Source: Rhodanobacter sp. DHG33
GTDB lineage: Bacteria; Pseudomonadota; Gammaproteobacteria; Xanthomonadales; Rhodanobacteraceae
Assembly: GCF_014843005.1 (NCBI RefSeq)
Contig: NZ_JACYXM010000003.1
Span: 186,001 to 250,000 of the forward strand
Direction: 5' to 3'
DNA: 64,000 nt
Position numbers and translations under genes: made by a program. Below, one piece after another: positions 1-64,000 of this stretch. Every line of letters starts with the position of its first letter. Position 1 is the first letter of the stretch. The notes under the pieces were generated by a model that had not been told where the DNA came from, did not search any database, and saw only the letters and a list, made by a program, of their open reading frames with translations.

Positions 1-50
1 AGCTCTTCGTCGGTGAGCGAGCTGGGCCAGTCGGACTTGCTTGTGTTCAT
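1..50 (-). CDS. N-terminal end of an unidentified protein (partial)
   Basis: An ATG at 48-50 on the minus strand opens a frame that runs off the left edge. Only 16 residues are visible, beginning [16 protein letters not shown], which is polar with no signal peptide or membrane segment. The start codon shares one base with the xthA stop codon (TGATG), the usual sign of translational coupling, so this is probably the second gene of an xthA operon. I do not recognise the family from so few residues. Confidence 0.5.
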   Translation of the reverse strand, partial: MNTSKSDWPSSLTDEE

Positions 51-826
51 CAGATATCCAGTTGCAGCGTCACCGGCGTGTGGTCGGAAGGCCGTTCCCA
101 GCGACGCGGTTCGCGGTCGATCGCCGCGGTGGTGGCGACGGGTTTCAAGATCTCGCCAAGCAGGATCAAATCGATGCGCAGGCCCATGTTGCGCCGGAAC
201 GCGGCCTGCCGGTAGTCCCACCAGCTGAAGTGGCCGCCCTCCGGCTGGAACAGCCGGAAGCTGTCGTGCAGCCCGAGATCCGTGATGGCCTTGAGCGCGG
301 CGCGTTCGGGCGGCGAGCAGAGGATGTCCTCGCCCCAGGCGGCGGGATCGTGCACGTCGCGGTCGTCGGGCGCGATGTTGAAATCACCCAGCACCACGAG
401 CTTCGGATGGCGTGCAATCTCGCCCGCGAGGAATTCGCGCACGCGCTCCAGCCAGTGCAGCTTGTAGGCGTATTTCTCGTCGCCCACCGCCTTGCCGTTG
501 ACCACGTAGAGATCGACGATGCGCAGGCCGCCCACGGTGGCGGCAAGAATGCGCCGCTGCGGGTCGTCCAGCCCCGGGATGTCGGTGACCACGTCGGCGA
601 AATCGCCCAGTTCCTCGCGTGCGAGGATGGCCACGCCGTTGTAGGTCTTCTGCCCCGAGAACACCGTCCGGTACCCGGCCGCAGCGAGTTCGGCGGCAGG
701 AAACTTGGTGTCCTCCAGCTTGGTTTCCTGCAGCGCCACGATGTCCGGGCTGGCGTCCTCCAGCCACTGCAGAAGCTGCGGCAGGCGCACCTTCAGCGAG
801 TTCACGTTCCACGAGGCGATCTTCAT
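50..826 (-). CDS. xthA: Exodeoxyribonuclease III (ExoIII / AP endonuclease)
   Basis: Repairs DNA by cutting at abasic sites and removing 3' blocking groups and nucleotides from duplex DNA in the cytoplasm. The 258-residue protein is full length for the family. It opens with [14 protein letters not shown] (Asn7), has the metal-binding LQETK (Glu34), GDFNIAP (Asp148, Asn150), the [10 protein letters not shown] segment, and the C-terminal SDHTPV box with the catalytic His. The chosen ATG at 826 puts the conserved MKIASWN at the N terminus; the frame is open further upstream but that stretch is unlike the family. It is coupled by a one-base stop/start overlap to the next gene on the left. Confidence 0.97.
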
Positions 827-1005
827 GCGGATATTGTACGGGATGCCTCGCGGCTGAACCGATGGGAGCCACAACCGTCGCCGCGCGCGTTTTCCATGTA
901 TGCTCGCGACGGCAAGAGCCGGGGAGGACTCGGATTTCCTGCTCCATGTTGCGGTCAGGCACACCCGCCAGGCCGCGATTCATTCATGTTTCAAAGGTAT
1001 GTGTC

Positions 1006-1215
1006 ATGTCGGAACGTCAGAGCGGTACGGTCAAGTGGTTCAACGATGCCAAGGGCTTCGGCTTCATCACGCCGGAAAGCGGTGAAGACCTGTTCGTGCA
1101 TTTCCGCGCGATCCAGGGCAACGGCTTCAAGTCGCTGCAGGAAGGCCAGCGCGTCACTTTCGTCGTCACCAAGGGCCCGAAGGGCCTGCAGGCCGAGGAA
1201 GTGCAGAAGGCCTAA
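1006..1215 (+). CDS. Cold-shock domain protein (CspA family)
   Basis: A 69-residue single cold-shock domain, a small single-stranded nucleic-acid binder that acts as an RNA chaperone. Both RNA-binding motifs are present: KGFGFI (RNP1) and LFVHF (RNP2), after the typical start [15 protein letters not shown]. It stands alone, divergent from xthA, with about 180 bases of upstream leader, and a strong terminator follows the stop, so it is probably monocistronic. Long leaders often mediate cold induction in this family, but no specific element could be assigned here. Which csp paralogue it is cannot be told from this window. Confidence 0.95.
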
Positions 1216-1242
1216 GCCTTCGGTACTCCGCCGCCTGGGAAG

Positions 1243-1265
1243 GCCCGCCGCAAGGCGGGCTTTTT
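1243..1265 (+). terminator. Rho-independent terminator of the cold-shock gene
   Basis: A perfect 7-bp G/C stem (1243-1249 with 1254-1260) with a GCAA tetraloop is followed at once by five T residues. It lies 28 bases after the cold-shock gene stop. Confidence 0.9.
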
Positions 1266-1321
1266 CTTTGGCGGCAACACGACATGCCGGGACATGCACC
1301 GGACAGCGCGGCAGGCGACAT

Positions 1322-1894
1322 TCAGCGCAGCGGCCTGACCATATGCTCGTGGCGGCGCCCAGCCAGCATGCGCTCGCCATCCACGGCGAAACCGAGTTTC
1401 TCGTAGAGCCGCTTCACGCCTGGCTTGGCTTCGTCCACCAGCAGGCCGATGCGCGCATGCCCGGCGCCCAGCGCTTCGGCGCACATCGCCTCGATCATCT
1501 GTGCGGCGACGCCACGGCCGCGCTGCGACGGGGCCACCGCCAGCGCGTCGAGGTAGTACTCGTCGGGAGCGCTCTCCGGCTCGTACGGCAATACACGCGA
1601 CGGATCACGGCCGCGCAGCAATGCCCGCGTCGCCGCGAACAGCGCCGGCTCGTCGCGGCCGGGATAGGCGAGGATCGCGGCCACTGCCCCGCCACCTTGA
1701 TCCAGCACCCGCACATGCGCGTGGCTGTAGCGGTTGTCGCGCCCCACGAACAGCTCGCGGAACAGTGGCCACGCCGCGCGCAACGACCCCGCGCCAGCCA
1801 GTTGCAACGCCTGCGCATCCATCGCCTCCACCAACAGCGGCACCGCTGCATCGGCGTCTTCGGGGTGCGCCTGGCGCAACAGCGGCTCCGGCAT
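1322..1894 (-). CDS. GNAT-family N-acetyltransferase
   Basis: A 190-residue acetyl-CoA-dependent acetyltransferase of unknown substrate. The fold is shown by the strand EYYLDALAVAPSQRGRGVAAQMI, which holds the pyrophosphate-binding signature QRGRGVA, and by the C-terminal VKRLYEKLGFAVDGE pattern of GNAT motif B. Its ATG lies one base after the prlC stop codon, so it is cotranscribed and probably translationally coupled with oligopeptidase A. The target could be an amino acid, peptide, drug or protein N terminus; the sequence does not decide. Confidence 0.88.
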   Translation of the reverse strand: MPEPLLRQAHPEDADAAVPLLVEAMDAQALQLAGAGSLRAAWPLFRELFVGRDNRYSHAHVRVLDQGGGAVAAILAYPGRDEPALFAATRALLRGRDPSRVLPYEPESAPDEYYLDALAVAPSQRGRGVAAQMIEAMCAEALGAGHARIGLLVDEAKPGVKRLYEKLGFAVDGERMLAGRRHEHMVRPLR

Positions 1895-1895
1895 G

Positions 1896-3956
1896 TCAGT
1901 CCAGCAGGCCGTGGCTGCGCAGCAGCGCCTCCGGCTCGGGCTTGCGGCCGCGGAAGGCGGTGAAGCTTTCCAGTGCGGGGCGGCTGGCGCCCACGGAGAG
2001 CACTTCGCGACGGAAACGCGCGCCGGTGGCGGGATCGATCACGCTGTTGCCCTGCTTCGCGGCGTCCTCGAACGCACCGAACGCATCGGCGCTGAGCAGC
2101 TCGGCCCACAAATAGCTGTAGTAACCCGCCGCGTAGCCGCCCGCGAAGATGTGCGAGAACGCATGCGGAAAGCGCTGCCATGCCGGCGGATGCAGTACCG
2201 CCACTTGCTTGCGCGCCTGTTCCAGCACGGCCAGCGCACGCGCACCTTCGGCAGGGTCGTAGCCGAGGTGCAGGCTGAAATCGAACAGCGCGAATTCGAG
2301 CTGGCGCACCAGGAACAGGCCCGCATGGAAATGCCGTGCGGCGAGCATGCGCTGGAACAATTCTTCCGGCAGCGGCTCGCCGGTCTGCCAGTGGCGCGCG
2401 AACAGGTCCAGCGCCTCGCGGTTCCAGCCGAAGTTCTCCATGAACTGGCTGGGCAGTTCCACCGCGTCCCACTCCACGCCATCGATGCCGCCGATCGAGG
2501 GCAGGGCGATTTCGGTGAGCAGATGGTGCAGCCCGTGGCCGAATTCGTGGAACAGCGTGAGTACATCGTCGTGCGTGAGCAGCGCGGGTCTGCCTTCAGT
2601 GGGCGGAGCGAAGTTGCAGGTGAGGAAGGCCACCGGCAATTGCTTGGTGGCGCCGTCGTCGAAGCGGGCGCGGCACACGTCCATCCATGCGCCACCGCGT
2701 TTGCCGTTGCGCGCATAGAGATCGACGTAGGCGCCGGCGAAGACCCTGCCGTTTGCATCCATCACGTCGTAATAGCGCACGTCGGGATGCCACACGTCGA
2801 CGCCATCGCGGGCGGCGAGCGTGATGCCGTAGAGTTTGCGCACGATGGCCCACAGCCCGTCGATCACCGCGGGCAACGGGAAGTAGGGCTTGAGCTGCTC
2901 CTCGTCCAGCGCGTAGTTCTGCTGGCGCAGCTTTTCGGAGGCGTAGCCCACGTCCCAGGATTCGAGGTTGTCGAGCTTGAGTTCGTCGTGCGCGAACTGG
3001 CGCAGCGTGGCCAGCTCGCGCTGCGCCACCGGCTTCGCGCGCGTAGCAAGGTCGCGCAAAAACTCCATCACTTCGGCGGGCGAGGCGGCCATCTTGGTGG
3101 CCAGCGACTCTTCGGCCGCGTTGGCGAAGCCAAGAAGCTGCGCGCCTTCGTGGCGCAGCGCCATGATCTTCTCGATGCGTGCGGAGTTGTCGTACTTGTC
3201 CGCATGCGGGCCCTGGTCGGAAGCACGCGTCTGGTAGGCCCAGTACACACGCTCGCGCAGGCCGCGGTTGTCGGCGTAGGTGAGCACGGCCTGCACGCTG
3301 GGCTGCTTGAGCGTGACCAAGTAGCCGTCCAGGTCTTGGTCTTTCGCGTATTGGCGCAACACCGCTAGGCCAGATTCGGGGATGCCGGCGAGGTCGCGCT
3401 CGTCCGTGACGTGCTCGTGCCACGCGTCGGTGGCGTCCAGCACGGCATTGGAGAATTCGGTGGACAGTTTCGACAACTCCACCCCGATCTCGCGGAAACG
3501 CGTGCGCGCGGGCTCTTCCAACGACACGCCGGAGAGCTTGAAATCGCGCAGCGCGTGTTCCACCAGCGCACGCTCGGGCCGCGGCAACGTGGCGAAACCC
3601 GGTTCGTCGGCCACGGCCTGCACGGCTGCATAGAGATCGCGATTCTGGCCCTGCGCGATCGCGTGCTCGGTGAGCTTTTCCTCGGCCGGGCCATAGGCCT
3701 CGCGCAGCGCAGGGCTGTCGGCCACCGAATGCAGGTGCGACACCGGCGACCAGGCGCGTGCAAGACGCTGGCCCAGGCGCTCCTGCGTCAGCATCACGTG
3801 GGCAAAATCGCGCGGCGCGCCGGGGGCGGTGAGCGCGGCTATCGCCGCATCGTCGTCGGCGAGGATGCCGTCGATGGCCGGCGCGATCTGTTCGGGGCGG
3901 ATGCGGGAAAACGCCGGCAGCGTATCGTCGGCCAGCAGCGGGTTGTCGTGGTTCAT
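1896..3956 (-). CDS. prlC: Oligopeptidase A (M3 family zinc metallopeptidase)
   Basis: A cytoplasmic zinc oligopeptidase that degrades short peptides, including cleaved signal peptides. The 686-residue length matches the family. The zinc site HEFGH is at residues 470-474 within LFHEFGHGLHHLL, and the M3 C-terminal segment (FAGGYAAGYYSYLWAELLSADAF) is present. The ATG at 3956 was preferred over one 54 bases upstream because family members start near the LLADDTLPAF segment. The gene is followed after one base by a GNAT gene, and its start region faces the gamma-carbonic-anhydrase-like gene, giving a divergent promoter region of about 105 bases. Confidence 0.96.
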   Translation of the reverse strand: MNHDNPLLADDTLPAFSRIRPEQIAPAIDGILADDDAAIAALTAPGAPRDFAHVMLTQERLGQRLARAWSPVSHLHSVADSPALREAYGPAEEKLTEHAIAQGQNRDLYAAVQAVADEPGFATLPRPERALVEHALRDFKLSGVSLEEPARTRFREIGVELSKLSTEFSNAVLDATDAWHEHVTDERDLAGIPESGLAVLRQYAKDQDLDGYLVTLKQPSVQAVLTYADNRGLRERVYWAYQTRASDQGPHADKYDNSARIEKIMALRHEGAQLLGFANAAEESLATKMAASPAEVMEFLRDLATRAKPVAQRELATLRQFAHDELKLDNLESWDVGYASEKLRQQNYALDEEQLKPYFPLPAVIDGLWAIVRKLYGITLAARDGVDVWHPDVRYYDVMDANGRVFAGAYVDLYARNGKRGGAWMDVCRARFDDGATKQLPVAFLTCNFAPPTEGRPALLTHDDVLTLFHEFGHGLHHLLTEIALPSIGGIDGVEWDAVELPSQFMENFGWNREALDLFARHWQTGEPLPEELFQRMLAARHFHAGLFLVRQLEFALFDFSLHLGYDPAEGARALAVLEQARKQVAVLHPPAWQRFPHAFSHIFAGGYAAGYYSYLWAELLSADAFGAFEDAAKQGNSVIDPATGARFRREVLSVGASRPALESFTAFRGRKPEPEALLRSHGLLD

Positions 3957-4061
3957 GGCGGCTCCTTGTCGAGGCGAAGCGTGGCGAGCGCGCCGGGCGA
4001 AATCAAGCACCGCCAGCTAAACGCAAGAGCCGGCGATGCAGGAGGCCACTACAATGCGCGC

Positions 4062-4592
4062 ATGACCAACCTGCGCAATTACAAGGGCATCAGCCCCGTC
4101 CTCGGCGATCGCGTCTATCTCGACCCCACCGCCACCGTGATAGGCGACGTGGTGCTGGGCGACGATGTGTCGGTCTGGCCTGGCGCGGTGCTGCGCGGCG
4201 ACGTGAACCACATCCGCGTGGGGGCACGCACCAACATCCAGGACGGCGCCATCGTGCATGTGGCGCATGCCGGCCCCTACGGTCCGGGCTACCCCTGCCT
4301 GATCGGCGCCGACGTCACCATCGGCCACGCCGCGGTGGTGCATGCCTGCACCATCGAAGACGGCTGCCTGATCGGCATGCACGCCAGCGTGCTCGACGGT
4401 GCGGTGGTGAAGAAGCACGGTTTCGTCGGTGCAGGCGCGCTGATCCCGCCGGGCAAAGTGGTGGGCGAACGCGAACTGTGGCTGGGCAACCCGGCCAAGC
4501 TCGTGCGCGTGCTCAGCGACGTCCAGGTCGAGCAGCTGATGTATTCCGCCGCGCACTACGTGCGGGTGAAGGACGATTACCTGACGGCCTGA
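4062..4592 (+). CDS. Gamma-carbonic anhydrase family protein (YrdA-like left-handed beta-helix)
   Basis: A 176-residue protein of hexapeptide repeats (patterns such as ATVIGDVVLGDDVSVWPGAV) that folds as a trimeric left-handed beta-helix. Three histidines in the spacing of the gamma-class zinc site are visible: His66 (AIVH), His89 (IGHA) and His94 (VVHA). In the bacterial YrdA/PaaY relatives carbonic-anhydrase activity is often weak or unproven, so the catalytic role is uncertain. The ATG at 4062 gives the standard start NYKGISPVLGDRVYLDPTA. It is monocistronic, divergent from prlC. Confidence 0.9.
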   Translation: MTNLRNYKGISPVLGDRVYLDPTATVIGDVVLGDDVSVWPGAVLRGDVNHIRVGARTNIQDGAIVHVAHAGPYGPGYPCLIGADVTIGHAAVVHACTIEDGCLIGMHASVLDGAVVKKHGFVGAGALIPPGKVVGERELWLGNPAKLVRVLSDVQVEQLMYSAAHYVRVKDDYLTA

Positions 4593-4619
4593 GTGCCCTT
4601 CGAGGCTGTCCAACGGCCC

Positions 4620-5159
4620 TTATTGCAACGCGGCCGTCTGTCGCGCAGCCAAGGCCGCAGCCTGCGCCGCATGCTTGCGTCCCAGCAGCGTGCGCTGGGC
4701 GTCGAGATAACCGCCGAGTAGGGCGAGCTTGTAGTCGCTGGCGTTCAACTCGTCGTGTGCCGGGTCGTACCGGTAGTTACCGGCATCGTAGGCGCGCAGC
4801 AGCTGCAGTTCGCGCTGCGCCTCGTCGAGGTCGCCGTCGGCGATGCTGTGTTCCACGTCTGCGCAGGCCGGCTTGAACATGTCGCGCAGCGCAGCCAGCG
4901 CGGTGTGGTTGCCCGGTTCGAGCTGCAGCACGCTGAAGTAGAACTCGAACGCGTTGCTGCCCACTGGCGCCACGAGGCGGCCTTCGTGCTGCGCGGTGGA
5001 TGCGAGGCCGAGCATGATGTGCACGCCGCTGTCGTCGGACGATGGCTGCGTGGCGGCATGGGCATTCCAGCGCCACCAGCCACCGCCGAGCATGATCAAC
5101 ACCAACAGACCGCCCAGCCATACCGGACGGCGCGAAAAGAACGAAGCGAGATTTTGCAT
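4620..5159 (-). CDS. Membrane-anchored protein of unknown function with helical-repeat-like C-terminal domain
   Basis: I do not recognise a named family. The 179-residue protein has a short basic N terminus, one hydrophobic segment at about residues 14-32 (WLGGLLVLIMLGGGWW) and then a long alanine/leucine-rich helical region resembling tetratricopeptide-like repeats (for example AFEFYFSVLQLEPGNHTAL). This suggests a single-pass inner-membrane protein with a periplasmic helical domain. The start at 5159 (MQNLASFFSRRPVW) places the membrane segment near the N terminus. It is convergent with the carbonic-anhydrase-like gene, 27 bases away. Confidence 0.75.
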   Translation of the reverse strand: MQNLASFFSRRPVWLGGLLVLIMLGGGWWRWNAHAATQPSSDDSGVHIMLGLASTAQHEGRLVAPVGSNAFEFYFSVLQLEPGNHTALAALRDMFKPACADVEHSIADGDLDEAQRELQLLRAYDAGNYRYDPAHDELNASDYKLALLGGYLDAQRTLLGRKHAAQAAALAARQTAALQ

Positions 5160-5272
5160 GGCACCCGTGCCTGACCAAGACGGCGAAACAGCCACCCTTC
5201 GGGACGGCCGCGATCGGGCGGCAAACTAGCGGCCCATCATGTCAGGGCGATGACTCGCCACGATCCGGCCAA

Positions 5273-5302
5273 AAGAAAGGACCGGGAGACCGGTCCTTTC
5301 TT
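5273..5302. terminator. Strong hairpin terminator
   Basis: A perfect 13-bp inverted repeat (5273-5285 with 5290-5302) with a GAGA loop and A/T-rich outer flanks. It lies just past the stop of the glycoamidase gene that reads from the right, and would end that transcript; the A and T flanks would let it work in both directions. Confidence 0.85.
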
Positions 5303-5325
5303 GCCTGCATCGTGCTTTAACTGCA

Positions 5326-7341
5326 TCAAGGTAGGAGCTGTACGGTCGCTCCGTAGGCACGGGACGCAAACTGCGAGAAACGATCGCGCCAGGAAAGGTT
5401 GTTGGAACCCATCCAGCATGCCGCTCCATCCACCCAGCCCGTGAGTGCGTTGTTCTTCGAGGAAATCTTGCGGCTGTAGCACTCACCGAAAGAATCCTTG
5501 TAGCGGTAATCCTGGTCGCTGTACGTGTTCGTCACGCCGGTAATCGCCGTTTGGGCAGAATTGATCAGGATGGTGTTGTTTCCGTCGAACGTGTTGTCGA
5601 GCGTGGCCGAAACGGGCGGGGAGAGTAAGGGCCACAACGAAACCGATTGCCGGAAACCCTGTTCCTTCACGTCGGAGTACTGCTGGTAGCTGCCGTCGGG
5701 CTGCTGGAAATAGCCCAGGTCGAGCTTGAGCGGATAGCTGAAATGCTCACGGAGGATGGCCGTATGGCGCCCGTCGGTGCGCGTCGTGGTCGAATCCACC
5801 GTCGAGGCCTGCAGAATGTTCTCGCCTTCGCTGTTGGCCGGCAGGGAATAGTCCTGCGAGTTGGAGAAGGCGACGTCCTGCGCGACCTGCGTCTGCACCA
5901 CGCCGTGCGAAGTGACCACCACGCCGGTGATGGCGAACTTGCGCTTCGAGGTGACGGTGATGTTGCCGCCCGTCAGGTTCTTGTTGGCATCGGTGGTGAG
6001 GTTCTCGACGACCTTGGGCGTGGGCGCGGCGGTCAGCGTATTCGAAAGCACCGAGCCCCTGACCTGCTTCGAACCGTGGTCGAGGTACAGCAGCAGATTG
6101 CCGGCTACGCTGAAGTACTGGTTCGCGTTGAACACGCTCAGCGAGACGGTGTGCGTCTTGCCGTCATCGAGCTGGCCGGCGAACGGAGTGAGGTCGACGC
6201 GGTAGGGCGTGAAGGACAGCGTCTGCACGCCCGGTATCGGCTCCCACAGCCACGGGTTGCCGGTGCCGCCGGTGTAGATCCACGGGTAGACCGGCGCGAC
6301 GCCGGCCGGCTGGCCGTCGATGCTGACCTCGGTTTCGCGGAACGCCGTGTTGTTGCAGCCGAAGAAGCTCAGGGTGCCCTGGTCGTTCGGATTGCAGGAG
6401 TACCAGATCTCGTCGTTGCTCTGGCTTTGCGCGTAGACGTCCAGATAGGCGCGTTCGATATTCCTGGGCAGCAACGTGTAAGTCGCCGTGTACTGGTCGG
6501 CCGTCGTGTTCAGGGCATAGGTGCCGTTCGCCGGATTCGCATTCATCGACAATACGACGTCCGGGCGAGGCTGCAGGTGGCCGTTGCCGTTGTCATCGTT
6601 CCCTTGCTCATTGCCATGGTTTTCGTGCGCATCGCCATGGACCACGGGATAGAAATAAAGGGCTGCCGAACCGCTGAGCTTGCCGTTGTAGGGGCCTTCT
6701 ACATAGTTGACGAAGTCGGAATGCCCGCTCTGGGCAGCTGCGAACACGGCGCTGTAATCGGTCACGTCGCGCTCGATGTGCCAGGTCGTGGCACTGGGCG
6801 GCGCGACACTGGGTTCCTGCGTGGTGCCGAAATAGAGGATCGCGCCACCCAGCCAGATGGAACCGGTGCGATCGAACTGGTTGGTGCCCAGCATGCTGAC
6901 ATCGACCGTGAGCACGACTTTCTGCCAGGGACCGGGGCATCCGGCAGGCGGGGTGTAGTTGATCGGCGTCGGACCGCTGGGGTTGTCGAACGACGCATTG
7001 GTGTACAGCGGCACGACACACGGCGTCGTTGGCGGCCGCGGCACCGCCGGATCGGCGACGGCCACGTTGTGCGAACCGACCGTCAAGGATTGCGCCGAAA
7101 CATTCGACACGCCGACGCATGCCAGAACGGCCAAGACGCACTGCGCGACGGGATGTTTCAGATTCCGGAACGAATGCCGCCGAGTCGGTATCGCGCCACC
7201 TCCCATTCCTCGCGCCGCCAAGTCGGCAGCCGTCGTATCGGACGAACCGGCCGCACTTCCGCCAGCGACGAAAACATTGCAGGCAGACCCCATCAACCTG
7301 GCGATGGCCAGGCTTCGAACATACATCCCCATCCGCAGCAT
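5326..7341 (-). CDS. Secreted peptide-N4-asparagine amidase A-like protein (PNGase A family)
   Basis: PNGase A enzymes cut the amide bond between asparagine and the first N-acetylglucosamine of N-glycans. The fold is recognisable at residues ~100-300: CPGPWQKVVLTVDV, NQFDRTGSIWLGGAILYFGTT, then WHIERDVTDYS, the conserved layout of the N-terminal domain of that family. A hydrophobic export signal (CVLAVLACVGVSNVSAQS) lies unusually far in, at about residues 67-85. The ATG at 7341 has a good Shine-Dalgarno (GAGGGG, 7 bases away); a start at 7206 would give a normal signal peptide but a purine run abutting the codon. The coding sequence looks less GC-rich than neighbours. It is monocistronic and ends in a strong terminator. 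Such enzymes are best known from plants and fungi. Confidence 0.82.
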   Translation of the reverse strand: MLRMGMYVRSLAIARLMGSACNVFVAGGSAAGSSDTTAADLAARGMGGGAIPTRRHSFRNLKHPVAQCVLAVLACVGVSNVSAQSLTVGSHNVAVADPAVPRPPTTPCVVPLYTNASFDNPSGPTPINYTPPAGCPGPWQKVVLTVDVSMLGTNQFDRTGSIWLGGAILYFGTTQEPSVAPPSATTWHIERDVTDYSAVFAAAQSGHSDFVNYVEGPYNGKLSGSAALYFYPVVHGDAHENHGNEQGNDDNGNGHLQPRPDVVLSMNANPANGTYALNTTADQYTATYTLLPRNIERAYLDVYAQSQSNDEIWYSCNPNDQGTLSFFGCNNTAFRETEVSIDGQPAGVAPVYPWIYTGGTGNPWLWEPIPGVQTLSFTPYRVDLTPFAGQLDDGKTHTVSLSVFNANQYFSVAGNLLLYLDHGSKQVRGSVLSNTLTAAPTPKVVENLTTDANKNLTGGNITVTSKRKFAITGVVVTSHGVVQTQVAQDVAFSNSQDYSLPANSEGENILQASTVDSTTTRTDGRHTAILREHFSYPLKLDLGYFQQPDGSYQQYSDVKEQGFRQSVSLWPLLSPPVSATLDNTFDGNNTILINSAQTAITGVTNTYSDQDYRYKDSFGECYSRKISSKNNALTGWVDGAACWMGSNNLSWRDRFSQFASRAYGATVQLLP

Positions 7342-7489
7342 GTGATTACCCCTCGTGTAGGAACCTACCCGCGGGCGCCATGGCGTCCCGGGCAGGCTCT
7401 GGCCGCCCCTGTGCCGGGCATGCTGGCACCCGGATTTTTAGACGGGGTCAAATGCCTGCATACAAGGAAATGCGGCAGGCAAGGGGCGC

Positions 7490-8320
7490 TCAGACCGCCA
7501 TGCGCAGGGCCTGGTAGACCGGCTCGGTATCGGGTCGCCGGCCGTGCCACGCATCGAACGCCTCGGCCGCCTGCTCCACCAGCATGCCGAGGCCGTCCCA
7601 GGCGTAACGTGCGCCCGCGGCCCTGGCCCACGCCACGAAATCGATGGCTGCCGCCCCATAGGCGAGGTCGTAGCAGAGCGCGCGGGCACCCACCAGCGAC
7701 ATCGGCAGGCTGAGGCCGCCGCCCAGCACGCCGGCCGAAGTGGCGTTGACGATCAGGTCGTAGCTGCCCAGGCTGGCGAGATCGTCCCAGTAGCGGGTGT
7801 GCACGCGGGCGGGTTCGCCGATCGCGTCGGCCAGCGCGTCGGCGGTTTCCGGCGTGCGGTTGACGATGGTGAGCGTCTGCACGCCCGCGTCCAGCAGCGA
7901 CCACGCCACGGCGCGCGCAGCTCCTCCCGCACCCAGCAGCAGCGTGTCGTGGCCGCGCAAGTCCACGCGATGACGCTCGGTAAGGTCGCGTACCAGGCCC
8001 GCGCCATCGGTGTTGTGCGCGGCAAGCCGGCCATCGGGCAGGCGAGTCAGCACGTTCGCCGTACCGGCTCGGGTAGCCGCCTCGCTGCGCTCGTCCGCCA
8101 GAGCGAAGGCCGCACCCTTGTGCGGCAGGGTGACGTTGGCGCCCGCGCCGCCTGCCGCGAAGAACGTGCGCACCGACTCGGCAAAAGCCTCCGGCGCCGC
8201 GTCGATGGTGCGGTACTCCAGCGCGATCCCGAACTGCCGCGCGAAGTCCTGGTGGATGCGCGGCGACAGCGAATGCGCGATCGGATGGCCGAACACGGCG
8301 AACTGGGAAGGCAGGCTCAT
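7490..8320 (-). CDS. aroE: Shikimate dehydrogenase
   Basis: Reduces 3-dehydroshikimate to shikimate with NADPH in the aromatic amino-acid pathway. The 276-residue protein carries the substrate motif [10 protein letters not shown] (11-20), catalytic Lys68 in NVTLPHKG, Asp105 in NTDGAG, the nucleotide-binding GAGGAARA (130-137) and NATSAG. The ATG at 8320 has an AGGAG Shine-Dalgarno six bases upstream, better than the in-frame ATG 27 bases earlier. It is alone between the glycoamidase gene and a small divergent membrane protein gene. Confidence 0.96.
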
Positions 8321-8494
8321 GCATTGCTCCTGGGGGTGGATGGCCATTTTGAGGCCCGCCTGCGGACTCGGGGAAGGGCCTCAGGGTCCTTGCTTCCGAA
8401 AACGGGGAAGCGCAAGGGCGCAGCGTTTCCGCGCGTCGCAAGCCGTGAGATGTGACGCCGGCATGCTGCATCCATCGCCCCCGGAAAAGCAGCC

Positions 8495-8728
8495 ATGCGC
8501 ACCACCACCATCGACCACCGCCACCACGAACACCTGCTGGCTATCGCCCTGCTGTGGCTCGCGGTCGGCGGCACGCTACTCCTGACCACCCTGGTACCCG
8601 CGCACACCGCGCTGCTGGGCTGGGCACCGTTGTTGTGGTTGTTCGCGGCACCACTGGCGCTGCTGCTGATCCTCGAACCCGGCCTGCCGCGCGCGCTGCT
8701 CACGCTGAAGCGCACGCGCCGCCATTGA
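8495..8728 (+). CDS. Small two-helix membrane protein, unknown function
   Basis: A 77-residue protein with a His/Arg-rich N terminus (MRTTTIDHRHHEH), two hydrophobic segments at about residues 14-33 and 40-61, and a basic tail (LKRTRRH). The pattern fits a small inner-membrane hairpin protein. No named family is recognised. It stands in the divergent gap after aroE and converges on the RimK-like gene (55 bases). Belief that it is real rests on the coherent membrane topology and GC-rich third positions. Confidence 0.6.
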   Translation: MRTTTIDHRHHEHLLAIALLWLAVGGTLLLTTLVPAHTALLGWAPLLWLFAAPLALLLILEPGLPRALLTLKRTRRH

Positions 8729-8783
8729 TTCCATCTGGCAGTGGAAGGGCCCGTCGCCGCAGGGACGCGGCGTTCGGTGCACC

Positions 8784-10268
8784 TCAATCCTTGATGCCTT
8801 GCCGCTTGAGTTCCATCCGGCGGAGGAACTCGCGCATCACGCGCAAGTACAACTCCTCGCCGAGGCATTCATCCTCGACGCCGGCGTCGATGGACGGGTT
8901 GTCGTTCACCTCGATCACCACCGGCTTGTCGCCCACGCGCTTGATGTCCACGCCATAGAGGCCGTTGCCGACAGCCTGGGTAGCCTTGAGTGCCAGCTTC
9001 ACCACGTCGGCCGGCGCGTTTTCGATGGGCAAGGTTTCCGATTCGCCGGTCTTGGACGCGCCTTTCGCGCCGTGGTTGTAGATCTGCCAGTGGCCGCGCG
9101 ACATGAAGTACTTGCAGGCATACAGCGCCTCGCCGTTGAGCACGCCGATGCGCCAGTCGAACTCGGTGTAGACGAACTCCTGCGCCAGCAGCAGCGCACT
9201 GTGCTGGAACAGTTCCGCCGTGGCCTTGGTGAGCGCAGCTTCGTCTTCCACCTTCACCACGCCGCGCGAGAACGAGCCGTCGGGGATCTTCAGCACCAGC
9301 GGATAGCCGAGCTTTCCGGCGACCTCCTTGAGGCCCTTCGTGTCGTCGCGGTAGAGGATTTCCGTGCGCGGCACGGCCAGCTTGCGCGACACCATCAGGT
9401 CGTTGAGGAAGATCTTGTTCGTGCAGCGCAGAATCGACGTGGGATCGTCGATCACCACCATGCCTTCCTTCTCCGCGCGATGCGCGAAGCGGTAGGTGTG
9501 GTTGTCGCTGGCGGTGGTCTCGCGGATGAACAGGCCGTCGTATTCGGCGAGGCGCTGGTAGTCGTTCTTGCCGATGGGGTCGACTTCGATGCCCAGCTCC
9601 TTGCCGGCCGCGATGAAGGCCTTCTGCGCCTTCTTGTTCGACGGCGGCATGGACTCGTGCGGGTCCACCAGCATGGCGACGTCGTAGCGGAACTGCTTGC
9701 GCGCCTTGGGCTTGCGCCACAGCTTCTTGCTGAAGCGGTCGAGCTCCTCGGCGAAGGCATCTTCCTGCGCGTCATCCAGTGTCTGCAGGCCCACCGGCTT
9801 GATCGCGCTGACCTGCCACACACGGTCGCGCTCGAACTCGATGCGCAGCAGCGGGCAGGGGAACATTTCGAATACCTGGCGCGCCAGATCCTGCAAGGCC
9901 GGCTGCGAGGTCTGGCCGAAGTAGACGAGGATGCCGAAATCGGTGGTGTCGCGGCCGCCCGCCGGCAGGAAGTGGGTCAGCTTGGCGCTGAGATCCTCGA
10001 TCTCCAGGCCGTACAGCGAACGGCGGCGCAGGTCGTTCACCGTGCGCACCGACGGCATCACCTTGTGCCCGCGCGCTTCGGCCAGCAACGACACGTAGTA
10101 GCCGGTGCCGAGGTACTTGTAGCTGCGGCAGAGGTTGATGACATGCGTGCGCTCATCATCGACACCCACGGCCTCGCGCAGGTAGTCCGCAGCCGTGACC
10201 ACGTCCGCGGACGGGTAGTACACGCTCCAGTCGGAGGCTTTCTCGACCACGATGACCAGACGGGCCAT
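8784..10268 (-). CDS. RimK-family ATP-grasp ligase with N-terminal RLAN domain
   Basis: ATP-grasp enzymes of the RimK group join an amino acid to a carboxylate through an acyl-phosphate. In this 494-residue protein the first ~150 residues form the RLAN domain typical of this subgroup (MARLVIVVEKASDWS, CRSYKYLGTGYYVSLLAEARGH). The ATP-grasp core lies at ~280-480, with KLGYPLVLKIPDGSFSRGVVKV for nucleotide binding and the Mg-binding VIEVNDNPSIDAG near the end. The start at 10268 matches the family N terminus. A GNAT gene is divergent 205 bases away, the usual partner of this ligase type. The substrate is unknown; peptide tailoring or a small-peptide product are the likely options. Confidence 0.9.
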   Translation of the reverse strand: MARLVIVVEKASDWSVYYPSADVVTAADYLREAVGVDDERTHVINLCRSYKYLGTGYYVSLLAEARGHKVMPSVRTVNDLRRRSLYGLEIEDLSAKLTHFLPAGGRDTTDFGILVYFGQTSQPALQDLARQVFEMFPCPLLRIEFERDRVWQVSAIKPVGLQTLDDAQEDAFAEELDRFSKKLWRKPKARKQFRYDVAMLVDPHESMPPSNKKAQKAFIAAGKELGIEVDPIGKNDYQRLAEYDGLFIRETTASDNHTYRFAHRAEKEGMVVIDDPTSILRCTNKIFLNDLMVSRKLAVPRTEILYRDDTKGLKEVAGKLGYPLVLKIPDGSFSRGVVKVEDEAALTKATAELFQHSALLLAQEFVYTEFDWRIGVLNGEALYACKYFMSRGHWQIYNHGAKGASKTGESETLPIENAPADVVKLALKATQAVGNGLYGVDIKRVGDKPVVIEVNDNPSIDAGVEDECLGEELYLRVMREFLRRMELKRQGIKD

Positions 10269-10473
10269 GTCACCACTCAGGCTTGCGGTTGCTGGGGTGC
10301 CTTGCGTGCAAGGCGACGAGCACGAAGTTTGGCACAGCAAGGCCGCTTCCCGGCCCGCGGCACTGAACCCTTGCTAAGCGCGCGCCCCGCCACAATTGCC
10401 GCATCGTCGGCTGGCCACTACAGTCCGCCCCGTTTGCCGCCGTGCACGTGTTCGATAAAAGGAGCCCATCGCC

Positions 10474-10935
10474 ATGCCGCCAGCCAACGTGCGCGTCCGC
10501 TCTGCCGAGCTTTCCGATCTCGACGACCTGGTGGCGCTGGAGGAACACAGCTTCACCAGCGACCGCTTGAGCCGCGCGCAGTTCCGCCGCCATCTCGACA
10601 GCGACAGCGCGAAGGTGCTGGTGGCCAGCACGGGCCCGCATCGTTTCCTGGGCACCGCGGTGATGTTCTTCCGCAAACGCAGCGGCGTGGCGCGCCTGTA
10701 TTCCATTGCCACCCACCACGCGGCGCGCGGGCAGGGCGTGGGATCGGTCCTGCTCGATGCCGTCGAACACCTGGCGCGTCGCCGCCGTTGCCGCGCGCTG
10801 CGCCTGGAAGTGCGCGCCGACAACGCCGGCGCGATCCGTCTCTACGAGCGCCTGGGCTACCGCCGGATCGCCACGCTCGCGAAGTACTACGAGGATGGCG
10901 CCGACGGGTGGCGCTACGAGAAGCTGCTCGGATAA
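10474..10935 (+). CDS. GNAT-family N-acetyltransferase, partner of the RLAN/RimK ligase
   Basis: A compact 153-residue RimI-like acetyltransferase. The acetyl-CoA site ARGQGVGSVLLDAVE is at about residues 79-93, followed by the GNAT motif B segment LEVRADNAGAIRLYERLGYR. It is divergent from the RLAN/RimK gene. In related genomes this ligase is accompanied by a GNAT that is sometimes fused to a C39-type peptidase; here no peptidase domain is attached. Acetylation of the ligase product or its peptide substrate is an inference. Confidence 0.88.
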   Translation: MPPANVRVRSAELSDLDDLVALEEHSFTSDRLSRAQFRRHLDSDSAKVLVASTGPHRFLGTAVMFFRKRSGVARLYSIATHHAARGQGVGSVLLDAVEHLARRRRCRALRLEVRADNAGAIRLYERLGYRRIATLAKYYEDGADGWRYEKLLG

Positions 10936-10942
10936 AAATGCA

Positions 10943-10971
10943 CCGGCCCCGCCGCAATGCGGCGAGGCCGG
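10943..10971. terminator. Hairpin between converging genes
   Basis: Two stem blocks (10943-10948 with 10966-10971, and 10951-10955 with 10959-10963) form an 11-bp hairpin broken by one internal mismatch pair. An A-run precedes it (10934-10938). It lies between the converging GNAT and small periplasmic protein genes and would suit termination from the right-hand side. Confidence 0.6.
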
Positions 10972-10998
10972 CGATCGCTCACGCCCGCAGTGCGGGCA

Positions 10999-11277
10999 TC
11001 ACTTGTGGTTCTGGTTCGCCGCTTCCGCCGCCGCCTTGAGTTCCCGGTTGGCCTGGTCGAGCAAATCCTTCGCCTTGGCCGCGTGGCCGTCCATGTCCCA
11101 CTCGTTCGCCTGCTGCGCGGCGACGATGCGCTGGTAGGCCTTGTCGGTGAGCTTCTGCGCCGCCGAGATATTCGGATGGCGGCTGCCGCTGACGTTGTGA
11201 ACCGGCTGCGTGGCAAAGGCGGCGCCGGCAGCGATGGCGAGTGCGACGGTCAAAGCGGCTTGCGTGAGCTTGTTCAT
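10999..11277 (-). CDS. Small secreted helical protein, unknown function
   Basis: A 92-residue protein with a clear signal peptide (MNKLTQAALTVALAIAAGAAFA, cleavage after AFA) and a mature part of about 70 residues that is mostly charged helix (AAKAKDLLDQANRELKAAAEAANQ). It would be periplasmic. It resembles small heptad-like stress proteins in composition, but I cannot name a family. The start at 11277 puts the signal peptide at the N terminus. It converges on the GNAT gene. Confidence 0.78.
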   Translation of the reverse strand: MNKLTQAALTVALAIAAGAAFATQPVHNVSGSRHPNISAAQKLTDKAYQRIVAAQQANEWDMDGHAAKAKDLLDQANRELKAAAEAANQNHK

Positions 11278-11397
11278 GGACCTCTCCCGGGTTGAGTGGA
11301 TGCCATGGCTGCGGACTGCCGATGTCGCGTCGCATGGCGAGGCGAATCTAGCGCGGTCGCCGCACAAGTTCCTGCGACGGGTTCAGCCGGCGGATGG

Positions 11398-12078
11398 CTA
11401 GCCGCCCAGCGGCGAACTGATGCGCTGCGCGGTGGCCGCGTCCGGCCGTGCCACCAGCGCTCCGGCACCCGAAAGGCTCAGGGTGTAGTGACCGCCGTCG
11501 ACCAGCGGCAGGAAGGCGCCGCTGCCGTAGACCGCATCCACCATCGGCAACGCACGCGGGTACTGCCGATGCAGGTCGAGCAGGTCGAACCCGTCGGACG
11601 AACCGAGGGCGATCACCGTGCGCGGTGCGGTCTGTTCCTGTGCCACGTCGTCGTACCGGCCGTCGATGCGGTCGAGGCGATACAGCGGGGGCAGACCGGC
11701 GAGCAGCTTCCACTTCAGCACCACGGCTTCGATGCGCCAGTCGTCGCCGGCCAGTTGCACCTGGCGCGTGGCGCCGTCGGGCCAGCTCAAGGTGACCGCC
11801 CATTGCTGGGGCGAGAGGATGTGTGCATCGACCTCGGCCACCGGGGTTTCCTCGTCCAGCAGGCGATAACCGCGCAACGCCCAGCCGCCGACGCCGAGCA
11901 TCACACTGAGCACGAGGCATCCCAGGCACAGCAACCCATGCCAGCCTGCCGACAACTTCGCGCCTGCATCGAGGCGGCGGCGCAGCAGGACCAATTGCAT
12001 CAGGCAGATCAACAGCAGGATCGCGGCCAGCACCAGCAGCACGGTGGCGGGCAGGCGCAGCAACTCGATCGGGTTCAT
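11398..12078 (-). CDS. Two-helix inner-membrane protein conserved in Xanthomonadales, function unknown
   Basis: A 226-residue protein with two N-terminal membrane segments (about residues 9-31 and 45-65) and a ~150-residue soluble C-terminal domain (from about GYRLLDEETPVAEVD), probably periplasmic. Relatives have sometimes been labelled as efflux-pump proteins, but nothing in the sequence looks like a transporter: two helices are too few and no pump motif is visible. The ATG at 12078 places the first helix at the N terminus. It is divergent from the lptM-dapF cluster. Confidence 0.75.
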   Translation of the reverse strand: MNPIELLRLPATVLLVLAAILLLICLMQLVLLRRRLDAGAKLSAGWHGLLCLGCLVLSVMLGVGGWALRGYRLLDEETPVAEVDAHILSPQQWAVTLSWPDGATRQVQLAGDDWRIEAVVLKWKLLAGLPPLYRLDRIDGRYDDVAQEQTAPRTVIALGSSDGFDLLDLHRQYPRALPMVDAVYGSGAFLPLVDGGHYTLSLSGAGALVARPDAATAQRISSPLGG

Positions 12079-12169
12079 CGGTGTTTCCGGGGGTAGGGAC
12101 CGGCGCATGATAAGCGCTGCGGCGCGCTCGCTATACTGCGCCGTCACGCTTTCGCCAGGGTATCCGACC

Positions 12170-12412
12170 ATGCGCCGTCTGTTGCTGCTGCCGCTCTGCC
12201 TCGTTGCCGCCACGCTCGCCGGCTGCGGCAACAAGGGCCCGCTGTACATGCCGAACAACCCTCACCCGCCGGTGTACGTGCCGCCCAAGCCCGTACCCGC
12301 CCCGTCCGCCACGGCGACCGGGCCGGCCCCGAATGCGCCGACGTCGGCAAGCAGCGCGCCCATCTCGTCGGCCACCGCGCCGACCCCGGCGAACGGCAAC
12401 GCCACGCACTGA
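12170..12412 (+). CDS. lptM: Small lipoprotein of the LptM/LppL (YifL) type
   Basis: An 80-residue lipoprotein. The lipobox LAGC puts the lipidated Cys at residue 19, followed by the family signature GNKGPLY. In Enterobacteria LptM (YifL) helps the LptD-LptE outer-membrane LPS translocon mature, and it is encoded just before dapF as here. The rest is a low-complexity Pro/Ala/Ser linker that looks disordered. A TATACT -10-like box (12132-12137) lies 33 bases before the start; no good -35 was found. It starts the lptM-dapF-DUF484-xerC run, ten bases before dapF. Confidence 0.85.
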   Translation: MRRLLLLPLCLVAATLAGCGNKGPLYMPNNPHPPVYVPPKPVPAPSATATGPAPNAPTSASSAPISSATAPTPANGNATH

Positions 12413-12421
12413 GCCCTGCCG

Positions 12422-13255
12422 ATGCTGCGCTTCTCGAAGATGCACGGCCTGGGCAACGACTTCGTGGTGCTCGATTGCCGCACCACGCCGTTCGCACTGG
12501 ACGAGACGACCATCCGCGCGCTGGCCGACCGCCACACCGGCGTGGGTTTCGACCAGCTGCTCAGCGTGGAACCCGCGCGCGATCCGACCTGCGCGTTCTA
12601 CTACGGCATCTGGAACACCGACGGCTCACCCGCGCGCCAGTGCGGCAACGGCGTGCGCTGCGTGGCGGCCTGGCTGCATCGCGCCGGCGCGCTGGCGTTG
12701 GGCGAACCGGTGCGACTGGAAAGCCCGTCCGGCCCGGTGGCCGTGCGCCTGCTATCGGCGCACGAAGTCACCGTGGACATGGGCGAGCCGGTGTTCGAAC
12801 CGGCGCGGATTCCGTTCGAGGCCGCGGCCGAAGCGGCGCGTTACGTGATCGAGGTGAATGGCGAACCGCTGGAAATCGGTGCGGTATCAATGGGCAATCC
12901 CCACGCGGTGGTGCAGGTGCCGGTCTCGCCTTCGCGTGGCATGGCTCGCCAGGCCCCCGCCATCACCATGCATCCGCGCTTTCCCCAAGGCGCGAACACG
13001 GGCTTTGCCGAAGTGCTCGACCGCGGCCATGTGCGTCTGCACGTGCACGAGCGCGGCGTAGGCTGGACGCAGGCCTGCGGCACCGGCGCCTGCGCGGCGA
13101 TGGCAGTGTTGCACCGGCGGGGCGAGGTGGACGAACGCGTGCGCGTGGACCTGCCGGGCGGTTCGCTGCGCATCGACTGGCACGGCCCCGGCCATACGCT
13201 GTGGATGACCGGTCCGGCCGCGTTCGCGTTCGAAGGTGAATGGCCCACGGATTGA
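12422..13255 (+). CDS. dapF: Diaminopimelate epimerase
   Basis: Interconverts LL- and meso-diaminopimelate, giving the cross-linking residue of peptidoglycan and the precursor of lysine. The 277-residue protein has both catalytic cysteines of the cofactor-free racemase fold: Cys74 in the CGNGVRC segment and Cys219 in QACGTGAC. The start MLRFSKMHGLGNDFVV is typical. It is cotranscribed with the lptM-like gene and followed after 54 bases by DUF484 and xerC, an order shared by many gammaproteobacteria. Confidence 0.98.
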   Translation: MLRFSKMHGLGNDFVVLDCRTTPFALDETTIRALADRHTGVGFDQLLSVEPARDPTCAFYYGIWNTDGSPARQCGNGVRCVAAWLHRAGALALGEPVRLESPSGPVAVRLLSAHEVTVDMGEPVFEPARIPFEAAAEAARYVIEVNGEPLEIGAVSMGNPHAVVQVPVSPSRGMARQAPAITMHPRFPQGANTGFAEVLDRGHVRLHVHERGVGWTQACGTGACAAMAVLHRRGEVDERVRVDLPGGSLRIDWHGPGHTLWMTGPAAFAFEGEWPTD

Positions 13256-13309
13256 TCCCGCCGCGCGTCCATCGCACACTCGGTGCATGACCGCAGGAGG
13301 AGAACGCGC

Positions 13310-13996
13310 ATGAACGTCCCCTTGTCCGACGACACCATCGACGCCGGCGCTGTCGCAGCCTATCTGAAGCAACACCCGTCCTTCCTCAACGACTACCCCG
13401 AACTGGCCGCGCAGCTCACCATGCCGCGTGAGCAAGGTGCGGTGGCCTCGCTTGCCGCGTACCAGTTGCAGCAGCTGCGCGACAAGAACGCCGAGCTGGA
13501 ACGCCGCCTCGGCGAACTGGCCACCATCGCCAGCGACAACGAAAAGCTGATGGAGCGCGTGCACGTGCTCACCGTGGCGCTGCTGCGCGCGAACACGCTG
13601 GAAGTGACCACGCGCACCGTGATCGCCAAGCTCAACGAGGACTTCCACACCGAACAGGTGCGCCTGCTGCTGTTCGGCAACCATGCCGACCTGCCGCGCT
13701 CGGAGTGGCTGCGCCAGGTGGGCGGCGGCGCCTCGGAACTGCCCGAACTGGCCGAACTGCTGCAGCGGCGCGAGCCGGTTTCCGGCCGCCTGTCCACCGA
13801 CAAACTGGCGCAGCTGTTCGGCGACGAAGCCGCCGCCATCCGTTCGGCGGCGCTGGTACCTCTGGGCGACGCCGGCATCCTTGCCATCGGCAGCCATGAC
13901 CCCGACCGCTTCCAGCCAGGCATGGGCACGCTGTTCCTCAAGATGATCGCCGCCGCCGTCACTGCCGCACTGGCACGGGCACGGGACCTCGCCTGA
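13310..13996 (+). CDS. DUF484 family protein
   Basis: A 228-residue protein of the DUF484 family that sits between dapF and xerC in many gammaproteobacteria; its function is not established. It opens with VAAYLKQHPSFLNDYPEL, has a helical/coiled-coil section (about residues 50-80, LRDKNAELERRLGELA), and a C-terminal half resembling a GAF-like domain that ends FLKMIAAAVTAALAR. The ATG at 13310 follows an AGGAGGA Shine-Dalgarno. It ends seven bases before xerC. Confidence 0.9.
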   Translation: MNVPLSDDTIDAGAVAAYLKQHPSFLNDYPELAAQLTMPREQGAVASLAAYQLQQLRDKNAELERRLGELATIASDNEKLMERVHVLTVALLRANTLEVTTRTVIAKLNEDFHTEQVRLLLFGNHADLPRSEWLRQVGGGASELPELAELLQRREPVSGRLSTDKLAQLFGDEAAAIRSAALVPLGDAGILAIGSHDPDRFQPGMGTLFLKMIAAAVTAALARARDLA

Positions 13997-14003
13997 GCGA
14001 AAC

Positions 14004-14888
14004 ATGAAACCTGCACAACAGGTCGAAGCCTGGCTCGCCCGTCTCGCCGGCGAACGGCAAGCTTCGCCGCACACCGTGGACGGTTACCGTCGCGACCTCG
14101 CCAAGCTCACCGCATGGATGGAGGCGCAGGGCATCGAGGGTTTCACCGCCCTCGAACCGAACCGCCTGCGCCAGTTCGTGGCCACGCAGCACCGTGCGGG
14201 ACTGGCGCCGAAAAGCCTGCAGCGCCTGCTTTCCTCCTGCCGCAGCCTGTTCCGCCAGCTCAGCCGCGAAGGCGCGCTGGCGCACGATCCGCTGGCCGGC
14301 GTGCGCGGCCCCAAGGTGCATCGCAAGCTGCCCGTGGTGCTGGACGTGGACGAGGCCACCACGCTCGTGGAATCGGGCAGCGACGGTGCGCTGGCGCCGC
14401 GCGACCGCGCGATGCTGGAGCTGTTCTATTCCAGCGGCCTGCGCCTGTCCGAGCTGGTCGGCCTGCGCTGGAGCGACCTCGACCTCGACGGCGGCGAGGT
14501 ACGCGTGCTGGGCAAGGGCCGCAAGATGCGCATCGTGCCGGTGGGCCGTCACGCCGTGGCAGCGCTGCGCGCGCTGGGCGATGCGACGGGCAGGGCGCCG
14601 GAGTCGCCGGTATTCCGCGGCCGCGGCGGCGCGGCCATCAACCCGCGCACCGTGCAGATCCGGCTGCGCAAGCTCGCGCTCGCCAACGGCTTCGCCAAGC
14701 ACGTGCACCCGCATTTGCTGCGCCATACCTTCGCCAGCCACATGCTGGAATCCTCCGGCGACCTGCGTGCCGTGCAGGAGCTGCTGGGCCATGCCGACAT
14801 CGCCACCACGCAGATCTATACACACTTGGATTTCCAGCACCTGGCCAAGGTGTACGACGCGGCGCATCCAAGGGCGCGGAGAAAGTAA
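14004..14888 (+). CDS. xerC: Site-specific tyrosine recombinase XerC
   Basis: With XerD it resolves chromosome dimers at dif sites during division. The 294-residue protein has an N-terminal SAM-like core-binding domain (1-95) and a catalytic domain with all expected residues: Arg147, Lys171, His237, Arg240, His263 and the nucleophile Tyr272. XerC rather than XerD is supported by the dapF-DUF484-xerC order. A partner xerD and a dif site are not in this window. A REP-like pair of palindromes follows. Confidence 0.95.
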   Translation: MKPAQQVEAWLARLAGERQASPHTVDGYRRDLAKLTAWMEAQGIEGFTALEPNRLRQFVATQHRAGLAPKSLQRLLSSCRSLFRQLSREGALAHDPLAGVRGPKVHRKLPVVLDVDEATTLVESGSDGALAPRDRAMLELFYSSGLRLSELVGLRWSDLDLDGGEVRVLGKGRKMRIVPVGRHAVAALRALGDATGRAPESPVFRGRGGAAINPRTVQIRLRKLALANGFAKHVHPHLLRHTFASHMLESSGDLRAVQELLGHADIATTQIYTHLDFQHLAKVYDAAHPRARRK

Positions 14889-14908
14889 GCGCGCTTCTTG
14901 CGTTTGCC

Positions 14909-15045
14909 TCTTCTCGCTTTTGGGGAGAAGGCTGGGATGAGGGGCGGGTGCTTGCGTGGGCGCGGCTTCTTGAAGCTCGCTTCGACAAGGTCCTCCGCCC
15001 GCTTGGCCCCTCACCCCAACCCTCTTCCCGGCGGGGAGAGGGAGC
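14909..15045. repeat. Pair of inverted REP-like elements (BIME-like)
   Basis: Two related short palindromic units face each other: 14909-14947 and 15006-15045. Each contains a CTTCTC/GAGAAG or CTCTTCCC/GGGGAGAGGG palindrome next to a conserved CCCCTCACCCCAACC-like core; the left copy is the reverse complement of the right one with some differences. The 58-base spacer codes for nothing visible. This layout is typical of REP doublets scattered between Xanthomonadales genes. No REP-associated transposase is present here. Confidence 0.75.
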
Positions 15046-15124
15046 GAACGGGCCCAGCAGGTCTGTTCCGCATTGAAGCTCCGGCTATCCGACCCCATCT
15101 GGTTCGCTCAACCTTGGAGCTTTT

Positions 15125-15661
15125 ATGGAACCCTTCCACGCCACCACCATCGTCAGCGTGCGCCGCAACGGCAAGGTCGTGATCGGCGGCGACGGCCAGG
15201 TCACGCTGGGCAACATCGTGGCCAAGGCCAATGCGCGCAAGATCCGCCGCCTCGGCCGCAATGCCGACGTGCTGGCCGGTTTCGCCGGCGCCACCGCCGA
15301 CGCCTTCACGCTGTTCGAACTGTTCGAGCAGAAGCTGGACAAGCACGGCAACAACCTCACCCGCGCCGCGGTGGAGATGGCCAAGGAATGGCGCACCGAC
15401 CGCCGCCTCGGCCGCCTCGAGGCCATGCTGGCGGTGGCCGACAAGGAGGCCTCGCTGCTGATCTCCGGCAACGGCGACGTGCTGGAGCCCGAGCACGGCC
15501 TGATCGCCATCGGTTCCGGCGGCCCCTACGCGCAATCCGCTGCGCTGGCGCTGCTGGAGAACACCGAGCTGGACGCCCGCGCCGTGGTGGAGCGCGCGCT
15601 GAAGATCGCCGGCGACATCTGCATCTACACCAACCACAACACCACGATCGAGGAGCTGTGA
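15125..15661 (+). CDS. hslV: ATP-dependent protease subunit HslV (ClpQ)
   Basis: The proteolytic core of the HslUV (ClpYQ) complex, which degrades misfolded and regulatory proteins. The 178-residue protein is an N-terminal-threonine protease: removing the propeptide MEPFHA exposes Thr7 of [21 protein letters not shown]. The GSGGPYA segment and Lys near residue 40 fit the proteasome-beta fold. It is separated from its partner hslU by 132 bases filled by an inverted palindrome pair, so coupling of the two may be weaker than in E. coli, where they are nearly adjacent. Confidence 0.97.
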
Positions 15662-15678
15662 GCAGCTCGCTTCGATAA

Positions 15679-15764
15679 CGTCATCCCGGCGCAGGCCGGA
15701 ATCCACGGCCTCGTTACCTGAGCAGGCGACAACGCCACTGGATTCCAACCTCGACAGGACGACG
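15679..15764. repeat. Inverted repeat pair of the GTCATCCCGGC...GGAATCCA type
   Basis: The left unit at 15679-15705 contains a CCGG-CGCA-CCGG hairpin core and ends GGAATCCA. A degenerate inverted copy lies at 15739-15764 (beginning TGGATTCC). This is the widespread intergenic REP-like unit of Xanthomonads and pseudomonads. It lies inside the hslV-hslU intergenic region, where it could form a hairpin in the mRNA and set different levels for the two subunits (inference). Confidence 0.7.
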
Positions 15765-15793
15765 GACAAAGAATCCAACCTTCCGGTATCCCC

Positions 15794-17134
15794 ATGTCCG
15801 AACTGACTCCCCGCGAAATCGTCAACGAACTCGATCGCTACATCATCGGCCAGCACGACGCCAAGCGCGCCGTGGCGGTGGCCTTGCGCAGCCGCTGGCG
15901 GCGCATGCAGCTCGCACCGGAGATGCGCAACGAGATCACGCCGAAGAACATCCTGATGATCGGCCCCACCGGCGTGGGCAAGACCGAGATCGCGCGCCGC
16001 TTAGCCACGCTGGCCAACGCGCCGTTCGTGAAGGTGGAAGCCACCAAGTTCACCGAAGTCGGCTACGTCGGCAAGGACGTGGAGTCCATCGTCCGCGACC
16101 TCGCCGACGTGGCCTACAAGCTCACCCGCGAGCAGGCGATCAAGCGCGTGCGCTCGCAGGCGGAAGACCGCGCGGAAGACCGCATCCTCGACGCGCTGCT
16201 GCCGCGCCGGCAGACGCCGAGCGACTGGAGCCATGACGCATCGCCCGCGCCTGCCATCGACAGCGACACCCGCCAGAAGCTGCGCAAGCAGCTGCGCGAA
16301 GGCGCGCTGGACGAGCGCGAGATCGAGCTGGATTTCGCCATGAACGTGGGCGTGGAGATCATGTCGCCGCCCGGCATGGAAGAGATGGGCGCGCAGCTGC
16401 GCCAGATGTTCCAGAACATCGGCGGCGCCAAGACCCAGCACCGCAAGCTGGCGATCAAGTTGGCGCGTCCGATGCTGATCGAGGAGGAAGCCGGCAAGCT
16501 GCTCAACGACGAGGAGATCCGCGCGCAGGCGGTGGAAGTCGCCGAACAGAACGGCATCGTCTTCATCGACGAGATCGACAAGGTGGCGCAGCGCTCCGAA
16601 TGGGGCGGCGCGGGTGTCAGCCGCGAGGGCGTGCAGCGCGACCTGTTGCCGTTGGTGGAAGGCTCCACCGTTTCCACCAAGTACGGGCCGCTGAAGACCG
16701 ACCACATGCTGTTCATCGCCTCGGGCGCTTTCTCGCTGGCCAAGCCTTCCGACCTGATCCCGGAGCTGCAGGGCCGCCTGCCGATCCGCGTGGAGCTCGG
16801 CGCCCTGTCGGTGGACGACTTCAAGCGCATCCTGCGCGAACCGCACAACGCACTGACCAAGCAATACGTGGCCTTGCTGAGTACCGAAGGCGTCAGCCTG
16901 GAATTCACCGACACCGGCATCGACCGTCTGGCCGAAGTGGCCTACCAGGTGAACGAGCGCACCGAAAACATCGGCGCCCGCCGCCTGCACACCGTGATGG
17001 AGCGGCTTCTGGAAAGCATTTCTTACGAAGCTGCAGACAAGTCCGGCGAAAAATACCTTATCGACGCCGAACAGGTAGATAAGAACCTCGGCACACTGGT
17101 GCACAACGAGGATCTGAGCCGCTACATCCTGTAA
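15794..17134 (+). CDS. hslU: ATP-dependent protease ATPase subunit HslU (ClpY)
   Basis: The AAA+ unfoldase that feeds substrates to HslV. The 446-residue protein has the expected domains: Walker A GPTGVGKT (57-64), the insertion (I) domain (about 110-240), Walker B VFIDEIDK near 256-263, sensor II GARRL, and the C-terminal tail LSRYIL that docks into HslV. The start [20 protein letters not shown] is typical. The gene is complete and ends before a hairpin terminator. Confidence 0.98.
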
Positions 17135-17150
17135 GGCTCGGACCGGCATG

Positions 17151-17182
17151 AAATGCGCCAATTTCGACAGATGGCGCATTTT
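17151..17182 (+). terminator. Terminator after hslU
   Basis: A perfect 10-bp stem (17151-17160 with 17172-17181) with an 11-base loop, ending in a short T-run. It lies 16 bases after the hslU stop. Confidence 0.7.
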
Positions 17183-17258
17183 GAGTGCACATTCGCCGAA
17201 GATGCCTGAAAACATCCCCTGAACAAGCCTTCACGACCGCTCTGCTAAAATGCCCACC

Positions 17259-17873
17259 ATGGCAAAGATTCTCGAGTTCAAGACCAACGGCCTGCGCGCC
17301 CAGCTGCGCGAGGCACAGGAAAAGCAAATCATGGTGCGCCTGTGGCGCACCGAGCTGGAGCACGGCAGCTTCTGCGGCTACGTGGGCGGCGTGGGCAGCG
17401 AGTTCGTGCTGCTATGGGTGGTCGGCGACGGCATCACCGACGACGGCGTCTACGTGATGCGCCACCGCGACATCACCGAGCTGGAGTCGCCGGAGCGCCA
17501 CCATGCCTTCATGGCCAAGGCGCTGGCGCTCAAGGGCATCGCCCCCCGCGTGCTGGCCAACTTCCCGCTGGACTCGATCCGCGATGTGGTGAAGGCCGCC
17601 GGCGAGGTGTCGCCGGTGATCGCCGTGCACGTGGACACCGAGGAAGAGGAGGAGGTCTGCTACATAGGCCGCCTCGCCAGCCTCGACGACGACGGCTTCT
17701 ACCTGCAGGAACTCAGCCCCGACGCGGAATGGATGCGCCAGGCCTCGTTCTTCGCCTGGGACGAAGTCTCCACGCTCAGCATCGGCGACGGCTACGCGCA
17801 GGCCCTGCTCACCGTGGCGGGACCCGCGCCTGCGCTGGAGCCCGGCGATGCGGGCATCGGCCACATGAACTGA
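17259..17873 (+). CDS. Conserved protein of unknown function, possible leaderless mRNA
   Basis: A 204-residue soluble, acidic protein without signal peptide, membrane segment or recognised domain. Its first part, with several short beta strands (SFCGYVGGVGSEFVLLWVV, GVYVMRHRDIT), may form a small barrel; a run of acids (EEEEEV) lies near the middle. I chose ATG 17259 (MAKILEFKTNG) over ATG 17250 because a TAAAAT -10-like box (17246-17251) overlaps the upstream ATG and would start transcription at about 17258. It is monocistronic and closed by a strong terminator. Confidence 0.8.
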   Translation: MAKILEFKTNGLRAQLREAQEKQIMVRLWRTELEHGSFCGYVGGVGSEFVLLWVVGDGITDDGVYVMRHRDITELESPERHHAFMAKALALKGIAPRVLANFPLDSIRDVVKAAGEVSPVIAVHVDTEEEEEVCYIGRLASLDDDGFYLQELSPDAEWMRQASFFAWDEVSTLSIGDGYAQALLTVAGPAPALEPGDAGIGHMN

Positions 17874-17898
17874 GTCCGCCCGTAAGGTGGAATGACGA

Positions 17899-17926
17899 CG
17901 CCCGCCGCTGATCCGGCGGGCGTTTT
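17899..17926 (+). terminator. Rho-independent terminator
   Basis: A perfect 9-bp G/C stem (17899-17907 with 17914-17922), six-base loop, then TTTT. It lies 25 bases after the stop of the preceding gene. Confidence 0.88.
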
Positions 17927-18061
17927 CGTTTCCGCCCCGGCGAATCCCGTGGACTCCCCGCCGCGCATCGCAGGTAAACCCGCTCTGGCCAGCCCCGTTA
18001 CCGGCTAGGCGACACCGTGCGACACATCCTGCGCGATTCATGCCTGCTACGGAGACTTTCC

Positions 18062-18502
18062 ATGCACACGATCCCATTGCGACTGACTGCCTGCGCCCTG
18101 GCCTTTGGCTTGCTGATGGCCGCGCCACTTGGCACCGTATCGGCGCAGGACAGCACGGCGTCCGCATCCGATGCGCCGGCGGCGACCCACCATCTGCCCG
18201 ATCCGCAGAAGCAGGCCCATCGACTGGCGCAGAAGCTTGGCCTTGATGCCGACCAGCAATCGAAACTGGCGACGATCTTCGGCAGCCGCCAGCAGCAGGT
18301 CGCCGCCGTGCGTGCGGACACCACGCTGTCGAAGCACGACCGCAGGGCAAAGCTGCTCGCCATCCACCAGGACAGCGAAAGCCAGATACAGGCGCTGCTC
18401 ACGCCAACGCAGCAACAGCAATACGCGCAGCTGCAGCAGGCCATGAAGGCGCAGCATCAGGCCCAGAAGACATCCGACCAGGACTCGTCCGACAGCCACT
18501 GA
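18062..18502 (+). CDS. Secreted helical protein of the Spy/CpxP-like kind, unknown function
   Basis: A 146-residue periplasmic protein: signal peptide at about residues 1-28 (ACALAFGLLMAAPLGTVSAQD, cleavage after VSA), then a Ser/Ala linker and a Gln-rich all-helical part. The spacing LAQKLGLDADQQSKLATIF ... LLTPTQQQQYAQLQQAM matches the repeated L-T-x-E-Q-x-x-x layout of Spy/CpxP-like periplasmic proteins, but the strict LTxxQ signature is degenerate, so the assignment is tentative. The start at 18062 places the signal peptide at the N terminus. It is monocistronic. Confidence 0.78.
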   Translation: MHTIPLRLTACALAFGLLMAAPLGTVSAQDSTASASDAPAATHHLPDPQKQAHRLAQKLGLDADQQSKLATIFGSRQQQVAAVRADTTLSKHDRRAKLLAIHQDSESQIQALLTPTQQQQYAQLQQAMKAQHQAQKTSDQDSSDSH

Positions 18503-18593
18503 GTCCGTGCTGATGCTGGTGGCGTGAGGCCTGGCTTGCCACAACGGGTGCCGCAGCGTTTACCCTGCGGCTTCCTTCGCCACGGAAAACCGC

Positions 18594-19499
18594 ATGAGCT
18601 GCATCGTCGTCGTCGGCAGCATCAACATGGACCTGGTCACGCTCGCGCCGCGTTTCCCCGGTCCCGGCGAAACCCTGCTCGGCAGCCGTTTCCTGACCGC
18701 GCATGGCGGGAAGGGCGCAAACCAGGCGGTCGCCGCGGCGCGACTGGGCGCCAGGGTGAGCATGGTCGGCGCGCTGGGCCGCGACGCCTTCGGCGACCAG
18801 CTGCATGCGGGGCTGGCACGCGAAGGCATCGACCTCGCCCATGTCGCCCGGCTCGATGGCGAGGGCAGCGGCACCGCGTCCATCACCGTGGCCGACGGCG
18901 AGAACCAGATCATCGTCGTGCCAGCCGCCAACGCGTGCGTCACCCCGGCGCAGGTGGAAGCCGCGCGCGAAACCATCGCGCATGCCAACGCCGTCATGGT
19001 GCAACTGGAAATCCCGCTCGATGCCGTCGAGGCCACGCTGCGCCTCGGCCACACGCTCGGCGTACCGGTGATCCTCAATCCTGCGCCTGCGCAAAAGCTG
19101 CCGCGCGAATGGCTGCAACTGGCCGGTTACCTCACACCCAACCAGCACGAGCTGGCCACGGCCCTCGGCGAAGACACACATGCCGATTTCCGCGACCTGA
19201 TGCGTCGCGCGCCCTGTCCCGTGGTACTTACCCGCGGTGGCGAAGGCGCGTGGTACCGGGACGCCGTACACCCCGAACCCACGAAGCAGGCTGGCTTCGC
19301 GGTGGAAGCCATCGACACTACCGGCGCCGGCGACACTTTCAACGGCGCACTTGCCGTATTCCTGCACGAAGGCCTTCCGGAGGCCGTACGCAAGGCTTGC
19401 GCCGCTGCCGCGCTGTCGGTCACCAAGCTGGGCGCGCAGGGCGGCATGCCGCAGCAGGCAGAACTGGACGCATTCCTCGCGAACAGGCCGCACGCATGA
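18594..19499 (+). CDS. rbsK: PfkB-family sugar kinase, ribokinase-like
   Basis: A 301-residue PfkB-fold kinase most like ribokinase, which phosphorylates the 5-hydroxyl of ribose. Visible signatures: the N-terminal GSINMDLV, GGKGANQAVAAARLGA (38-53), the NPAPA segment (162-166), the N-x-x-E magnesium motif NQHE (183-186), and the PfkB signature DTTGAGDTFNGAL with catalytic base Asp247. Its stop overlaps the start of pnuC (ATGA). With no ribose ABC transporter nearby, the coupling to a nicotinamide-riboside-type channel leaves open that the physiological substrate is a ribosyl compound rather than ribose. Confidence 0.88.
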   Translation: MSCIVVVGSINMDLVTLAPRFPGPGETLLGSRFLTAHGGKGANQAVAAARLGARVSMVGALGRDAFGDQLHAGLAREGIDLAHVARLDGEGSGTASITVADGENQIIVVPAANACVTPAQVEAARETIAHANAVMVQLEIPLDAVEATLRLGHTLGVPVILNPAPAQKLPREWLQLAGYLTPNQHELATALGEDTHADFRDLMRRAPCPVVLTRGGEGAWYRDAVHPEPTKQAGFAVEAIDTTGAGDTFNGALAVFLHEGLPEAVRKACAAAALSVTKLGAQGGMPQQAELDAFLANRPHA

Positions 19500-20110
19500 G
19501 CCCGCTGGAGATCGCGGCCAACCTGCTGGCCGGCGCATCCATCATCCTGGCCGGGCGCAACAGCGTGCACACCTGGTGGACCGGCATCGTCGGCTGCGGC
19601 CTGTTCGCCTTCGTGTTCCTGCACAGCCGCCTGTACGCCGACACCGTGCTGCAGGCCTTCTTCGTCATCACCAGCATCGTGGGCTGGTGGCAATGGCTGC
19701 ATGGAGACCACGGCGAGGAACTCCCGGTCACCGACCTGCCGGCACGCAAGCTGTGGCTACAGCTGCTGTCCGGCGCGATCGGCGCCGTCTGCTACGGCTT
19801 GCTGCTGCGCCGCTTCACCAACGCGTATTCGCCTTTCCTCGACTCCACCGTGCTGGCCTTCAGCATCGTGGCGCAATTACTGATGATGCGCCGGCACGTG
19901 CAGAACTGGCCGTTCTGGCTGCTGGTCAATTCCATCGCGGTGCCGCTGTACGCCAGCCGCGGCCTGTACCTCACCTCGGTGCTGTACGCGGTGTACTGGA
20001 TCAACGCGCTGGTGTCGTGGCGGCACTGGGTGCGGTTGCGCGATGCCGCCGCTCACTTGCCGATGCAGAACGACCCGAAGATCGCGCCGAGCAAGTCGTC
20101 GCTGGTGTAG
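19496..20110 (+). CDS. pnuC: PnuC-family nicotinamide riboside transporter
   Basis: A 204-residue membrane protein with about seven hydrophobic helices. PnuC proteins let nicotinamide riboside cross the inner membrane by facilitated diffusion, with trapping by phosphorylation inside. Family features are the Trp-rich segments VHTWWTGIVGCGLFAFVFL, TSIVGWWQWL and the late NWPFWLLVNSIAVPLY. The ATG at 19496 shares four bases with the upstream kinase stop. The 3' end overlaps the converging mnmE gene by 58 bases, so the last ~20 residues (mostly past the final helix) are encoded opposite the mnmE C terminus. Confidence 0.9.
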   Translation: MSPLEIAANLLAGASIILAGRNSVHTWWTGIVGCGLFAFVFLHSRLYADTVLQAFFVITSIVGWWQWLHGDHGEELPVTDLPARKLWLQLLSGAIGAVCYGLLLRRFTNAYSPFLDSTVLAFSIVAQLLMMRRHVQNWPFWLLVNSIAVPLYASRGLYLTSVLYAVYWINALVSWRHWVRLRDAAAHLPMQNDPKIAPSKSSLV

Positions 20111-21396
20111 TTCCCGGTGATTTCCCCGAGGGCCTGCTGAGCCTGGCGCAGTTCCTCGGCAGCCAGTTCGCCGGCACGAGTGGCGGCGAGGGCATGGGCG
20201 GTGCGGTCGAGATGCCCGCGCACGGTTTCGAGCGCCAGCACGTGGCGGCGGCGTGCACTGAAGGCACCTTCGCCGCTGCCGGCACCGGCCAGCTGCTTGA
20301 GGTGATCGCGCAGCGCATCCAGCCCTTCGCCGGTTTTCGCGGAAGCCCATAGCCAACGGATGCCACCGCGGATTTCCGCGTGTTGCGCGACGTCGGCCAA
20401 GTCGATCTTGTTGACCAGCACCAATCGCTCGGTACCCGCAGGCAAATGCTCGAGCAGTGCGAGGTCGGCTTCGGCATGCACAGCATCGGTGACCAACAGC
20501 ACCGCGTCGGCGCGCTGCAGTTCGCCATGCGCGCGGCGGACGCCTTCGCGTTCGACTTCGTCTTCGGTTTCACGCAGGCCAGCGGTATCGGCGAGCTCCA
20601 GCGCCACGCCATCGAGCGATACGCTTTCGCGCAGCACATCGCGCGTGGTGCCGGCGATGGACGTGACGATGGCGCGTTCGCTGCCCGAAAGCGCATTGAG
20701 CAGACTGGACTTGCCGGCATTGGGACGGCCGACGATGGCCACGCGTAGGCCGTCGTTGAGGCGCAGGCCGCGTTGCGCTTCGCGCAGCAGTCCATCGAGT
20801 TGCACGCGTAGCGCCGCGAGTTGCTCGGCGATGGCAGGGTCGGCGAGGAAGTCGATTTCCTCTTCGGGGAAATCGATCGCGGCTTCGACGTGCACGCGCA
20901 AGGCAATCAGCGACTGCAGCAAGGCATCGACCTTGCGCGAGAATACGCCTTCCATCGAACGCAGCGCAGCGCGTGCGCCGGCCTGCGAACGTGCGGCGAT
21001 CAGGTCGGCTACAGCCTCGGCCTGGGCAAGGTCGAGCTTACCGTTGAGGAAAGCGCGTTCGGTGAATTCGCCGGGACGCGCGAGCCGTGCGCCGAGTTCG
21101 CACACGCGACGGAGCAGAGCATCGAGCAGCACCGCGCTGCCGTGGCCCTGCAGTTCCAACACATGTTCGCCGGTATAGGAGGCCGGCGCGGGGAAGTGCA
21201 ACAGCAGGCCATGGTCGATGGCTTCGCCCTGCGCATCACGGAAGCTGGCGAAATGCGCATGGCGCGGACGCGGGGCGCGACCAAGCAAGGCTTGCGCAAT
21301 CGCCGGCACCAGCGGCCCCGATGCGCGCAGCACGCCGACGCCGGCAGCACCTGGGGCACTGGCGATGGCGGCAATGGTGTCGGTGTTCTGAGACAT
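20053..21396 (-). CDS. mnmE: tRNA uridine-5-carboxymethylaminomethyl modification GTPase MnmE (TrmE)
   Basis: With MnmG it modifies U34 in the anticodon of several tRNAs. The 447-residue protein has the formyl-THF-binding N-terminal domain (1-120), the helical domain, and an inserted G domain with P-loop GRPNAGKSS (223-231), DTAG and NKID. The C-terminal FCIGK with its essential Cys is intact, so the stop at 20053 and the overlap with pnuC are genuine. It follows yidC on the same strand, as in most proteobacterial origin regions. Confidence 0.98.
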   Translation of the reverse strand: MSQNTDTIAAIASAPGAAGVGVLRASGPLVPAIAQALLGRAPRPRHAHFASFRDAQGEAIDHGLLLHFPAPASYTGEHVLELQGHGSAVLLDALLRRVCELGARLARPGEFTERAFLNGKLDLAQAEAVADLIAARSQAGARAALRSMEGVFSRKVDALLQSLIALRVHVEAAIDFPEEEIDFLADPAIAEQLAALRVQLDGLLREAQRGLRLNDGLRVAIVGRPNAGKSSLLNALSGSERAIVTSIAGTTRDVLRESVSLDGVALELADTAGLRETEDEVEREGVRRAHGELQRADAVLLVTDAVHAEADLALLEHLPAGTERLVLVNKIDLADVAQHAEIRGGIRWLWASAKTGEGLDALRDHLKQLAGAGSGEGAFSARRRHVLALETVRGHLDRTAHALAATRAGELAAEELRQAQQALGEITGNYTSDDLLGAIFGSFCIGK

Positions 21397-21470
21397 AACG
21401 TGAGCCTACGACGAAGACGGCCGCGGCGGTTGCCCGGCGCGGCCGTCTTTGCTGTTGGGTGCGTGAGAAC

Positions 21471-23156
21471 TCAGGCCGATTTGGCCGCCGCGTCCTCGCG
21501 CTCCACGTGGTGGGTGATCCACCACTGCTGGCCAAGGCCCACCAGGCCGTTGACTGCGTAGTAGAGGCACAGGCCCGCGGGGTAGAAGGCGAACATCACC
21601 GAGAAGATCAGCGGCATCACCTTCATCATCTTCGCCTGCGCCGGATCCATGCCTACCGCGGGATTCAGCAGCTGCGTACCGATCTGCACCGCCGCGAAGA
21701 TCACCGGCAGGATGTAGTACGGATCGTGCGCGCTGAGGTCGGGGATCCACAGGAACGACGCCTGGCGCAGTTCCAGCGAGTACTCCAGCACGTAGAGCAG
21801 GGCGAAGAACACCGGCATCGTGATGAGCACCGGCAGGCAGCCGGCCATCGGGTTCACCTTCTCCTTCTTGTACAGCTCCATCTGCGCCTGCTGCAGCTTC
21901 ACCTTGTCGTCGCCGTAGCGCTCCTTGAGCGCCTGGATGCGCGGCTGCAGCTTGCGCATCTTGGCACCGGAGCGGAACTGCATCGCGGTGAGCTTCCATG
22001 TGACGCCCTTGATCAGCAGCACCAGCAGGATGATGGCCAAGCCCCAGTTCTTCACGATGGAGTGCAAGAACGACAGGATGCCGTGCATCGGCACGGCGAT
22101 CGCCTTGAACATGCCGTAGTCGATGGTGAGATCCAGTCCAGGTGCCACCGCATCCAGCTGGCCTTGCTGGTTGGGACCGACGTAGAGGCGCGCCTTGGTG
22201 TCCGCGCTCTGCCCCGGCGCCACGCTGATCGTGGGACCCATGGTGCGGATGAGATAACGCGGATGCGCGCTGCCCGGGTTCACGGTATCGGTGGAGTAGC
22301 TGGCGGTTTCGTCGGCTGGCGGAATCCACGCGGCGAAGAAGTACAGCCGCAGCATCGCGGCCCAGCCGCCCTTGAACGACGCGTCCAGCTTGTCCTTGGG
22401 TTCGCCGAGATCCTTGAACGACAGCTTCTCGAACTTCTCGCCGGTATACCAGGCCGCGCCCTGGAAGCTGCGCACTTCCGGGTTGGACATGTTGGTCAGC
22501 CAGTTGCCGTCGTGCGACGGTTCGGTGCGAAGCAACTGGGTATAGGCATTGCCTTGCCACGGCGTGCTGCCGCCGTTGTCGATCTTCTGGTCGAGCGCGA
22601 CCACGTAGCTGCCGCGGGTGAAGCGGTAGGTCTTGGTGACCTTGACGCCCTTGGCATCCTGCCAGGTCAGCGGCACGTCGAGTTCGCTCTGGCCGGCGGC
22701 GAGCGTATAGTCGGCCTGCACGCTCTGGAACACGGCAAGGTGGTTGGGCTGGTCGGCCGCGTCGGCATCGCTGCTGCTGACCAGGCCGTTCTGCGCCACG
22801 AAGTAATGCGCGTCGCTGTTGTCGAACAGGGTCACCGGCGCGGGGTTCGGATCCTTCTTCGTGCGCGGTGTCACCGGATAGTCCAGCAACTCGGAATGCA
22901 CGATGCTGCCGCCGCGTGTATCGATGGTGAGGCGCAGCAAGTCGGTGGTCACGGTGACCAGCGACGAAGACGCGTGGTCGCCGGTGGCATTGCTGACGCT
23001 CGGCGTGGCGCCGGACTGCGCGTCCGGCACGCCTGCCGCGCTGGCGGCGGCAGCCGGAGCCGGCGGCGGCATCATGTAGTCCTTCTCCCAGGCCATGAAC
23101 AGGAAATAGGCCACGGCAATCAGGGCGATCAGGAGGAAGTTGCGTGTTTGGTTCAT
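21471..23156 (-). CDS. yidC: Membrane protein insertase YidC
   Basis: Inserts and folds inner-membrane proteins, alone or with SecYEG. The 561-residue protein has an N-terminal helix (FLLIALIAVAYFLFMAW), a large periplasmic P1 domain with an Ala/Pro-rich linker, and the C-terminal insertase core with five helices (SFLHSIVKNWGLAIILLVLLIKG onward, GCLPVLITMPVFFALL near the end). The start at 23156 (MNQTRNFLLIALI) is standard. It lies between rnpA and mnmE; only 92 bases separate it from rnpA, so the small yidD gene often found in that gap is absent. Confidence 0.97.
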   Translation of the reverse strand: MNQTRNFLLIALIAVAYFLFMAWEKDYMMPPPAPAAAASAAGVPDAQSGATPSVSNATGDHASSSLVTVTTDLLRLTIDTRGGSIVHSELLDYPVTPRTKKDPNPAPVTLFDNSDAHYFVAQNGLVSSSDADAADQPNHLAVFQSVQADYTLAAGQSELDVPLTWQDAKGVKVTKTYRFTRGSYVVALDQKIDNGGSTPWQGNAYTQLLRTEPSHDGNWLTNMSNPEVRSFQGAAWYTGEKFEKLSFKDLGEPKDKLDASFKGGWAAMLRLYFFAAWIPPADETASYSTDTVNPGSAHPRYLIRTMGPTISVAPGQSADTKARLYVGPNQQGQLDAVAPGLDLTIDYGMFKAIAVPMHGILSFLHSIVKNWGLAIILLVLLIKGVTWKLTAMQFRSGAKMRKLQPRIQALKERYGDDKVKLQQAQMELYKKEKVNPMAGCLPVLITMPVFFALLYVLEYSLELRQASFLWIPDLSAHDPYYILPVIFAAVQIGTQLLNPAVGMDPAQAKMMKVMPLIFSVMFAFYPAGLCLYYAVNGLVGLGQQWWITHHVEREDAAAKSA

Positions 23157-23248
23157 CGGCTCACGGATCCGGACGACGCCACGCGGCACGCGGCCACAGG
23201 GAAAAGGGGAAGGTCAACGCACGATTGTGGCGGCGGCATCGGTCGGCA

Positions 23249-23641
23249 TCAATGGCGCGGGGTGGCATCGGGCGCAGGTTCGGCCGGTTCCGGCCGGATG
23301 GCGGCGAGGCGGCGCCACAACGCATCGGCCTCGGCCAGCAACTCCACGCCTGACAAGTGCACGGCCTGTTCGCGCGCCATCACCACCACATCCACCGGCG
23401 GCAACCGGTCGCGCACACGACGGAACGATTCGCGCAGCAGGCGTTTCAGGCGATTGCGTTCCACCGCGAGCTTGGACGCCCGCTTGGAAATGGCCAGGCC
23501 CAGCCGCGCATGCGGCAAGCCATTCGGCCGGTAGCGCAAATGAAAACAGCGGCCACCGAGGCGGCCGCTGCTCGTACGCAACGCTGCGAAGTCACCGGCC
23601 AGTCGCAGCCGCAACTCACGCGGCAAGCCGGCAGGGCGCAT
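23249..23641 (-). CDS. rnpA: Ribonuclease P protein component
   Basis: The protein subunit of RNase P, which matures tRNA 5' ends together with the M1 RNA. The 130-residue protein carries the RNR-type motif VERNRLKRLLRESFR at about residues 62-76 and the upstream RLGLAISKRASKLAV strand. The ATG at 23641 was chosen because it lies 14 bases past the rpmH stop and yields the family length; the frame is open further into rpmH. It is cotranscribed with rpmH. The C-terminal tail (EPAEPAPDATPRH) is Pro/Ala-rich and looks disordered. Confidence 0.95.
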   Translation of the reverse strand: MRPAGLPRELRLRLAGDFAALRTSSGRLGGRCFHLRYRPNGLPHARLGLAISKRASKLAVERNRLKRLLRESFRRVRDRLPPVDVVVMAREQAVHLSGVELLAEADALWRRLAAIRPEPAEPAPDATPRH

Positions 23642-23655
23642 GGCTGTCGCGCCGA

Positions 23656-23790
23656 TTACGGGATCAGGCGCTTGCGGCCCTTGGCGCGACGGGCGTTGAG
23701 GATTTTGCGACCGTCGGCGGTGGCCATGCGGGCACGGAAGCCGTGGGTGCGAGCGCGCTTGAGCTTGCTGGGCTGGAAGGTCCGCTTCAT
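23656..23790 (-). CDS. rpmH: 50S ribosomal protein L34
   Basis: A 44-residue basic ribosomal protein, translated from the minus strand as [18 protein letters not shown]... ending KRLIP, matching L34 end to end. It begins the rpmH-rnpA-yidC-mnmE run and is divergent from dnaA, the classic origin-region arrangement. A good promoter lies 44 bases upstream (23834-23863). Confidence 0.98.
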
Positions 23791-23833
23791 GGCGAGGCTC
23801 CGAAGGGAATGAATGTTGGGAAAAAGGCCGCAA

Positions 23834-23863
23834 AGTATGCATTGCGCTGCGGCATGGTGTCAA
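23834..23863 (-). promoter_or_regulatory. Sigma70-type promoter of rpmH
   Basis: On the minus strand there is a perfect -35 TTGACA (23858-23863), an 18-base spacer and a -10 CATACT (23834-23839). Transcription would begin near 23827, about 37 bases before the rpmH ATG. Confidence 0.7.
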
Positions 23864-24011
23864 ATCAAGGCTTTCCGCCCCGAACCCGATGTCGCATCGC
23901 AGCTTGTGCGCAGCCGTGTGGATGGTTTGGGGACAAGGTCCGGGGACCTGCTGCTAGACTTGCCGATCCACCCGGCGCACCAGCGCCCCCTGCCTGTGGA
24001 CGAGAGATTTC

Positions 24012-25352
24012 ATGAGTGAGCTGTGGCGGCGCTGCCTGGAGCGTCTGGAAGGCGAATTGAGCGCCGAGGATCTGCACACCTGGCTGATGCCATTGCAGGC
24101 CCGCGAGGACGAAACCGGACTGGCTCTGTTCGCCCCCAACCCCTATACCCTGGACACGGTGCGCGAGCGCTATCTGCCGCAGATCAGCACGATGCTGGCC
24201 CAGCTGGCCGGCCATCCCTTGACGGTGCGGCTGGACGTCGGTTCCAGCACGCCCCGCAGCCACGCCAAGCCTGCCACCAAGCCCACGGCCGGCGTGACGG
24301 CTGAAACCGCGCCGACGCCGGCGCCCTCCTTCAGCCACAACCTCGATCCGCACTACACGTTCGAAACCTTCGTGGAAGGCAAGTCCAACCAGCTGGGCAA
24401 AGCCGCGGCAATGCAGGTGGCGCAGAACCCGGGACGCGCCTACAACCCGCTGCTGCTGTACGGCGGCACCGGCCTCGGCAAGACCCATCTGATGCACGCC
24501 GCGGGCAATTTGATGCGGCAGAACAACCCGAACTGCAAGGTGCTTTACCTGCGTTCCGAGCAGTTCGTCGGCGCAATGATCGAGGCGCTGCGCACCAAGA
24601 CCATGGATCAATTCAAGCAGCGCTTCCGCTCGGTGGACGCGCTGTTGATCGACGACATCCAGTTCTTCGCCGGCAAGGACACCACGCAGGAAGAGTTCTT
24701 CCACACCTTCAACGCGCTTTACGAGTCCAAGCAGCAGGTCATCCTCACCTGCGACCGCTATCCCAAGGAAGTGGACAAGCTGGAGCAGCGTCTTAAATCG
24801 CGCCTCGGCTGGGGCCTTTCGGTGGCGATCGAACCGCCGGACTTCGAGACGCGCGCAGCCATCCTGCTCTCCAAGGCGCAGGACAAGGGCGTGGCCATGG
24901 ACGAACACGTGGCGATGCTGCTGGCCAAGCGCATCCGCTCCAACGTGCGCGACCTCGAGGGTGCACTGAACACCTTGGCCGCCCGCGCGAACTTCTACGG
25001 CAAGCCGATCACCACCGACTTCGCCGAGGAAACCCTGCGCGATCTGCTGGCCACCCACGCACAGGCGGTCACCGTGCCCAACATCCAGAAGGTGGTGGCC
25101 GACTACTTCACCATCCGCCTGCAGGATCTGCTTTCCACGCGGCGCGTGCGTTCGCTGGCGAGGCCGCGGCAGATTGCGATGGCACTGTCGAAGGAACTGA
25201 CCGACCACAGCCTTCCGGAAATCGGCGAGGCCTTCGGCGGGCGGGACCACACCACGGTGCTGCACGCCTGCCGCACGATCAAGAAACTCTGCGAAACCGA
25301 CGTGAGCATGCGGCAGAACTGGGAAAAGCTGATTCGTACCCTCACCGGTTGA
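24012..25352 (+). CDS. dnaA: Chromosomal replication initiator DnaA
   Basis: Binds DnaA boxes at oriC and melts the origin in its ATP form. The 446-residue protein has domain I (1-~75, [14 protein letters not shown]), a Pro/Thr/Ala linker (domain II, ~80-112), the AAA+ domain with Walker A GGTGLGKT (151-158) and Walker [10 protein letters not shown], and the C-terminal DNA-binding domain (~350-446) with [12 protein letters not shown]. The start at 24012 gives the family N terminus. It is divergent from rpmH and followed by the box-bearing intergenic region and dnaN. Confidence 0.98.
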
Positions 25353-25401
25353 GTTTTCCAGGCTGCACGGGCACAACTTCTTGATAAGCTTGGCGGGAAG
25401 C

Positions 25402-25410
25402 TGTGGATAA
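25402..25410 (-). promoter_or_regulatory. DnaA box
   Basis: TGTGGATAA, the exact reverse complement of the consensus TTATCCACA. Confidence 0.85.
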
Positions 25411-25435
25411 TGCGTGGATGAAGCGGTCGGTCAAG

Positions 25436-25444
25436 TTATCCACA
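25436..25444 (+). promoter_or_regulatory. DnaA box
   Basis: TTATCCACA, a perfect consensus 9-mer, 25 bases after the first box and in the opposite orientation. Confidence 0.85.
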
Positions 25445-25531
25445 ATCGACCCACCTCGAAAGCACCGTTTTCCGCACACCTCAAAAATCGTTCAAGTTAC
25501 TGATTTTAAAAAAGTAATCGGCGCAAAAAAG

Positions 25532-25540
25532 TTATCCACG
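25532..25540 (+). promoter_or_regulatory. DnaA box-like site
   Basis: TTATCCACG differs from the consensus only at the last base. It directly adjoins the A/T-rich stretch with an A-run (25525-25530). Confidence 0.7.
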
Positions 25541-25605
25541 GCGCCTACAACAACTACCAACTTTCTTCTTTAAAGACAGAACAGCAGGCATAGGGGTCGT
25601 CCGAT

Positions 25606-26706
25606 ATGCAATTCAGCATCCAACGAGAAGCTCTGCTCAAGCCCCTGCAGCAGGTCGTCGGTGTGGTCGAACGCCGCCAGACACTGCCAGTGCTGGCCAA
25701 CCTGCTTGTGAAGGTCGCCGACGGCCAACTGTCGCTGACGGGTACCGACTTGGAAGTGGAAATGATCGCCACCTCCACGGCCGACAAGCTGGTGGAAGGC
25801 GAAATCACCATTCCCGCGCGCAAGTTCTTCGACATCGTGCGTGCGCTGCCGGATGGCGCGAACGTCGAACTGAAGCTCAATGGCGACCGCGTTGCCCTGA
25901 ATGCAGGGCGCAGCCGCTTCACGCTGACGACCTTGCCGGCCAGCGAATTCCCCACCATCGATTCGATCGAGCTGGTGGAAAAGGTCAGTCTGCCCGAGGA
26001 AGTCCTGCGCGACCTGATGGAGCGCACCGCTTTCGCGATGGCGAACCAGGACGTGCGCTACTACTTGAATGGCATGCTGCTCGACCTTCAGGAACACAGC
26101 CTGCGCTGTGTGGCCACCGACGGTCACCGCTTGGCGATGAAGGAAACCAGCCTGGCCACTTCGGTAAAGGCGCGCCGTCAGATCATCATTCCGCGCAAGG
26201 GCGTGGGTGAGCTGGTCGGACTGCTGGAACCTGGCGAAGGCACGGTAGAACTGGAATTCGGTCGCAACCACCTGCGCGTGCGCCGCGGTGGAGTCACCTT
26301 TACCTCCAAGCTGATCGACGGTCGTTTCCCGGACTACGAGGCAGTGATTCCGCTGGGCGCCGACAAGACCGCCACGCTGGATCGCGAAGTGCTGCGGGGC
26401 GCGCTGCAGCGTGCCGCCATCCTTTCCAACGAGAAGTACCGCGGCGTAAAGCTGGAGCTGTCGCCGGGCAAGCTGCGCATCGTGGCGCACAACCCGGAAC
26501 AGGAAGAAGCAGTGGAAGAGGTGGAAGCCGAAACCCACGTTTCCGACCTCGCCGTGGGCTTCAACGTGGGCTATCTGCTCGATGCGCTTTCCGCCCTGCG
26601 TGGCGAACAGGCACGCCTGAGCCTGCGCGATGCCCAATCCAGCTGCTTGGTGCAGGAGCACGACAGCGAAGAAGCCCGTCACGTCATCATGCCCTTGCGC
26701 CTCTGA
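25606..26706 (+). CDS. dnaN: DNA polymerase III subunit beta (sliding clamp)
   Basis: Ring-shaped processivity clamp of DNA polymerase III. The 366-residue protein shows the three repeated clamp folds and family signatures including the start MQFSIQREALLKPLQQVVGVVERR, LPVLANLLV, the central RCVATDGHRLA segment, and the C-terminal MPLRL. It follows the origin region on the plus strand and is separated from recF by a hairpin. Confidence 0.98.
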   Translation: MQFSIQREALLKPLQQVVGVVERRQTLPVLANLLVKVADGQLSLTGTDLEVEMIATSTADKLVEGEITIPARKFFDIVRALPDGANVELKLNGDRVALNAGRSRFTLTTLPASEFPTIDSIELVEKVSLPEEVLRDLMERTAFAMANQDVRYYLNGMLLDLQEHSLRCVATDGHRLAMKETSLATSVKARRQIIIPRKGVGELVGLLEPGEGTVELEFGRNHLRVRRGGVTFTSKLIDGRFPDYEAVIPLGADKTATLDREVLRGALQRAAILSNEKYRGVKLELSPGKLRIVAHNPEQEEAVEEVEAETHVSDLAVGFNVGYLLDALSALRGEQARLSLRDAQSSCLVQEHDSEEARHVIMPLRL

Positions 26707-26740
26707 CGCATGCCCTTCGGCAAGCGCCGTGACAGCATGC

Positions 26741-26773
26741 AACGCCGGAGCCGTCGCGAGACGCTCCGGCGTT
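26741..26773 (+). terminator. Hairpin between dnaN and recF
   Basis: A perfect 11-bp stem (26741-26751 with 26763-26773) with an 11-base loop, followed by a T-containing tail without a solid T-run. It would end or dampen transcription out of dnaN. Confidence 0.65.
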
Positions 26774-26795
26774 CTTGCTTAGGGAAACCACGGGC

Positions 26796-27870
26796 ATGAG
26801 GCTGGATCGCCTGCGCATCCAGAATCTGCGCTGCCTGCACGAAGCCGAATTGGTGCTCGCTCCGGGCATCAATGTGTTCGTGGGGGCCAACGGGGCAGGC
26901 AAGACCAGCGTGTTGGAAGCGGTTTTTCTGCTGTCGCACGCACGCTCCTTCCGCAGCGGTGCCCGCGAAGCCCTGTTAGCACGCGGTGCAGCGCGCTTGT
27001 CCGTGTTTGCGGAGTTGCGTCAGTCCGGCGGGCGCTTGTTGCGGCTGGGGCTGGGGCGTGAGACCTCACGCTGGGAAGCGCGCATGGAAGGCGAGGGCGC
27101 AAATCTGGGCGAACTGATCGCCGAATGCGCTGTGACCTGCTTCGAACCCGGTTCCCACGCGTTGATCGCGGGCGGTGCCGAGGAGCGTCGACGCTTCCTT
27201 GATTGGGGCGTGTTCCACGTGGAACACGCTTTCCTGGACACATGGCGCCGCTATCAGCGTGCTTTGAAGCAACGCAACAGTCTGCTGCGTTCGGGAACGG
27301 AACCTGGTTCTCCGCTGTATGCCCCTTGGGAGGCCGAACTGGCCAACCTTGCAGACTGGATCGACGGACAGCGCCGCGATTACCTGGAACGCTTGAAGCC
27401 ACACTTGCATGCTTGCGTAATCGCCCTATTGCCCGAACTCGGCGAACCGGAGCTGCGCTACCGGCGAGGCTGGGCCGAGGATAGGGTGCTTGGCGAGCAG
27501 CTGGAGGCGCAGCGGGGCAGGGATCTCGCCCGCGGGCACACCAGCTTGGGTGCTCATCGCGCGGATTGGTCGCTGGCATTCGAGCATGCCCCACAACGCG
27601 AGCATCTTTCCCGCGGACAGGAAAAGCTCACCGCCTTAGGCTGCATGTTGGCCCAGGCGAGACTCTATGCAGACCAGCACGGTGACTGGCCCATCATCTG
27701 CCTCGACGATCTTGCTTCCGAGCTGGATGAGGCGCACCAGGCCGCAGTGATCGCCCAACTCGCCGAGAGCGGAGCGCAGGTCCTGGTGACAGGTACTGAG
27801 CTGCCCGGGCCCTTGCGCGGGTTTCCACATCGAATGTTCCACGTGGAACAGGGGCAACTGACACCCCTGC

Positions 27871-27875
<5 letters not shown>
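26796..27875 (+). CDS. recF: DNA replication and repair protein RecF
   Basis: An SMC-like ATPase that helps load RecA at single-strand gaps. The 359-residue protein has the Walker A GANGAGKT (30-37), an ABC-type signature LSRGQEKL late in the protein, and Walker B ICLDDLASELD. The start at 26796 gives MRLDRLRIQNLRCL; the frame also has an ATG 21 bases upstream. Two perfect parS palindromes lie inside this reading frame and encode FHVE in both places (middle and C terminus). Confidence 0.96.
27211..27226. promoter_or_regulatory. parS chromosome-partition site
   Basis: The perfect 16-base palindrome TGTTCCACGTGGAACA, the parS form reported for pseudomonads and relatives, to which ParB binds and from which it spreads. 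It is within recF, encoding VFHVEHA in that frame. It lies about 1.7 kb from the putative oriC. Confidence 0.88.
27835..27850. promoter_or_regulatory. parS chromosome-partition site
   Basis: A second, identical perfect 16-base parS palindrome, 608 bases after the end of the first and also within recF, near its 3' end (encoding MFHVEQG). Confidence 0.88.
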
Positions 27876-30371
<2,496 letters not shown>

Positions 30372-30677
30372 ACCATGGCGCGGCAGGGCAATCCTGCCGC
30401 GCGGCTTCGCGCATCGAAATTACCAATGCATTAGTGCATTAATGCGGAGATGCGTGGCCGGAACGGTCAACTTTGGCCTCGCGGTTCCGGTCGGGTTTCC
30501 CGACGGAGCAAGAAAATGTCGGTCAATTCAGCCGCGTATGGGTGTATTTCACGCAACTTATTGATTTGAAAGAGGCTTTGTTGTCGCGCTGCAGCTTGTC
30601 ATTGACACATCTGTCAGGGTAGTCTCAACGATCCCCTGCGCGATGCACCAGCGTAAACCCTGATATCGAGGATCGTC
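30372..30677 (+). other. Intergenic region between gyrB and the TPR gene
   Basis: It holds a 10-bp hairpin right after gyrB (30378-30387 with 30393-30402, loop GCAAT) without a T-run, and a small palindrome cluster at 30425-30445: AATGCA-TTAG-TGCATT overlapping the perfect GCATTAATGC. The latter could be a regulator site for the gene on the right. A TTGACA hexamer is at 30602-30607 but no good -10 lies at the usual distance. No gene was found. Confidence 0.55.
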
Positions 30678-31964
30678 ATGAAGCACACGCTCTTGTTCAC
30701 GATGCTGGCCGGCACGGCGCTGGCGTTCACCATCGCCGCTGCTCCCGTCCATGCCGACGATGCGTCGAAAAACAAGCAGACCGTGATGTATCCGAATGCG
30801 ACGCGCGCCGAGCCGAAGCTCGACCTGACCGATCCGAAGGAGCAGAAGGCGCTCAACGAGGGTCTGGACGCGGTGAACAGCGGCGACAAGGCCAAGGCCC
30901 AGCAGATCCTGCAACCCATCGTCGACAGCAGCAAGAGCAAGTACGCGCAGGCGATTGCGCTGCAGGGTTTGGCCAACGTCACCTACAACGCGGGCGACGT
31001 GAAGGGTGCGATCCCGCTGCTGCAGCGCGCGATCGACGACGGCGTGATGCCGAACGATACCTACTACCAGCTGATGTTCGAACTGGCGCAGCTCTACGCC
31101 GCCGATTCGCAGTTCCAGGCTTCGCTGGATACCATCGCCAAGTGGCGTGCCGAGGGCAAGCTGGAGACGGCCGACTCCTATGGCCTGGCCGGCATGGATT
31201 ACTACCGCCTCGAGAAGTATCCGGAGGCGATTGCCGCCATCCAGAAGGCCAAATCGCTCACCGACAAGCCGAAGGATTCCTGGAACCAGGTCCTGATGGC
31301 CAGCTATGCCGAGTCCGGCAAGGGCGGCGACGCTTCGAAGATGGCCGTGGACGAGTACGAAAAGAATCCCACCGACAGCAGCATGCTGCACAACGCGAGC
31401 GCCATCCTGCTGCAGCAGCAGGACTACGCCAACGCGATCAAGGTGCTGGAAGAAGGCCGCAGCAACGGCGCACTGAAGGACGAGGCGGACTGGGTCAATC
31501 TGGTCAAGGCCTACCTGCTGCAAGCGCAGAACGGCGGCGATACCAAGACCGGCAGCACCAAAGCCTTGGCGGCCTTCGACGACGGTGTAGCCAAGGGCGC
31601 GATCAAGCCGAGCGCCGCGAACTATAAGCTAGCCGGCGATGCAGCCTCGATCGGCGACGACGATGCCAAGGCGATCAGCTATTACCAGAAGGGCGCGCCG
31701 CTGGCCACCGACGGCGAGCTGGACGTCGCGCTCGGTCGCATGTACTTCCAGGACCAGAAATTCTCCGACGCGCGCAAGTACCTCACCCAGGGCATCAGCA
31801 AAGGTGTCCAGCACAAGGGTCGGGCCTACATGATGCTGGCCGAGTCGGATCGTCAGCTTAAGGACAAGCCGGGTGCAATGGCCGCGATGAAACAGGCCGC
31901 GCAGGACCCGGAAACCGCGGACAAGGCCCAGGAATGGCTGAACAAGGCTGCCGCCGGCAAGTAA
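30678..31964 (+). CDS. Periplasmic tetratricopeptide-repeat protein preceding the tonB operon
   Basis: A 428-residue protein with a clear signal peptide (MKHTLLFTMLAGTALAFTIAAAPVHA, cleaved after VHA) and about ten TPR-like helical repeats, for example YNAGDVKGAIPLLQRAIDDG and LAGMDYYRLEKYPEAIAAI. Such proteins act as periplasmic scaffolds. It is 193 bases upstream of tonB on the same strand, with a perfect palindrome in between, so it may be a separate unit. A part in Ton-dependent uptake is inferred from position only. Confidence 0.85.
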   Translation: MKHTLLFTMLAGTALAFTIAAAPVHADDASKNKQTVMYPNATRAEPKLDLTDPKEQKALNEGLDAVNSGDKAKAQQILQPIVDSSKSKYAQAIALQGLANVTYNAGDVKGAIPLLQRAIDDGVMPNDTYYQLMFELAQLYAADSQFQASLDTIAKWRAEGKLETADSYGLAGMDYYRLEKYPEAIAAIQKAKSLTDKPKDSWNQVLMASYAESGKGGDASKMAVDEYEKNPTDSSMLHNASAILLQQQDYANAIKVLEEGRSNGALKDEADWVNLVKAYLLQAQNGGDTKTGSTKALAAFDDGVAKGAIKPSAANYKLAGDAASIGDDDAKAISYYQKGAPLATDGELDVALGRMYFQDQKFSDARKYLTQGISKGVQHKGRAYMMLAESDRQLKDKPGAMAAMKQAAQDPETADKAQEWLNKAAAGK

Positions 31965-31981
31965 CCGCCGGACGGGGCAAA

Positions 31982-32009
31982 GCAATCAGATGGACGTCCA
32001 TCTGATTGC
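31982..32009. repeat. Perfect 28-bp palindrome
   Basis: Two 14-base arms (31982-31995 and 31996-32009) are exact reverse complements with no spacer, centred on GAC|GTC. It is 18 bases after the TPR gene stop and 149 bases before tonB. It may be a transcription terminator hairpin (no T-run) or an operator for a dimeric regulator of tonB. Confidence 0.8.
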
Positions 32010-32157
32010 CATGTGAACGCTATACAAATGCCAGATGCTGTTGTACCTTCAAACCTTCCCTGCGTAACCCCTACGGCGCGTTTCGTCCATATGCCAGACG
32101 GAACATAGCCAAGTCTGCGGTGACGCTTTCTCCGTTCCCAGCTCCAGATAGTGACAG

Positions 32158-32820
<663 letters not shown>

Positions 32821-32870
32821 TCCCCGTTACTGTCATCACAGTTCACGCTTGACTTCCCAAGGGTAGCGTT

Positions 32871-33620
32871 ATGTTCCTACAGACTCCTGCACCGACCGAT
32901 GCCGCCATGGGCGGTAACTCCAACGCCGAAGCCATGAAGCAGATGGGCTTCGCCAACCTCGTCACCCATTTCAACTGGGTGGGCTGGGTGGTGTTCATCA
33001 CCCTCGTGGTGATGTCCTTCCTGTCGTGGTACTTCATCATCGCCAACGCCATCCGCAACTCGATGGTGCGCGGCCGCGCCGACAAGGTCATCAACGGCTT
33101 CTGGGGGAATCCCTCCACTCAGGACGCCATCCGTGAGCTGGAAGCCCAGCCCAAGGGCGAACCCTTCTCGAAGATCGCGCTGGACGCCGCTTCGGCCGTG
33201 GCACACCACCAGCAGGCCAACAAGGGTGGCCTGGCTGAGTCGCTGACCCGCTCCGAGTTCGTCGACCGCGCCCTGCGTCAGGCCGTGGCCCGCGAGAGCC
33301 TGCGCCTCGAAGGCGGCCAGACCCTGCTCGCCACCGTGGGTTCGTCGGCTCCGTTCGTCGGCCTGCTCGGTACCGTGATGGGTATCTACGGTGCATTGAC
33401 CGGTATTGCCCAGAGCGGCAACGCCTCGATGACCGCCGTGGCCGGCCCGGTGGGTGAAGCGCTGATCATGACCGCCATCGGTCTGGGCGCCGCTATCCCG
33501 GCGCTGCTTGCGTTCAACTTCTTCAACCGTTCGAACCGCGTTATCTTTGCCCGTTTCGACGAATTCGCGCACGACCTGCACGACTTCTTCGCGACCGGTG
33601 CACGCGTCGAGAGCAAGTGA
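32871..33620 (+). CDS. exbB: Biopolymer transport protein ExbB (MotA/TolQ/ExbB proton channel)
   Basis: The channel-forming partner of ExbD and TonB. The 249-residue protein has three membrane helices: about 32-55 (WVGWVVFITLVVMSFLSWYFI), ~155-175 (GTVMGIYGALTGI region) and ~190-215 (GEALIMTAIGLGAAIPALLAFNFF). It has the conserved family motif TVGSSAPFVGLLGTVMGIY. It starts 50 bases after the tonB stop and ends 11 bases before exbD. Confidence 0.97.
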   Translation: MFLQTPAPTDAAMGGNSNAEAMKQMGFANLVTHFNWVGWVVFITLVVMSFLSWYFIIANAIRNSMVRGRADKVINGFWGNPSTQDAIRELEAQPKGEPFSKIALDAASAVAHHQQANKGGLAESLTRSEFVDRALRQAVARESLRLEGGQTLLATVGSSAPFVGLLGTVMGIYGALTGIAQSGNASMTAVAGPVGEALIMTAIGLGAAIPALLAFNFFNRSNRVIFARFDEFAHDLHDFFATGARVESK

Positions 33621-33631
33621 GGATCTGAACC

Positions 33632-34060
33632 ATGGCAATGAGCGTCGGAGGCAATACCGGCGGTCCGGTTTCGGAAATCAACGTCACGCCGCTTGCGGAC
33701 GTGATGTTGGTGCTGCTGATTATCTTCATGATCACGGCGCCGCTGATGTCGCATCCGGTCACGATCACGGTACCGGTTGCAGCTCCCAAGAGCGACGAGA
33801 CGAAGGTACCGGTGCCGCCACTGGACCTGGCCATCAAGGAAGACGGCTCGATGTACTACCAGGATCACGAGGTCAGCGAAGCGGAACTCAAGGCCCAGTT
33901 GGCGGTGGAAGCGCAGAAGCCGGAACAAGCGGAACTGCAGATCCGCGCCGACAAGGGCATCGAGTGGAAAACGGTGTTCAAGGCCATCGGTGATGCCAAG
34001 AGCGTGGGCATGGTGCATGTGGGCTTCATGACCACTGCTCCTACCCCGGGCAAGGAGTAA
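33632..34060 (+). CDS. exbD: ExbD/TolR biopolymer transporter, first copy
   Basis: The 142-residue partner of ExbB. It has a short N terminus, one membrane helix VMLVLLIIFMITAP with the essential Asp23 just before it (PLADVML), and a periplasmic TolR-like domain. In Xanthomonas the first of two exbD genes is required for iron uptake; here the two copies are clearly different in sequence but equal in layout. Confidence 0.96.
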   Translation: MAMSVGGNTGGPVSEINVTPLADVMLVLLIIFMITAPLMSHPVTITVPVAAPKSDETKVPVPPLDLAIKEDGSMYYQDHEVSEAELKAQLAVEAQKPEQAELQIRADKGIEWKTVFKAIGDAKSVGMVHVGFMTTAPTPGKE

Positions 34061-34066
34061 CGAGTC

Positions 34067-34486
34067 ATGGCTTTCTCCACCAAGAGCACGGGCGGCCCGA
34101 TGGCCGACATCAACATCACGCCGCTGATCGACGTGATGCTGGTGCTGCTGATCATCTTCATGGTGACTGCGCCGATCCCGCTGCTGAAGATCAAGATCGA
34201 TCTGCCGCAGCCGAATCCGAATCCGCCGACGAATCTGAACCCGCCGGAGCCGGTCAATCTCAGCATCGATCAGTCCGGTGCGCTGTCCTGGAACAATACA
34301 CCGGTAGACGAATCGGGTCTCAAGGCGCAGTTCGCGGTGATTGCCCAGCAGCCACAGGACAAGCAGCCGGAAATCCAGATCAAGGCTGCCGATGCCGTCG
34401 CCTACCAGTACGTCGCTACCGTGCTGGCCGACGCCAAGCAGTACAACCTGGTCAAGATCGGATTCACCGACAGCAGCGGCCAGTAA
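34067..34486 (+). CDS. ExbD/TolR biopolymer transporter, second copy
   Basis: A 139-residue second ExbD, six bases after the first. It keeps the membrane helix and the key Asp22 (PLIDVMLVLLIIF) and carries a Pro/Asn-rich stretch just after the helix (QPNPNPPTNLNPPEP). The second copy may give substrate or receptor specificity, as proposed for ExbD2 of Xanthomonas. The operon ends at a strong terminator. Confidence 0.95.
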   Translation: MAFSTKSTGGPMADINITPLIDVMLVLLIIFMVTAPIPLLKIKIDLPQPNPNPPTNLNPPEPVNLSIDQSGALSWNNTPVDESGLKAQFAVIAQQPQDKQPEIQIKAADAVAYQYVATVLADAKQYNLVKIGFTDSSGQ

Positions 34487-34512
34487 GCGGCAAACCTGAA
34501 AAGCGTTACCCG

Positions 34513-34548
34513 CGCCAACCCCCGCCTTATGCGGGGGTTGGCGTTTTT
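34513..34548 (+). terminator. Terminator of the tonB operon
   Basis: A perfect 13-bp stem (34513-34525 with 34531-34543), five-base loop, then five T residues. Confidence 0.93.
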
Positions 34549-34683
34549 GCAGGTGGCTCTGGAAGCGGCGGCATTCGGGCGTCCGTATGCCGTTCGCGAC
34601 GGCGTTCTTGGGAACGCGCTCTATGCGCGTTGGCTTCGGCGTGGATCAGCGTGCACAGTGATGCGTGCGAAGGATGCGCACTA

Positions 34684-35427
34684 CTAGCGCAGGATCTGCA
34701 GGTAGTTCCGCACCGTCGTCGCCAACCCTTCGTACAGCGCCTCGCCGATCAGCGCATGGCCGATCGACACTTCGGCCAATCCCGGAATGGCCGCCTTGAA
34801 CGTGCCCAGATTCGCCTGGCTGAGATCGTGGCCCGCGTTCACGGCGAGACCGGCTTGCTGCGCCAGCCGCGCGGTAGTGGAACAGCCTGCCAGCACGGCA
34901 TCGGGTTCGCCCTCGGCGAAGGCTTCGGCGTAAGGGCCCGTGTAGATCTCGACGCGCTGCACGCCGATGGCTTTCGCCGCGGCAAAGTCCTGCGGGCCGG
35001 CGTCCACGAACAGGCTGACGCGGCATCCGATGGCGTTGAGTTCGTCCACGAGCGGATGCAGGCGATCGAGATCGCGTGCAAGGTCGAAGCCATGGTCGGA
35101 GGTAATCTGCCCGTCGCTGTCGGGAACCAGAGTCACCTGGGTCGGGCGTACTTCGCGTGCGAGTTCGATCAAGCCGGGATATTCGCCGCGCGGCGCGGCG
35201 AACGGATTGCCTTCGATGTTGTATTCCACCCGGCCACGCAACATCGCAGCCAGTGCGCGCACGTCGTCCGGCCGCACGTGGCGCATGTCCGGCCGCGGGT
35301 GCACGGTGATGCCGCCGCAACCGTTCTCGATGCAGGTCTGCGCCGCATGGCAGATGTCGGGCTCGGTGCCGCCGCGCGAATTGCGCAGGACGGCGATCTT
35401 GTTGAGGTTGACGCTGAGCAGGGTCAC
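34684..35427 (-). CDS. pdxJ: Pyridoxine 5'-phosphate synthase
   Basis: Condenses 1-deoxyxylulose 5-phosphate with the product of PdxA to make pyridoxine 5'-phosphate. The 247-residue TIM barrel has the family N terminus [40 protein letters not shown] and the C-terminal [11 protein letters not shown]. It is downstream of a phosphopantetheinyl transferase gene on the same strand (43 bases), the reverse of the pdxJ-acpS order of E. coli. Confidence 0.97.
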
Positions 35428-35470
35428 GGCGGCGATCCGTCACGAGGGGAAGAATGCAACACTGCCGCGA

Positions 35471-36115
35471 TCACGCGTCGTCGGCAAGCGCGAACAGGCG
35501 AATCCGGCGGGGGGCGCCGCGCCAAGCAAGCCTGGCGAATGCATCTTTTCCGCTGTCGACCCGGTGCAATTGCCAGGCAGCGGGATCGTCGCCATCGAGC
35601 CGGTGCAGCACGAGCCCGTCCGGGCCGCGCTGGAACGACAGCCTGTCCAAACCGAATGCGATGCCGCGACCCAATGCCTTCAGTACGGCTTCGCGTGCGG
35701 TCCACAGATCGAGAAAGGCCTCGTCCCGCTCGTCCTCGTCCAGTGTCTCCAGCCACGCGGCTTCTGCTGCGGTGAAGAAGCGCTGCGCGATCTTCAGTGC
35801 GTTGGCGCGCGGGCGAAGCCGTTCCAGATCGATGCCTGGCGACAAGCCCCGGGCCAGCGCCACCAAGGCCTGTTCGCCGCAATGCGACCAGTTGAAGTCG
35901 AACACGCCGCCGTGGATGGCATCCAGCGCAGGGCGCCCATGTTCGCCTTCCACCAGCCGAACCGCTGCAGGGGCTGCGTCGAGATAGCGGGCGAGCAGGG
36001 CCAGCAGCGGTTCGCGGCCCGTTCCCTTGGGGCGTTGCAGGCGCCAGACATGAATCTCGTCAGCCTGCAGAGGCTCTGGTACTTTCGCGGGCGGGAATCC
36101 GTCAATGGCTCGCAT
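35471..36115 (-). CDS. Sfp-type 4'-phosphopantetheinyl transferase
   Basis: Transfers the phosphopantetheine arm of coenzyme A to a carrier-protein serine. The 214-residue two-lobed Sfp/AcpT-type protein has the pre-motif NWSHCGEQALVALA, the metal site GIDLERLRPR with Asp and Glu, FFTAAEAAWL, and WTAREAVLKALGRGI. Sfp enzymes usually serve fatty-acid or secondary-metabolite carrier proteins; no polyketide or peptide synthetase is in this window, so the target may be elsewhere. The ATG at 36115 was chosen over one 36 bases upstream, close to the divergent crbS promoter. Confidence 0.88.
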   Translation of the reverse strand: MRAIDGFPPAKVPEPLQADEIHVWRLQRPKGTGREPLLALLARYLDAAPAAVRLVEGEHGRPALDAIHGGVFDFNWSHCGEQALVALARGLSPGIDLERLRPRANALKIAQRFFTAAEAAWLETLDEDERDEAFLDLWTAREAVLKALGRGIAFGLDRLSFQRGPDGLVLHRLDGDDPAAWQLHRVDSGKDAFARLAWRGAPRRIRLFALADDA

Positions 36116-36186
36116 AGGTGCATGTTGACGGACAGGTACCGCCGCTAACAAGCGGTAGGTTCGCGATAACGAAGACGGGAGGGCAC

Positions 36187-39100
36187 GTGATCGCCGGCTC
36201 GCTGCTGCTCGTCGCGTTGCTTTACGTGGGCCTGCTGTTCGGCGTGGCCTGGATGGGCGATCGTCGACCGCTCTATCCGCGCCAGCCGAGATTGCGGCCT
36301 TATGTGTATGCGCTGGCGATGGCCACGTACTGCACCTCGTGGACGTTCTATGGCGCAGTGGGTACGGCGGCGCGGTCCGGCCTGGCCTACCTGCCGATCT
36401 ATCTTGGGCCGATCCTGCTGTTCCTCGCCGGCTATGGTTTGATGCAGCGGCTGGTCCGCGTGGCCACCCAGCGCAACATCACCTCCATCGCCGACTTCAT
36501 CGGCGCGCGCTTCGGCAAGTCGCACGGGCTGGCGGCCCTGGTGGCGGTGATCGCGGTGGTGGCCGTGGTGCCGTATCTGGCGTTGCAGCTGAAAGCGGTG
36601 GCGATGTCCTACGCGATGCTGGGCGGCACGCAGGTCGCGATGACGCCGATGGGCGACACTGCGTTGTGGTGCGCACTGCTGCTGGCGCTGTTCGCGATAC
36701 TGTTCGGCACGCGCAGCATCGACGCCAGCGAGCACCATCACGGCCTGATGCTGGCGATCGCGCTGGAGTCGCTCATCAAGCTGCTGGCATTTGCCGCGCT
36801 GGCGTTCTATGCGTACTGGCACGCTCCCGACCTGAAGGCCATGTTCGCCCTGCCGCAGCAACATGCGGACCAAATAGTGCAGCCCACCTTCGTCACGCAG
36901 ACGCTGCTGGCGTTTTGCGCGATGTTCTGCCTGCCGCGGCAATTCCAGATCGGCGTGGTGGAATGCGAGGATCCCGACGATCTCGGCTGCGCACGCTGGC
37001 TGATCCCCGGCTACATGGCGGTGGTCAGCGTGGCGGTGTTGCCGATGGTGGCTGCCGGTGCGCTGCTGCCGCAGGTCCGCGACGGCGCGCCCGATGCGTG
37101 GGTGCTGAACTTGCCGTTGGCTTACGGCAACCACGGCATGGCCTTGCTGGCCTATCTCGGCGGGTTCTCGGCCAGCACCGGCATGGTGATCGTGGCTACG
37201 GTGGCCTTGTCCACGATGATCAGCAACGATCTGGCGATGCCGCTACTGCTGCGCATCCGACGGTTACGGCTGGAGCAGCGCAGCGACGTGTCCACCCTGC
37301 TGTTGCGCGTGCGTCGCTGCGCGATCCTGGCGCTGGCGCTGATGGCCTATGCCTATTACCGGCTCGCAGCGGACGAGGAGGATCTCGCAGCCACGGGCCT
37401 GCTATCGCTGGCTGCCGTGGCGCAGTTCGCGCCGGCGATCCTGGCGGCGCTGTACTGGCGCAGCGCCAGCCGGCGTGGCGTGATCATCGGTCTGCTTGCC
37501 GGATTCGCGATATGGATCTACACCCTGCTGCTGCCGGAGATGAGCCACGCGCCATGGCTGCAGCATGGGCCGTTCGGCATCGAGTGGCTGCGGCCGCAGG
37601 CGTTGTTCGGCGTGCAGGGTTGGGATCCGGTGGTGCACAGCGCGTTCTGGTCGCTGCTGTTGAACGCAGGTTGCCTGGTATTCGTTTCGTTGCGCTGGCG
37701 GTCCAGCCTGGAAGAACGGCTGCATGCGTCGATGTTCATCGATCCACGTACCACCAGCCAGGCCGGCACCGGCGATTGGCGCGGCCGGGTGCGGGTCGCC
37801 GACCTGCGCACCATCGCCGAACGCATCGTCGGCGTGCGCAGCACGCAACGCGCCTTCGAGGACTACGCGCAGCGCCGCGGCAAGCCGTTCCTGGCAGGCG
37901 AGGCAGCCGACCGCGCGCTGATCCAGCACACCGAGCGTCTGCTCGCCGGCGCCGTGGGCGCGGCCAGTGCGCGGCGCATCCTGATGGGCATGCTTTCCGG
38001 CTCGGGCCTGGACATTGCCGAAGCGATGGCCCTGATGGACGAAGCCTCGCAGGAGCTGCGCTTCAACCGCGAGCTGCTTTCCTCGACCCTGGAAAACATC
38101 ACGCAGGGCATCAGCGTGGTCGACGCCGACATGCGCGTAGTGGCGTGGAACCGGCGCTACATCGAGCTGTTCGATTACCCCGGCGGCATGGTCTACGTGG
38201 GCGTGCCGGTGGCCGACCTGATCCGCTGGAATGCCGAGCACGGCGAGTGCGGTCCCGGCGAAGTGGATGCGCACGTGGCCAAGCGCCTCGCCCACCTGCG
38301 CGTCGGCACGCCGCATGTGTTCCAGCGCGTGCGCGCCGACGGCAGCACCATCGAGATGCGCGGCAGTGCGCTGCCCGGCGGCGGCTACGTCACCACCTAT
38401 ACCGACGTCACCGCGTATAAGCGTGTCGAACGGGCGTTGATCGAGGCGAACGAAACGCTGGAACAGCGCGTGGATCAGCGCACCGTCGAGTTGAGCGAGG
38501 CGCTGGCCGCCACCGCGCAAGCGCAACGCACCGCCGAAGCCGCCAACGCATCGAAAACGCGCTTCCTCGCAGCGGCGAGCCACGACTTGCTGCAACCCCT
38601 CAACGCCGCGCGCCTGTTCACCTCCGCCTTGCGTCAGCAGCCTGGGTTGGATGCGGAGGCGCTGCAGCTCGCCGAGCGCATCGACGCCTCTTTCCGCGCC
38701 GCCGAGAACCTGCTCGACGCGTTGCTGGATACGTCACGCCTGGACACGGGCACGTATCGGCCGGAAATCGCCGATTTCGCGCTGGCCGACCTGTTCGACT
38801 CGCTGCAAAGCCAGTTCGCTGCGCTGGCCGAACAGCGCGGCCTGCGTCTGCGCGTTGCACCCACCCGGCTCGCCGTGCGCAGCGATCCGCAGCTGCTGCG
38901 TCGCGTGCTGCAGAATTTCCTTTCCAATGCGCTGCGCTACGTGCGCGAAGGCGGCGTGCTGCTGGGCGCGCGTCGCGTCGGCGGGGAAGTGCGCATCGAA
39001 GTATGGGACACCGGTCCGGGCATTCCCGTCGAGCAGCGCGCGCGCATCTTCGGCGAGTTCCAGCGGCTGGAGCAACCATCGCCATGGGACGAGAAGGGCT

Positions 39101-39663
39101 TGGGCCTGGGCCTGTCGATCTGCGACCGCATCGCCGCCATCCTCGACCATCGGCTCGACCTGCACTCGCGCCCCGGCCACGGCAGCTGCTTCGCGATCGT
39201 CGTGCCGCGCGTCGCCGCCGCACCCAGCCGCCGGCAAGGCGTGCACCGCGCCAGCGGGGGAAGCAACGAACAGTTGCCGCTCACCGTGCTTTGCCTCGAC
39301 GACGATCCCGCCATCCTCGACGGCATGCGGCTGTTGCTGGGTCGTTGGGGCGTGGATTGCCGCATCGCGCGCGACGTCGCCGCCGCCGCCGCCGAACTGC
39401 AACGCGGCCCGGTGGATCTCATCCTCGCCGATTATCATCTCGCCGCCGGCAGCGATGGCCTGCAAGCTCTGCAGCAATTGCATGCGGCCCGCGGCACGCT
39501 TCCTCCTGCCGCCCTCATCACCGCCGACGGCAGCAGCGAACTCAAGCATCGCGTGCGCGAGCTGGGCTATCCGGTGTTGCACAAGCCGGTGAAGCCGGCG
39601 GCGCTGCGGGCTTTGCTGACGGCGCTGGTCAGGAAACAGGGTGAAGGAAGCAGGAGCGCTTGA
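36187..39663 (+). CDS. crbS: CrbS-type hybrid sensor histidine kinase with sodium:solute symporter domain
   Basis: Membrane-bound sensor of the CrbS/MxtR family, which in Vibrio and Pseudomonas works with CrbR/ErdR to switch on acetyl-CoA synthetase. The 1158-residue protein has, in order: an SSS-type domain of about 12-13 helices (1-~490), a linker, a PAS domain (~635-740), a coiled coil, a histidine kinase core with His799 in AAASHDLLQPLNAARL, an N box and G boxes, and a receiver domain with Asp1082 (LILADYH). A GTG at 36187 with a GGAGGG Shine-Dalgarno is preferred over an ATG at 36118 that is only two bases from the divergent transferase start. The cognate regulator and acs lie 4 kb to the right. 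Confidence 0.9.
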   Translation: MIAGSLLLVALLYVGLLFGVAWMGDRRPLYPRQPRLRPYVYALAMATYCTSWTFYGAVGTAARSGLAYLPIYLGPILLFLAGYGLMQRLVRVATQRNITSIADFIGARFGKSHGLAALVAVIAVVAVVPYLALQLKAVAMSYAMLGGTQVAMTPMGDTALWCALLLALFAILFGTRSIDASEHHHGLMLAIALESLIKLLAFAALAFYAYWHAPDLKAMFALPQQHADQIVQPTFVTQTLLAFCAMFCLPRQFQIGVVECEDPDDLGCARWLIPGYMAVVSVAVLPMVAAGALLPQVRDGAPDAWVLNLPLAYGNHGMALLAYLGGFSASTGMVIVATVALSTMISNDLAMPLLLRIRRLRLEQRSDVSTLLLRVRRCAILALALMAYAYYRLAADEEDLAATGLLSLAAVAQFAPAILAALYWRSASRRGVIIGLLAGFAIWIYTLLLPEMSHAPWLQHGPFGIEWLRPQALFGVQGWDPVVHSAFWSLLLNAGCLVFVSLRWRSSLEERLHASMFIDPRTTSQAGTGDWRGRVRVADLRTIAERIVGVRSTQRAFEDYAQRRGKPFLAGEAADRALIQHTERLLAGAVGAASARRILMGMLSGSGLDIAEAMALMDEASQELRFNRELLSSTLENITQGISVVDADMRVVAWNRRYIELFDYPGGMVYVGVPVADLIRWNAEHGECGPGEVDAHVAKRLAHLRVGTPHVFQRVRADGSTIEMRGSALPGGGYVTTYTDVTAYKRVERALIEANETLEQRVDQRTVELSEALAATAQAQRTAEAANASKTRFLAAASHDLLQPLNAARLFTSALRQQPGLDAEALQLAERIDASFRAAENLLDALLDTSRLDTGTYRPEIADFALADLFDSLQSQFAALAEQRGLRLRVAPTRLAVRSDPQLLRRVLQNFLSNALRYVREGGVLLGARRVGGEVRIEVWDTGPGIPVEQRARIFGEFQRLEQPSPWDEKGLGLGLSICDRIAAILDHRLDLHSRPGHGSCFAIVVPRVAAAPSRRQGVHRASGGSNEQLPLTVLCLDDDPAILDGMRLLLGRWGVDCRIARDVAAAAAELQRGPVDLILADYHLAAGSDGLQALQQLHAARGTLPPAALITADGSSELKHRVRELGYPVLHKPVKPAALRALLTALVRKQGEGSRSA

Positions 39664-39770
39664 GGGTTCTGGCAGGGGCCTTCGCCGAAGGCTTTGCTTC
39701 GTGATGAGTGCGACTGCGGACACCGAAGCACGATGCCGTCGGATGGCGCCTCGCGATGTCTAGACGAGAC

Positions 39771-39799
39771 GCCCCGGCGCACGTTTCGTGCGCCGGGGC
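39771..39799. terminator. Terminator of the autotransporter gene
   Basis: A perfect 13-bp stem (39771-39783 with 39787-39799) with a TTT loop, eight bases past the autotransporter stop, which reads from the right. It also separates this gene from the converging crbS. Confidence 0.85.
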
Positions 39800-39807
39800 G
39801 GTGTTGC

Positions 39808-42800
39808 TCAGAAACGCCAGTTGAAGCTGCCGCGGAAACCGCTGTCCACCGCCTGGTGGGCGAATTGGCCCTGCCAGGACAGATCGAACGCGGCGTCCTT
39901 CGCCACTTGCACGGTGAGGCCGGCGTCGCTGGCCAACGCGTTGCGTGCAATCGGCAGGCCGTCCACCACGAACGGCGCACCATCGGCGAAAGCCACCGAG
40001 GTCGTCGTGTCGGTACGGCCCCATGCACGGCGCCAACCCAGCATGGCATGCAGGCTCAGGCGCTGGTTGTCGTGGAACGGGAGGCTGGAAGCCAGGCGCG
40101 CACCCAGCGTGCTGTAGCCGAGGGTATGGCTTTCGCTGTTGCCGGTCAGGTCTGCCGCACCGCCGTGCTCCTGGAAGGCGTCCGTGTGCAGACGCACCCA
40201 TGCGGCCTGCGCGAAGGGTTCCAGCGTCGCGCGCTTGAACGTGAAGCGATAGGCGGCTTCGCCGAAAACCTGGGCCGTGTCGGCGTCGTAGCTGCCCAGC
40301 TCGTGCCCGGCCAGTCCTGGCACGGTGACGAAGCGCGTGCTGTCCAGCGAGTGCCAGCCGTACGCGGCTCCTGCACGCAGGCCCAGATTGCCGAGCTGGG
40401 TGCCGATGTAGGCGCTGAGATCGACATCGTGGCTGGAGAGCGAGGAGGCGCGCGCCGCCGTGTTCACCGAGGTCTGCGTGTAGCCGGCGGAAAGACCCAG
40501 GCGCGTGTTGTCGCCCAGCGCATGATCCGCGCCGAGCAGCAGGCCACCGCTGGTCTGCTTGGTCGAGGCGGCGTTGCCGTTGCTGTCCTGCTGCCCCCAC
40601 TCGCCCACGAATTGACCCCACCAGGCCAGACCGCCCGCACCGTCTTGCACGCTCGGACCACCAGCATCGGCGGACCCGTCCTCGCCTGCCTGACGCAGGC
40701 GGTCGATGACGGCATCGCGCACATAGCGGCTGTCTTCCAGCAGCACGCCTTGCGTGGTGGCGTGGATTTCACCGGAGAGCTGGTCGGCCGCGGCGCGCAG
40801 TGCTGCATCGCTGGGCAGGTTGGCGAGCACGGTGTACACCGCGCTGGCAGGCGTGGCGACGTAGGCCGCAGGGCGGATGGCGAAGCTTTCGGACTGGCCC
40901 GCGCCAGAGGCCTGTGGTGCAAGACTCTGTACGCCGCCCAGCGTGGCGCCTTCGTTTTGCGTGCCGCTGATGGCAGTCAGCGGACGAGTCTGTGCCACGG
41001 TCAGGTAGACGTGGTTGGCGTCGTAGCTGGGTGCAAGACCGAGCACGGCACTCAGCATGGTGTCGCCGACCAGCTGGTACTGGCCGCTGAGACCCTTGCC
41101 CGCGTCGAGCACGGTGTAGCGTGCGCCGGTCTGGTACAGGCCGCCGGAAGATGCCGAAAGGCCGAGGCTCGCGCCGTTGGCCAGCGTCGCACTGCCGCCC
41201 ACCGCAAGCAGGCTGGACACGCCAGGCTGCGCCGGATCGAGCTGCACCAGATACGCCGAGCCGGCAGCTTGCGTGTAGTTGCCGCTCACGGTCAGCGTCC
41301 GGTACTGCCCAGGCCCGTTGCCCGCAGCCACGACGCCGGTGCTTGCCAGGCTGCCGCCGATTTCGCCGTGGCCGAGCAGCAGGCCGCCGTTGACCACATT
41401 GCCGAGGATCTTGCCGTTGTCGGTGAGCGTGCCAAGGTTGGCCACGCCGCTGGCCAGCGAGCCTTCCACGTCCAGCGCGGCAGCTGCCCCGATGCCGGTG
41501 GCACCCGTGAAGGTGTTGCTGCCGGTGAGGGTTTCGTGGCCGCCGGACACGAGCAACCGGCCACCGGTACCGCCACCGATGCCACCATCCGCGATCTGGC
41601 CGCCGAAGCTGCCGCTCGCATGGGTGAGGTCCAGCGTGGCGTCGCCCAGGAGCACGTGACCGGTCCCGGAGAGCGACTGCACCATGGTGGTCTGCCAGGT
41701 GCGCGAGATGTCGAAAACGCCATTCACGTTCACGCTGGACGAAGCCGCGATGCTGCCCGGTCCAGCCAGCGCCAACCAGCCGGCGTTGGCAACGACAGTG
41801 GCGCCGGTATAGGTGTTGGTGCCGCTGAGATCGGCGATGCCGCCTGGGGCGACCTGCAACGCGCCGCGGCCGGAAATCGTGCCCGCCAGGCCCAGCGGGC
41901 CCATGCCCGGCGTCACTGTGAAGCCGGTCGTGATATTGGCGGTGGAAATGTAGAACGGCGTGTACGCGGTGGCCTGGTTCGCCAGGTCGTACATCACCGC
42001 GTTGTGCATGAAGAACGACAGGCCGTAGATCATCGCGTCCGGGAAGCCGCCGTACGGACCCACCGAGACCACATTGCTGTAATCGCCCTGGCTGTCGTTG
42101 CCGCTGGTCACCGAAGTCGGCAGGCCGGAGATGGCCAGCCCATTCGCGGTAACGGCCAGGCCGGTGGCCGTGAGGGTGATGCCGGGCACCAGGTCGCCGT
42201 TCTGGTTGATGTTGCCGGCCGCCTGTTCGGCGCTGGCGATGCCGAGGTCGCCGTTGTCGATCAGCACGATGTTCGGCGTGCCGGTGTCGAACAGCGTCAT
42301 CATCGGCGCGCTGGCATGCACGCCGCCGCCGGTGAGCGTGTACAGGAAGGCGGTGTCGAACTGGTACGCCGAGGGCGCGCCCGACAGCGGGAACGGAGTG
42401 GTCTGCCCCTGGGTGGGGAGCCACGGCACCACACTGAGGAACTGCGCGCGCAGCGCCGGCGTAAGGCCCACGATCAGGCAGGCCTGGGCGCAGGTACCGG
42501 GCGCCTTGCCGGTACCGTTGGCTTCCACGATGTAGCCGCTGCTGGTGAGCATGCCGGGCACGCCGTTGCCGAAGTCGCCCGCACCGAAGGTGCCGTAGAA
42601 GATCCCTTCCTCGGGCGGGATGCCCTTGTCGAGGTTTTGCTGCCAGGTGAGGTCCTGGTACAGCGTCACGCCATTCTGCGTGGTGATGGCCGGCCCCAGC
42701 GTATCGCCACCCGCGCTCTGCGGGGTGACCATCCAGTCGGTGGCCGCCGCCACGGGCAGGCCCTTCGACGTGGCATAGCTTGCGGCCTGGGCGCCGGTGG

Positions 42801-43173
42801 CGGAGTTGTAGAACTGCAGGCTGGCGACGGTGGTGGAAGCCTGCCAGTAACCGTAGGTGCCGTTGCCGTACAGATAGGCATAGGGGGCGCTCTTCGCCGC
42901 GCCAGGCTGGTTGGGAAACCATGCGGGCGAACCGTGGCCCACATCGATGTTGAAGGAGTCCGAGCCGGTGTCGAACAGGTATTCCTCCGGCGTGGCGCCG
43001 TTGACGCCGACATTGATGCCCAGGCGGTAGCCGTACTGGCCGCCGCCGTAGTTTTCCTGGATCAGGTCCAGCGGAATGGTGGTGCTGCTGGTGTTGGCGG
43101 CGAGTGCGGTGTGGAACGGTGCCAGCAGGCAGGCCACTGCCAGCGGCAAGGGCCGCAGATTCAGCTTGCTCAC
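39808..43173 (-). CDS. Type Va autotransporter with a pepsin-like aspartic protease passenger
   Basis: The 1121-residue protein has a signal peptide (cleaved after HTALA), a passenger, and a C-terminal outer-membrane beta-barrel (about 847-1121, last residue Phe). The passenger (about 30-410) shows the two-lobe layout of A1 aspartic proteases: LFDTGS with Asp68, a flap-like YGNGTYGYW (102-110), LFDTGT with Asp296, and GLSFFMHNAVMYDLANQ (384-400), resembling the C-terminal motif of pepsins. Then come autotransporter-associated beta-strand repeats (SGTNTYTGATV, TGSNTFTGATG). Start: GTG at 43173 with a GGAGA Shine-Dalgarno gives the natural signal peptide; an ATG at 43260 would add 29 polar residues. 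The gene lies between crbS and crbR. Alternative: a non-catalytic beta-rich adhesin that merely resembles pepsin. Confidence 0.85.
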   Translation of the reverse strand: MSKLNLRPLPLAVACLLAPFHTALAANTSSTTIPLDLIQENYGGGQYGYRLGINVGVNGATPEEYLFDTGSDSFNIDVGHGSPAWFPNQPGAAKSAPYAYLYGNGTYGYWQASTTVASLQFYNSATGAQAASYATSKGLPVAAATDWMVTPQSAGGDTLGPAITTQNGVTLYQDLTWQQNLDKGIPPEEGIFYGTFGAGDFGNGVPGMLTSSGYIVEANGTGKAPGTCAQACLIVGLTPALRAQFLSVVPWLPTQGQTTPFPLSGAPSAYQFDTAFLYTLTGGGVHASAPMMTLFDTGTPNIVLIDNGDLGIASAEQAAGNINQNGDLVPGITLTATGLAVTANGLAISGLPTSVTSGNDSQGDYSNVVSVGPYGGFPDAMIYGLSFFMHNAVMYDLANQATAYTPFYISTANITTGFTVTPGMGPLGLAGTISGRGALQVAPGGIADLSGTNTYTGATVVANAGWLALAGPGSIAASSSVNVNGVFDISRTWQTTMVQSLSGTGHVLLGDATLDLTHASGSFGGQIADGGIGGGTGGRLLVSGGHETLTGSNTFTGATGIGAAAALDVEGSLASGVANLGTLTDNGKILGNVVNGGLLLGHGEIGGSLASTGVVAAGNGPGQYRTLTVSGNYTQAAGSAYLVQLDPAQPGVSSLLAVGGSATLANGASLGLSASSGGLYQTGARYTVLDAGKGLSGQYQLVGDTMLSAVLGLAPSYDANHVYLTVAQTRPLTAISGTQNEGATLGGVQSLAPQASGAGQSESFAIRPAAYVATPASAVYTVLANLPSDAALRAAADQLSGEIHATTQGVLLEDSRYVRDAVIDRLRQAGEDGSADAGGPSVQDGAGGLAWWGQFVGEWGQQDSNGNAASTKQTSGGLLLGADHALGDNTRLGLSAGYTQTSVNTAARASSLSSHDVDLSAYIGTQLGNLGLRAGAAYGWHSLDSTRFVTVPGLAGHELGSYDADTAQVFGEAAYRFTFKRATLEPFAQAAWVRLHTDAFQEHGGAADLTGNSESHTLGYSTLGARLASSLPFHDNQRLSLHAMLGWRRAWGRTDTTTSVAFADGAPFVVDGLPIARNALASDAGLTVQVAKDAAFDLSWQGQFAHQAVDSGFRGSFNWRF

Positions 43174-43405
43174 GTAACGTTTCTCCCCAAACGGTCTATG
43201 TGCATTGGATTTTTTGTCGCGTCCCTGCATGTCCGCCCGTTTCCGGGCGGAATGGTCCATAAGGACATAGACGTTTGAGGGCTCTCTTTTGGCAATGGCA
43301 TGCCGTTGCAGACGCCCGGGCCGCGGTGGCTAGGGCGTACAGACTTTCCGTGTGCCGCACGGTGAGTGCCGATATCTACTTGGGCGCGCGCGGCACCCGC
43401 GGCTC

Positions 43406-44083
43406 TCAGTCGCCATCTTCGTCCATCGGCAATGGCTGCATCGCGCCGGGCTCCACGGCGAGATGGCTGGCGGCGAGGGCGACCTGCGTACGGTTGTTGA
43501 CGCCCAGCTTGCGCATGATGGCGGTCATGTGCGCCTTCACCGTGGCTTCGGAGACGCTGAGCTCCCAGGCGATCTGCTTGTTGAGCAGGCCCTCGGCGAT
43601 CATGGTCAGCACGCGGAACTGCTGCGGCGTGAGCGCGGCGACGCGGGCGGCGATATCGGCTTCGTCGGGCTTGAGTTCGGCGCTGCCGCCGACGAGCTGC
43701 GGCGGTACCCACACGTCGCCGTCGAGCACGGCGCGGATGGCGTGGACGATCTCTTCGCCGGCGGTGGACTTGGGAATGTAGGCGGCGGCGCCGTGGGCCA
43801 GCGCGCGTCGCGCGACCTGCGCTTCCTCGTGGCCGGAAACCACGATGATCGGCAGGCCGGGGTATTGGCCGCGGATGTGCGCCAAGGCGGAATAGCCGCG
43901 TGCGCCCGGCATGTGCAGATCGAGCAGCAGCAGGTCGGCGTCGGGGTACTGCTCGATCAGCGTGTACAGGCCATGCACGCTGTCGGCGCTGCGCACCTGC
44001 GCCTGTGGCAGGGCGGCGAGCACCGCGCGTTGCAGGGCATCGCGGAACAGCGGATGGTCGTCGGCGATCAGGATGTCGGGCAT
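43406..44083 (-). CDS. crbR: CrbR/ErdR-type response regulator (NarL/FixJ family)
   Basis: A 225-residue transcription regulator with a receiver domain (1-~120; Asp8, Asp9 and phospho-acceptor Asp55 in LLLLDLHMPG, Lys in YIPKS) and a LuxR-type helix-turn-helix (about 150-205; LTPQQFRVLTMIAEGLLNKQIAWEL, SEATVKAHMTAIMRKLG). Orthologues activate acs. It is on the same strand as acs, 60 bases after the acs stop with a palindrome in between, and faces crbS, with which it should form a pair. A 232-base gap separates it from the autotransporter. Confidence 0.9.
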   Translation of the reverse strand: MPDILIADDHPLFRDALQRAVLAALPQAQVRSADSVHGLYTLIEQYPDADLLLLDLHMPGARGYSALAHIRGQYPGLPIIVVSGHEEAQVARRALAHGAAAYIPKSTAGEEIVHAIRAVLDGDVWVPPQLVGGSAELKPDEADIAARVAALTPQQFRVLTMIAEGLLNKQIAWELSVSEATVKAHMTAIMRKLGVNNRTQVALAASHLAVEPGAMQPLPMDEDGD

Positions 44084-44105
44084 GCGGAATCCAACCTCTT
44101 CCCGG

Positions 44106-44129
44106 CCTCCCCCTGCGCGCAGGGGGAGG
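44106..44129. repeat. Perfect 24-bp palindrome between acs and crbR
   Basis: Two 12-base arms meeting at TGCG|CGCA within C/G runs (CCTCCCCC...GGGGGAGG). It resembles the short REP hairpins at 57737-57759 and 15019-15040. It may separate acs and crbR mRNA levels. Confidence 0.8.
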
Positions 44130-44143
44130 GGAGAGATGCGGTG

Positions 44144-46084
<1,941 letters not shown>

Positions 46085-46250
46085 GCGGCTCTCCTGGAAG
46101 GCAAGTGGGCGTATGGCGAGGCTGAACTTCGAGTGTAACTGTGCCGAAGGGTCGCGCTCATCGACTTTGGTCGAGGCGCGACCATCGGCGAATAGTCATG
46201 CATGCGATGGCGTGAGCATGCTCGCCCCAGGTCATCCCGGGGAAGCCCTT

Positions 46251-47681
46251 ATGAGCCCGACATCCGTTCGCCGTCGCCGTGCGCCGTTGGCGCTGGGTGT
46301 TGCCGTCGCACTGGCGCTGCCGTGGGCGGCGCAGGCGCAGACCACCGACACCGGTGCGGCCTCCGCGCGCGAGCAGCAGTTGGAGCAGCGGGTCGATCAG
46401 CTGCAACAGGAAGTGGAACAGCTGAAGTCGATGATCCAGGCGCAGCAGCAGGCCGCGGCCCAGCCCGCACCGGCCGCGCCGGCCATCGCGACGCAGGCGG
46501 TCGCCGCCGCGCCCGCCACCAGCACGGGCAAACCGGTGTTCACCACCGCCCCCGGCCTGTCGGTGGCCTTGCATGGCTTCATCGACGTCAGCGCTTTCGA
46601 CCAGAGCAAGAGTTTCACCTACGGCAACGGCCAGAACGCGGAGTATCCGGTGGCCGGTTCGAACGGCTCGCTCAGCGGTATGGACGTGCGCAACACGCGC
46701 TTCTGGCTCGACTTCAGCGGCGCCCAGCTCGCCGGCGACTGGATCGGCGGCGGTCGCATCGAGATGGATTTCTTCGGCGGCTACAACGGCACCGGCGCCT
46801 ATGCGCAGCAGCAGCCGATTCCGCGCCTGCGCCAGGCCTACATGGATCTGGTCAATCCGGACACCGGCACCACGGTGCGCATCGGCCAGCAATGGGATCT
46901 GCTGTTCCCGCTCGACAGCGTGACCACCTCGCTGTCGCACATCGCATTCCCGCTGGGCTTCGGCACCGGCATGATTGGCTGGCGCTATCCCGGCGTGGTG
47001 TGGATGCAGGATCTCAACCACGGCAGCGGCGGTATCCAGTGGCGCCTGGACCTAGGCGCGTTCGAGGGCTCGTGGAACGGTCCCGATGGCGCGGTCAACA
47101 ATACCAACTACCTCACGGCCGGCAACGCCGGTTTCCGCCCGCAGGTGGAGGCGCGCCTGCACGTGCAGGGCGTGGACTGGTTGGGCTACGCGGTGGCGCA
47201 CTACAGCACGGTGGACCTGCGCGGCGTGAGCGGCACGGTGGCGACGCCGGTGCAGTCCAGCGTGAAGAGCGTGGGCTACGAAGTGGGCGGCCAGTGGAAG
47301 CCAGGCCCGTGGGTGTTCCGCGCCAATGCCTATACCGGCAAGGGGCTTGGCCAGGTGTTCGGCGACCTTTCGCAATTCGGCGACATCAAGGACACCGGCG
47401 GTTACGTGCAGGCCGGCTACAACTTCACGAAAAACTGGAACCTCAGCGCGATCTACGCCACCAGCAAACCCAACAAGGACGACGTGATCCGCTGGATGGG
47501 CAACGGCGCCACCGGGCTGCTGCGCAGCCGCCAGACCGGCATGAACCTGACTTACGCGGCGGGCAGCTACGAGCTCGGCATCGAATGGCTGTATGGCTGG
47601 CTCGACAGCACCACCAACGGCATCGACACCAAGACCACCAGCGGCAACCAGCTCAGTTTGAGCGCGCTGTACCACTTCTGA
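46251..47681 (+). CDS. DcaP-like trimeric outer-membrane porin
   Basis: A 476-residue outer-membrane protein: signal peptide (to about residue 29, ending WAAQAQ), an N-terminal coiled coil (EQQLEQRVDQLQQEVEQLKSM) that would make a periplasmic trimer stalk, an Ala/Pro linker, and a 16-strand-type beta-barrel ending in LSALYHF. DcaP porins import short dicarboxylates and related anions. It is divergent from acs and upstream of satP, so acetate or small carboxylates are a sensible inferred cargo. ATG 46251 has a GGGGAAG purine run; an ATG 33 bases earlier is also in frame. Confidence 0.88.
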   Translation: MSPTSVRRRRAPLALGVAVALALPWAAQAQTTDTGAASAREQQLEQRVDQLQQEVEQLKSMIQAQQQAAAQPAPAAPAIATQAVAAAPATSTGKPVFTTAPGLSVALHGFIDVSAFDQSKSFTYGNGQNAEYPVAGSNGSLSGMDVRNTRFWLDFSGAQLAGDWIGGGRIEMDFFGGYNGTGAYAQQQPIPRLRQAYMDLVNPDTGTTVRIGQQWDLLFPLDSVTTSLSHIAFPLGFGTGMIGWRYPGVVWMQDLNHGSGGIQWRLDLGAFEGSWNGPDGAVNNTNYLTAGNAGFRPQVEARLHVQGVDWLGYAVAHYSTVDLRGVSGTVATPVQSSVKSVGYEVGGQWKPGPWVFRANAYTGKGLGQVFGDLSQFGDIKDTGGYVQAGYNFTKNWNLSAIYATSKPNKDDVIRWMGNGATGLLRSRQTGMNLTYAAGSYELGIEWLYGWLDSTTNGIDTKTTSGNQLSLSALYHF

Positions 47682-47834
47682 GTCTCGTGACGACGGCGAG
47701 ATGCGCTCAGCGCCATCGCTAGACCGATCCGCACGCGGGCACGCCCGCTTGATCCACGCACCGTAGCGCGGCGCGTGATGGCCCGCCGCACACTGCATAA
47801 GGCCATCGCCATTCGTCCACCGGAGAGTTGCACG

Positions 47835-48398
47835 ATGAGCGACGCAAGCACGCAAACGAAATTTTCCAACCCAGCGCCACTGGGCCTGGCCGGCTTCGCG
47901 CTGACCACCTGGCTGCTCAGCATGATCAACGCCGGCTGGTTCAGTGCCGACGGCATGGGTTTGGTGCTGGCCTGCGCACTGGCCTATGGCGGCACCGCAC
48001 AAGCCATCGCCGGGGTGATGGAGCTGCCGCGCGGCAACACCTTCGGCGCCACCGCCTTCCTCAGCTACGGCGCGTTCTGGTGGTCGTTCGCGTTGTTCGT
48101 GCTGTTCCTGCACGACAAGGTGCCTGCCGCCTTCGTGGGCTGGTATCTATGCCTGTGGGGCGTGTTCACTTTCTACATGTGGCTGGGCACGTTCCGCGCG
48201 CCGCGTGCGCTGCAGCTGATCTTCCTCGCGCTGTGGATCACCTTTTTCCTGCTCGCCGCGGGCGAATGGACCGGCATGGCGGGGCTGCACCAGACGGGTG
48301 GCTACATGGGCCTGCTCACCGCCATCTTCGCGTTCTACCTGTCCGCCGCCGAGATCGTCAACGACAGCCAGCAGCGCACCGTATTGCCGATCGGTTGA
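47835..48398 (+). CDS. satP: Acetate uptake transporter (SatP / YaaH / GPR1 family)
   Basis: An inner-membrane acetate/succinate:proton symporter. The 187-residue protein has the signature NPAPLGLAGF at about residues 12-21 and six membrane helices, with family segments such as YGGTAQAIAGVMELPRGNTFGATAF and FSYGAFWW-like motifs (LSYGAFWW). The ATG at 47835 follows a GGAGAG Shine-Dalgarno. It completes the acetate locus with crbS, crbR, acs and the porin. Confidence 0.95.
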   Translation: MSDASTQTKFSNPAPLGLAGFALTTWLLSMINAGWFSADGMGLVLACALAYGGTAQAIAGVMELPRGNTFGATAFLSYGAFWWSFALFVLFLHDKVPAAFVGWYLCLWGVFTFYMWLGTFRAPRALQLIFLALWITFFLLAAGEWTGMAGLHQTGGYMGLLTAIFAFYLSAAEIVNDSQQRTVLPIG

Positions 48399-48452
48399 TG
48401 TCCTGGTGCAGGTGTCGCGCGCGGTGAGATGCGCGCACGGCACACTGTACGG

Positions 48453-49553
48453 ATGAGCGATTCCTTTCTTCCGTTGCAGGCGATCAAGGGCCGCGGTGCC
48501 GCTTCCAATCCGGAAGGGCGCTTCGAAACCATCCGCCACCACGCCGAGGACGACGGCTGGCAAAGCGCGTTGCTGGACGAAGCCGCGCCGCGCCCGCTGA
48601 CCTGCGTCACCAAGGAGCGCGCACGCAGCGTCATCACCCGCAACGATTCGCCGGACATCGCCTTCGACCAGGCGTTGAATCCGTTTCGTGGATGCGAGCA
48701 CGGCTGCGTCTACTGCTTTGCGCGCCCCTCGCATAGCTATCTCAATCTTTCGCCAGGCCTCGATTTCGAGACGAAGCTGCGCGCCAAGAGCAATCTTGCC
48801 GAAGTGCTTCGCGCCGAACTGGCGAAACCAAGCTACGTGCCCAAGCCGATCAACATCGGCAGCAACACCGATCCGTACCAGCCGATCGAGAAGAAGTGGC
48901 GGCTCACCCGCGCCGCGCTGGAAGTGCTGGCCGAGAGCCATCATCCATGCACGATCGTCACTAAGAACGCGCTGGTCGAGCGCGACCTCGACCTGCTCGC
49001 CGCGATGGCGCGCGAAAAACTGGTGCAGGTGTTCGTCTCGGTGAATTCGCTCGACAACCACCTCGCCGCGAAGCTCGAGCCGCGCGCCAGTGCGCCGCAC
49101 CGACGCCTCAAGGCGATCGCCGCGCTGGCCGAAGCGGGCGTGCCAGTCGGCGTGCTTGTCGCGCCCATCATTCCCGCGCTCAACGACAAATACATGGAGG
49201 CCGTGCTAGAGCAGGCGCACGAAGGCGGCGCGCGCTGCGCCGGCTACACCGTGCTGCGCCTGCCGTGGGAACTGAAGCAGCTGTTCCGCGAATGGCTGGC
49301 GTTGCACGCGCCGGATCGCGCGGCGCACGTGATGAGCCTGGTGCAGCAGATGAACGGTGGCCGCGACTACGACAGCGACTTTCGCACCCGAATGCGCGGC
49401 CAAGGCGTGTTCGCCGAATTGTTGCGCAGGCGCTTCGAAATCGCCTGCCGCCGATACGGCTTCGGCCGCGCCCGCGAGTTGCAACTTGACACCACGCACT
49501 TTGTACCGCCGCGGAAACTTTCACCGCAAGGGCCGCAAGGCACATTGTTCTGA
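48453..49553 (+). CDS. PA0069-type radical SAM protein
   Basis: A 366-residue radical SAM protein of the conserved PA0069/Rv2578c group, function unknown. The 4Fe-4S cysteines are Cys81, Cys85 and Cys88 in CEHGCVYCFARPSHSYL, with NIGSNTDPYQPIEK and TKNALVERDL following. The start at 48453 (MSDSFLPLQAIKGRG) was chosen from the family N terminus (GRGA segment). A broken copy of its 3' end lies 3.4 kb downstream (52936-53049). Confidence 0.92.
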   Translation: MSDSFLPLQAIKGRGAASNPEGRFETIRHHAEDDGWQSALLDEAAPRPLTCVTKERARSVITRNDSPDIAFDQALNPFRGCEHGCVYCFARPSHSYLNLSPGLDFETKLRAKSNLAEVLRAELAKPSYVPKPINIGSNTDPYQPIEKKWRLTRAALEVLAESHHPCTIVTKNALVERDLDLLAAMAREKLVQVFVSVNSLDNHLAAKLEPRASAPHRRLKAIAALAEAGVPVGVLVAPIIPALNDKYMEAVLEQAHEGGARCAGYTVLRLPWELKQLFREWLALHAPDRAAHVMSLVQQMNGGRDYDSDFRTRMRGQGVFAELLRRRFEIACRRYGFGRARELQLDTTHFVPPRKLSPQGPQGTLF

Positions 49554-49611
49554 ACGAAATATCCGTCTGAGAATCGTGCGTGAGGCCTCATCCTTGCTCG
49601 GGAGTGGGAAC

Positions 49612-50721
49612 ATGCTGCGTCATTGGCTCGGCAAGTCGCTGTCGAAGTTGCTAGTGGGTGTTTGTGCCGCGTTGGCCTGCTTGCCGATGACCGGCACGGC
49701 ACGCGCGCGGCAAGACACTCCGGAGCCTGCCGTCGCATCGGGTGCGAGTTGCGCGAACCCGGCGGCTTTGTTTGGCTTCCACAGCGGGTTCTGGGTCAAC
49801 CTGCACCACTTCCTGTATGCCGGGGCCGTCGCGGAGGCCAGCCGGAACGGCCCGCATCCGAGCCGGCTGGAGGCTGAAGATACGGCACCACTGCAGCATC
49901 TCGACACCGCTGAAGGCAGCGCATGGAATGCCGCCATCGCCTACTACGAACGTTCGGTGGTGTCGCGCGATCTGCTGTTCGATCAGGGCATGGGGGAGAT
50001 CAAGAATCAGCTGGAAGACGCCGGGGACTCCACAGACCTGGCGCATACGGATATCCCGGCTGCACTGAAGGCAGTGTTGCTGCGCGCGGCGCCGATCTAT
50101 CGCAAGTATTGGTGGACGGCGCAGGACGCGCGCAACCATCGTTGGATTGCCGCCGTGCAACCCCTGGTGGCGGCGCATGGCACGGCGATGTGCGAGGCGC
50201 TGGCGAACATCTACGAGCAAGCGTGGCCGGCGCAACCTGTGCGGGTCGACGTAGTGGGCTACGCCAACTGGGCCGGCGCCTACACCACGCTCGACCCGGT
50301 GCGCACCACGGTCTCTTCCGCCCTGGCGTCCTACCAAGGGCAGGCCGCGCTCGAGATGATCTTCCACGAGGCCTCGCACGGCATGGTCGACAAACTGACC
50401 GCAGCGATGGCCGATGCTGAAAAAGCACTGGACAATCGTCGCCCCGGCGCCAGTTCGCTGGTGTCGAAGACGCTGTGGCATGCCGTGCTGTTCTATACCG
50501 CGGGTCAGCTGGCGGCGCGGCAGATGCCGGGCTACGTTCCCTATGCCGAGAAGAACGGCCTGTGGCAGCGTGCGTGGCCGGCGCCTGACCGCGAGCTGAT
50601 CGCACGGGATTGGCTACCACGCATCGAAGGCAAGGTCGGGCTGCAGCAAGCCGCGACAACGCTGGTCGACGATGTGGCGGCACACGCGAAGCCGTCGCCC
50701 GGCCCCGCCGCTGCGGGCTAG
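49612..50721 (+). CDS. Secreted protein with HExxH metallopeptidase-like motif, unknown family
   Basis: A 369-residue exported protein with a signal peptide near residues 10-32 (LLVGVCAALACLPMTGTARA). His252, Glu253 and His256 form HEASH in MIFHEASHGMVD, the arrangement of a gluzincin-like zinc site, but the third ligand cannot be assigned. Other parts are Ala/Trp-rich helices (IYRKYWWTAQDARNH). No named family is recognised. It starts 58 bases after the radical SAM gene, possibly in one unit, and converges on kup. Confidence 0.78.
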   Translation: MLRHWLGKSLSKLLVGVCAALACLPMTGTARARQDTPEPAVASGASCANPAALFGFHSGFWVNLHHFLYAGAVAEASRNGPHPSRLEAEDTAPLQHLDTAEGSAWNAAIAYYERSVVSRDLLFDQGMGEIKNQLEDAGDSTDLAHTDIPAALKAVLLRAAPIYRKYWWTAQDARNHRWIAAVQPLVAAHGTAMCEALANIYEQAWPAQPVRVDVVGYANWAGAYTTLDPVRTTVSSALASYQGQAALEMIFHEASHGMVDKLTAAMADAEKALDNRRPGASSLVSKTLWHAVLFYTAGQLAARQMPGYVPYAEKNGLWQRAWPAPDRELIARDWLPRIEGKVGLQQAATTLVDDVAAHAKPSPGPAAAG

Positions 50722-50775
50722 CGCGCAAATCATCTTTGCTGTTTGCGGTCGCCGAAGGGGTGTCCGACTCGTGGC

Positions 50776-52686
50776 TCACAGGTCGATGCGCGCCCCGATC
50801 TCGATCAGTCGCCGTGAGGGTATGCCGTAATAGGTGGTGGCGGGCGTTGCGTTGCGTGCCATCCAGGCGAACAGGCGCGCACGCCAGCGCGCGATGCGGT
50901 AAGGCTGCTTGTCCTCGGCGTTGACCTTGTCGTGGCCGAGGAACCAGACGACCTCGTCCGCTTCCAGCGTGGAATCGAGCTCTAGCTGGCGCAGCCGGGC
51001 CGGCACGTCGATGTGCTCGGCGAACCCGAAGCGCAATGTCACGCGCCAGAAGCCATGCTCCAGTTTCTCCACGTCACTGCGCTCCCCGCCGTCGGCGCGC
51101 GGCTGGTCCAGGCCGTCCACCGTGAGCACCACGTTGCGTTCGTGCAGCACGTGGTTGTGCTCCACATTGTGGAGCAGCGCCTGCGGCACCCATGCACGGT
51201 GGCCGGTGAGGAACACCGCCGTACCGGGTACTTGCAACGGCGGCTTCTCCTGCAGGTGGCCGATGAAGTCCACCAGTTTCTCGCCCTCGGCATGCAGCTG
51301 CCGGCTGACCAGGTGCCGGCCGCGGCGCCATACCGTCATCACCACCATCATCACCAGCGCCAGTACCACCGGGAACCAGCCGCCATCGGGAAGCTTCAGC
51401 AAATTGGCGCCGAAGAACGTGGCATCGACGAGCACGTAGACCAGGCCGAACGCGCCGAGCCGCAGCGGCCCCCATCGCCAGCGCATGCGCACTACCACGA
51501 GGAACAGCAGCGTGGTCAGCAGCATGGTGCCGCTCACCGCGATGCCGTAGGCGCCGGCCAGTCGGTCCGAACTGCGGAAGCCCAGCACCGCGGCCATCAC
51601 CGCGACGAACAGCAGGAAGTTCACCGTGGGCAGGTAGATCTGGCCTTCCATGTCGCCGGACGTGTGCTCCACCCGCGAACGCGGCAGATAACCGAGCTGG
51701 ATGCCCTGGCGCACCATCGAGAAGGTGCCGGAGATCACCGCCTGCGAGGCGATCACCGTGGCGGCGGTGGCCAGCGCGATCATCGGATACAGCAATGCAT
51801 GCGGCGTCAACGAGTACAGCGGGTGCTGCGCCGCCGAGGCATCGGTCAGCAACAGGGCACCCTGTCCGGCATAGCTCAACAGCAGTGCCGGCAGGACCAG
51901 GCCGAACCACGACAGGCGGATGGGCAGGCTGCCGAAATGCCCGATGTCGGCGTACAGCGCCTCGCCGCCGGTCATCACCAGCACCACCGCGCCGAGCGAG
52001 GCGAACCCCTTGAAGCCGTTGTGCAGCATGTACGTCACCGCCCAGTGCGGATTGGCCGCCGCAAGCACTTCCGGATGGCGCAGCAGGCCATGCACGCCCA
52101 GCGCGGCCACGCTCAGCAGCCACAGCGTCATCACCGGCCCGAACAGCGTGCCGACCAGCGCGCTGCCGCGCTTCTGCAGCAGGAACAGCAGCACGATGAC
52201 CGCGGCACCGATCGGCAGCACCCAGCGACCGAAATCCGGCGAGACCAGCTTCAACCCCTCCACTGCCGAGAGCACGGAGATCGCAGGCGTGATCACGCTG
52301 TCGCCGAAGAACAGCGCCGCGCCAGCCAACCCCAGCATGACCACCCACCAACCGGCGCGCCGATGCCTGCGCACCGCGTTTCGTGCCAGCGCCGCCAGCG
52401 CCATCATGCCGCCTTCGCCACGGTTGTCCGCGCGCATCACGAACAGCACGTATTTGACGCTGATCACCAGCACCAGCGCCCAGAAAATCAGCGACAGCAG
52501 CCCGAGGATGTTGTCGTGCCGCGGTGCGATGCCGTCCTTGCCGAAGGCCTGCTGCATGGAATACAGCGGACTGGTGGCAATGTCGCCGAACACCACGCCG
52601 ATGGCGCCCAGCAGCAGTCCGGGCAGGGCCGGCTTGTCCTTGGCGCCGCCATCGTCTTCTTCTTCTTTGGGCTTTTCTGCTTCCAT
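50776..52686 (-). CDS. kup: Low-affinity potassium transporter Kup
   Basis: A proton-coupled potassium importer of the inner membrane. The 636-residue protein has a charged N terminus (MEAEKPKEEEDDGG), about 12 helices with the hallmark GAIGVVFGDIATSPLYSM and the family segment GGMMALAALARNA, and a soluble C-terminal domain. The ATG at 52686 was taken from the family start; the frame stays open for another 159 bases upstream. It converges on the HExxH protein gene. Confidence 0.96.
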   Translation of the reverse strand: MEAEKPKEEEDDGGAKDKPALPGLLLGAIGVVFGDIATSPLYSMQQAFGKDGIAPRHDNILGLLSLIFWALVLVISVKYVLFVMRADNRGEGGMMALAALARNAVRRHRRAGWWVVMLGLAGAALFFGDSVITPAISVLSAVEGLKLVSPDFGRWVLPIGAAVIVLLFLLQKRGSALVGTLFGPVMTLWLLSVAALGVHGLLRHPEVLAAANPHWAVTYMLHNGFKGFASLGAVVLVMTGGEALYADIGHFGSLPIRLSWFGLVLPALLLSYAGQGALLLTDASAAQHPLYSLTPHALLYPMIALATAATVIASQAVISGTFSMVRQGIQLGYLPRSRVEHTSGDMEGQIYLPTVNFLLFVAVMAAVLGFRSSDRLAGAYGIAVSGTMLLTTLLFLVVVRMRWRWGPLRLGAFGLVYVLVDATFFGANLLKLPDGGWFPVVLALVMMVVMTVWRRGRHLVSRQLHAEGEKLVDFIGHLQEKPPLQVPGTAVFLTGHRAWVPQALLHNVEHNHVLHERNVVLTVDGLDQPRADGGERSDVEKLEHGFWRVTLRFGFAEHIDVPARLRQLELDSTLEADEVVWFLGHDKVNAEDKQPYRIARWRARLFAWMARNATPATTYYGIPSRRLIEIGARIDL

Positions 52687-52849
52687 GAGGCGCGAGCCGC
52701 TCTGGCGGGTAGTTCGCCGGCCACGCACGTGGTCGAAGTCAAAGGACAATGTGGCCAACGGTGTGTGCGGCACGTGATAGGCCGATGAAATCGCGGAACA
52801 CGAACATGGCCGGCGATTGCCGCAGAATGTTCCGCTAGATCTCAAGCTG

Positions 52850-52930
52850 TCAGCCCGCTACTTTCCGCCCGCGGTAATACCGTCGCCGTGCCACCGCCAG
52901 CATCGCTTCGTCTTCGCGGGTGTTACCAAA
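52850..52930 (-). pseudogene. Broken 3' end of a HAD phosphatase gene copy
   Basis: The minus strand encodes about 25 residues reading FGNTREDEAMLAVARRRYYRG before a stop at 52850. This matches the last residues (YGDTHEDEAMLALAQRKFYRG) of the intact HAD phosphatase at 53784-54377, with about two thirds of residues identical. The rest of the gene is gone and the frame upstream matches nothing. It ends at the junction with a fragment of the radical SAM gene. Confidence 0.75.
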
Positions 52931-52935
52931 GGTGC

Positions 52936-53049
52936 TTCGAGATCGCCTGCCGTTGCCACGGCCTCGCCCGCGAACTGCGGCTCGACATTTCACGCTTCGT
53001 GCCGCCGCGCAAACCCATCCCCTCAAGGAGAGTTGTTCCGAGTCGCTGA
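52936..53049 (+). pseudogene. Broken 3' end of a PA0069 radical SAM gene copy
   Basis: The plus strand from 52936 encodes FEIACRCHGLARELRLDISRF then VPPRK before a stop at 53047-53049. This parallels the end of the intact gene at 48453-49553 (FEIACRRYGFGRARELQLDTTHF, VPPRK). No start or iron-sulfur region remains. It abuts the HAD fragment directly, back to back with it. Confidence 0.78.
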
Positions 53050-53113
53050 CAGTGCGGAACCAATAATTCGCCGGTGTGTCTTTGCATGACTCGAAGCAGG
53101 GACGGGGCGCGCG

Positions 53114-53779
53114 ATGATGGAGGTCTTGGAAAGGGCGGAAGCGTTTCGCTGGTCGCGTGTTGCCACGATGGTGGCGGTCCTCCTCATCCATGCCGGCTTC
53201 GTCGTCCTGCTGTTGTTGCCGACGGGTGCATGGCGGTGGCGGGGTGCGAAGCGGTCGTCGGTACGGCCGGATGCCTTGTCGTTGCGGTTCATTGCCATGC
53301 CGCCGCTGCGCCCCACGCTGACGCGCCCGCGGATGCTTCCGTCCGCGCATGCTCCGCCGCCCATGCACCGGCCGCGGGTCGCGGTACCGGTCGCTGCGCG
53401 AAACCTTCAATCGCCACCGTCACCCGTGCCGGACACCAACATTCCCCCGCCGCCGGTGAATGACAGCGGCAACAGCCTCCCGTCCTTTGTCCCAGGTGGT
53501 GGCCGGTTCGGTGCTGACTCCACCTACGTGCGGGACAACGTGCATCTGCCCGGCAGCGCGCAGCGCGTGCGTGGGGCTCCGGTGCTCCAGATGGCCGATC
53601 CGAAGATGCAAGGCATTGCCGGCGCCGTGCGCACGGTGCAGCGGCTGTTCGGCATACCCGACAGCCATTGCGTGGACGTGGATGTCTGGCGCGGTATGAC
53701 GGTTGCCGAACGCATTGCCAGACATATCGACGATGCGCGCATCGAAGAGATGGCCGCGCGCTATCACTGCGGTCCGTGA
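53114..53779 (+). CDS. TonB-like single-pass membrane protein with proline-rich linker, unknown function
   Basis: A 221-residue protein with a cytoplasmic stub, one membrane helix at about 17-36 (VATMVAVLLIHAGFVVLLLL), a Pro/Arg-rich stretch (60-120) and a small C-terminal domain with two cysteines (SHCVDVDVW and YHCGP). The layout, including a His in the helix, recalls TonB-type proteins, but the TonB C-terminal fold is not recognisable. It lies next to the scar of broken gene ends and converges on the HAD gene, four bases apart. Confidence 0.72.
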   Translation: MMEVLERAEAFRWSRVATMVAVLLIHAGFVVLLLLPTGAWRWRGAKRSSVRPDALSLRFIAMPPLRPTLTRPRMLPSAHAPPPMHRPRVAVPVAARNLQSPPSPVPDTNIPPPPVNDSGNSLPSFVPGGGRFGADSTYVRDNVHLPGSAQRVRGAPVLQMADPKMQGIAGAVRTVQRLFGIPDSHCVDVDVWRGMTVAERIARHIDDARIEEMAARYHCGP

Positions 53780-53783
53780 CGAC

Positions 53784-54377
53784 TCAGGTTCTCTCCACGC
53801 CGCGGTAAAACTTCCGCTGCGCCAGCGCCAGCATGGCTTCGTCCTCATGCGTGTCGCCATAGGCGTAGCACTGGCCGTAGGCGGCGAGGTCGTAGCGTTC
53901 GCGCACGCGCCGCGCTTTTTCCTCGCCTACGCATTGCGCGCCCCGGTAGCGGCCGGTGAGGCGATCGCCGCGGATTTCCAGCGTGGAACAGATCAGCTCC
54001 AGGCCGTGCTGCCTGCACCATGGCGCCAGGTAAAAATCGAAACCGCCGGAAACCAGCACCACCTTGTCGCCCTGTGCTTGATGCCAGGCGATGCGCTGCA
54101 TGGCTTCGGGCCGCAACACGCCGGGAATGTACTCGTCGGCGAAGCGTCCGCCGGCGGCGTGGGCGTGCAAGGCCGGCATGCCGCGGAAGCCGAAAGCCGT
54201 CACCGTATGGCGTATCGTCGTGCCCGCGACGAGTCCCATCTTGTAGCCGGCGAGCATCGGTGCGAATACGGGGATGCCCAAGACGCGTCGCAGCGGCGTC
54301 GCCGCCCGGCGCACGAAATCGGACATCGTCTCGCGCGTGGTGACGGTGCCGTCGAAGTCGAACAGGGCGAGATTCAT
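53784..54377 (-). CDS. HAD-IB family phosphatase
   Basis: A 197-residue haloacid-dehalogenase phosphatase of subfamily IB, to which phosphoserine phosphatases and YfhB/PgpC-like lipid phosphatases belong. Motif I FDFDGTVTTRET has nucleophile Asp7 and Asp9, motif II is VLVSGGFD, motif III includes EEKARRV, and motif IV is YGDTHEDEAML. Substrate is undecided. The start at 54377 (MNLALFDFDGTVT) puts motif I at the N terminus. A broken relative of its 3' end is at 52850-52930. Confidence 0.88.
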   Translation of the reverse strand: MNLALFDFDGTVTTRETMSDFVRRAATPLRRVLGIPVFAPMLAGYKMGLVAGTTIRHTVTAFGFRGMPALHAHAAGGRFADEYIPGVLRPEAMQRIAWHQAQGDKVVLVSGGFDFYLAPWCRQHGLELICSTLEIRGDRLTGRYRGAQCVGEEKARRVRERYDLAAYGQCYAYGDTHEDEAMLALAQRKFYRGVERT

Positions 54378-54561
54378 GCAGTGTCGTCCGTGGCGAAGCG
54401 CTGCTGCTGATGCAGTGGCAACGCAGGTTCGGTGAGATGGCGGAAATCGCTGCGGATACCCGCGCTGGCGATCACGCACCGTCGTTGCAAGCCGGCCAAC
54501 GCGGTGGCCTTGCGCGCGACATCGTGGTTGCAAGAACAGGTGTCGAGGAGTGACCGGCCGA

Positions 54562-54579
54562 CCTTCCCGCGCGGGAAGG
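54562..54579 (-). terminator. Hairpin after the S9 peptidase gene
   Basis: An 18-base perfect palindrome (54562-54579), extended with mismatches by GGCCG/CGGCC outside, 17 bases past the peptidase stop on the minus strand. No T-run is obvious. Confidence 0.55.
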
Positions 54580-54596
54580 CCGGCCGTGCCGCCGGC

Positions 54597-56645
54597 CTAC
54601 TTCGACGCCGGCAGGTATTTCGCGAACCACGCCAGCGAGCGCTGCTGCACGTCGCGGGTGTGTTCCGGGTTTTCGAAGTGGTGGCCTTCGTTCGGGTACA
54701 CCACCAGCTGGGCAGGTACGCCCAGGGTCTTCAGCGCATGCCAGAACTCGAAGGACTGCGGCGCGGGGCATTCCTCGTCGCGATCGCCGACGATGATGAG
54801 GGTAGGGGTCTTGGCCTGCTTGATGAAGCTCAGTGCCGAGCTCTTCGCATAAGCTGCCGGGTCGTCGTACAGGCTGGCGCCGAAGTAGGGAATCATCCAC
54901 TGGTCGATCTGGTTTTCGCCGTAGTAGCTCTGCCAGTCGGAGATGCCGGCGCCGGCGACCACGGCGCGGAAGCGCTGCGTCTGGGTGGGCGCGAACATGC
55001 TCATGAAGCCGCCGTAGCTCCAGCCGGTGAGGCCGAGGCGACGGTCGTCCACGGGCGCGATCTTTTCCACCGCATCGATGCCGGCGAGCACGTCGCGCAG
55101 GTCGCCGTAGCCGAAGTCCTTGCGGTTGGCCTGCACGAAGGCTTCGCCCTGGCCGAAGCTGCCGCGCGGGTTGGGCATGAACTGGAAGTAGCCTTCGGCG
55201 GCATACATCGCGCCCATGCCGGGCCAGCTGGACAGCACGCCCCAGGCCGGACCGCCGTGCACGGTCACGATCATCGGGTAGGTCTTGTGCGGATCGTAGT
55301 TGGCCGGGTACAGCAGCCAGCCCTGCACGTCGTGGCCTTCGCTCTTCCACTCCACCGACACGGCCTTGCCCCAGGCGGGCTTCAGTCCGGCATTGAGCGA
55401 GGTGACGGCGGGCGGCGGCGCATCACCCAGCGGTCCGGCGTGCACTTCCGAGGCGCTGTCGTCGGAGCTCTGCTCGAAGGCCACGCGCCGGTGGTCGGCG
55501 GACAGCGACACCGAGAGCACCGCACCGCCCGCGCCGATCATCGCGGGCACGGTGAAGTAAGGCGCCTGCGCGGAGGCGCGGTCGCCGTGGATGTCGTAGC
55601 GGGCGAGCTGCACCTTGCCCTTGGCGTTCTGGCTCACCGTCAGCGCATCCTTGCCGGCCCAGGCGAACCACTCCGGCGTCACCGTGATGCCGGGGGTGAG
55701 GTTGGCCGGTTCGCCGCCGTTGGGCGACACGCTGTAGAGGTCGCCGCCGGTGGAACCCTGGTCGCTCATCAGGCCGCCGATGAAGGCGATGCGCGAACCG
55801 TCCGGCGACCAGCGCGGCAGCGCCATCTGCAGGCCGTGCAGCGAGCCGGTGACGGTGGACGGATCGACGACCGCCCGCGCCGCGGCGCCTTCCTTCGCGT
55901 CCTGCACGTAGAGCTTGGCCACCCACCAGTTGTTGTCGCCGGGCGGCGGCGCCGCGGTATAGGCGATGCGTGAACCATCGGGCGACCAGCCGAATTCATA
56001 GGCGTACAGCGAATCCGGCGTGAGCGTGTGCAGCGTGCCGCTGGCCACGTCGAGGCTGGCGATGCGCTGGATTTCCTCCGGCTCCTCGCCGATCACGCCC
56101 ACCAGCGGCTTGCCCGCGGCGGTGGCGCTGGCGTGGCGGGTGGCGCCGGGTACGTAGAGGAAGCCCAGCGACTGGCCGTTGGACGTCCATGCCAGTGCGC
56201 GCGCGTAGCCGGCGAGCTGCGCGAGTTCGCGCGGCGCGGCCTTGCCCGCGACGTCGGCGAGATAGACGTCCGTATGCATCGCCTCGGTATTGGTGAGGTC
56301 GTGGCCGCAATTGGCGATGAAGGCGAGCTGGTGCGAATCCGGTGACCAGGCGAGGTCGCTCTTGCCGCACTCGGCGAGCTTTGTGCCCACGTCCAGCACC
56401 TGCGCGTGCCGGCCGTCGGCATCGGCCAGTTCGATCACCGGCTGCTTGCCCGCCTGCACCCAGGCGAGGCGTGTGCCGTCGGGCGACAGGGCCACGTCGC
56501 CGATGCGCTGCACCTTGCCGAGCTTGGGCAACGGGATGGCGGCGTGTGCGTCGGGCTGGGCGGTGCGCGCGTCCGGCGCCGCCTGCGCAAGCAGGGGCGC
56601 GGCGAACAGCGCCAGCGAAACGATCAGATGGGAAGACTTCGGCAT
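54597..56645 (-). CDS. Secreted S9 family prolyl oligopeptidase-type peptidase
   Basis: A 682-residue exported serine peptidase. A signal peptide (LIVSLALFAAPLLAQAA) is followed by a beta-propeller-like N-terminal part with WD40-type strands (LAWSPDSHQLAFIANCG, RWSPDGSRIAFIGG) and a C-terminal alpha/beta hydrolase with Ser543 in GWSYGGF, Asp in VGDRDEECP and His655 in EGHHFE. It belongs to the dipeptidyl-aminopeptidase/acylaminoacyl-peptidase type common in Xanthomonadales. The start at 56645 gives the signal peptide. Confidence 0.93.
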   Translation of the reverse strand: MPKSSHLIVSLALFAAPLLAQAAPDARTAQPDAHAAIPLPKLGKVQRIGDVALSPDGTRLAWVQAGKQPVIELADADGRHAQVLDVGTKLAECGKSDLAWSPDSHQLAFIANCGHDLTNTEAMHTDVYLADVAGKAAPRELAQLAGYARALAWTSNGQSLGFLYVPGATRHASATAAGKPLVGVIGEEPEEIQRIASLDVASGTLHTLTPDSLYAYEFGWSPDGSRIAYTAAPPPGDNNWWVAKLYVQDAKEGAAARAVVDPSTVTGSLHGLQMALPRWSPDGSRIAFIGGLMSDQGSTGGDLYSVSPNGGEPANLTPGITVTPEWFAWAGKDALTVSQNAKGKVQLARYDIHGDRASAQAPYFTVPAMIGAGGAVLSVSLSADHRRVAFEQSSDDSASEVHAGPLGDAPPPAVTSLNAGLKPAWGKAVSVEWKSEGHDVQGWLLYPANYDPHKTYPMIVTVHGGPAWGVLSSWPGMGAMYAAEGYFQFMPNPRGSFGQGEAFVQANRKDFGYGDLRDVLAGIDAVEKIAPVDDRRLGLTGWSYGGFMSMFAPTQTQRFRAVVAGAGISDWQSYYGENQIDQWMIPYFGASLYDDPAAYAKSSALSFIKQAKTPTLIIVGDRDEECPAPQSFEFWHALKTLGVPAQLVVYPNEGHHFENPEHTRDVQQRSLAWFAKYLPASK

Positions 56646-56716
56646 GGTGCGGACCCGTGTGCGGGGGGAAACCGCCACGCTACAACCCCGGGCGGCGGCG
56701 CACCATGTGCGTATCG

Positions 56717-57634
56717 TCAGGGTCTGGCGGCGATCTGCGCGGCCTCGCGGGCCGCGAGCCTGGCCCGGATTTCCGGAATCGCCGCCAGGGCGGCCTTCTC
56801 GCCGGCGAGGATGGCCTCGTCCTTCTGTTCGAAGTCGGCGGCGCCCACGCTGCCGAGGTCGGGCCGGATCACCACGTCGGCGCGGGCGATTTCCTGCTTG
56901 GCCAGCTCGCGGCCCATGATGGTGATGGACTGGCCCATGATGTTGAACATGCCTTGCGGGTTCTTGCCGCCGGGCTTGGCCGAGATGTCCACCGCGATCA
57001 CGAAGTCGGCGCCGAGCTGGCGCGCGGCGTCCACCGGGATCGGGCTGACCACGCCGCCGTCCACGTAGTGCATGCCGCGGATCTCCACCGGCTCGAACAC
57101 GCCGGGGATGCTGGAGGAGGCGCGCACGGCCTGCCCGGTGTTGCCGCTCACGAACACCGTGCGCTGGCCGGTTTCCAGCTGCGTCGCCACCGCGGCGAAC
57201 GGCAGCTTCAGGCGCTCGATGGGCTGGCCGTGCACCAGCTGGTTCACGTAGTCCTGCAAGGCCTTGCCCTGCACGAGGCCGCCGGAGAACAGCCGGACGT
57301 CGCGGATCTTCGTCTCGTCCAGCCCGAACGCGGTCTCCTGCAGCTGGAACGGGTCCATGCCGCTGGCGTACAGCGCGCCCACCACGCTGCCCGCGCTGGT
57401 GCCCGCCACGACATCGGGATGGATGCCGCTGGCCTCCAGCATCTTGATCACGCCGATGTGCGCGAAGCCCTTCGCCGCGCCGCCGCCGAGGGCCAGGCCG
57501 ATCTTCAGCTTCACCGGTGCCGGCGCCGGTGGCGGCACGATGACCGGTGGCGCCGCCGTGGGCTTGCTACGGCCGAAACAGGCGCTCAGCGCGATCGTGG
57601 CGAGCAACGGCAGCAGGAGACGGCGGTAGGACAT
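56717..57634 (-). CDS. Patatin-like phospholipase lipoprotein (RssA-like)
   Basis: A 305-residue lipoprotein: lipobox LSAC with Cys19, a Pro-rich linker, and a patatin domain with the oxyanion-hole motif GGGAAKG (50-56), nucleophile Ser80 in GTSAG, and Asp192 in DGGVVSP. Patatin enzymes hydrolyse acyl lipids with a Ser-Asp dyad. Both catalytic residues are intact. It is anchored in the periplasm or outer membrane. It reads in the same direction as the S9 peptidase, 71 bases upstream of it. Confidence 0.92.
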   Translation of the reverse strand: MSYRRLLLPLLATIALSACFGRSKPTAAPPVIVPPPAPAPVKLKIGLALGGGAAKGFAHIGVIKMLEASGIHPDVVAGTSAGSVVGALYASGMDPFQLQETAFGLDETKIRDVRLFSGGLVQGKALQDYVNQLVHGQPIERLKLPFAAVATQLETGQRTVFVSGNTGQAVRASSSIPGVFEPVEIRGMHYVDGGVVSPIPVDAARQLGADFVIAVDISAKPGGKNPQGMFNIMGQSITIMGRELAKQEIARADVVIRPDLGSVGAADFEQKDEAILAGEKAALAAIPEIRARLAAREAAQIAARP

Positions 57635-57736
57635 CGGGATGCCACGCGGCAGGGGATGGGTTGGGTTGCGAGTCTATGGCTGGGTCGTGGCGTGACCGGG
57701 GCGCGGAACAGGCGGCGTTCTTGCGTTGGCAAGGCG

Positions 57737-57759
57737 CCCCTCCCTTTTGCAGGGAGGGG
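57737..57759. repeat. REP-like hairpin
   Basis: A perfect 9-bp stem (57737-57745 with 57751-57759), C/G-rich with a TTTGC loop, 12 bases past the fbp stop. Its arm CCCCTCCC resembles the repeats at 15006-15045 and 44106-44129. It may also end fbp transcription. Confidence 0.65.
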
Positions 57760-57771
57760 CAGTGCGCGTTG

Positions 57772-58788
57772 TCAGCCCTGCGCGCTGTCCGCTTCGCGGT
57801 GGTAGCGCGTGGCGTGCTCCACTTCCTGGCTGGAGCCGAGGAACACCGGCACGCGCTGGTGCAGGCCGGTCGGCTGCACGTCCATGATGCGCTCGCGCCC
57901 GGTGGTGGCCGCGCCGCCGGCCTGCTCGACGATGAAGGCCATCGGATTGGCTTCGTACATCAGGCGCAGCTTGCCGCCCTTGCTCTTGATCTTGGCGTCC
58001 AGCGGGTAGAAGAACACGCCGCCGCGGGTGACGATGCGGTGCACGTCGGCCACCATCGAAGCGACCCAGCGCATGTTGAAGTCGCGGCCGCGCGGGCCGT
58101 CCTTGCCGGCCAGCAGCTCGCCGATGTAGCGCTGCATCGGCGCTTCCCAGTGGCGCTGGTTGGACATGTTGATGGCGAACTCGCCGGTCTGCTCGGGGAT
58201 GCGGATGTCGCGGCGGCTGAGGGTGAAGCTGCCGATCTCGCGGTCCAGCGTGAATTCGTGCGTGCCGTGGCCGAAGGTGAGTACCAGCAGCGTACTCGGG
58301 CCGTACACCACGTAGCCGGCGGCGAGCTGGGTGGTGCCCGCCTGCAGGAAGTGCTCGGCCTTCGGGTCGGTCACATCGTCCGGGCAGCGCAGCACGGAGA
58401 AGATCGTGCCCACCGAGATGTTCACATCGATGTTCGAGCTGCCGTCCAGCGGGTCGAACAGCAGCAGGTGCTGGCCCTTCGGGTACATGTCGGGGATGGG
58501 CTGCGGGTCTTCCATTTCCTCCGACGCGCAGGCGGCGAGATGGCCGCCCCAGGCGTTCGCTTCCAGCAGGATCTCGTTGGAGATCACGTCCAGTTTCTTC
58601 TGCGCCTCGCCCTGCACGTTGTCGGTGCCGGCCGCGCCCAGCACGCCGCCCAGCGCACCCTTGCCGGTGGCCACGCCGATGCGCTTGCAGGCACGGGCAA
58701 CCACCTCGATCAACAGCGAAAGTTCGGTGTTGATGTGGCCGGCACGGCGTTCCTCGATCAGGAACTGGATGAGCGAAACGGGTTTCAT
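57772..58788 (-). CDS. fbp: Fructose-1,6-bisphosphatase class I
   Basis: Hydrolyses fructose 1,6-bisphosphate to fructose 6-phosphate in gluconeogenesis. The 338-residue protein has the metal site [14 protein letters not shown], the family substrate segment [19 protein letters not shown], and the [15 protein letters not shown] segment. The start at 58788 ([10 protein letters not shown]) was preferred over an upstream ATG. Gluconeogenesis is required for growth on acetate, so its nearness to the acetate locus (10 kb) is compatible with a shared use but is not evidence of co-regulation. Confidence 0.97.
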
Positions 58789-58924
58789 GGCGTGTCCATG
58801 GTGGTCGGGTGGTGCGCGCATTGTCCGGGCTTCGCCTGAACTGCGCCATGCCTGAACCTTCTACTGACACCAGGCTGTCAGCAGGGGGCGCGCAAGCTGT
58901 ATCTCCAATCACGGAGGGAACGAC

Positions 58925-59536
58925 ATGCGCGACACGGTTTATTTCCTCGTTTTCGACGGCTATGCCGACTGGCAGGCCGCGCTGGCGCTGTGCGAAATCC
59001 GCCGTCCGGGCGACTGGCGCGTGCAGGCGGTGGGGTTCTCGATGGCGCCGGTGACCTCGATGGGCGGCCTGGTGGTGCAGCCCGAGGCGACGCTGGCGCA
59101 GGTCGACCTGGCCCGCGCGGCGCTGCTGATCCTGCCCGGCGGCCACCTGTGGGCGCGTGGCGAAGGGCTGGCTGCGGTGGCCGCTGCCCGCCGCGTGCAC
59201 GCGGCCGGCGCGCCGGTGGCAGGCATCGATGGCGGTGTGCTGGCCCTGGCCCGCGCCGGCCTGCTCGACGACTGCCGGCACACCGGCAACCACGCCGGCC
59301 ACATCGACGCGCACGTGCCCGACTACCGCGGCGCCGACCAGTACGACGCCACCGTGCTGGCGGTGAGCGACGGCGGCACGCTGACAGCAAGCCAGCTCGG
59401 CAGCGTGGAGTTCGCGCGCGAAGTGATCCGCACGCTGGACCTCTACAACGCCAGCGACCGCGAGTACTGGTTCCGCCTCTATAAGCACGCGTTGCCGCCG
59501 CCGTGGCTGGCCGGCACCACGGCAGTTGCGGCTTGA
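58925..59536 (+). CDS. DJ-1/PfpI family protein lacking the nucleophilic cysteine
   Basis: A 203-residue glutamine-amidotransferase-like protein of the DJ-1/PfpI type. The fold shows in [27 protein letters not shown] and [20 protein letters not shown]. At the nucleophile elbow, where family members read A-x-C-G-G, this protein has GIDGG: Asp102 replaces the cysteine (codon GAT, 59228-59230). It is therefore probably not a hydrolase or glyoxalase of the classic kind and may instead bind or sense a ligand. It is divergent from fbp. Confidence 0.85.
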
Positions 59537-59661
59537 AGAAAGGGTGCTCATGCACCCGGCCCGGCGCGCCGCTCGATCGGACTCCCGCCACGGGAAGCCA
59601 CCTCACTCGCAAATCCAGCTGTGGTCATCCATGACCGCACTTTTCCAGCAAGGCTCACACC

Positions 59662-59859
59662 ATGACGAACAAAGCCATGATCGACCGCGTGCTGAAGGCC
59701 TACCGCCCGCTCTACCTGCAAGGCCTGCTCGTGGACGGGCAATACCGTCTGCCGGCGACCGCCGCCAAGCCGGAATCCGCCAAGCCGAAGCGGCGCATGC
59801 TGCTGGTGGCGCTGGCCGGCCTGCGCCACATCATCGCGCCCACGAGGAGCAAGCCATGA
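59662..59859 (+). CDS. Small basic protein coupled to the GFA gene, unknown function
   Basis: A 65-residue protein ([21 protein letters not shown]...) with a basic C terminus ([20 protein letters not shown]) and no membrane segment. No family is recognised. Its stop overlaps the ATG of the GFA gene (ATGA at 59856-59859), which argues that it is a real, translationally coupled gene rather than chance. Confidence 0.65.
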
Positions 59860-60260
59860 AGAAGACGTATCACGGTAGCTGCCATTGCGGCGCGGTGCGC
59901 TACGAGGCCGACCTCGACCTCGCCGCGGGCACCGGCCGTTGCAACTGCTCCATCTGCGCCAAGACGCGCTGGTGGGGCATCACCCTCAAGCCGCAGGATT
60001 TCCGCTTGCTGAGCGGGGAGGACGCGCTGTCCGACTACCAGTTCGGCACATTGAGCGCGCACCACCTGTTCTGCCGGAACTGCGGCGTGCGCGCGTTCGG
60101 GCGCGGCCATGTAGAGGAAATCGGCGGCGACTACGTGTCGGTCAACCTGGCCTGCCTCGACGACGCCGAGCCGCAGGAACTGATCGAGGCGCCGCTGCGC
60201 TGGTGCGACGGCCGAGCCAACAACTGGATGAATCAGCCCGCCGAAACGCGGCACCTCTGA
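59856..60260 (+). CDS. GFA (glutathione-dependent formaldehyde-activating) family protein
   Basis: A 134-residue zinc protein of the GFA/CENP-V fold. The cysteine pairs are [12 protein letters not shown] (Cys9, Cys11) and [13 protein letters not shown], with [13 protein letters not shown] later. The prototype speeds up adduct formation of formaldehyde with glutathione, but most GFA proteins have no tested activity. The ATG has a CGAGGAG Shine-Dalgarno and overlaps the upstream small gene stop. A cupin gene follows after 9 bases. Confidence 0.9.
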
Positions 60261-60269
60261 GGACATGCC

Positions 60270-60794
60270 ATGAGCAAGCCCGTGCTCAACATCGACGAAC
60301 TCGAAGCCATTCCGCTTGAAGTGCTGAACAAACAGCACGGCGGCAATCCGATGCCGGCGAAGTTCGGCGGCGCGATGGCGCCGATAGGCCAGCGTCTCGG
60401 CGCACAGAAGCTCGGCTACAACCTCACCACGGTGCCGCCGGGCAAGCGCGCGTTCCCGTTCCACTCGCACCGCGTCAACGAGGAAATGTTCTTCGTGATC
60501 GAAGGCAGCGGCGAAGTGCGCATCGGCAGCGAGACCTGGCCGGTCCGCACCGGCGACGTGATCTGCTGCCCGCCGGGCGGCCCGGAAACCGCGCACCAGA
60601 TCGTCAACACCGGCGATGCCACGCTGCGCTACCTCGCCGTGTCGAGCAGCCAGACGCCGGAGATCTGCGAATACCCGGATTCTGGCAAGTTCGCCGTGAT
60701 GCATTTCGCCGGCAAGGATGCGGACGGCAAGCCGCAAGGCTTCCGCCACGCGGGCCGCCTGTCCGACGGCTGCGATTACTGGGACGGCGAGTAA
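60270..60794 (+). CDS. Cupin-domain protein
   Basis: A 174-residue single cupin barrel. The first cupin motif is PFHSHRVNEEMFFVIEGSGEV, with two His and a Glu as typical metal ligands, and the second is around CPPGGPETAHQIVN. Substrate is unknown; the metal-site residues look intact, so an enzyme or a small-molecule sensor are both possible. It is translated right after the GFA gene and before a WYL-type regulator, and may form an operon with both. Confidence 0.88.
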   Translation: MSKPVLNIDELEAIPLEVLNKQHGGNPMPAKFGGAMAPIGQRLGAQKLGYNLTTVPPGKRAFPFHSHRVNEEMFFVIEGSGEVRIGSETWPVRTGDVICCPPGGPETAHQIVNTGDATLRYLAVSSSQTPEICEYPDSGKFAVMHFAGKDADGKPQGFRHAGRLSDGCDYWDGE

Positions 60795-60840
60795 GGTCCG
60801 GACACTGGCGGACGGCGCGCAGGCAAGCCACCATGAAACG

Positions 60841-61545
60841 ATGCGTCGTGCCGATCGTCTCTTCCTCATCATCCATGCCCTGCGTGGCCGCCGTACCGCG
60901 CTGCCTGCGCGCAACCTCGCCGAGACGCTGGGCGTCTCGCTGCGCACGGTCTACCGCGATGTGGCCGACCTGCAGCTCTCCGGCGTGCCCATCGAAGGCG
61001 AGGCCGGCGTGGGCTACGTCCTGCGCAAGGGCGCGGACATTCCGCCGCTGATGTTCACCGCCGACGAACTCGAATCGCTGGTGGTGGGCACGCGCTTCGT
61101 GCGTGCCTTCGCAGGCGACAAATTGGCCGCCGGCGCACAGGCGGCACTGCTGAAGATCGAAGCGGTGCTGCCGCCCGAGCTGCGCGAGCGCGCCGCGCGC
61201 ACACGCATCTACGCGCCGGTGTGGCGCGACCGCGGCAAGGCCGATTTCGCTGCGCGCATCGATTCATTGCACGCGGCCATCGAGGCACGCCATGTGCTGC
61301 GGATGGACTACAGCGACGAAGCCGGCAATGCCAGCACGCGCGAAATCGAACCGCTGTGCCTCGCGTTCTGGGGCGGCAAGTGGACATTGGGCGCGTGGTG
61401 CCGCCTGCGCGAGGGCTTCCGCAATTTTCGTCCCGATCGCATCGTGCTGTGCACGGCATCCGGCGAGTGTTTCGACGACCGTCCGGGCCGCAATCTCGAT
61501 GCCTATCTGCAAGCGGTGGGCGGCAGTTACTCGGGCCTGGAATAG
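60841..61545 (+). CDS. YafY-type transcription regulator (HTH + WYL domain)
   Basis: A 234-residue regulator. An N-terminal DeoR-like helix-turn-helix (ALPARNLAETLGVSLRTVYRDVADL, about 20-45) is followed by a WYL-type sensor domain at about 130-225. The W-Y-L triad itself is not strictly kept (LCLAFWGGKWTLGAWCRL). WYL domains usually bind nucleic acid or nucleotide-like ligands. It starts 46 bases after the cupin gene on the same strand and probably controls this small cluster (inference). Confidence 0.87.
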   Translation: MRRADRLFLIIHALRGRRTALPARNLAETLGVSLRTVYRDVADLQLSGVPIEGEAGVGYVLRKGADIPPLMFTADELESLVVGTRFVRAFAGDKLAAGAQAALLKIEAVLPPELRERAARTRIYAPVWRDRGKADFAARIDSLHAAIEARHVLRMDYSDEAGNASTREIEPLCLAFWGGKWTLGAWCRLREGFRNFRPDRIVLCTASGECFDDRPGRNLDAYLQAVGGSYSGLE

Positions 61546-61644
61546 CCGTCCATTTCCCGCAAGAAATTTCGCGTGCCCGCTGCCGCCGCCGGTGCGTGCG
61601 CTCGGTTACGCTCGCGACACCGTAGCCTCGAAAGGAACCGAGCC

Positions 61645-62259
61645 ATGTCGCCCACCGCACGCCATCCCCTGCTGTCGGTCGCGCCGGCCAAGTTGCGTCC
61701 GACCCAGTTGACCGTGGGCAAGGCCGAGGTCGCGGCCAAGCGCGCGAACTGGCAGGAGCTCGGCAAGAAAAAGCGCAAGGAGCTGCTCGCCATGCATTGG
61801 TTTCCCGGCGTGCTGGGACCGAAGCAGAACGTCTACATCGTCGACCACCACCACCTCGGCCTGGCCTTGCTGGAAGAGGGCGTGAAGAGCGTGCCGGTGA
61901 TGATCCAGCGCGATTTCTCCTGGCTGGAGCCGGCGGTGTTCTGGCACACCATGGAGTTCAACCGCTGGGCGCATCCCTACGACCAGCACGGCAACCGTGT
62001 CGACTACGCCACGATCCCCACCAGGCTGACCGGTCTGACGGACGATCCCTATCGCACGCTCGCCGCGCGGGTGCGCATGGCCGGCGGCTGCGCCAAGGAC
62101 GCAGTGCCGTACGCGGAATTCCTGTGGGCCGATTTCTACCGTCGCCGCCTGAAATTGCCGGGTGGCAAGATCAGTGCAAAGACGATGCAGCAGGCCCTGC
62201 TGCTCGCGCACAGCCACGACACGGCCTACCTGCCGGGCTGGAGTGGCACGATCGAATGA
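61645..62259 (+). CDS. ParB-like nuclease-fold (ParB/Srx) protein
   Basis: A 204-residue protein with a ParB/Srx-type domain (VAPAKLRPTQLTVGKAEV and VDHHHLGLALLEEGVKSVPVM), followed by an unfamiliar C-terminal half. This group is sometimes labelled chromosome-partition protein, but it lacks the helix-turn-helix of true ParB and is unlikely to bind the parS sites. Nucleotide- or nucleic-acid-binding is possible. Its stop overlaps the SulP start (ATGA), so the two are coupled. Confidence 0.82.
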   Translation: MSPTARHPLLSVAPAKLRPTQLTVGKAEVAAKRANWQELGKKKRKELLAMHWFPGVLGPKQNVYIVDHHHLGLALLEEGVKSVPVMIQRDFSWLEPAVFWHTMEFNRWAHPYDQHGNRVDYATIPTRLTGLTDDPYRTLAARVRMAGGCAKDAVPYAEFLWADFYRRRLKLPGGKISAKTMQQALLLAHSHDTAYLPGWSGTIE

Positions 62260-63914
62260 GCGCGACACCGGCCGCCGCCGCCACGCCGGGAGCCAACCGC
62301 GCTGCCGACGTGCTGGCCGGCCTGTCGATCGCCGGCCTGCTGCTGCCCGAGGCGGTGGCGTACTCGGGCATCGCCGGCCTGCCGCCGCAGGCCGGCGTGA
62401 TCGCCTTGTTCGTCGGCCTGGTCTGCTACGGGCTGCTCGGTCGCAGCCGCTACGCGATTGTCTCCGCCACCTCGTCTTCGGCGGCGGTACTGGCTGCGGG
62501 CACCCTGGCGCTGGCCGGCCCCGGCGCGGTTTCGCGCGCGGCGGTGGCAGCGACCCTGGTGCTGCTCACCGGTGGCTGTTTCCTGATGGCGGGCGCAGCG
62601 CGGCTGGGCGGGTTGTCGCAGCTGATCGCGCGGCCGGTGCTGCGCGGATTCACCTTCGGCCTGGCATGCGTCATCGCGCTGAAGCAGCTGCCTAATCTGC
62701 TCGGATTGCCGGGCCTGCACGGCGATTTCGTGCCGCTGCTGCTGGCGACCTTGCTGCAGTTGATCGACCGCGTCCAGATGGCCACGGCGGGCGCTGGCGT
62801 GGTCGCACTGTTGCTGCTGTTCCTGTGCGAACGCGTGCGGCGATTGCCCGGCAGTCTGCTGGTGATCGTGCTGGGTGTGGCCGCTTCGGGCTGGCTGGCG
62901 GCGCATGGCGTGGCACTGACCGGCGCGATCAATCTCGCGCCAACGTGGGGCTGGCCGACGTGGCCGACAGGCAACCAGTGGCTGCCCAGCATCGAGCTGG
63001 CCGCGGCGCTGCTGCTGGTGCTGTATGCGGAATCGTACGGTGCGATCCGCGCGTTCGCGCTGAAGCACGGCGATGCGGTGGACGCGAACCGCGACCTGCT
63101 GGTGATCGGCCTGGCGAATGCGCTCTCCGGCCTGTTGCACGGCATGCCGCTGGGAGCGGGTTATTCCGGCACCTCGGCCAACGAAGCCGCGGGTGCGCGT
63201 TCGCGGTTGGCGGGGCTGATCGCGGCCGCGGCGCTGCTGCTGATGGTGCTGTTGCTGTTGCGCTGGATTGAGCGTATTCCCGAGCCGGCGCTGGCGGCCA
63301 TCGTGATCCATGCGGTGAGCAAGTCGTGGCGGCTGTCGGTGTTCAGGCCGTACCTGCAGTGGCGGCGCGACCGCCTGGTGGCGCTGGCCGCGGTGGTTGC
63401 CGTGCTGGCGCTGGGCATCCTCGATGGCTTGCTGGTGGCCATCGCCTTCAGCCTGGCGATGCTGCTGCGCCAGCTCGCTACGCCACGGCTCAGCGTGCTG
63501 GGCCAGTTGCCTGGCAGCCACGATTTCGTAGGCATCGCCGAGCATCCGTCCGCGCAGCCGCCCATAGGCATGCTGATCCTGCGGCCGGAGGAGCCGCTGT
63601 TCTTCGCCAACGCGGAATCGACTCTGGCGCTGGCACGGCAGCAGGTCGCAGGCCACCCCGATGCACGGGTGGTGGTGCTCAGCCTGGAGGAATCGCCCGA
63701 CCTGGACAGCACCGCGCTGGAGGCACTGGCCGATTTCGCCGCATGGCTGGGGGCGCGCGGCATCGCGTTGCGGGTGGCGCGGCTCAAGGATACGGTGCAC
63801 GATCTGCTGCTGCGTGCGGCGCTGCCCCAGCTTCCGCCGCAGGCACTTGATTACTGGAGCGTGGAGGACGCAGTCGCCTCCATGCGGCAACCGAACGGGA
63901 CATCCACGCAGTGA
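62256..63914 (+). CDS. SulP-family inorganic anion transporter
   Basis: A 552-residue SLC26/SulP membrane protein with about 12-14 helices in the transport domain (ADVLAGLSIAGLLLPEAVAYSGIAGLPPQ; GMPLGAGYSGTSANEAAGARS) and a C-terminal STAS domain (~440-540; VVLSLEESPDLDSTALEALADF). Family cargo includes sulfate, bicarbonate and other anions; the sequence does not settle which. The start overlaps the ParB-like gene stop, and its own stop overlaps a GTG of the next gene. Confidence 0.92.
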   Translation: MSATPAAAATPGANRAADVLAGLSIAGLLLPEAVAYSGIAGLPPQAGVIALFVGLVCYGLLGRSRYAIVSATSSSAAVLAAGTLALAGPGAVSRAAVAATLVLLTGGCFLMAGAARLGGLSQLIARPVLRGFTFGLACVIALKQLPNLLGLPGLHGDFVPLLLATLLQLIDRVQMATAGAGVVALLLLFLCERVRRLPGSLLVIVLGVAASGWLAAHGVALTGAINLAPTWGWPTWPTGNQWLPSIELAAALLLVLYAESYGAIRAFALKHGDAVDANRDLLVIGLANALSGLLHGMPLGAGYSGTSANEAAGARSRLAGLIAAAALLLMVLLLLRWIERIPEPALAAIVIHAVSKSWRLSVFRPYLQWRRDRLVALAAVVAVLALGILDGLLVAIAFSLAMLLRQLATPRLSVLGQLPGSHDFVGIAEHPSAQPPIGMLILRPEEPLFFANAESTLALARQQVAGHPDARVVVLSLEESPDLDSTALEALADFAAWLGARGIALRVARLKDTVHDLLLRAALPQLPPQALDYWSVEDAVASMRQPNGTSTQ

Positions 63915-64000
63915 AGAAAATCGTTACGAGCATGCATTGGTTGGTGCTGGGCCTGGCATTGGCCGCGCCGACATGGGCAGCGCAGCAGGACGCCGATGCG
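63911..64000 (+). CDS. N-terminal end of a secreted protein (partial)
   Basis: A GTG at 63911 overlaps the SulP stop (GTGA) and opens a frame running to the right edge: 30 residues with a full signal peptide, WLVLGLALAAPTWAA, then QQDADA. The coupling and the signal peptide support a real gene whose mature protein is exported. Its identity cannot be told from here. Confidence 0.6.
   Translation, partial: MKKIVTSMHWLVLGLALAAPTWAAQQDADA

Follow-up and report, generated by a model that had tools for sequence, protein, structure and literature searches.

Does this locus encode a pepsin-like aspartic protease carried by an autotransporter? The gene lies in a window of 64,000 nucleotides (the whole stretch of DNA analysed) from Rhodanobacter sp. 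DHG33, a soil bacterium, and translation of positions 43173-39808 yielded a product of 1121 residues. This translation reproduced the motif numbering given in a preliminary description of the locus, which did not state the strand; the gene runs on the minus strand, as do all features located below. The frame is already open from an ATG at 43260, but translation more probably begins with the GTG at 43173, because a Shine-Dalgarno-like GGGGAGA (43182..43188) was read just upstream of it and a start codon occupies the matching place in relatives. By eye, GTG, ATG or TTG was found there in the 10 relatives with inspected N-termini (only loosely in L022), preceded in several of them by the same GGGGAGA stretch.

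The proposed order of signal, protease, beta-strand linker and barrel held up in the translation, in Pfam and NCBIfam searches and in the barrels of relatives. Residues 1-25 (VSKLNLRPLPLAVACLLAPFHTALA; 43099..43173) were read by eye as a putative signal peptide, with a charged N-region, a hydrophobic core and an ALA-A site. A predicted two-lobed, pepsin-fold protease domain (residues about 30-410; 41944..43086; AlphaFold2 model, Foldseek and VIA) is followed by a beta-strand repeat linker (430-850; 40624..41886) and an autotransporter beta-barrel (851-1121, plus the stop codon; 39808..40623). The barrel matched PF03797 (E 4.2e-59) and TIGR01414 (E 6.9e-40) and the chain ends in RF; a C-terminal PF03797 barrel with a terminal aromatic residue, here Phe, is a feature of type Va autotransporters. 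Within the linker, TIGR02601 scored 22.4 bits, above its cut-off of 19.85, and PATR gave a weak match under its cut-off. From residue 540 onwards the protein is EprS-like: residues 540-1121 matched positions 452-988 of EprS (NF051851) at E 6.5e-75, a resemblance confined to the C-terminal half, and the score of 252.8 bits lies below the 1700 that the curated cut-off requires for a full-length match.

Relatives share this architecture. Among 35 near-complete frames, taken from stop to stop and including that of the window, 32 matched the EprS model and 32 carried the barrel; since L024 and L061 are the same sequence, the latter corresponds to 31 of 34 distinct proteins, a proportion that does not speak for frames cut by a locus end. 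Three relatives lacked a barrel. Pairwise distances of the parts were correlated across 31 distinct proteins (Mantel r 0.80 for protease and linker, 0.59 for protease and barrel, 0.85 for linker and barrel; each P 0.001), consistent with shared inheritance of all three.

All four hallmarks named in the preliminary description, DTGS, flap, DTGT and late motif, were present in that order at the residues given for them. We assessed their conservation in 50 aligned homologous domains with identities down to 28%. Both active-site motifs follow the pattern hydrophobic-hydrophobic-Asp-[ST]-Gly-[ST]. In the first, LFDTGS (DTGS at residues 68-71; 42961..42972), Asp68, the Thr and the Gly were kept in 50/50 domains; in the second, LFDTGT (DTGT at 296-299; 42277..42288), Asp296 and its Gly were equally invariant, residue 297 was always Thr or Ser, and Thr299, the counterpart of pepsin Thr218, was found in 47. 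The flap motif YGNGTYGYW (102-110; 42844..42870) opens with Tyr102, which corresponds to pepsin Tyr75; it was present in every domain, and the next Gly in 47 of 50. The lobe 1 psi-loop segment, GTFGAG (194-199; 42577..42594), retained Gly194 and Gly197 throughout, with the first place of its T-F-G197 triplet taken by T in 24, I in 15, V in 9 and R in 2 domains. In lobe 2, the psi-loop I-Y-G384 fits hydrophobic-hydrophobic-Gly and leads into the C-terminal motif (residues 384-400, GLSFFMHNAVMYDLANQ, read as G-LSFF-MHNAVMYDLANQ; 41974..42024; conservation and profile alignment). Gly384, Phe387, Asp396 and Leu397 of this late motif, GLSFFxxNAVMYDL, were each kept in all 50 domains. The position of pepsin Asp303 is occupied in the family by Leu, Ile, Val, Met or Tyr, a departure that counts against the pepsin reading. 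Cys228 (49/50) and Cys232 (46/50), spaced by three residues (42478..42492), are the only cysteines of the protein apart from the signal peptide.

The retention of Asp68, Tyr102 and Asp296 in every aligned domain argues that the protease motifs are more than chance. Only 17 residues of the 405-residue domain were invariant, and D68, T69, G70, Y102, D296, G298 and G384 were all among them, with a hypergeometric probability of about 6e-11 for seven pepsin-defining positions that were chosen after the alignment had been inspected. The catalytic pair and flap Tyr were likewise present in 19/19 domains of a closer-homologue set. That set covers, partly under other identifiers for the same loci, the seven close members of 36 distinct domains that were left out of the 50-domain alignment (L004, L005, L006, L010, L018, L023 and L035). 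From a further 23 domains we omitted L064 and L066, since these genes were already represented by L029 and L026. Excluded before counting were L050 (end of lobe 2 only), and also set aside were L054/L059, which matched over about 65 positions and whose protein had no D-T/S-G-T/S motif and looked PAS/kinase-like by eye, and L075/L084, where a TGA breaks the frame and the two pieces were kept separate. The residue-level reading covers matches with fetched loci.

Sequence searches, in turn, supplied marginal evidence. Searched singly against Pfam, NCBIfam and PDB sequences, the protein yielded autotransporter parts and no aspartic protease match, as would be expected of an ordinary beta-helix autotransporter with coincidental DTG repeats. 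PF00026, the family to which the preliminary description had pointed, matched neither the protein nor any of the 50 domains at E up to 1, a result that alone would count against the pepsin reading; the domain is therefore filed as a pepsin-fold (clan AA) relative rather than as an A1/PF00026 member. Other clan AA matches in the 50 domains were weak (Asp_protease_2 in 2/50, best E 0.043; gag-asp_proteas in 1/50, 0.099), and in the 35 near-complete frames no Pfam or NCBIfam model pointed to an aspartic protease at E up to 0.001, the models detecting barrel, repeats and serine-autotransporter-like parts only. A profile of the 50 sequences, compared with PDB, ranked Candida SAP2 (1zap, E 0.0017) and plasmepsin V (twice, 0.037 and 0.04) on top, followed by two unrelated chains at E 1.6-1.7. 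The SAP2 alignment placed the DTG motifs in register, the first at negligible score, along with the late G-x-x-F...D, which paired with ILGDNF...YDL. Removal of two rows (48 sequences) lost 1zap and left plasmepsin V alone (E 0.051 and 0.055) ahead of those same unrelated chains, the 19-sequence profile gave only two weak, unrelated PDB matches, and an hhalign comparison with two bacterial PF00026 proteins fell short of significance (probability 1%, E 0.057), two diverse sequences making a weak profile. Because the matches change with the sequence set, we regard the profile support for pepsin kinship as suggestive; the proposed kinship rests on predicted fold and motifs.

The bilobal pepsin-like fold proposed earlier was borne out by structure prediction. 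A template-free AlphaFold2 model of residues 26-430 reached a pLDDT of 89.9 and a pTM of 0.90, predicting a single-chain fold of two lobes; an earlier model built from 19 close homologues had a low pLDDT of 45.4 and was excluded from structure matching. With the model as query, pepsin-type folds made up all 50 Foldseek and all 50 VIA rows among the matches listed. The best Foldseek E was 4.5e-11, and the listed rows had moderate TM-scores by query (0.35-0.53) and rmsd values of 6.6-12.3 A, so lobe angles or insertions differ. VIA gave Z 20.3-20.9 over its 50 listed rows, spanning model residues 1-385 (protein 26-410), for instance 1sme with Z 20.9 and 3.5 A over 283 residues. The lowest rmsd among these rows, 2.8 A across 257 residues (Z 20.7), belonged to the mycobacterial surface protein PE_PGRS16 (4EHC), at 18% identity in the structural alignment. 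The model already contradicts a beta-helix passenger, and together with the conserved motifs it makes that reading exceedingly improbable; conservation and predicted structure, in our judgement, outweigh the negative single-protein searches.

A pepsin fold need not imply catalysis. Three of the listed Foldseek rows are plant proteins that count as inactive members of this fold. Soybean basic 7S globulin and EDGP are inactive A1 folds of this kind, which the listed rows 3aup and 3vlb represent, the 7S globulin having lost its catalytic residues. The passenger could, like them, be an inactive domain that binds proteins or sugars, and for PE_PGRS16 itself PMC6819658 describes a solved pepsin-type fold with no proteolytic activity seen. 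Yet both aspartates, the Gly after each and the flap Tyr survive in 50/50 domains across wide divergence, which speaks against a binder, in which such residues should tend to disappear; we consider this alternative very unlikely.

We therefore hold it highly probable that the protein is a type Va autotransporter which carries a monomeric aspartic endopeptidase of bilobal pepsin fold to the exterior of the outer membrane, the passenger probably being a surface-displayed, active protease, for which we infer an acid optimum. In autotransporters the linker folds first and the passenger later. Here, the chain would reach the periplasm by means of a Sec signal, the barrel at the C-terminus would insert into the outer membrane, the beta-repeat linker would cross and fold first, and the N-terminal protease would emerge and fold last, so that it would be active only outside the cell. 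Predicted strands begin at about residue 31 and thus leave no room for a propeptide. Asp68 and Asp296, one per lobe, would bind the attacking water, and Tyr102 would close over the substrate. Protein digestion or surface-protein cleavage in acidic surroundings would be the most likely role.

The family is thinly spread over Rhodanobacter, Dyella, Neokomagataea, Paracoccus and other proteobacteria, and genera carrying it occupy acid habitats. Among the match counts, 6/297 contains one probable false match and 29/233 one fragment (G518, 31 positions); a scan of viral contigs found no relatives. A conserved operon around the gene was unsupported. Its three neighbours (a CrbS-like kinase, a LuxR regulator and Acs) had no tblastn match at E 1e-20 in other loci of more than 5,500 bases, whose flank lengths differ. 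Comparing frames of at least 150 residues across 24 loci, and considering those common to at least three other loci, we found neighbours shared by at least four loci, leaving aside the gene itself and every frame overlapping it on either strand, only among six related loci (L014-L019).

These data also bear on a maturation role, in which a protease of the same fold and activity would clip itself and other surface proteins rather than food protein. According to PMC6819658, PecA cleaves itself and other surface proteins, trimming PE proteins, and PE_PGRS16, our closest VIA match by rmsd among the rows listed, is its relative; four further PF03797 barrels in the same genome could be substrates. 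Against this, the neighbourhoods revealed no dedicated partner recurring next to it across the relatives that were searched, and 7/15 same-genus genomes, some of them incomplete, had no match. We rate maturation as unlikely and retain the digestive or surface-cleaving protease as the preferred reading.

On balance, we lean towards a hitherto unnamed family of pepsin-fold proteases exported by bacteria, in which a pepsin-like domain on an EprS-type scaffold forms a self-delivering acid protease with activity controlled by folding order. If true, a mostly kept Thr299 and no propeptide would amount to an acid protease regulated at the cell surface by the order in which its chain folds. The family would also add a prokaryotic, exported branch to the question of how two-lobed pepsins originated, and its roughly 50 sequences could help to place the two-lobed form before or after the divergence of bacteria and eukaryotes. 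Gram-negative type V export would widen the settings in which this fold works and bring aspartic proteases into the range of catalytic types among autotransporter passengers, a pairing that standard family models miss.

To our knowledge, PecA is the surface case known so far. Our literature searches listed no earlier report of a pepsin on an autotransporter barrel; surface display of a bacterial pepsin fold is already known from PecA in mycobacteria. Eukaryotic A1 proteases (plasmepsin II/V, SAP2, pepsin, rhizopuspepsin) share the bilobal fold, two D-T/S-G motifs, flap Tyr and late Gly, whereas the autotransporter domain lacks a Trp after DTGS (Trp39 in pepsin), has no apparent propeptide room and one CxxxC, and does not match PF00026. 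EprS and other serine-protease autotransporters are alike in linker and barrel, but the EprS passenger is a serine protease and the one described here a predicted aspartic protease fold. Retropepsins have a single lobe per chain and work as dimers; unlike them, the passenger holds both lobes in one chain. Rickettsial APRc is a retropepsin-like bacterial clan AA protease (PMC4140852), and RapL is a lipoprotein of the periplasm for which serine protease activity is reported (PMC10414592); for both, processing of autotransporters has been proposed or reported. PecA/PE_PGRS35 and PE_PGRS16 (4EHC) present on the cell surface a pepsin-fold domain of bacterial origin whose two aspartates lie in DTG/DSG motifs, but they have PE/PGRS domains, type VII secretion and a C-terminal protease without an autotransporter barrel (PMC6819658); no PE domain or PGRS repeats occurred in our protein, where Pfam at E up to 1 found autotransporter parts only. 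In an early survey (PMC2761423), bacterial pepsin homologues were rare, occurring in seven genomes, and lacked signal peptides; their predicted active site comprised two Asp plus a Tyr that is Phe in 2/7. Shewasin D was mainly cytoplasmic by immunogold (PMC4814920). These homologues (shewasins; MEROPS A1) resemble the autotransporter domain in their two lobes and two Asp, but six of the seven have Ala at the Thr218 place, linked to neutral pH in the text of PMC2761423 (its abstract gives Asp), whereas the autotransporter family mostly keeps Thr299, a difference that would count for the surface-displayed aspartic endopeptidase proposed here.

The minus-strand frame starting with GTG at 43173 and closed by a stop codon ending at 39808 encodes 1121 residues. 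An ATG at 43260 also opens this frame, with no stop between the two; we favour the GTG as the likely true start, since GGGGAGA lies directly upstream and the 10 relatives compared by eye each have a start codon at the equivalent position. A stretch resembling a signal peptide (residues 1-25) is followed by four pepsin-like motifs within residues about 30-410, by beta-strand repeats (residues 430-850), and by an autotransporter barrel at residues 851-1099 (PF03797, E 4.2e-59), the last residue of the protein being Phe. This order bears out the preliminary description, which had read the gene as an autotransporter displaying a two-lobed pepsin-like aspartic protease, and translation places its four motifs at the residue numbers it gave: DTGS (Asp68), the flap (102-110), DTGT (Asp296) and the late motif (384-400). 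Apart from one cysteine in the signal peptide, cysteines occur only at 228 and 232. The protease part has a G+C content of 66.9%, close to the 66.3% of the window.

The aspartic protease assignment was not recovered by profiles run on the single protein: Pfam and NCBIfam returned autotransporter features only, and a PDB sequence search at E up to 1 gave no match, so relatives were gathered. In an alignment of 50 domains, with identity to the window's domain down to 28%, 17 of 405 positions are invariant, including Asp68, Thr69, Gly70, Tyr102, Gly197, Asp296, Gly298 and Gly384. These include the predicted counterparts of the residues by which a pepsin-type active site is defined, namely two D-T/S-G motifs, a flap Tyr and a psi-loop Gly (PMC2761423). 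Searched against 177,635 PDB sequences, the 50-member profile placed SAP2 at the top (E 0.0017), followed by plasmepsin V (0.037 and 0.04). The SAP2 alignment holds both Asp motifs and the late G-x-x-F...D in register, its first-lobe segment contributing next to no score on its own. This match is not robust, as dropping two rows left plasmepsin V alone at E about 0.05. Comparison by hhalign with two bacterial PF00026 proteins gave no significant match, and Pfam clan AA models match just 2 and 1 of the 50 domains (best E 0.043 and 0.099). The pepsin-like assignment rests on the predicted fold and the invariant residues.

AF2 modelling from 19 near relatives gave low confidence (pLDDT 45.4); from 48 diverse relatives and no templates, it reached pLDDT 89.9 and pTM 0.90. 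For the latter model, pepsin-type structures were matched, in agreement with the fold proposed earlier. Aspartic proteases by name, such as pepsins and renins, make up 47 of the 50 Foldseek matches listed; the other three are plant entries (3aup twice, 3vlb) that we take to be inactive proteins sharing the pepsin-type fold. Rhizopuspepsin ranked first (E 4.5e-11), and 536 matches reached E 0.001. For the matches listed, TM-scores by query took moderate values (0.35-0.53) and rmsd was high (6.6-12.3 A), as when lobes are set at another angle or insertions differ. A second aligner (VIA), which works only through Foldseek's own match list, gave Z 20.3-20.9 across the 50 entries listed, with 3.5 A over 283 residues for plasmepsin II (1sme) and 2.8 A over 257 of 280 residues for PE_PGRS16 (4EHC).

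The barrel is present in 32 of 35 near-complete rows (31 of 34 distinct, window protein included), and 32 of the 35 match the model of EprS, a serine-protease autotransporter. The EprS match of the window protein begins only at residue 540; the simplest reading is a scaffold held in common with serine-protease autotransporters and an aspartic protease placed in front. Across 31 distinct proteins, divergences are correlated between protease and linker (r 0.80), protease and barrel (0.59) and linker and barrel (0.85; P 0.001 each, 999 permutations), or 0.81, 0.61 and 0.86 with a duplicate sequence kept, which suggests that the fusion is probably old. Three barrel-less members stop within the linker and keep the protease: L039:2687-4678 and L057:2508-4613, both from one family outside the window's class but in the same phylum, and L096:4794-6800 on a Paracoccus plasmid. 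Upstream of the last lies a second autotransporter with a different passenger (L096:1804-3894). A Phyllobacterium plasmid autotransporter (L050:4818-7322) lacks the DTG motifs and keeps no more of the protease than the final portion of lobe 2, making it a decayed or truncated relative. At L075:955-3894 a TGA interrupts the frame inside the protease part, apparently marking a pseudogene or an assembly error.

Export and barrel insertion would proceed as is general for type Va secretion. In the AF2 model, the first predicted strands begin at about residue 31, directly after the signal peptide, leaving no room for a pepsin propeptide; given this lack of space, late folding outside the cell may act as the safety catch instead. 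Residue 299, which corresponds to Thr218 of pepsin, is a Thr in all but three of the 50 domains (47); in six of the seven bacterial homologues described earlier it is Ala, a change tied to a neutral pH optimum (PMC2761423), and retention of Thr299 would favour an acid one. This pH argument is weak: at the place of pepsin Asp303 (register from the SAP2 alignment) the 50 domains carry Leu, Ile, Val, Met or Tyr, and Shewanella and Colwellia homologues Leu (PMC2761423), yet shewasin D works under acid conditions despite such a change (PMC4814920).

At E up to 0.001, and counting the own genome wherever searched, matches were found in 10 of 61 related genomes, 29 of 233 genomes of the window's family and 4 of 398 of the phylum. 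The family of another searched genome, G253, gave 6 of 297 (one probably false), its class 2 of 385 and another distant family 11 of 75. Public genomes yielded 13 loci, and a plasmid of Paracoccus denitrificans matched at two sites. Within the genus, 8 of 15 genomes examined carry the gene; the own genome has a single copy and five PF03797 loci in all. Hosts by name include Rhodanobacter, Dyella (with D. acidisoli), Neokomagataea and Paracoccus, several of these genera being acid-tolerant. Three genomes of one distant genus (G1283, G1298, G1302) hold three or four copies each (loci L068, L070, L071, L078-L080, L085-L087, L089, L090), which may reflect diversified substrate choice. In the window, the gene is flanked by a plus-strand SSF-PAS-histidine kinase-receiver protein (36118-39663) and, on the minus strand, by a LuxR-type response regulator (43406-44083) followed by acetyl-CoA synthetase (44144-46084). 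It thus interrupts what looks like an acetate-switch module, whose genes we take by name to be CrbS/CrbR; none of the relatives searched showed such an order of genes.

The preliminary description had called bacterial pepsin homologues rare. Of 185 genomes searched in the class, 2 matched PF00026, the pepsin (A1) model, and the own genome gave no match; the survey by Rawlings and Bateman describes seven bacterial homologues, none with a signal peptide (PMC2761423). The titles and abstract openings listed, with most subscription journals and all of bioRxiv outside their scope, included no report of a pepsin-fold autotransporter passenger. Among known systems, shewasin D is described as mainly cytoplasmic (PMC4814920), and RapL of Rickettsia, a periplasmic lipoprotein that processes autotransporters, is reported as a serine protease (PMC10414592). 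Mycobacterial PecA, an aspartic protease at the cell surface, cuts further surface proteins as well as itself; the fold of PE_PGRS16 has been solved, but this protein showed no activity (PMC6819658). Compared with EprS, the window protein is alike from residue 540 on and would share an EprS-type scaffold, but with a predicted aspartic protease passenger in front.
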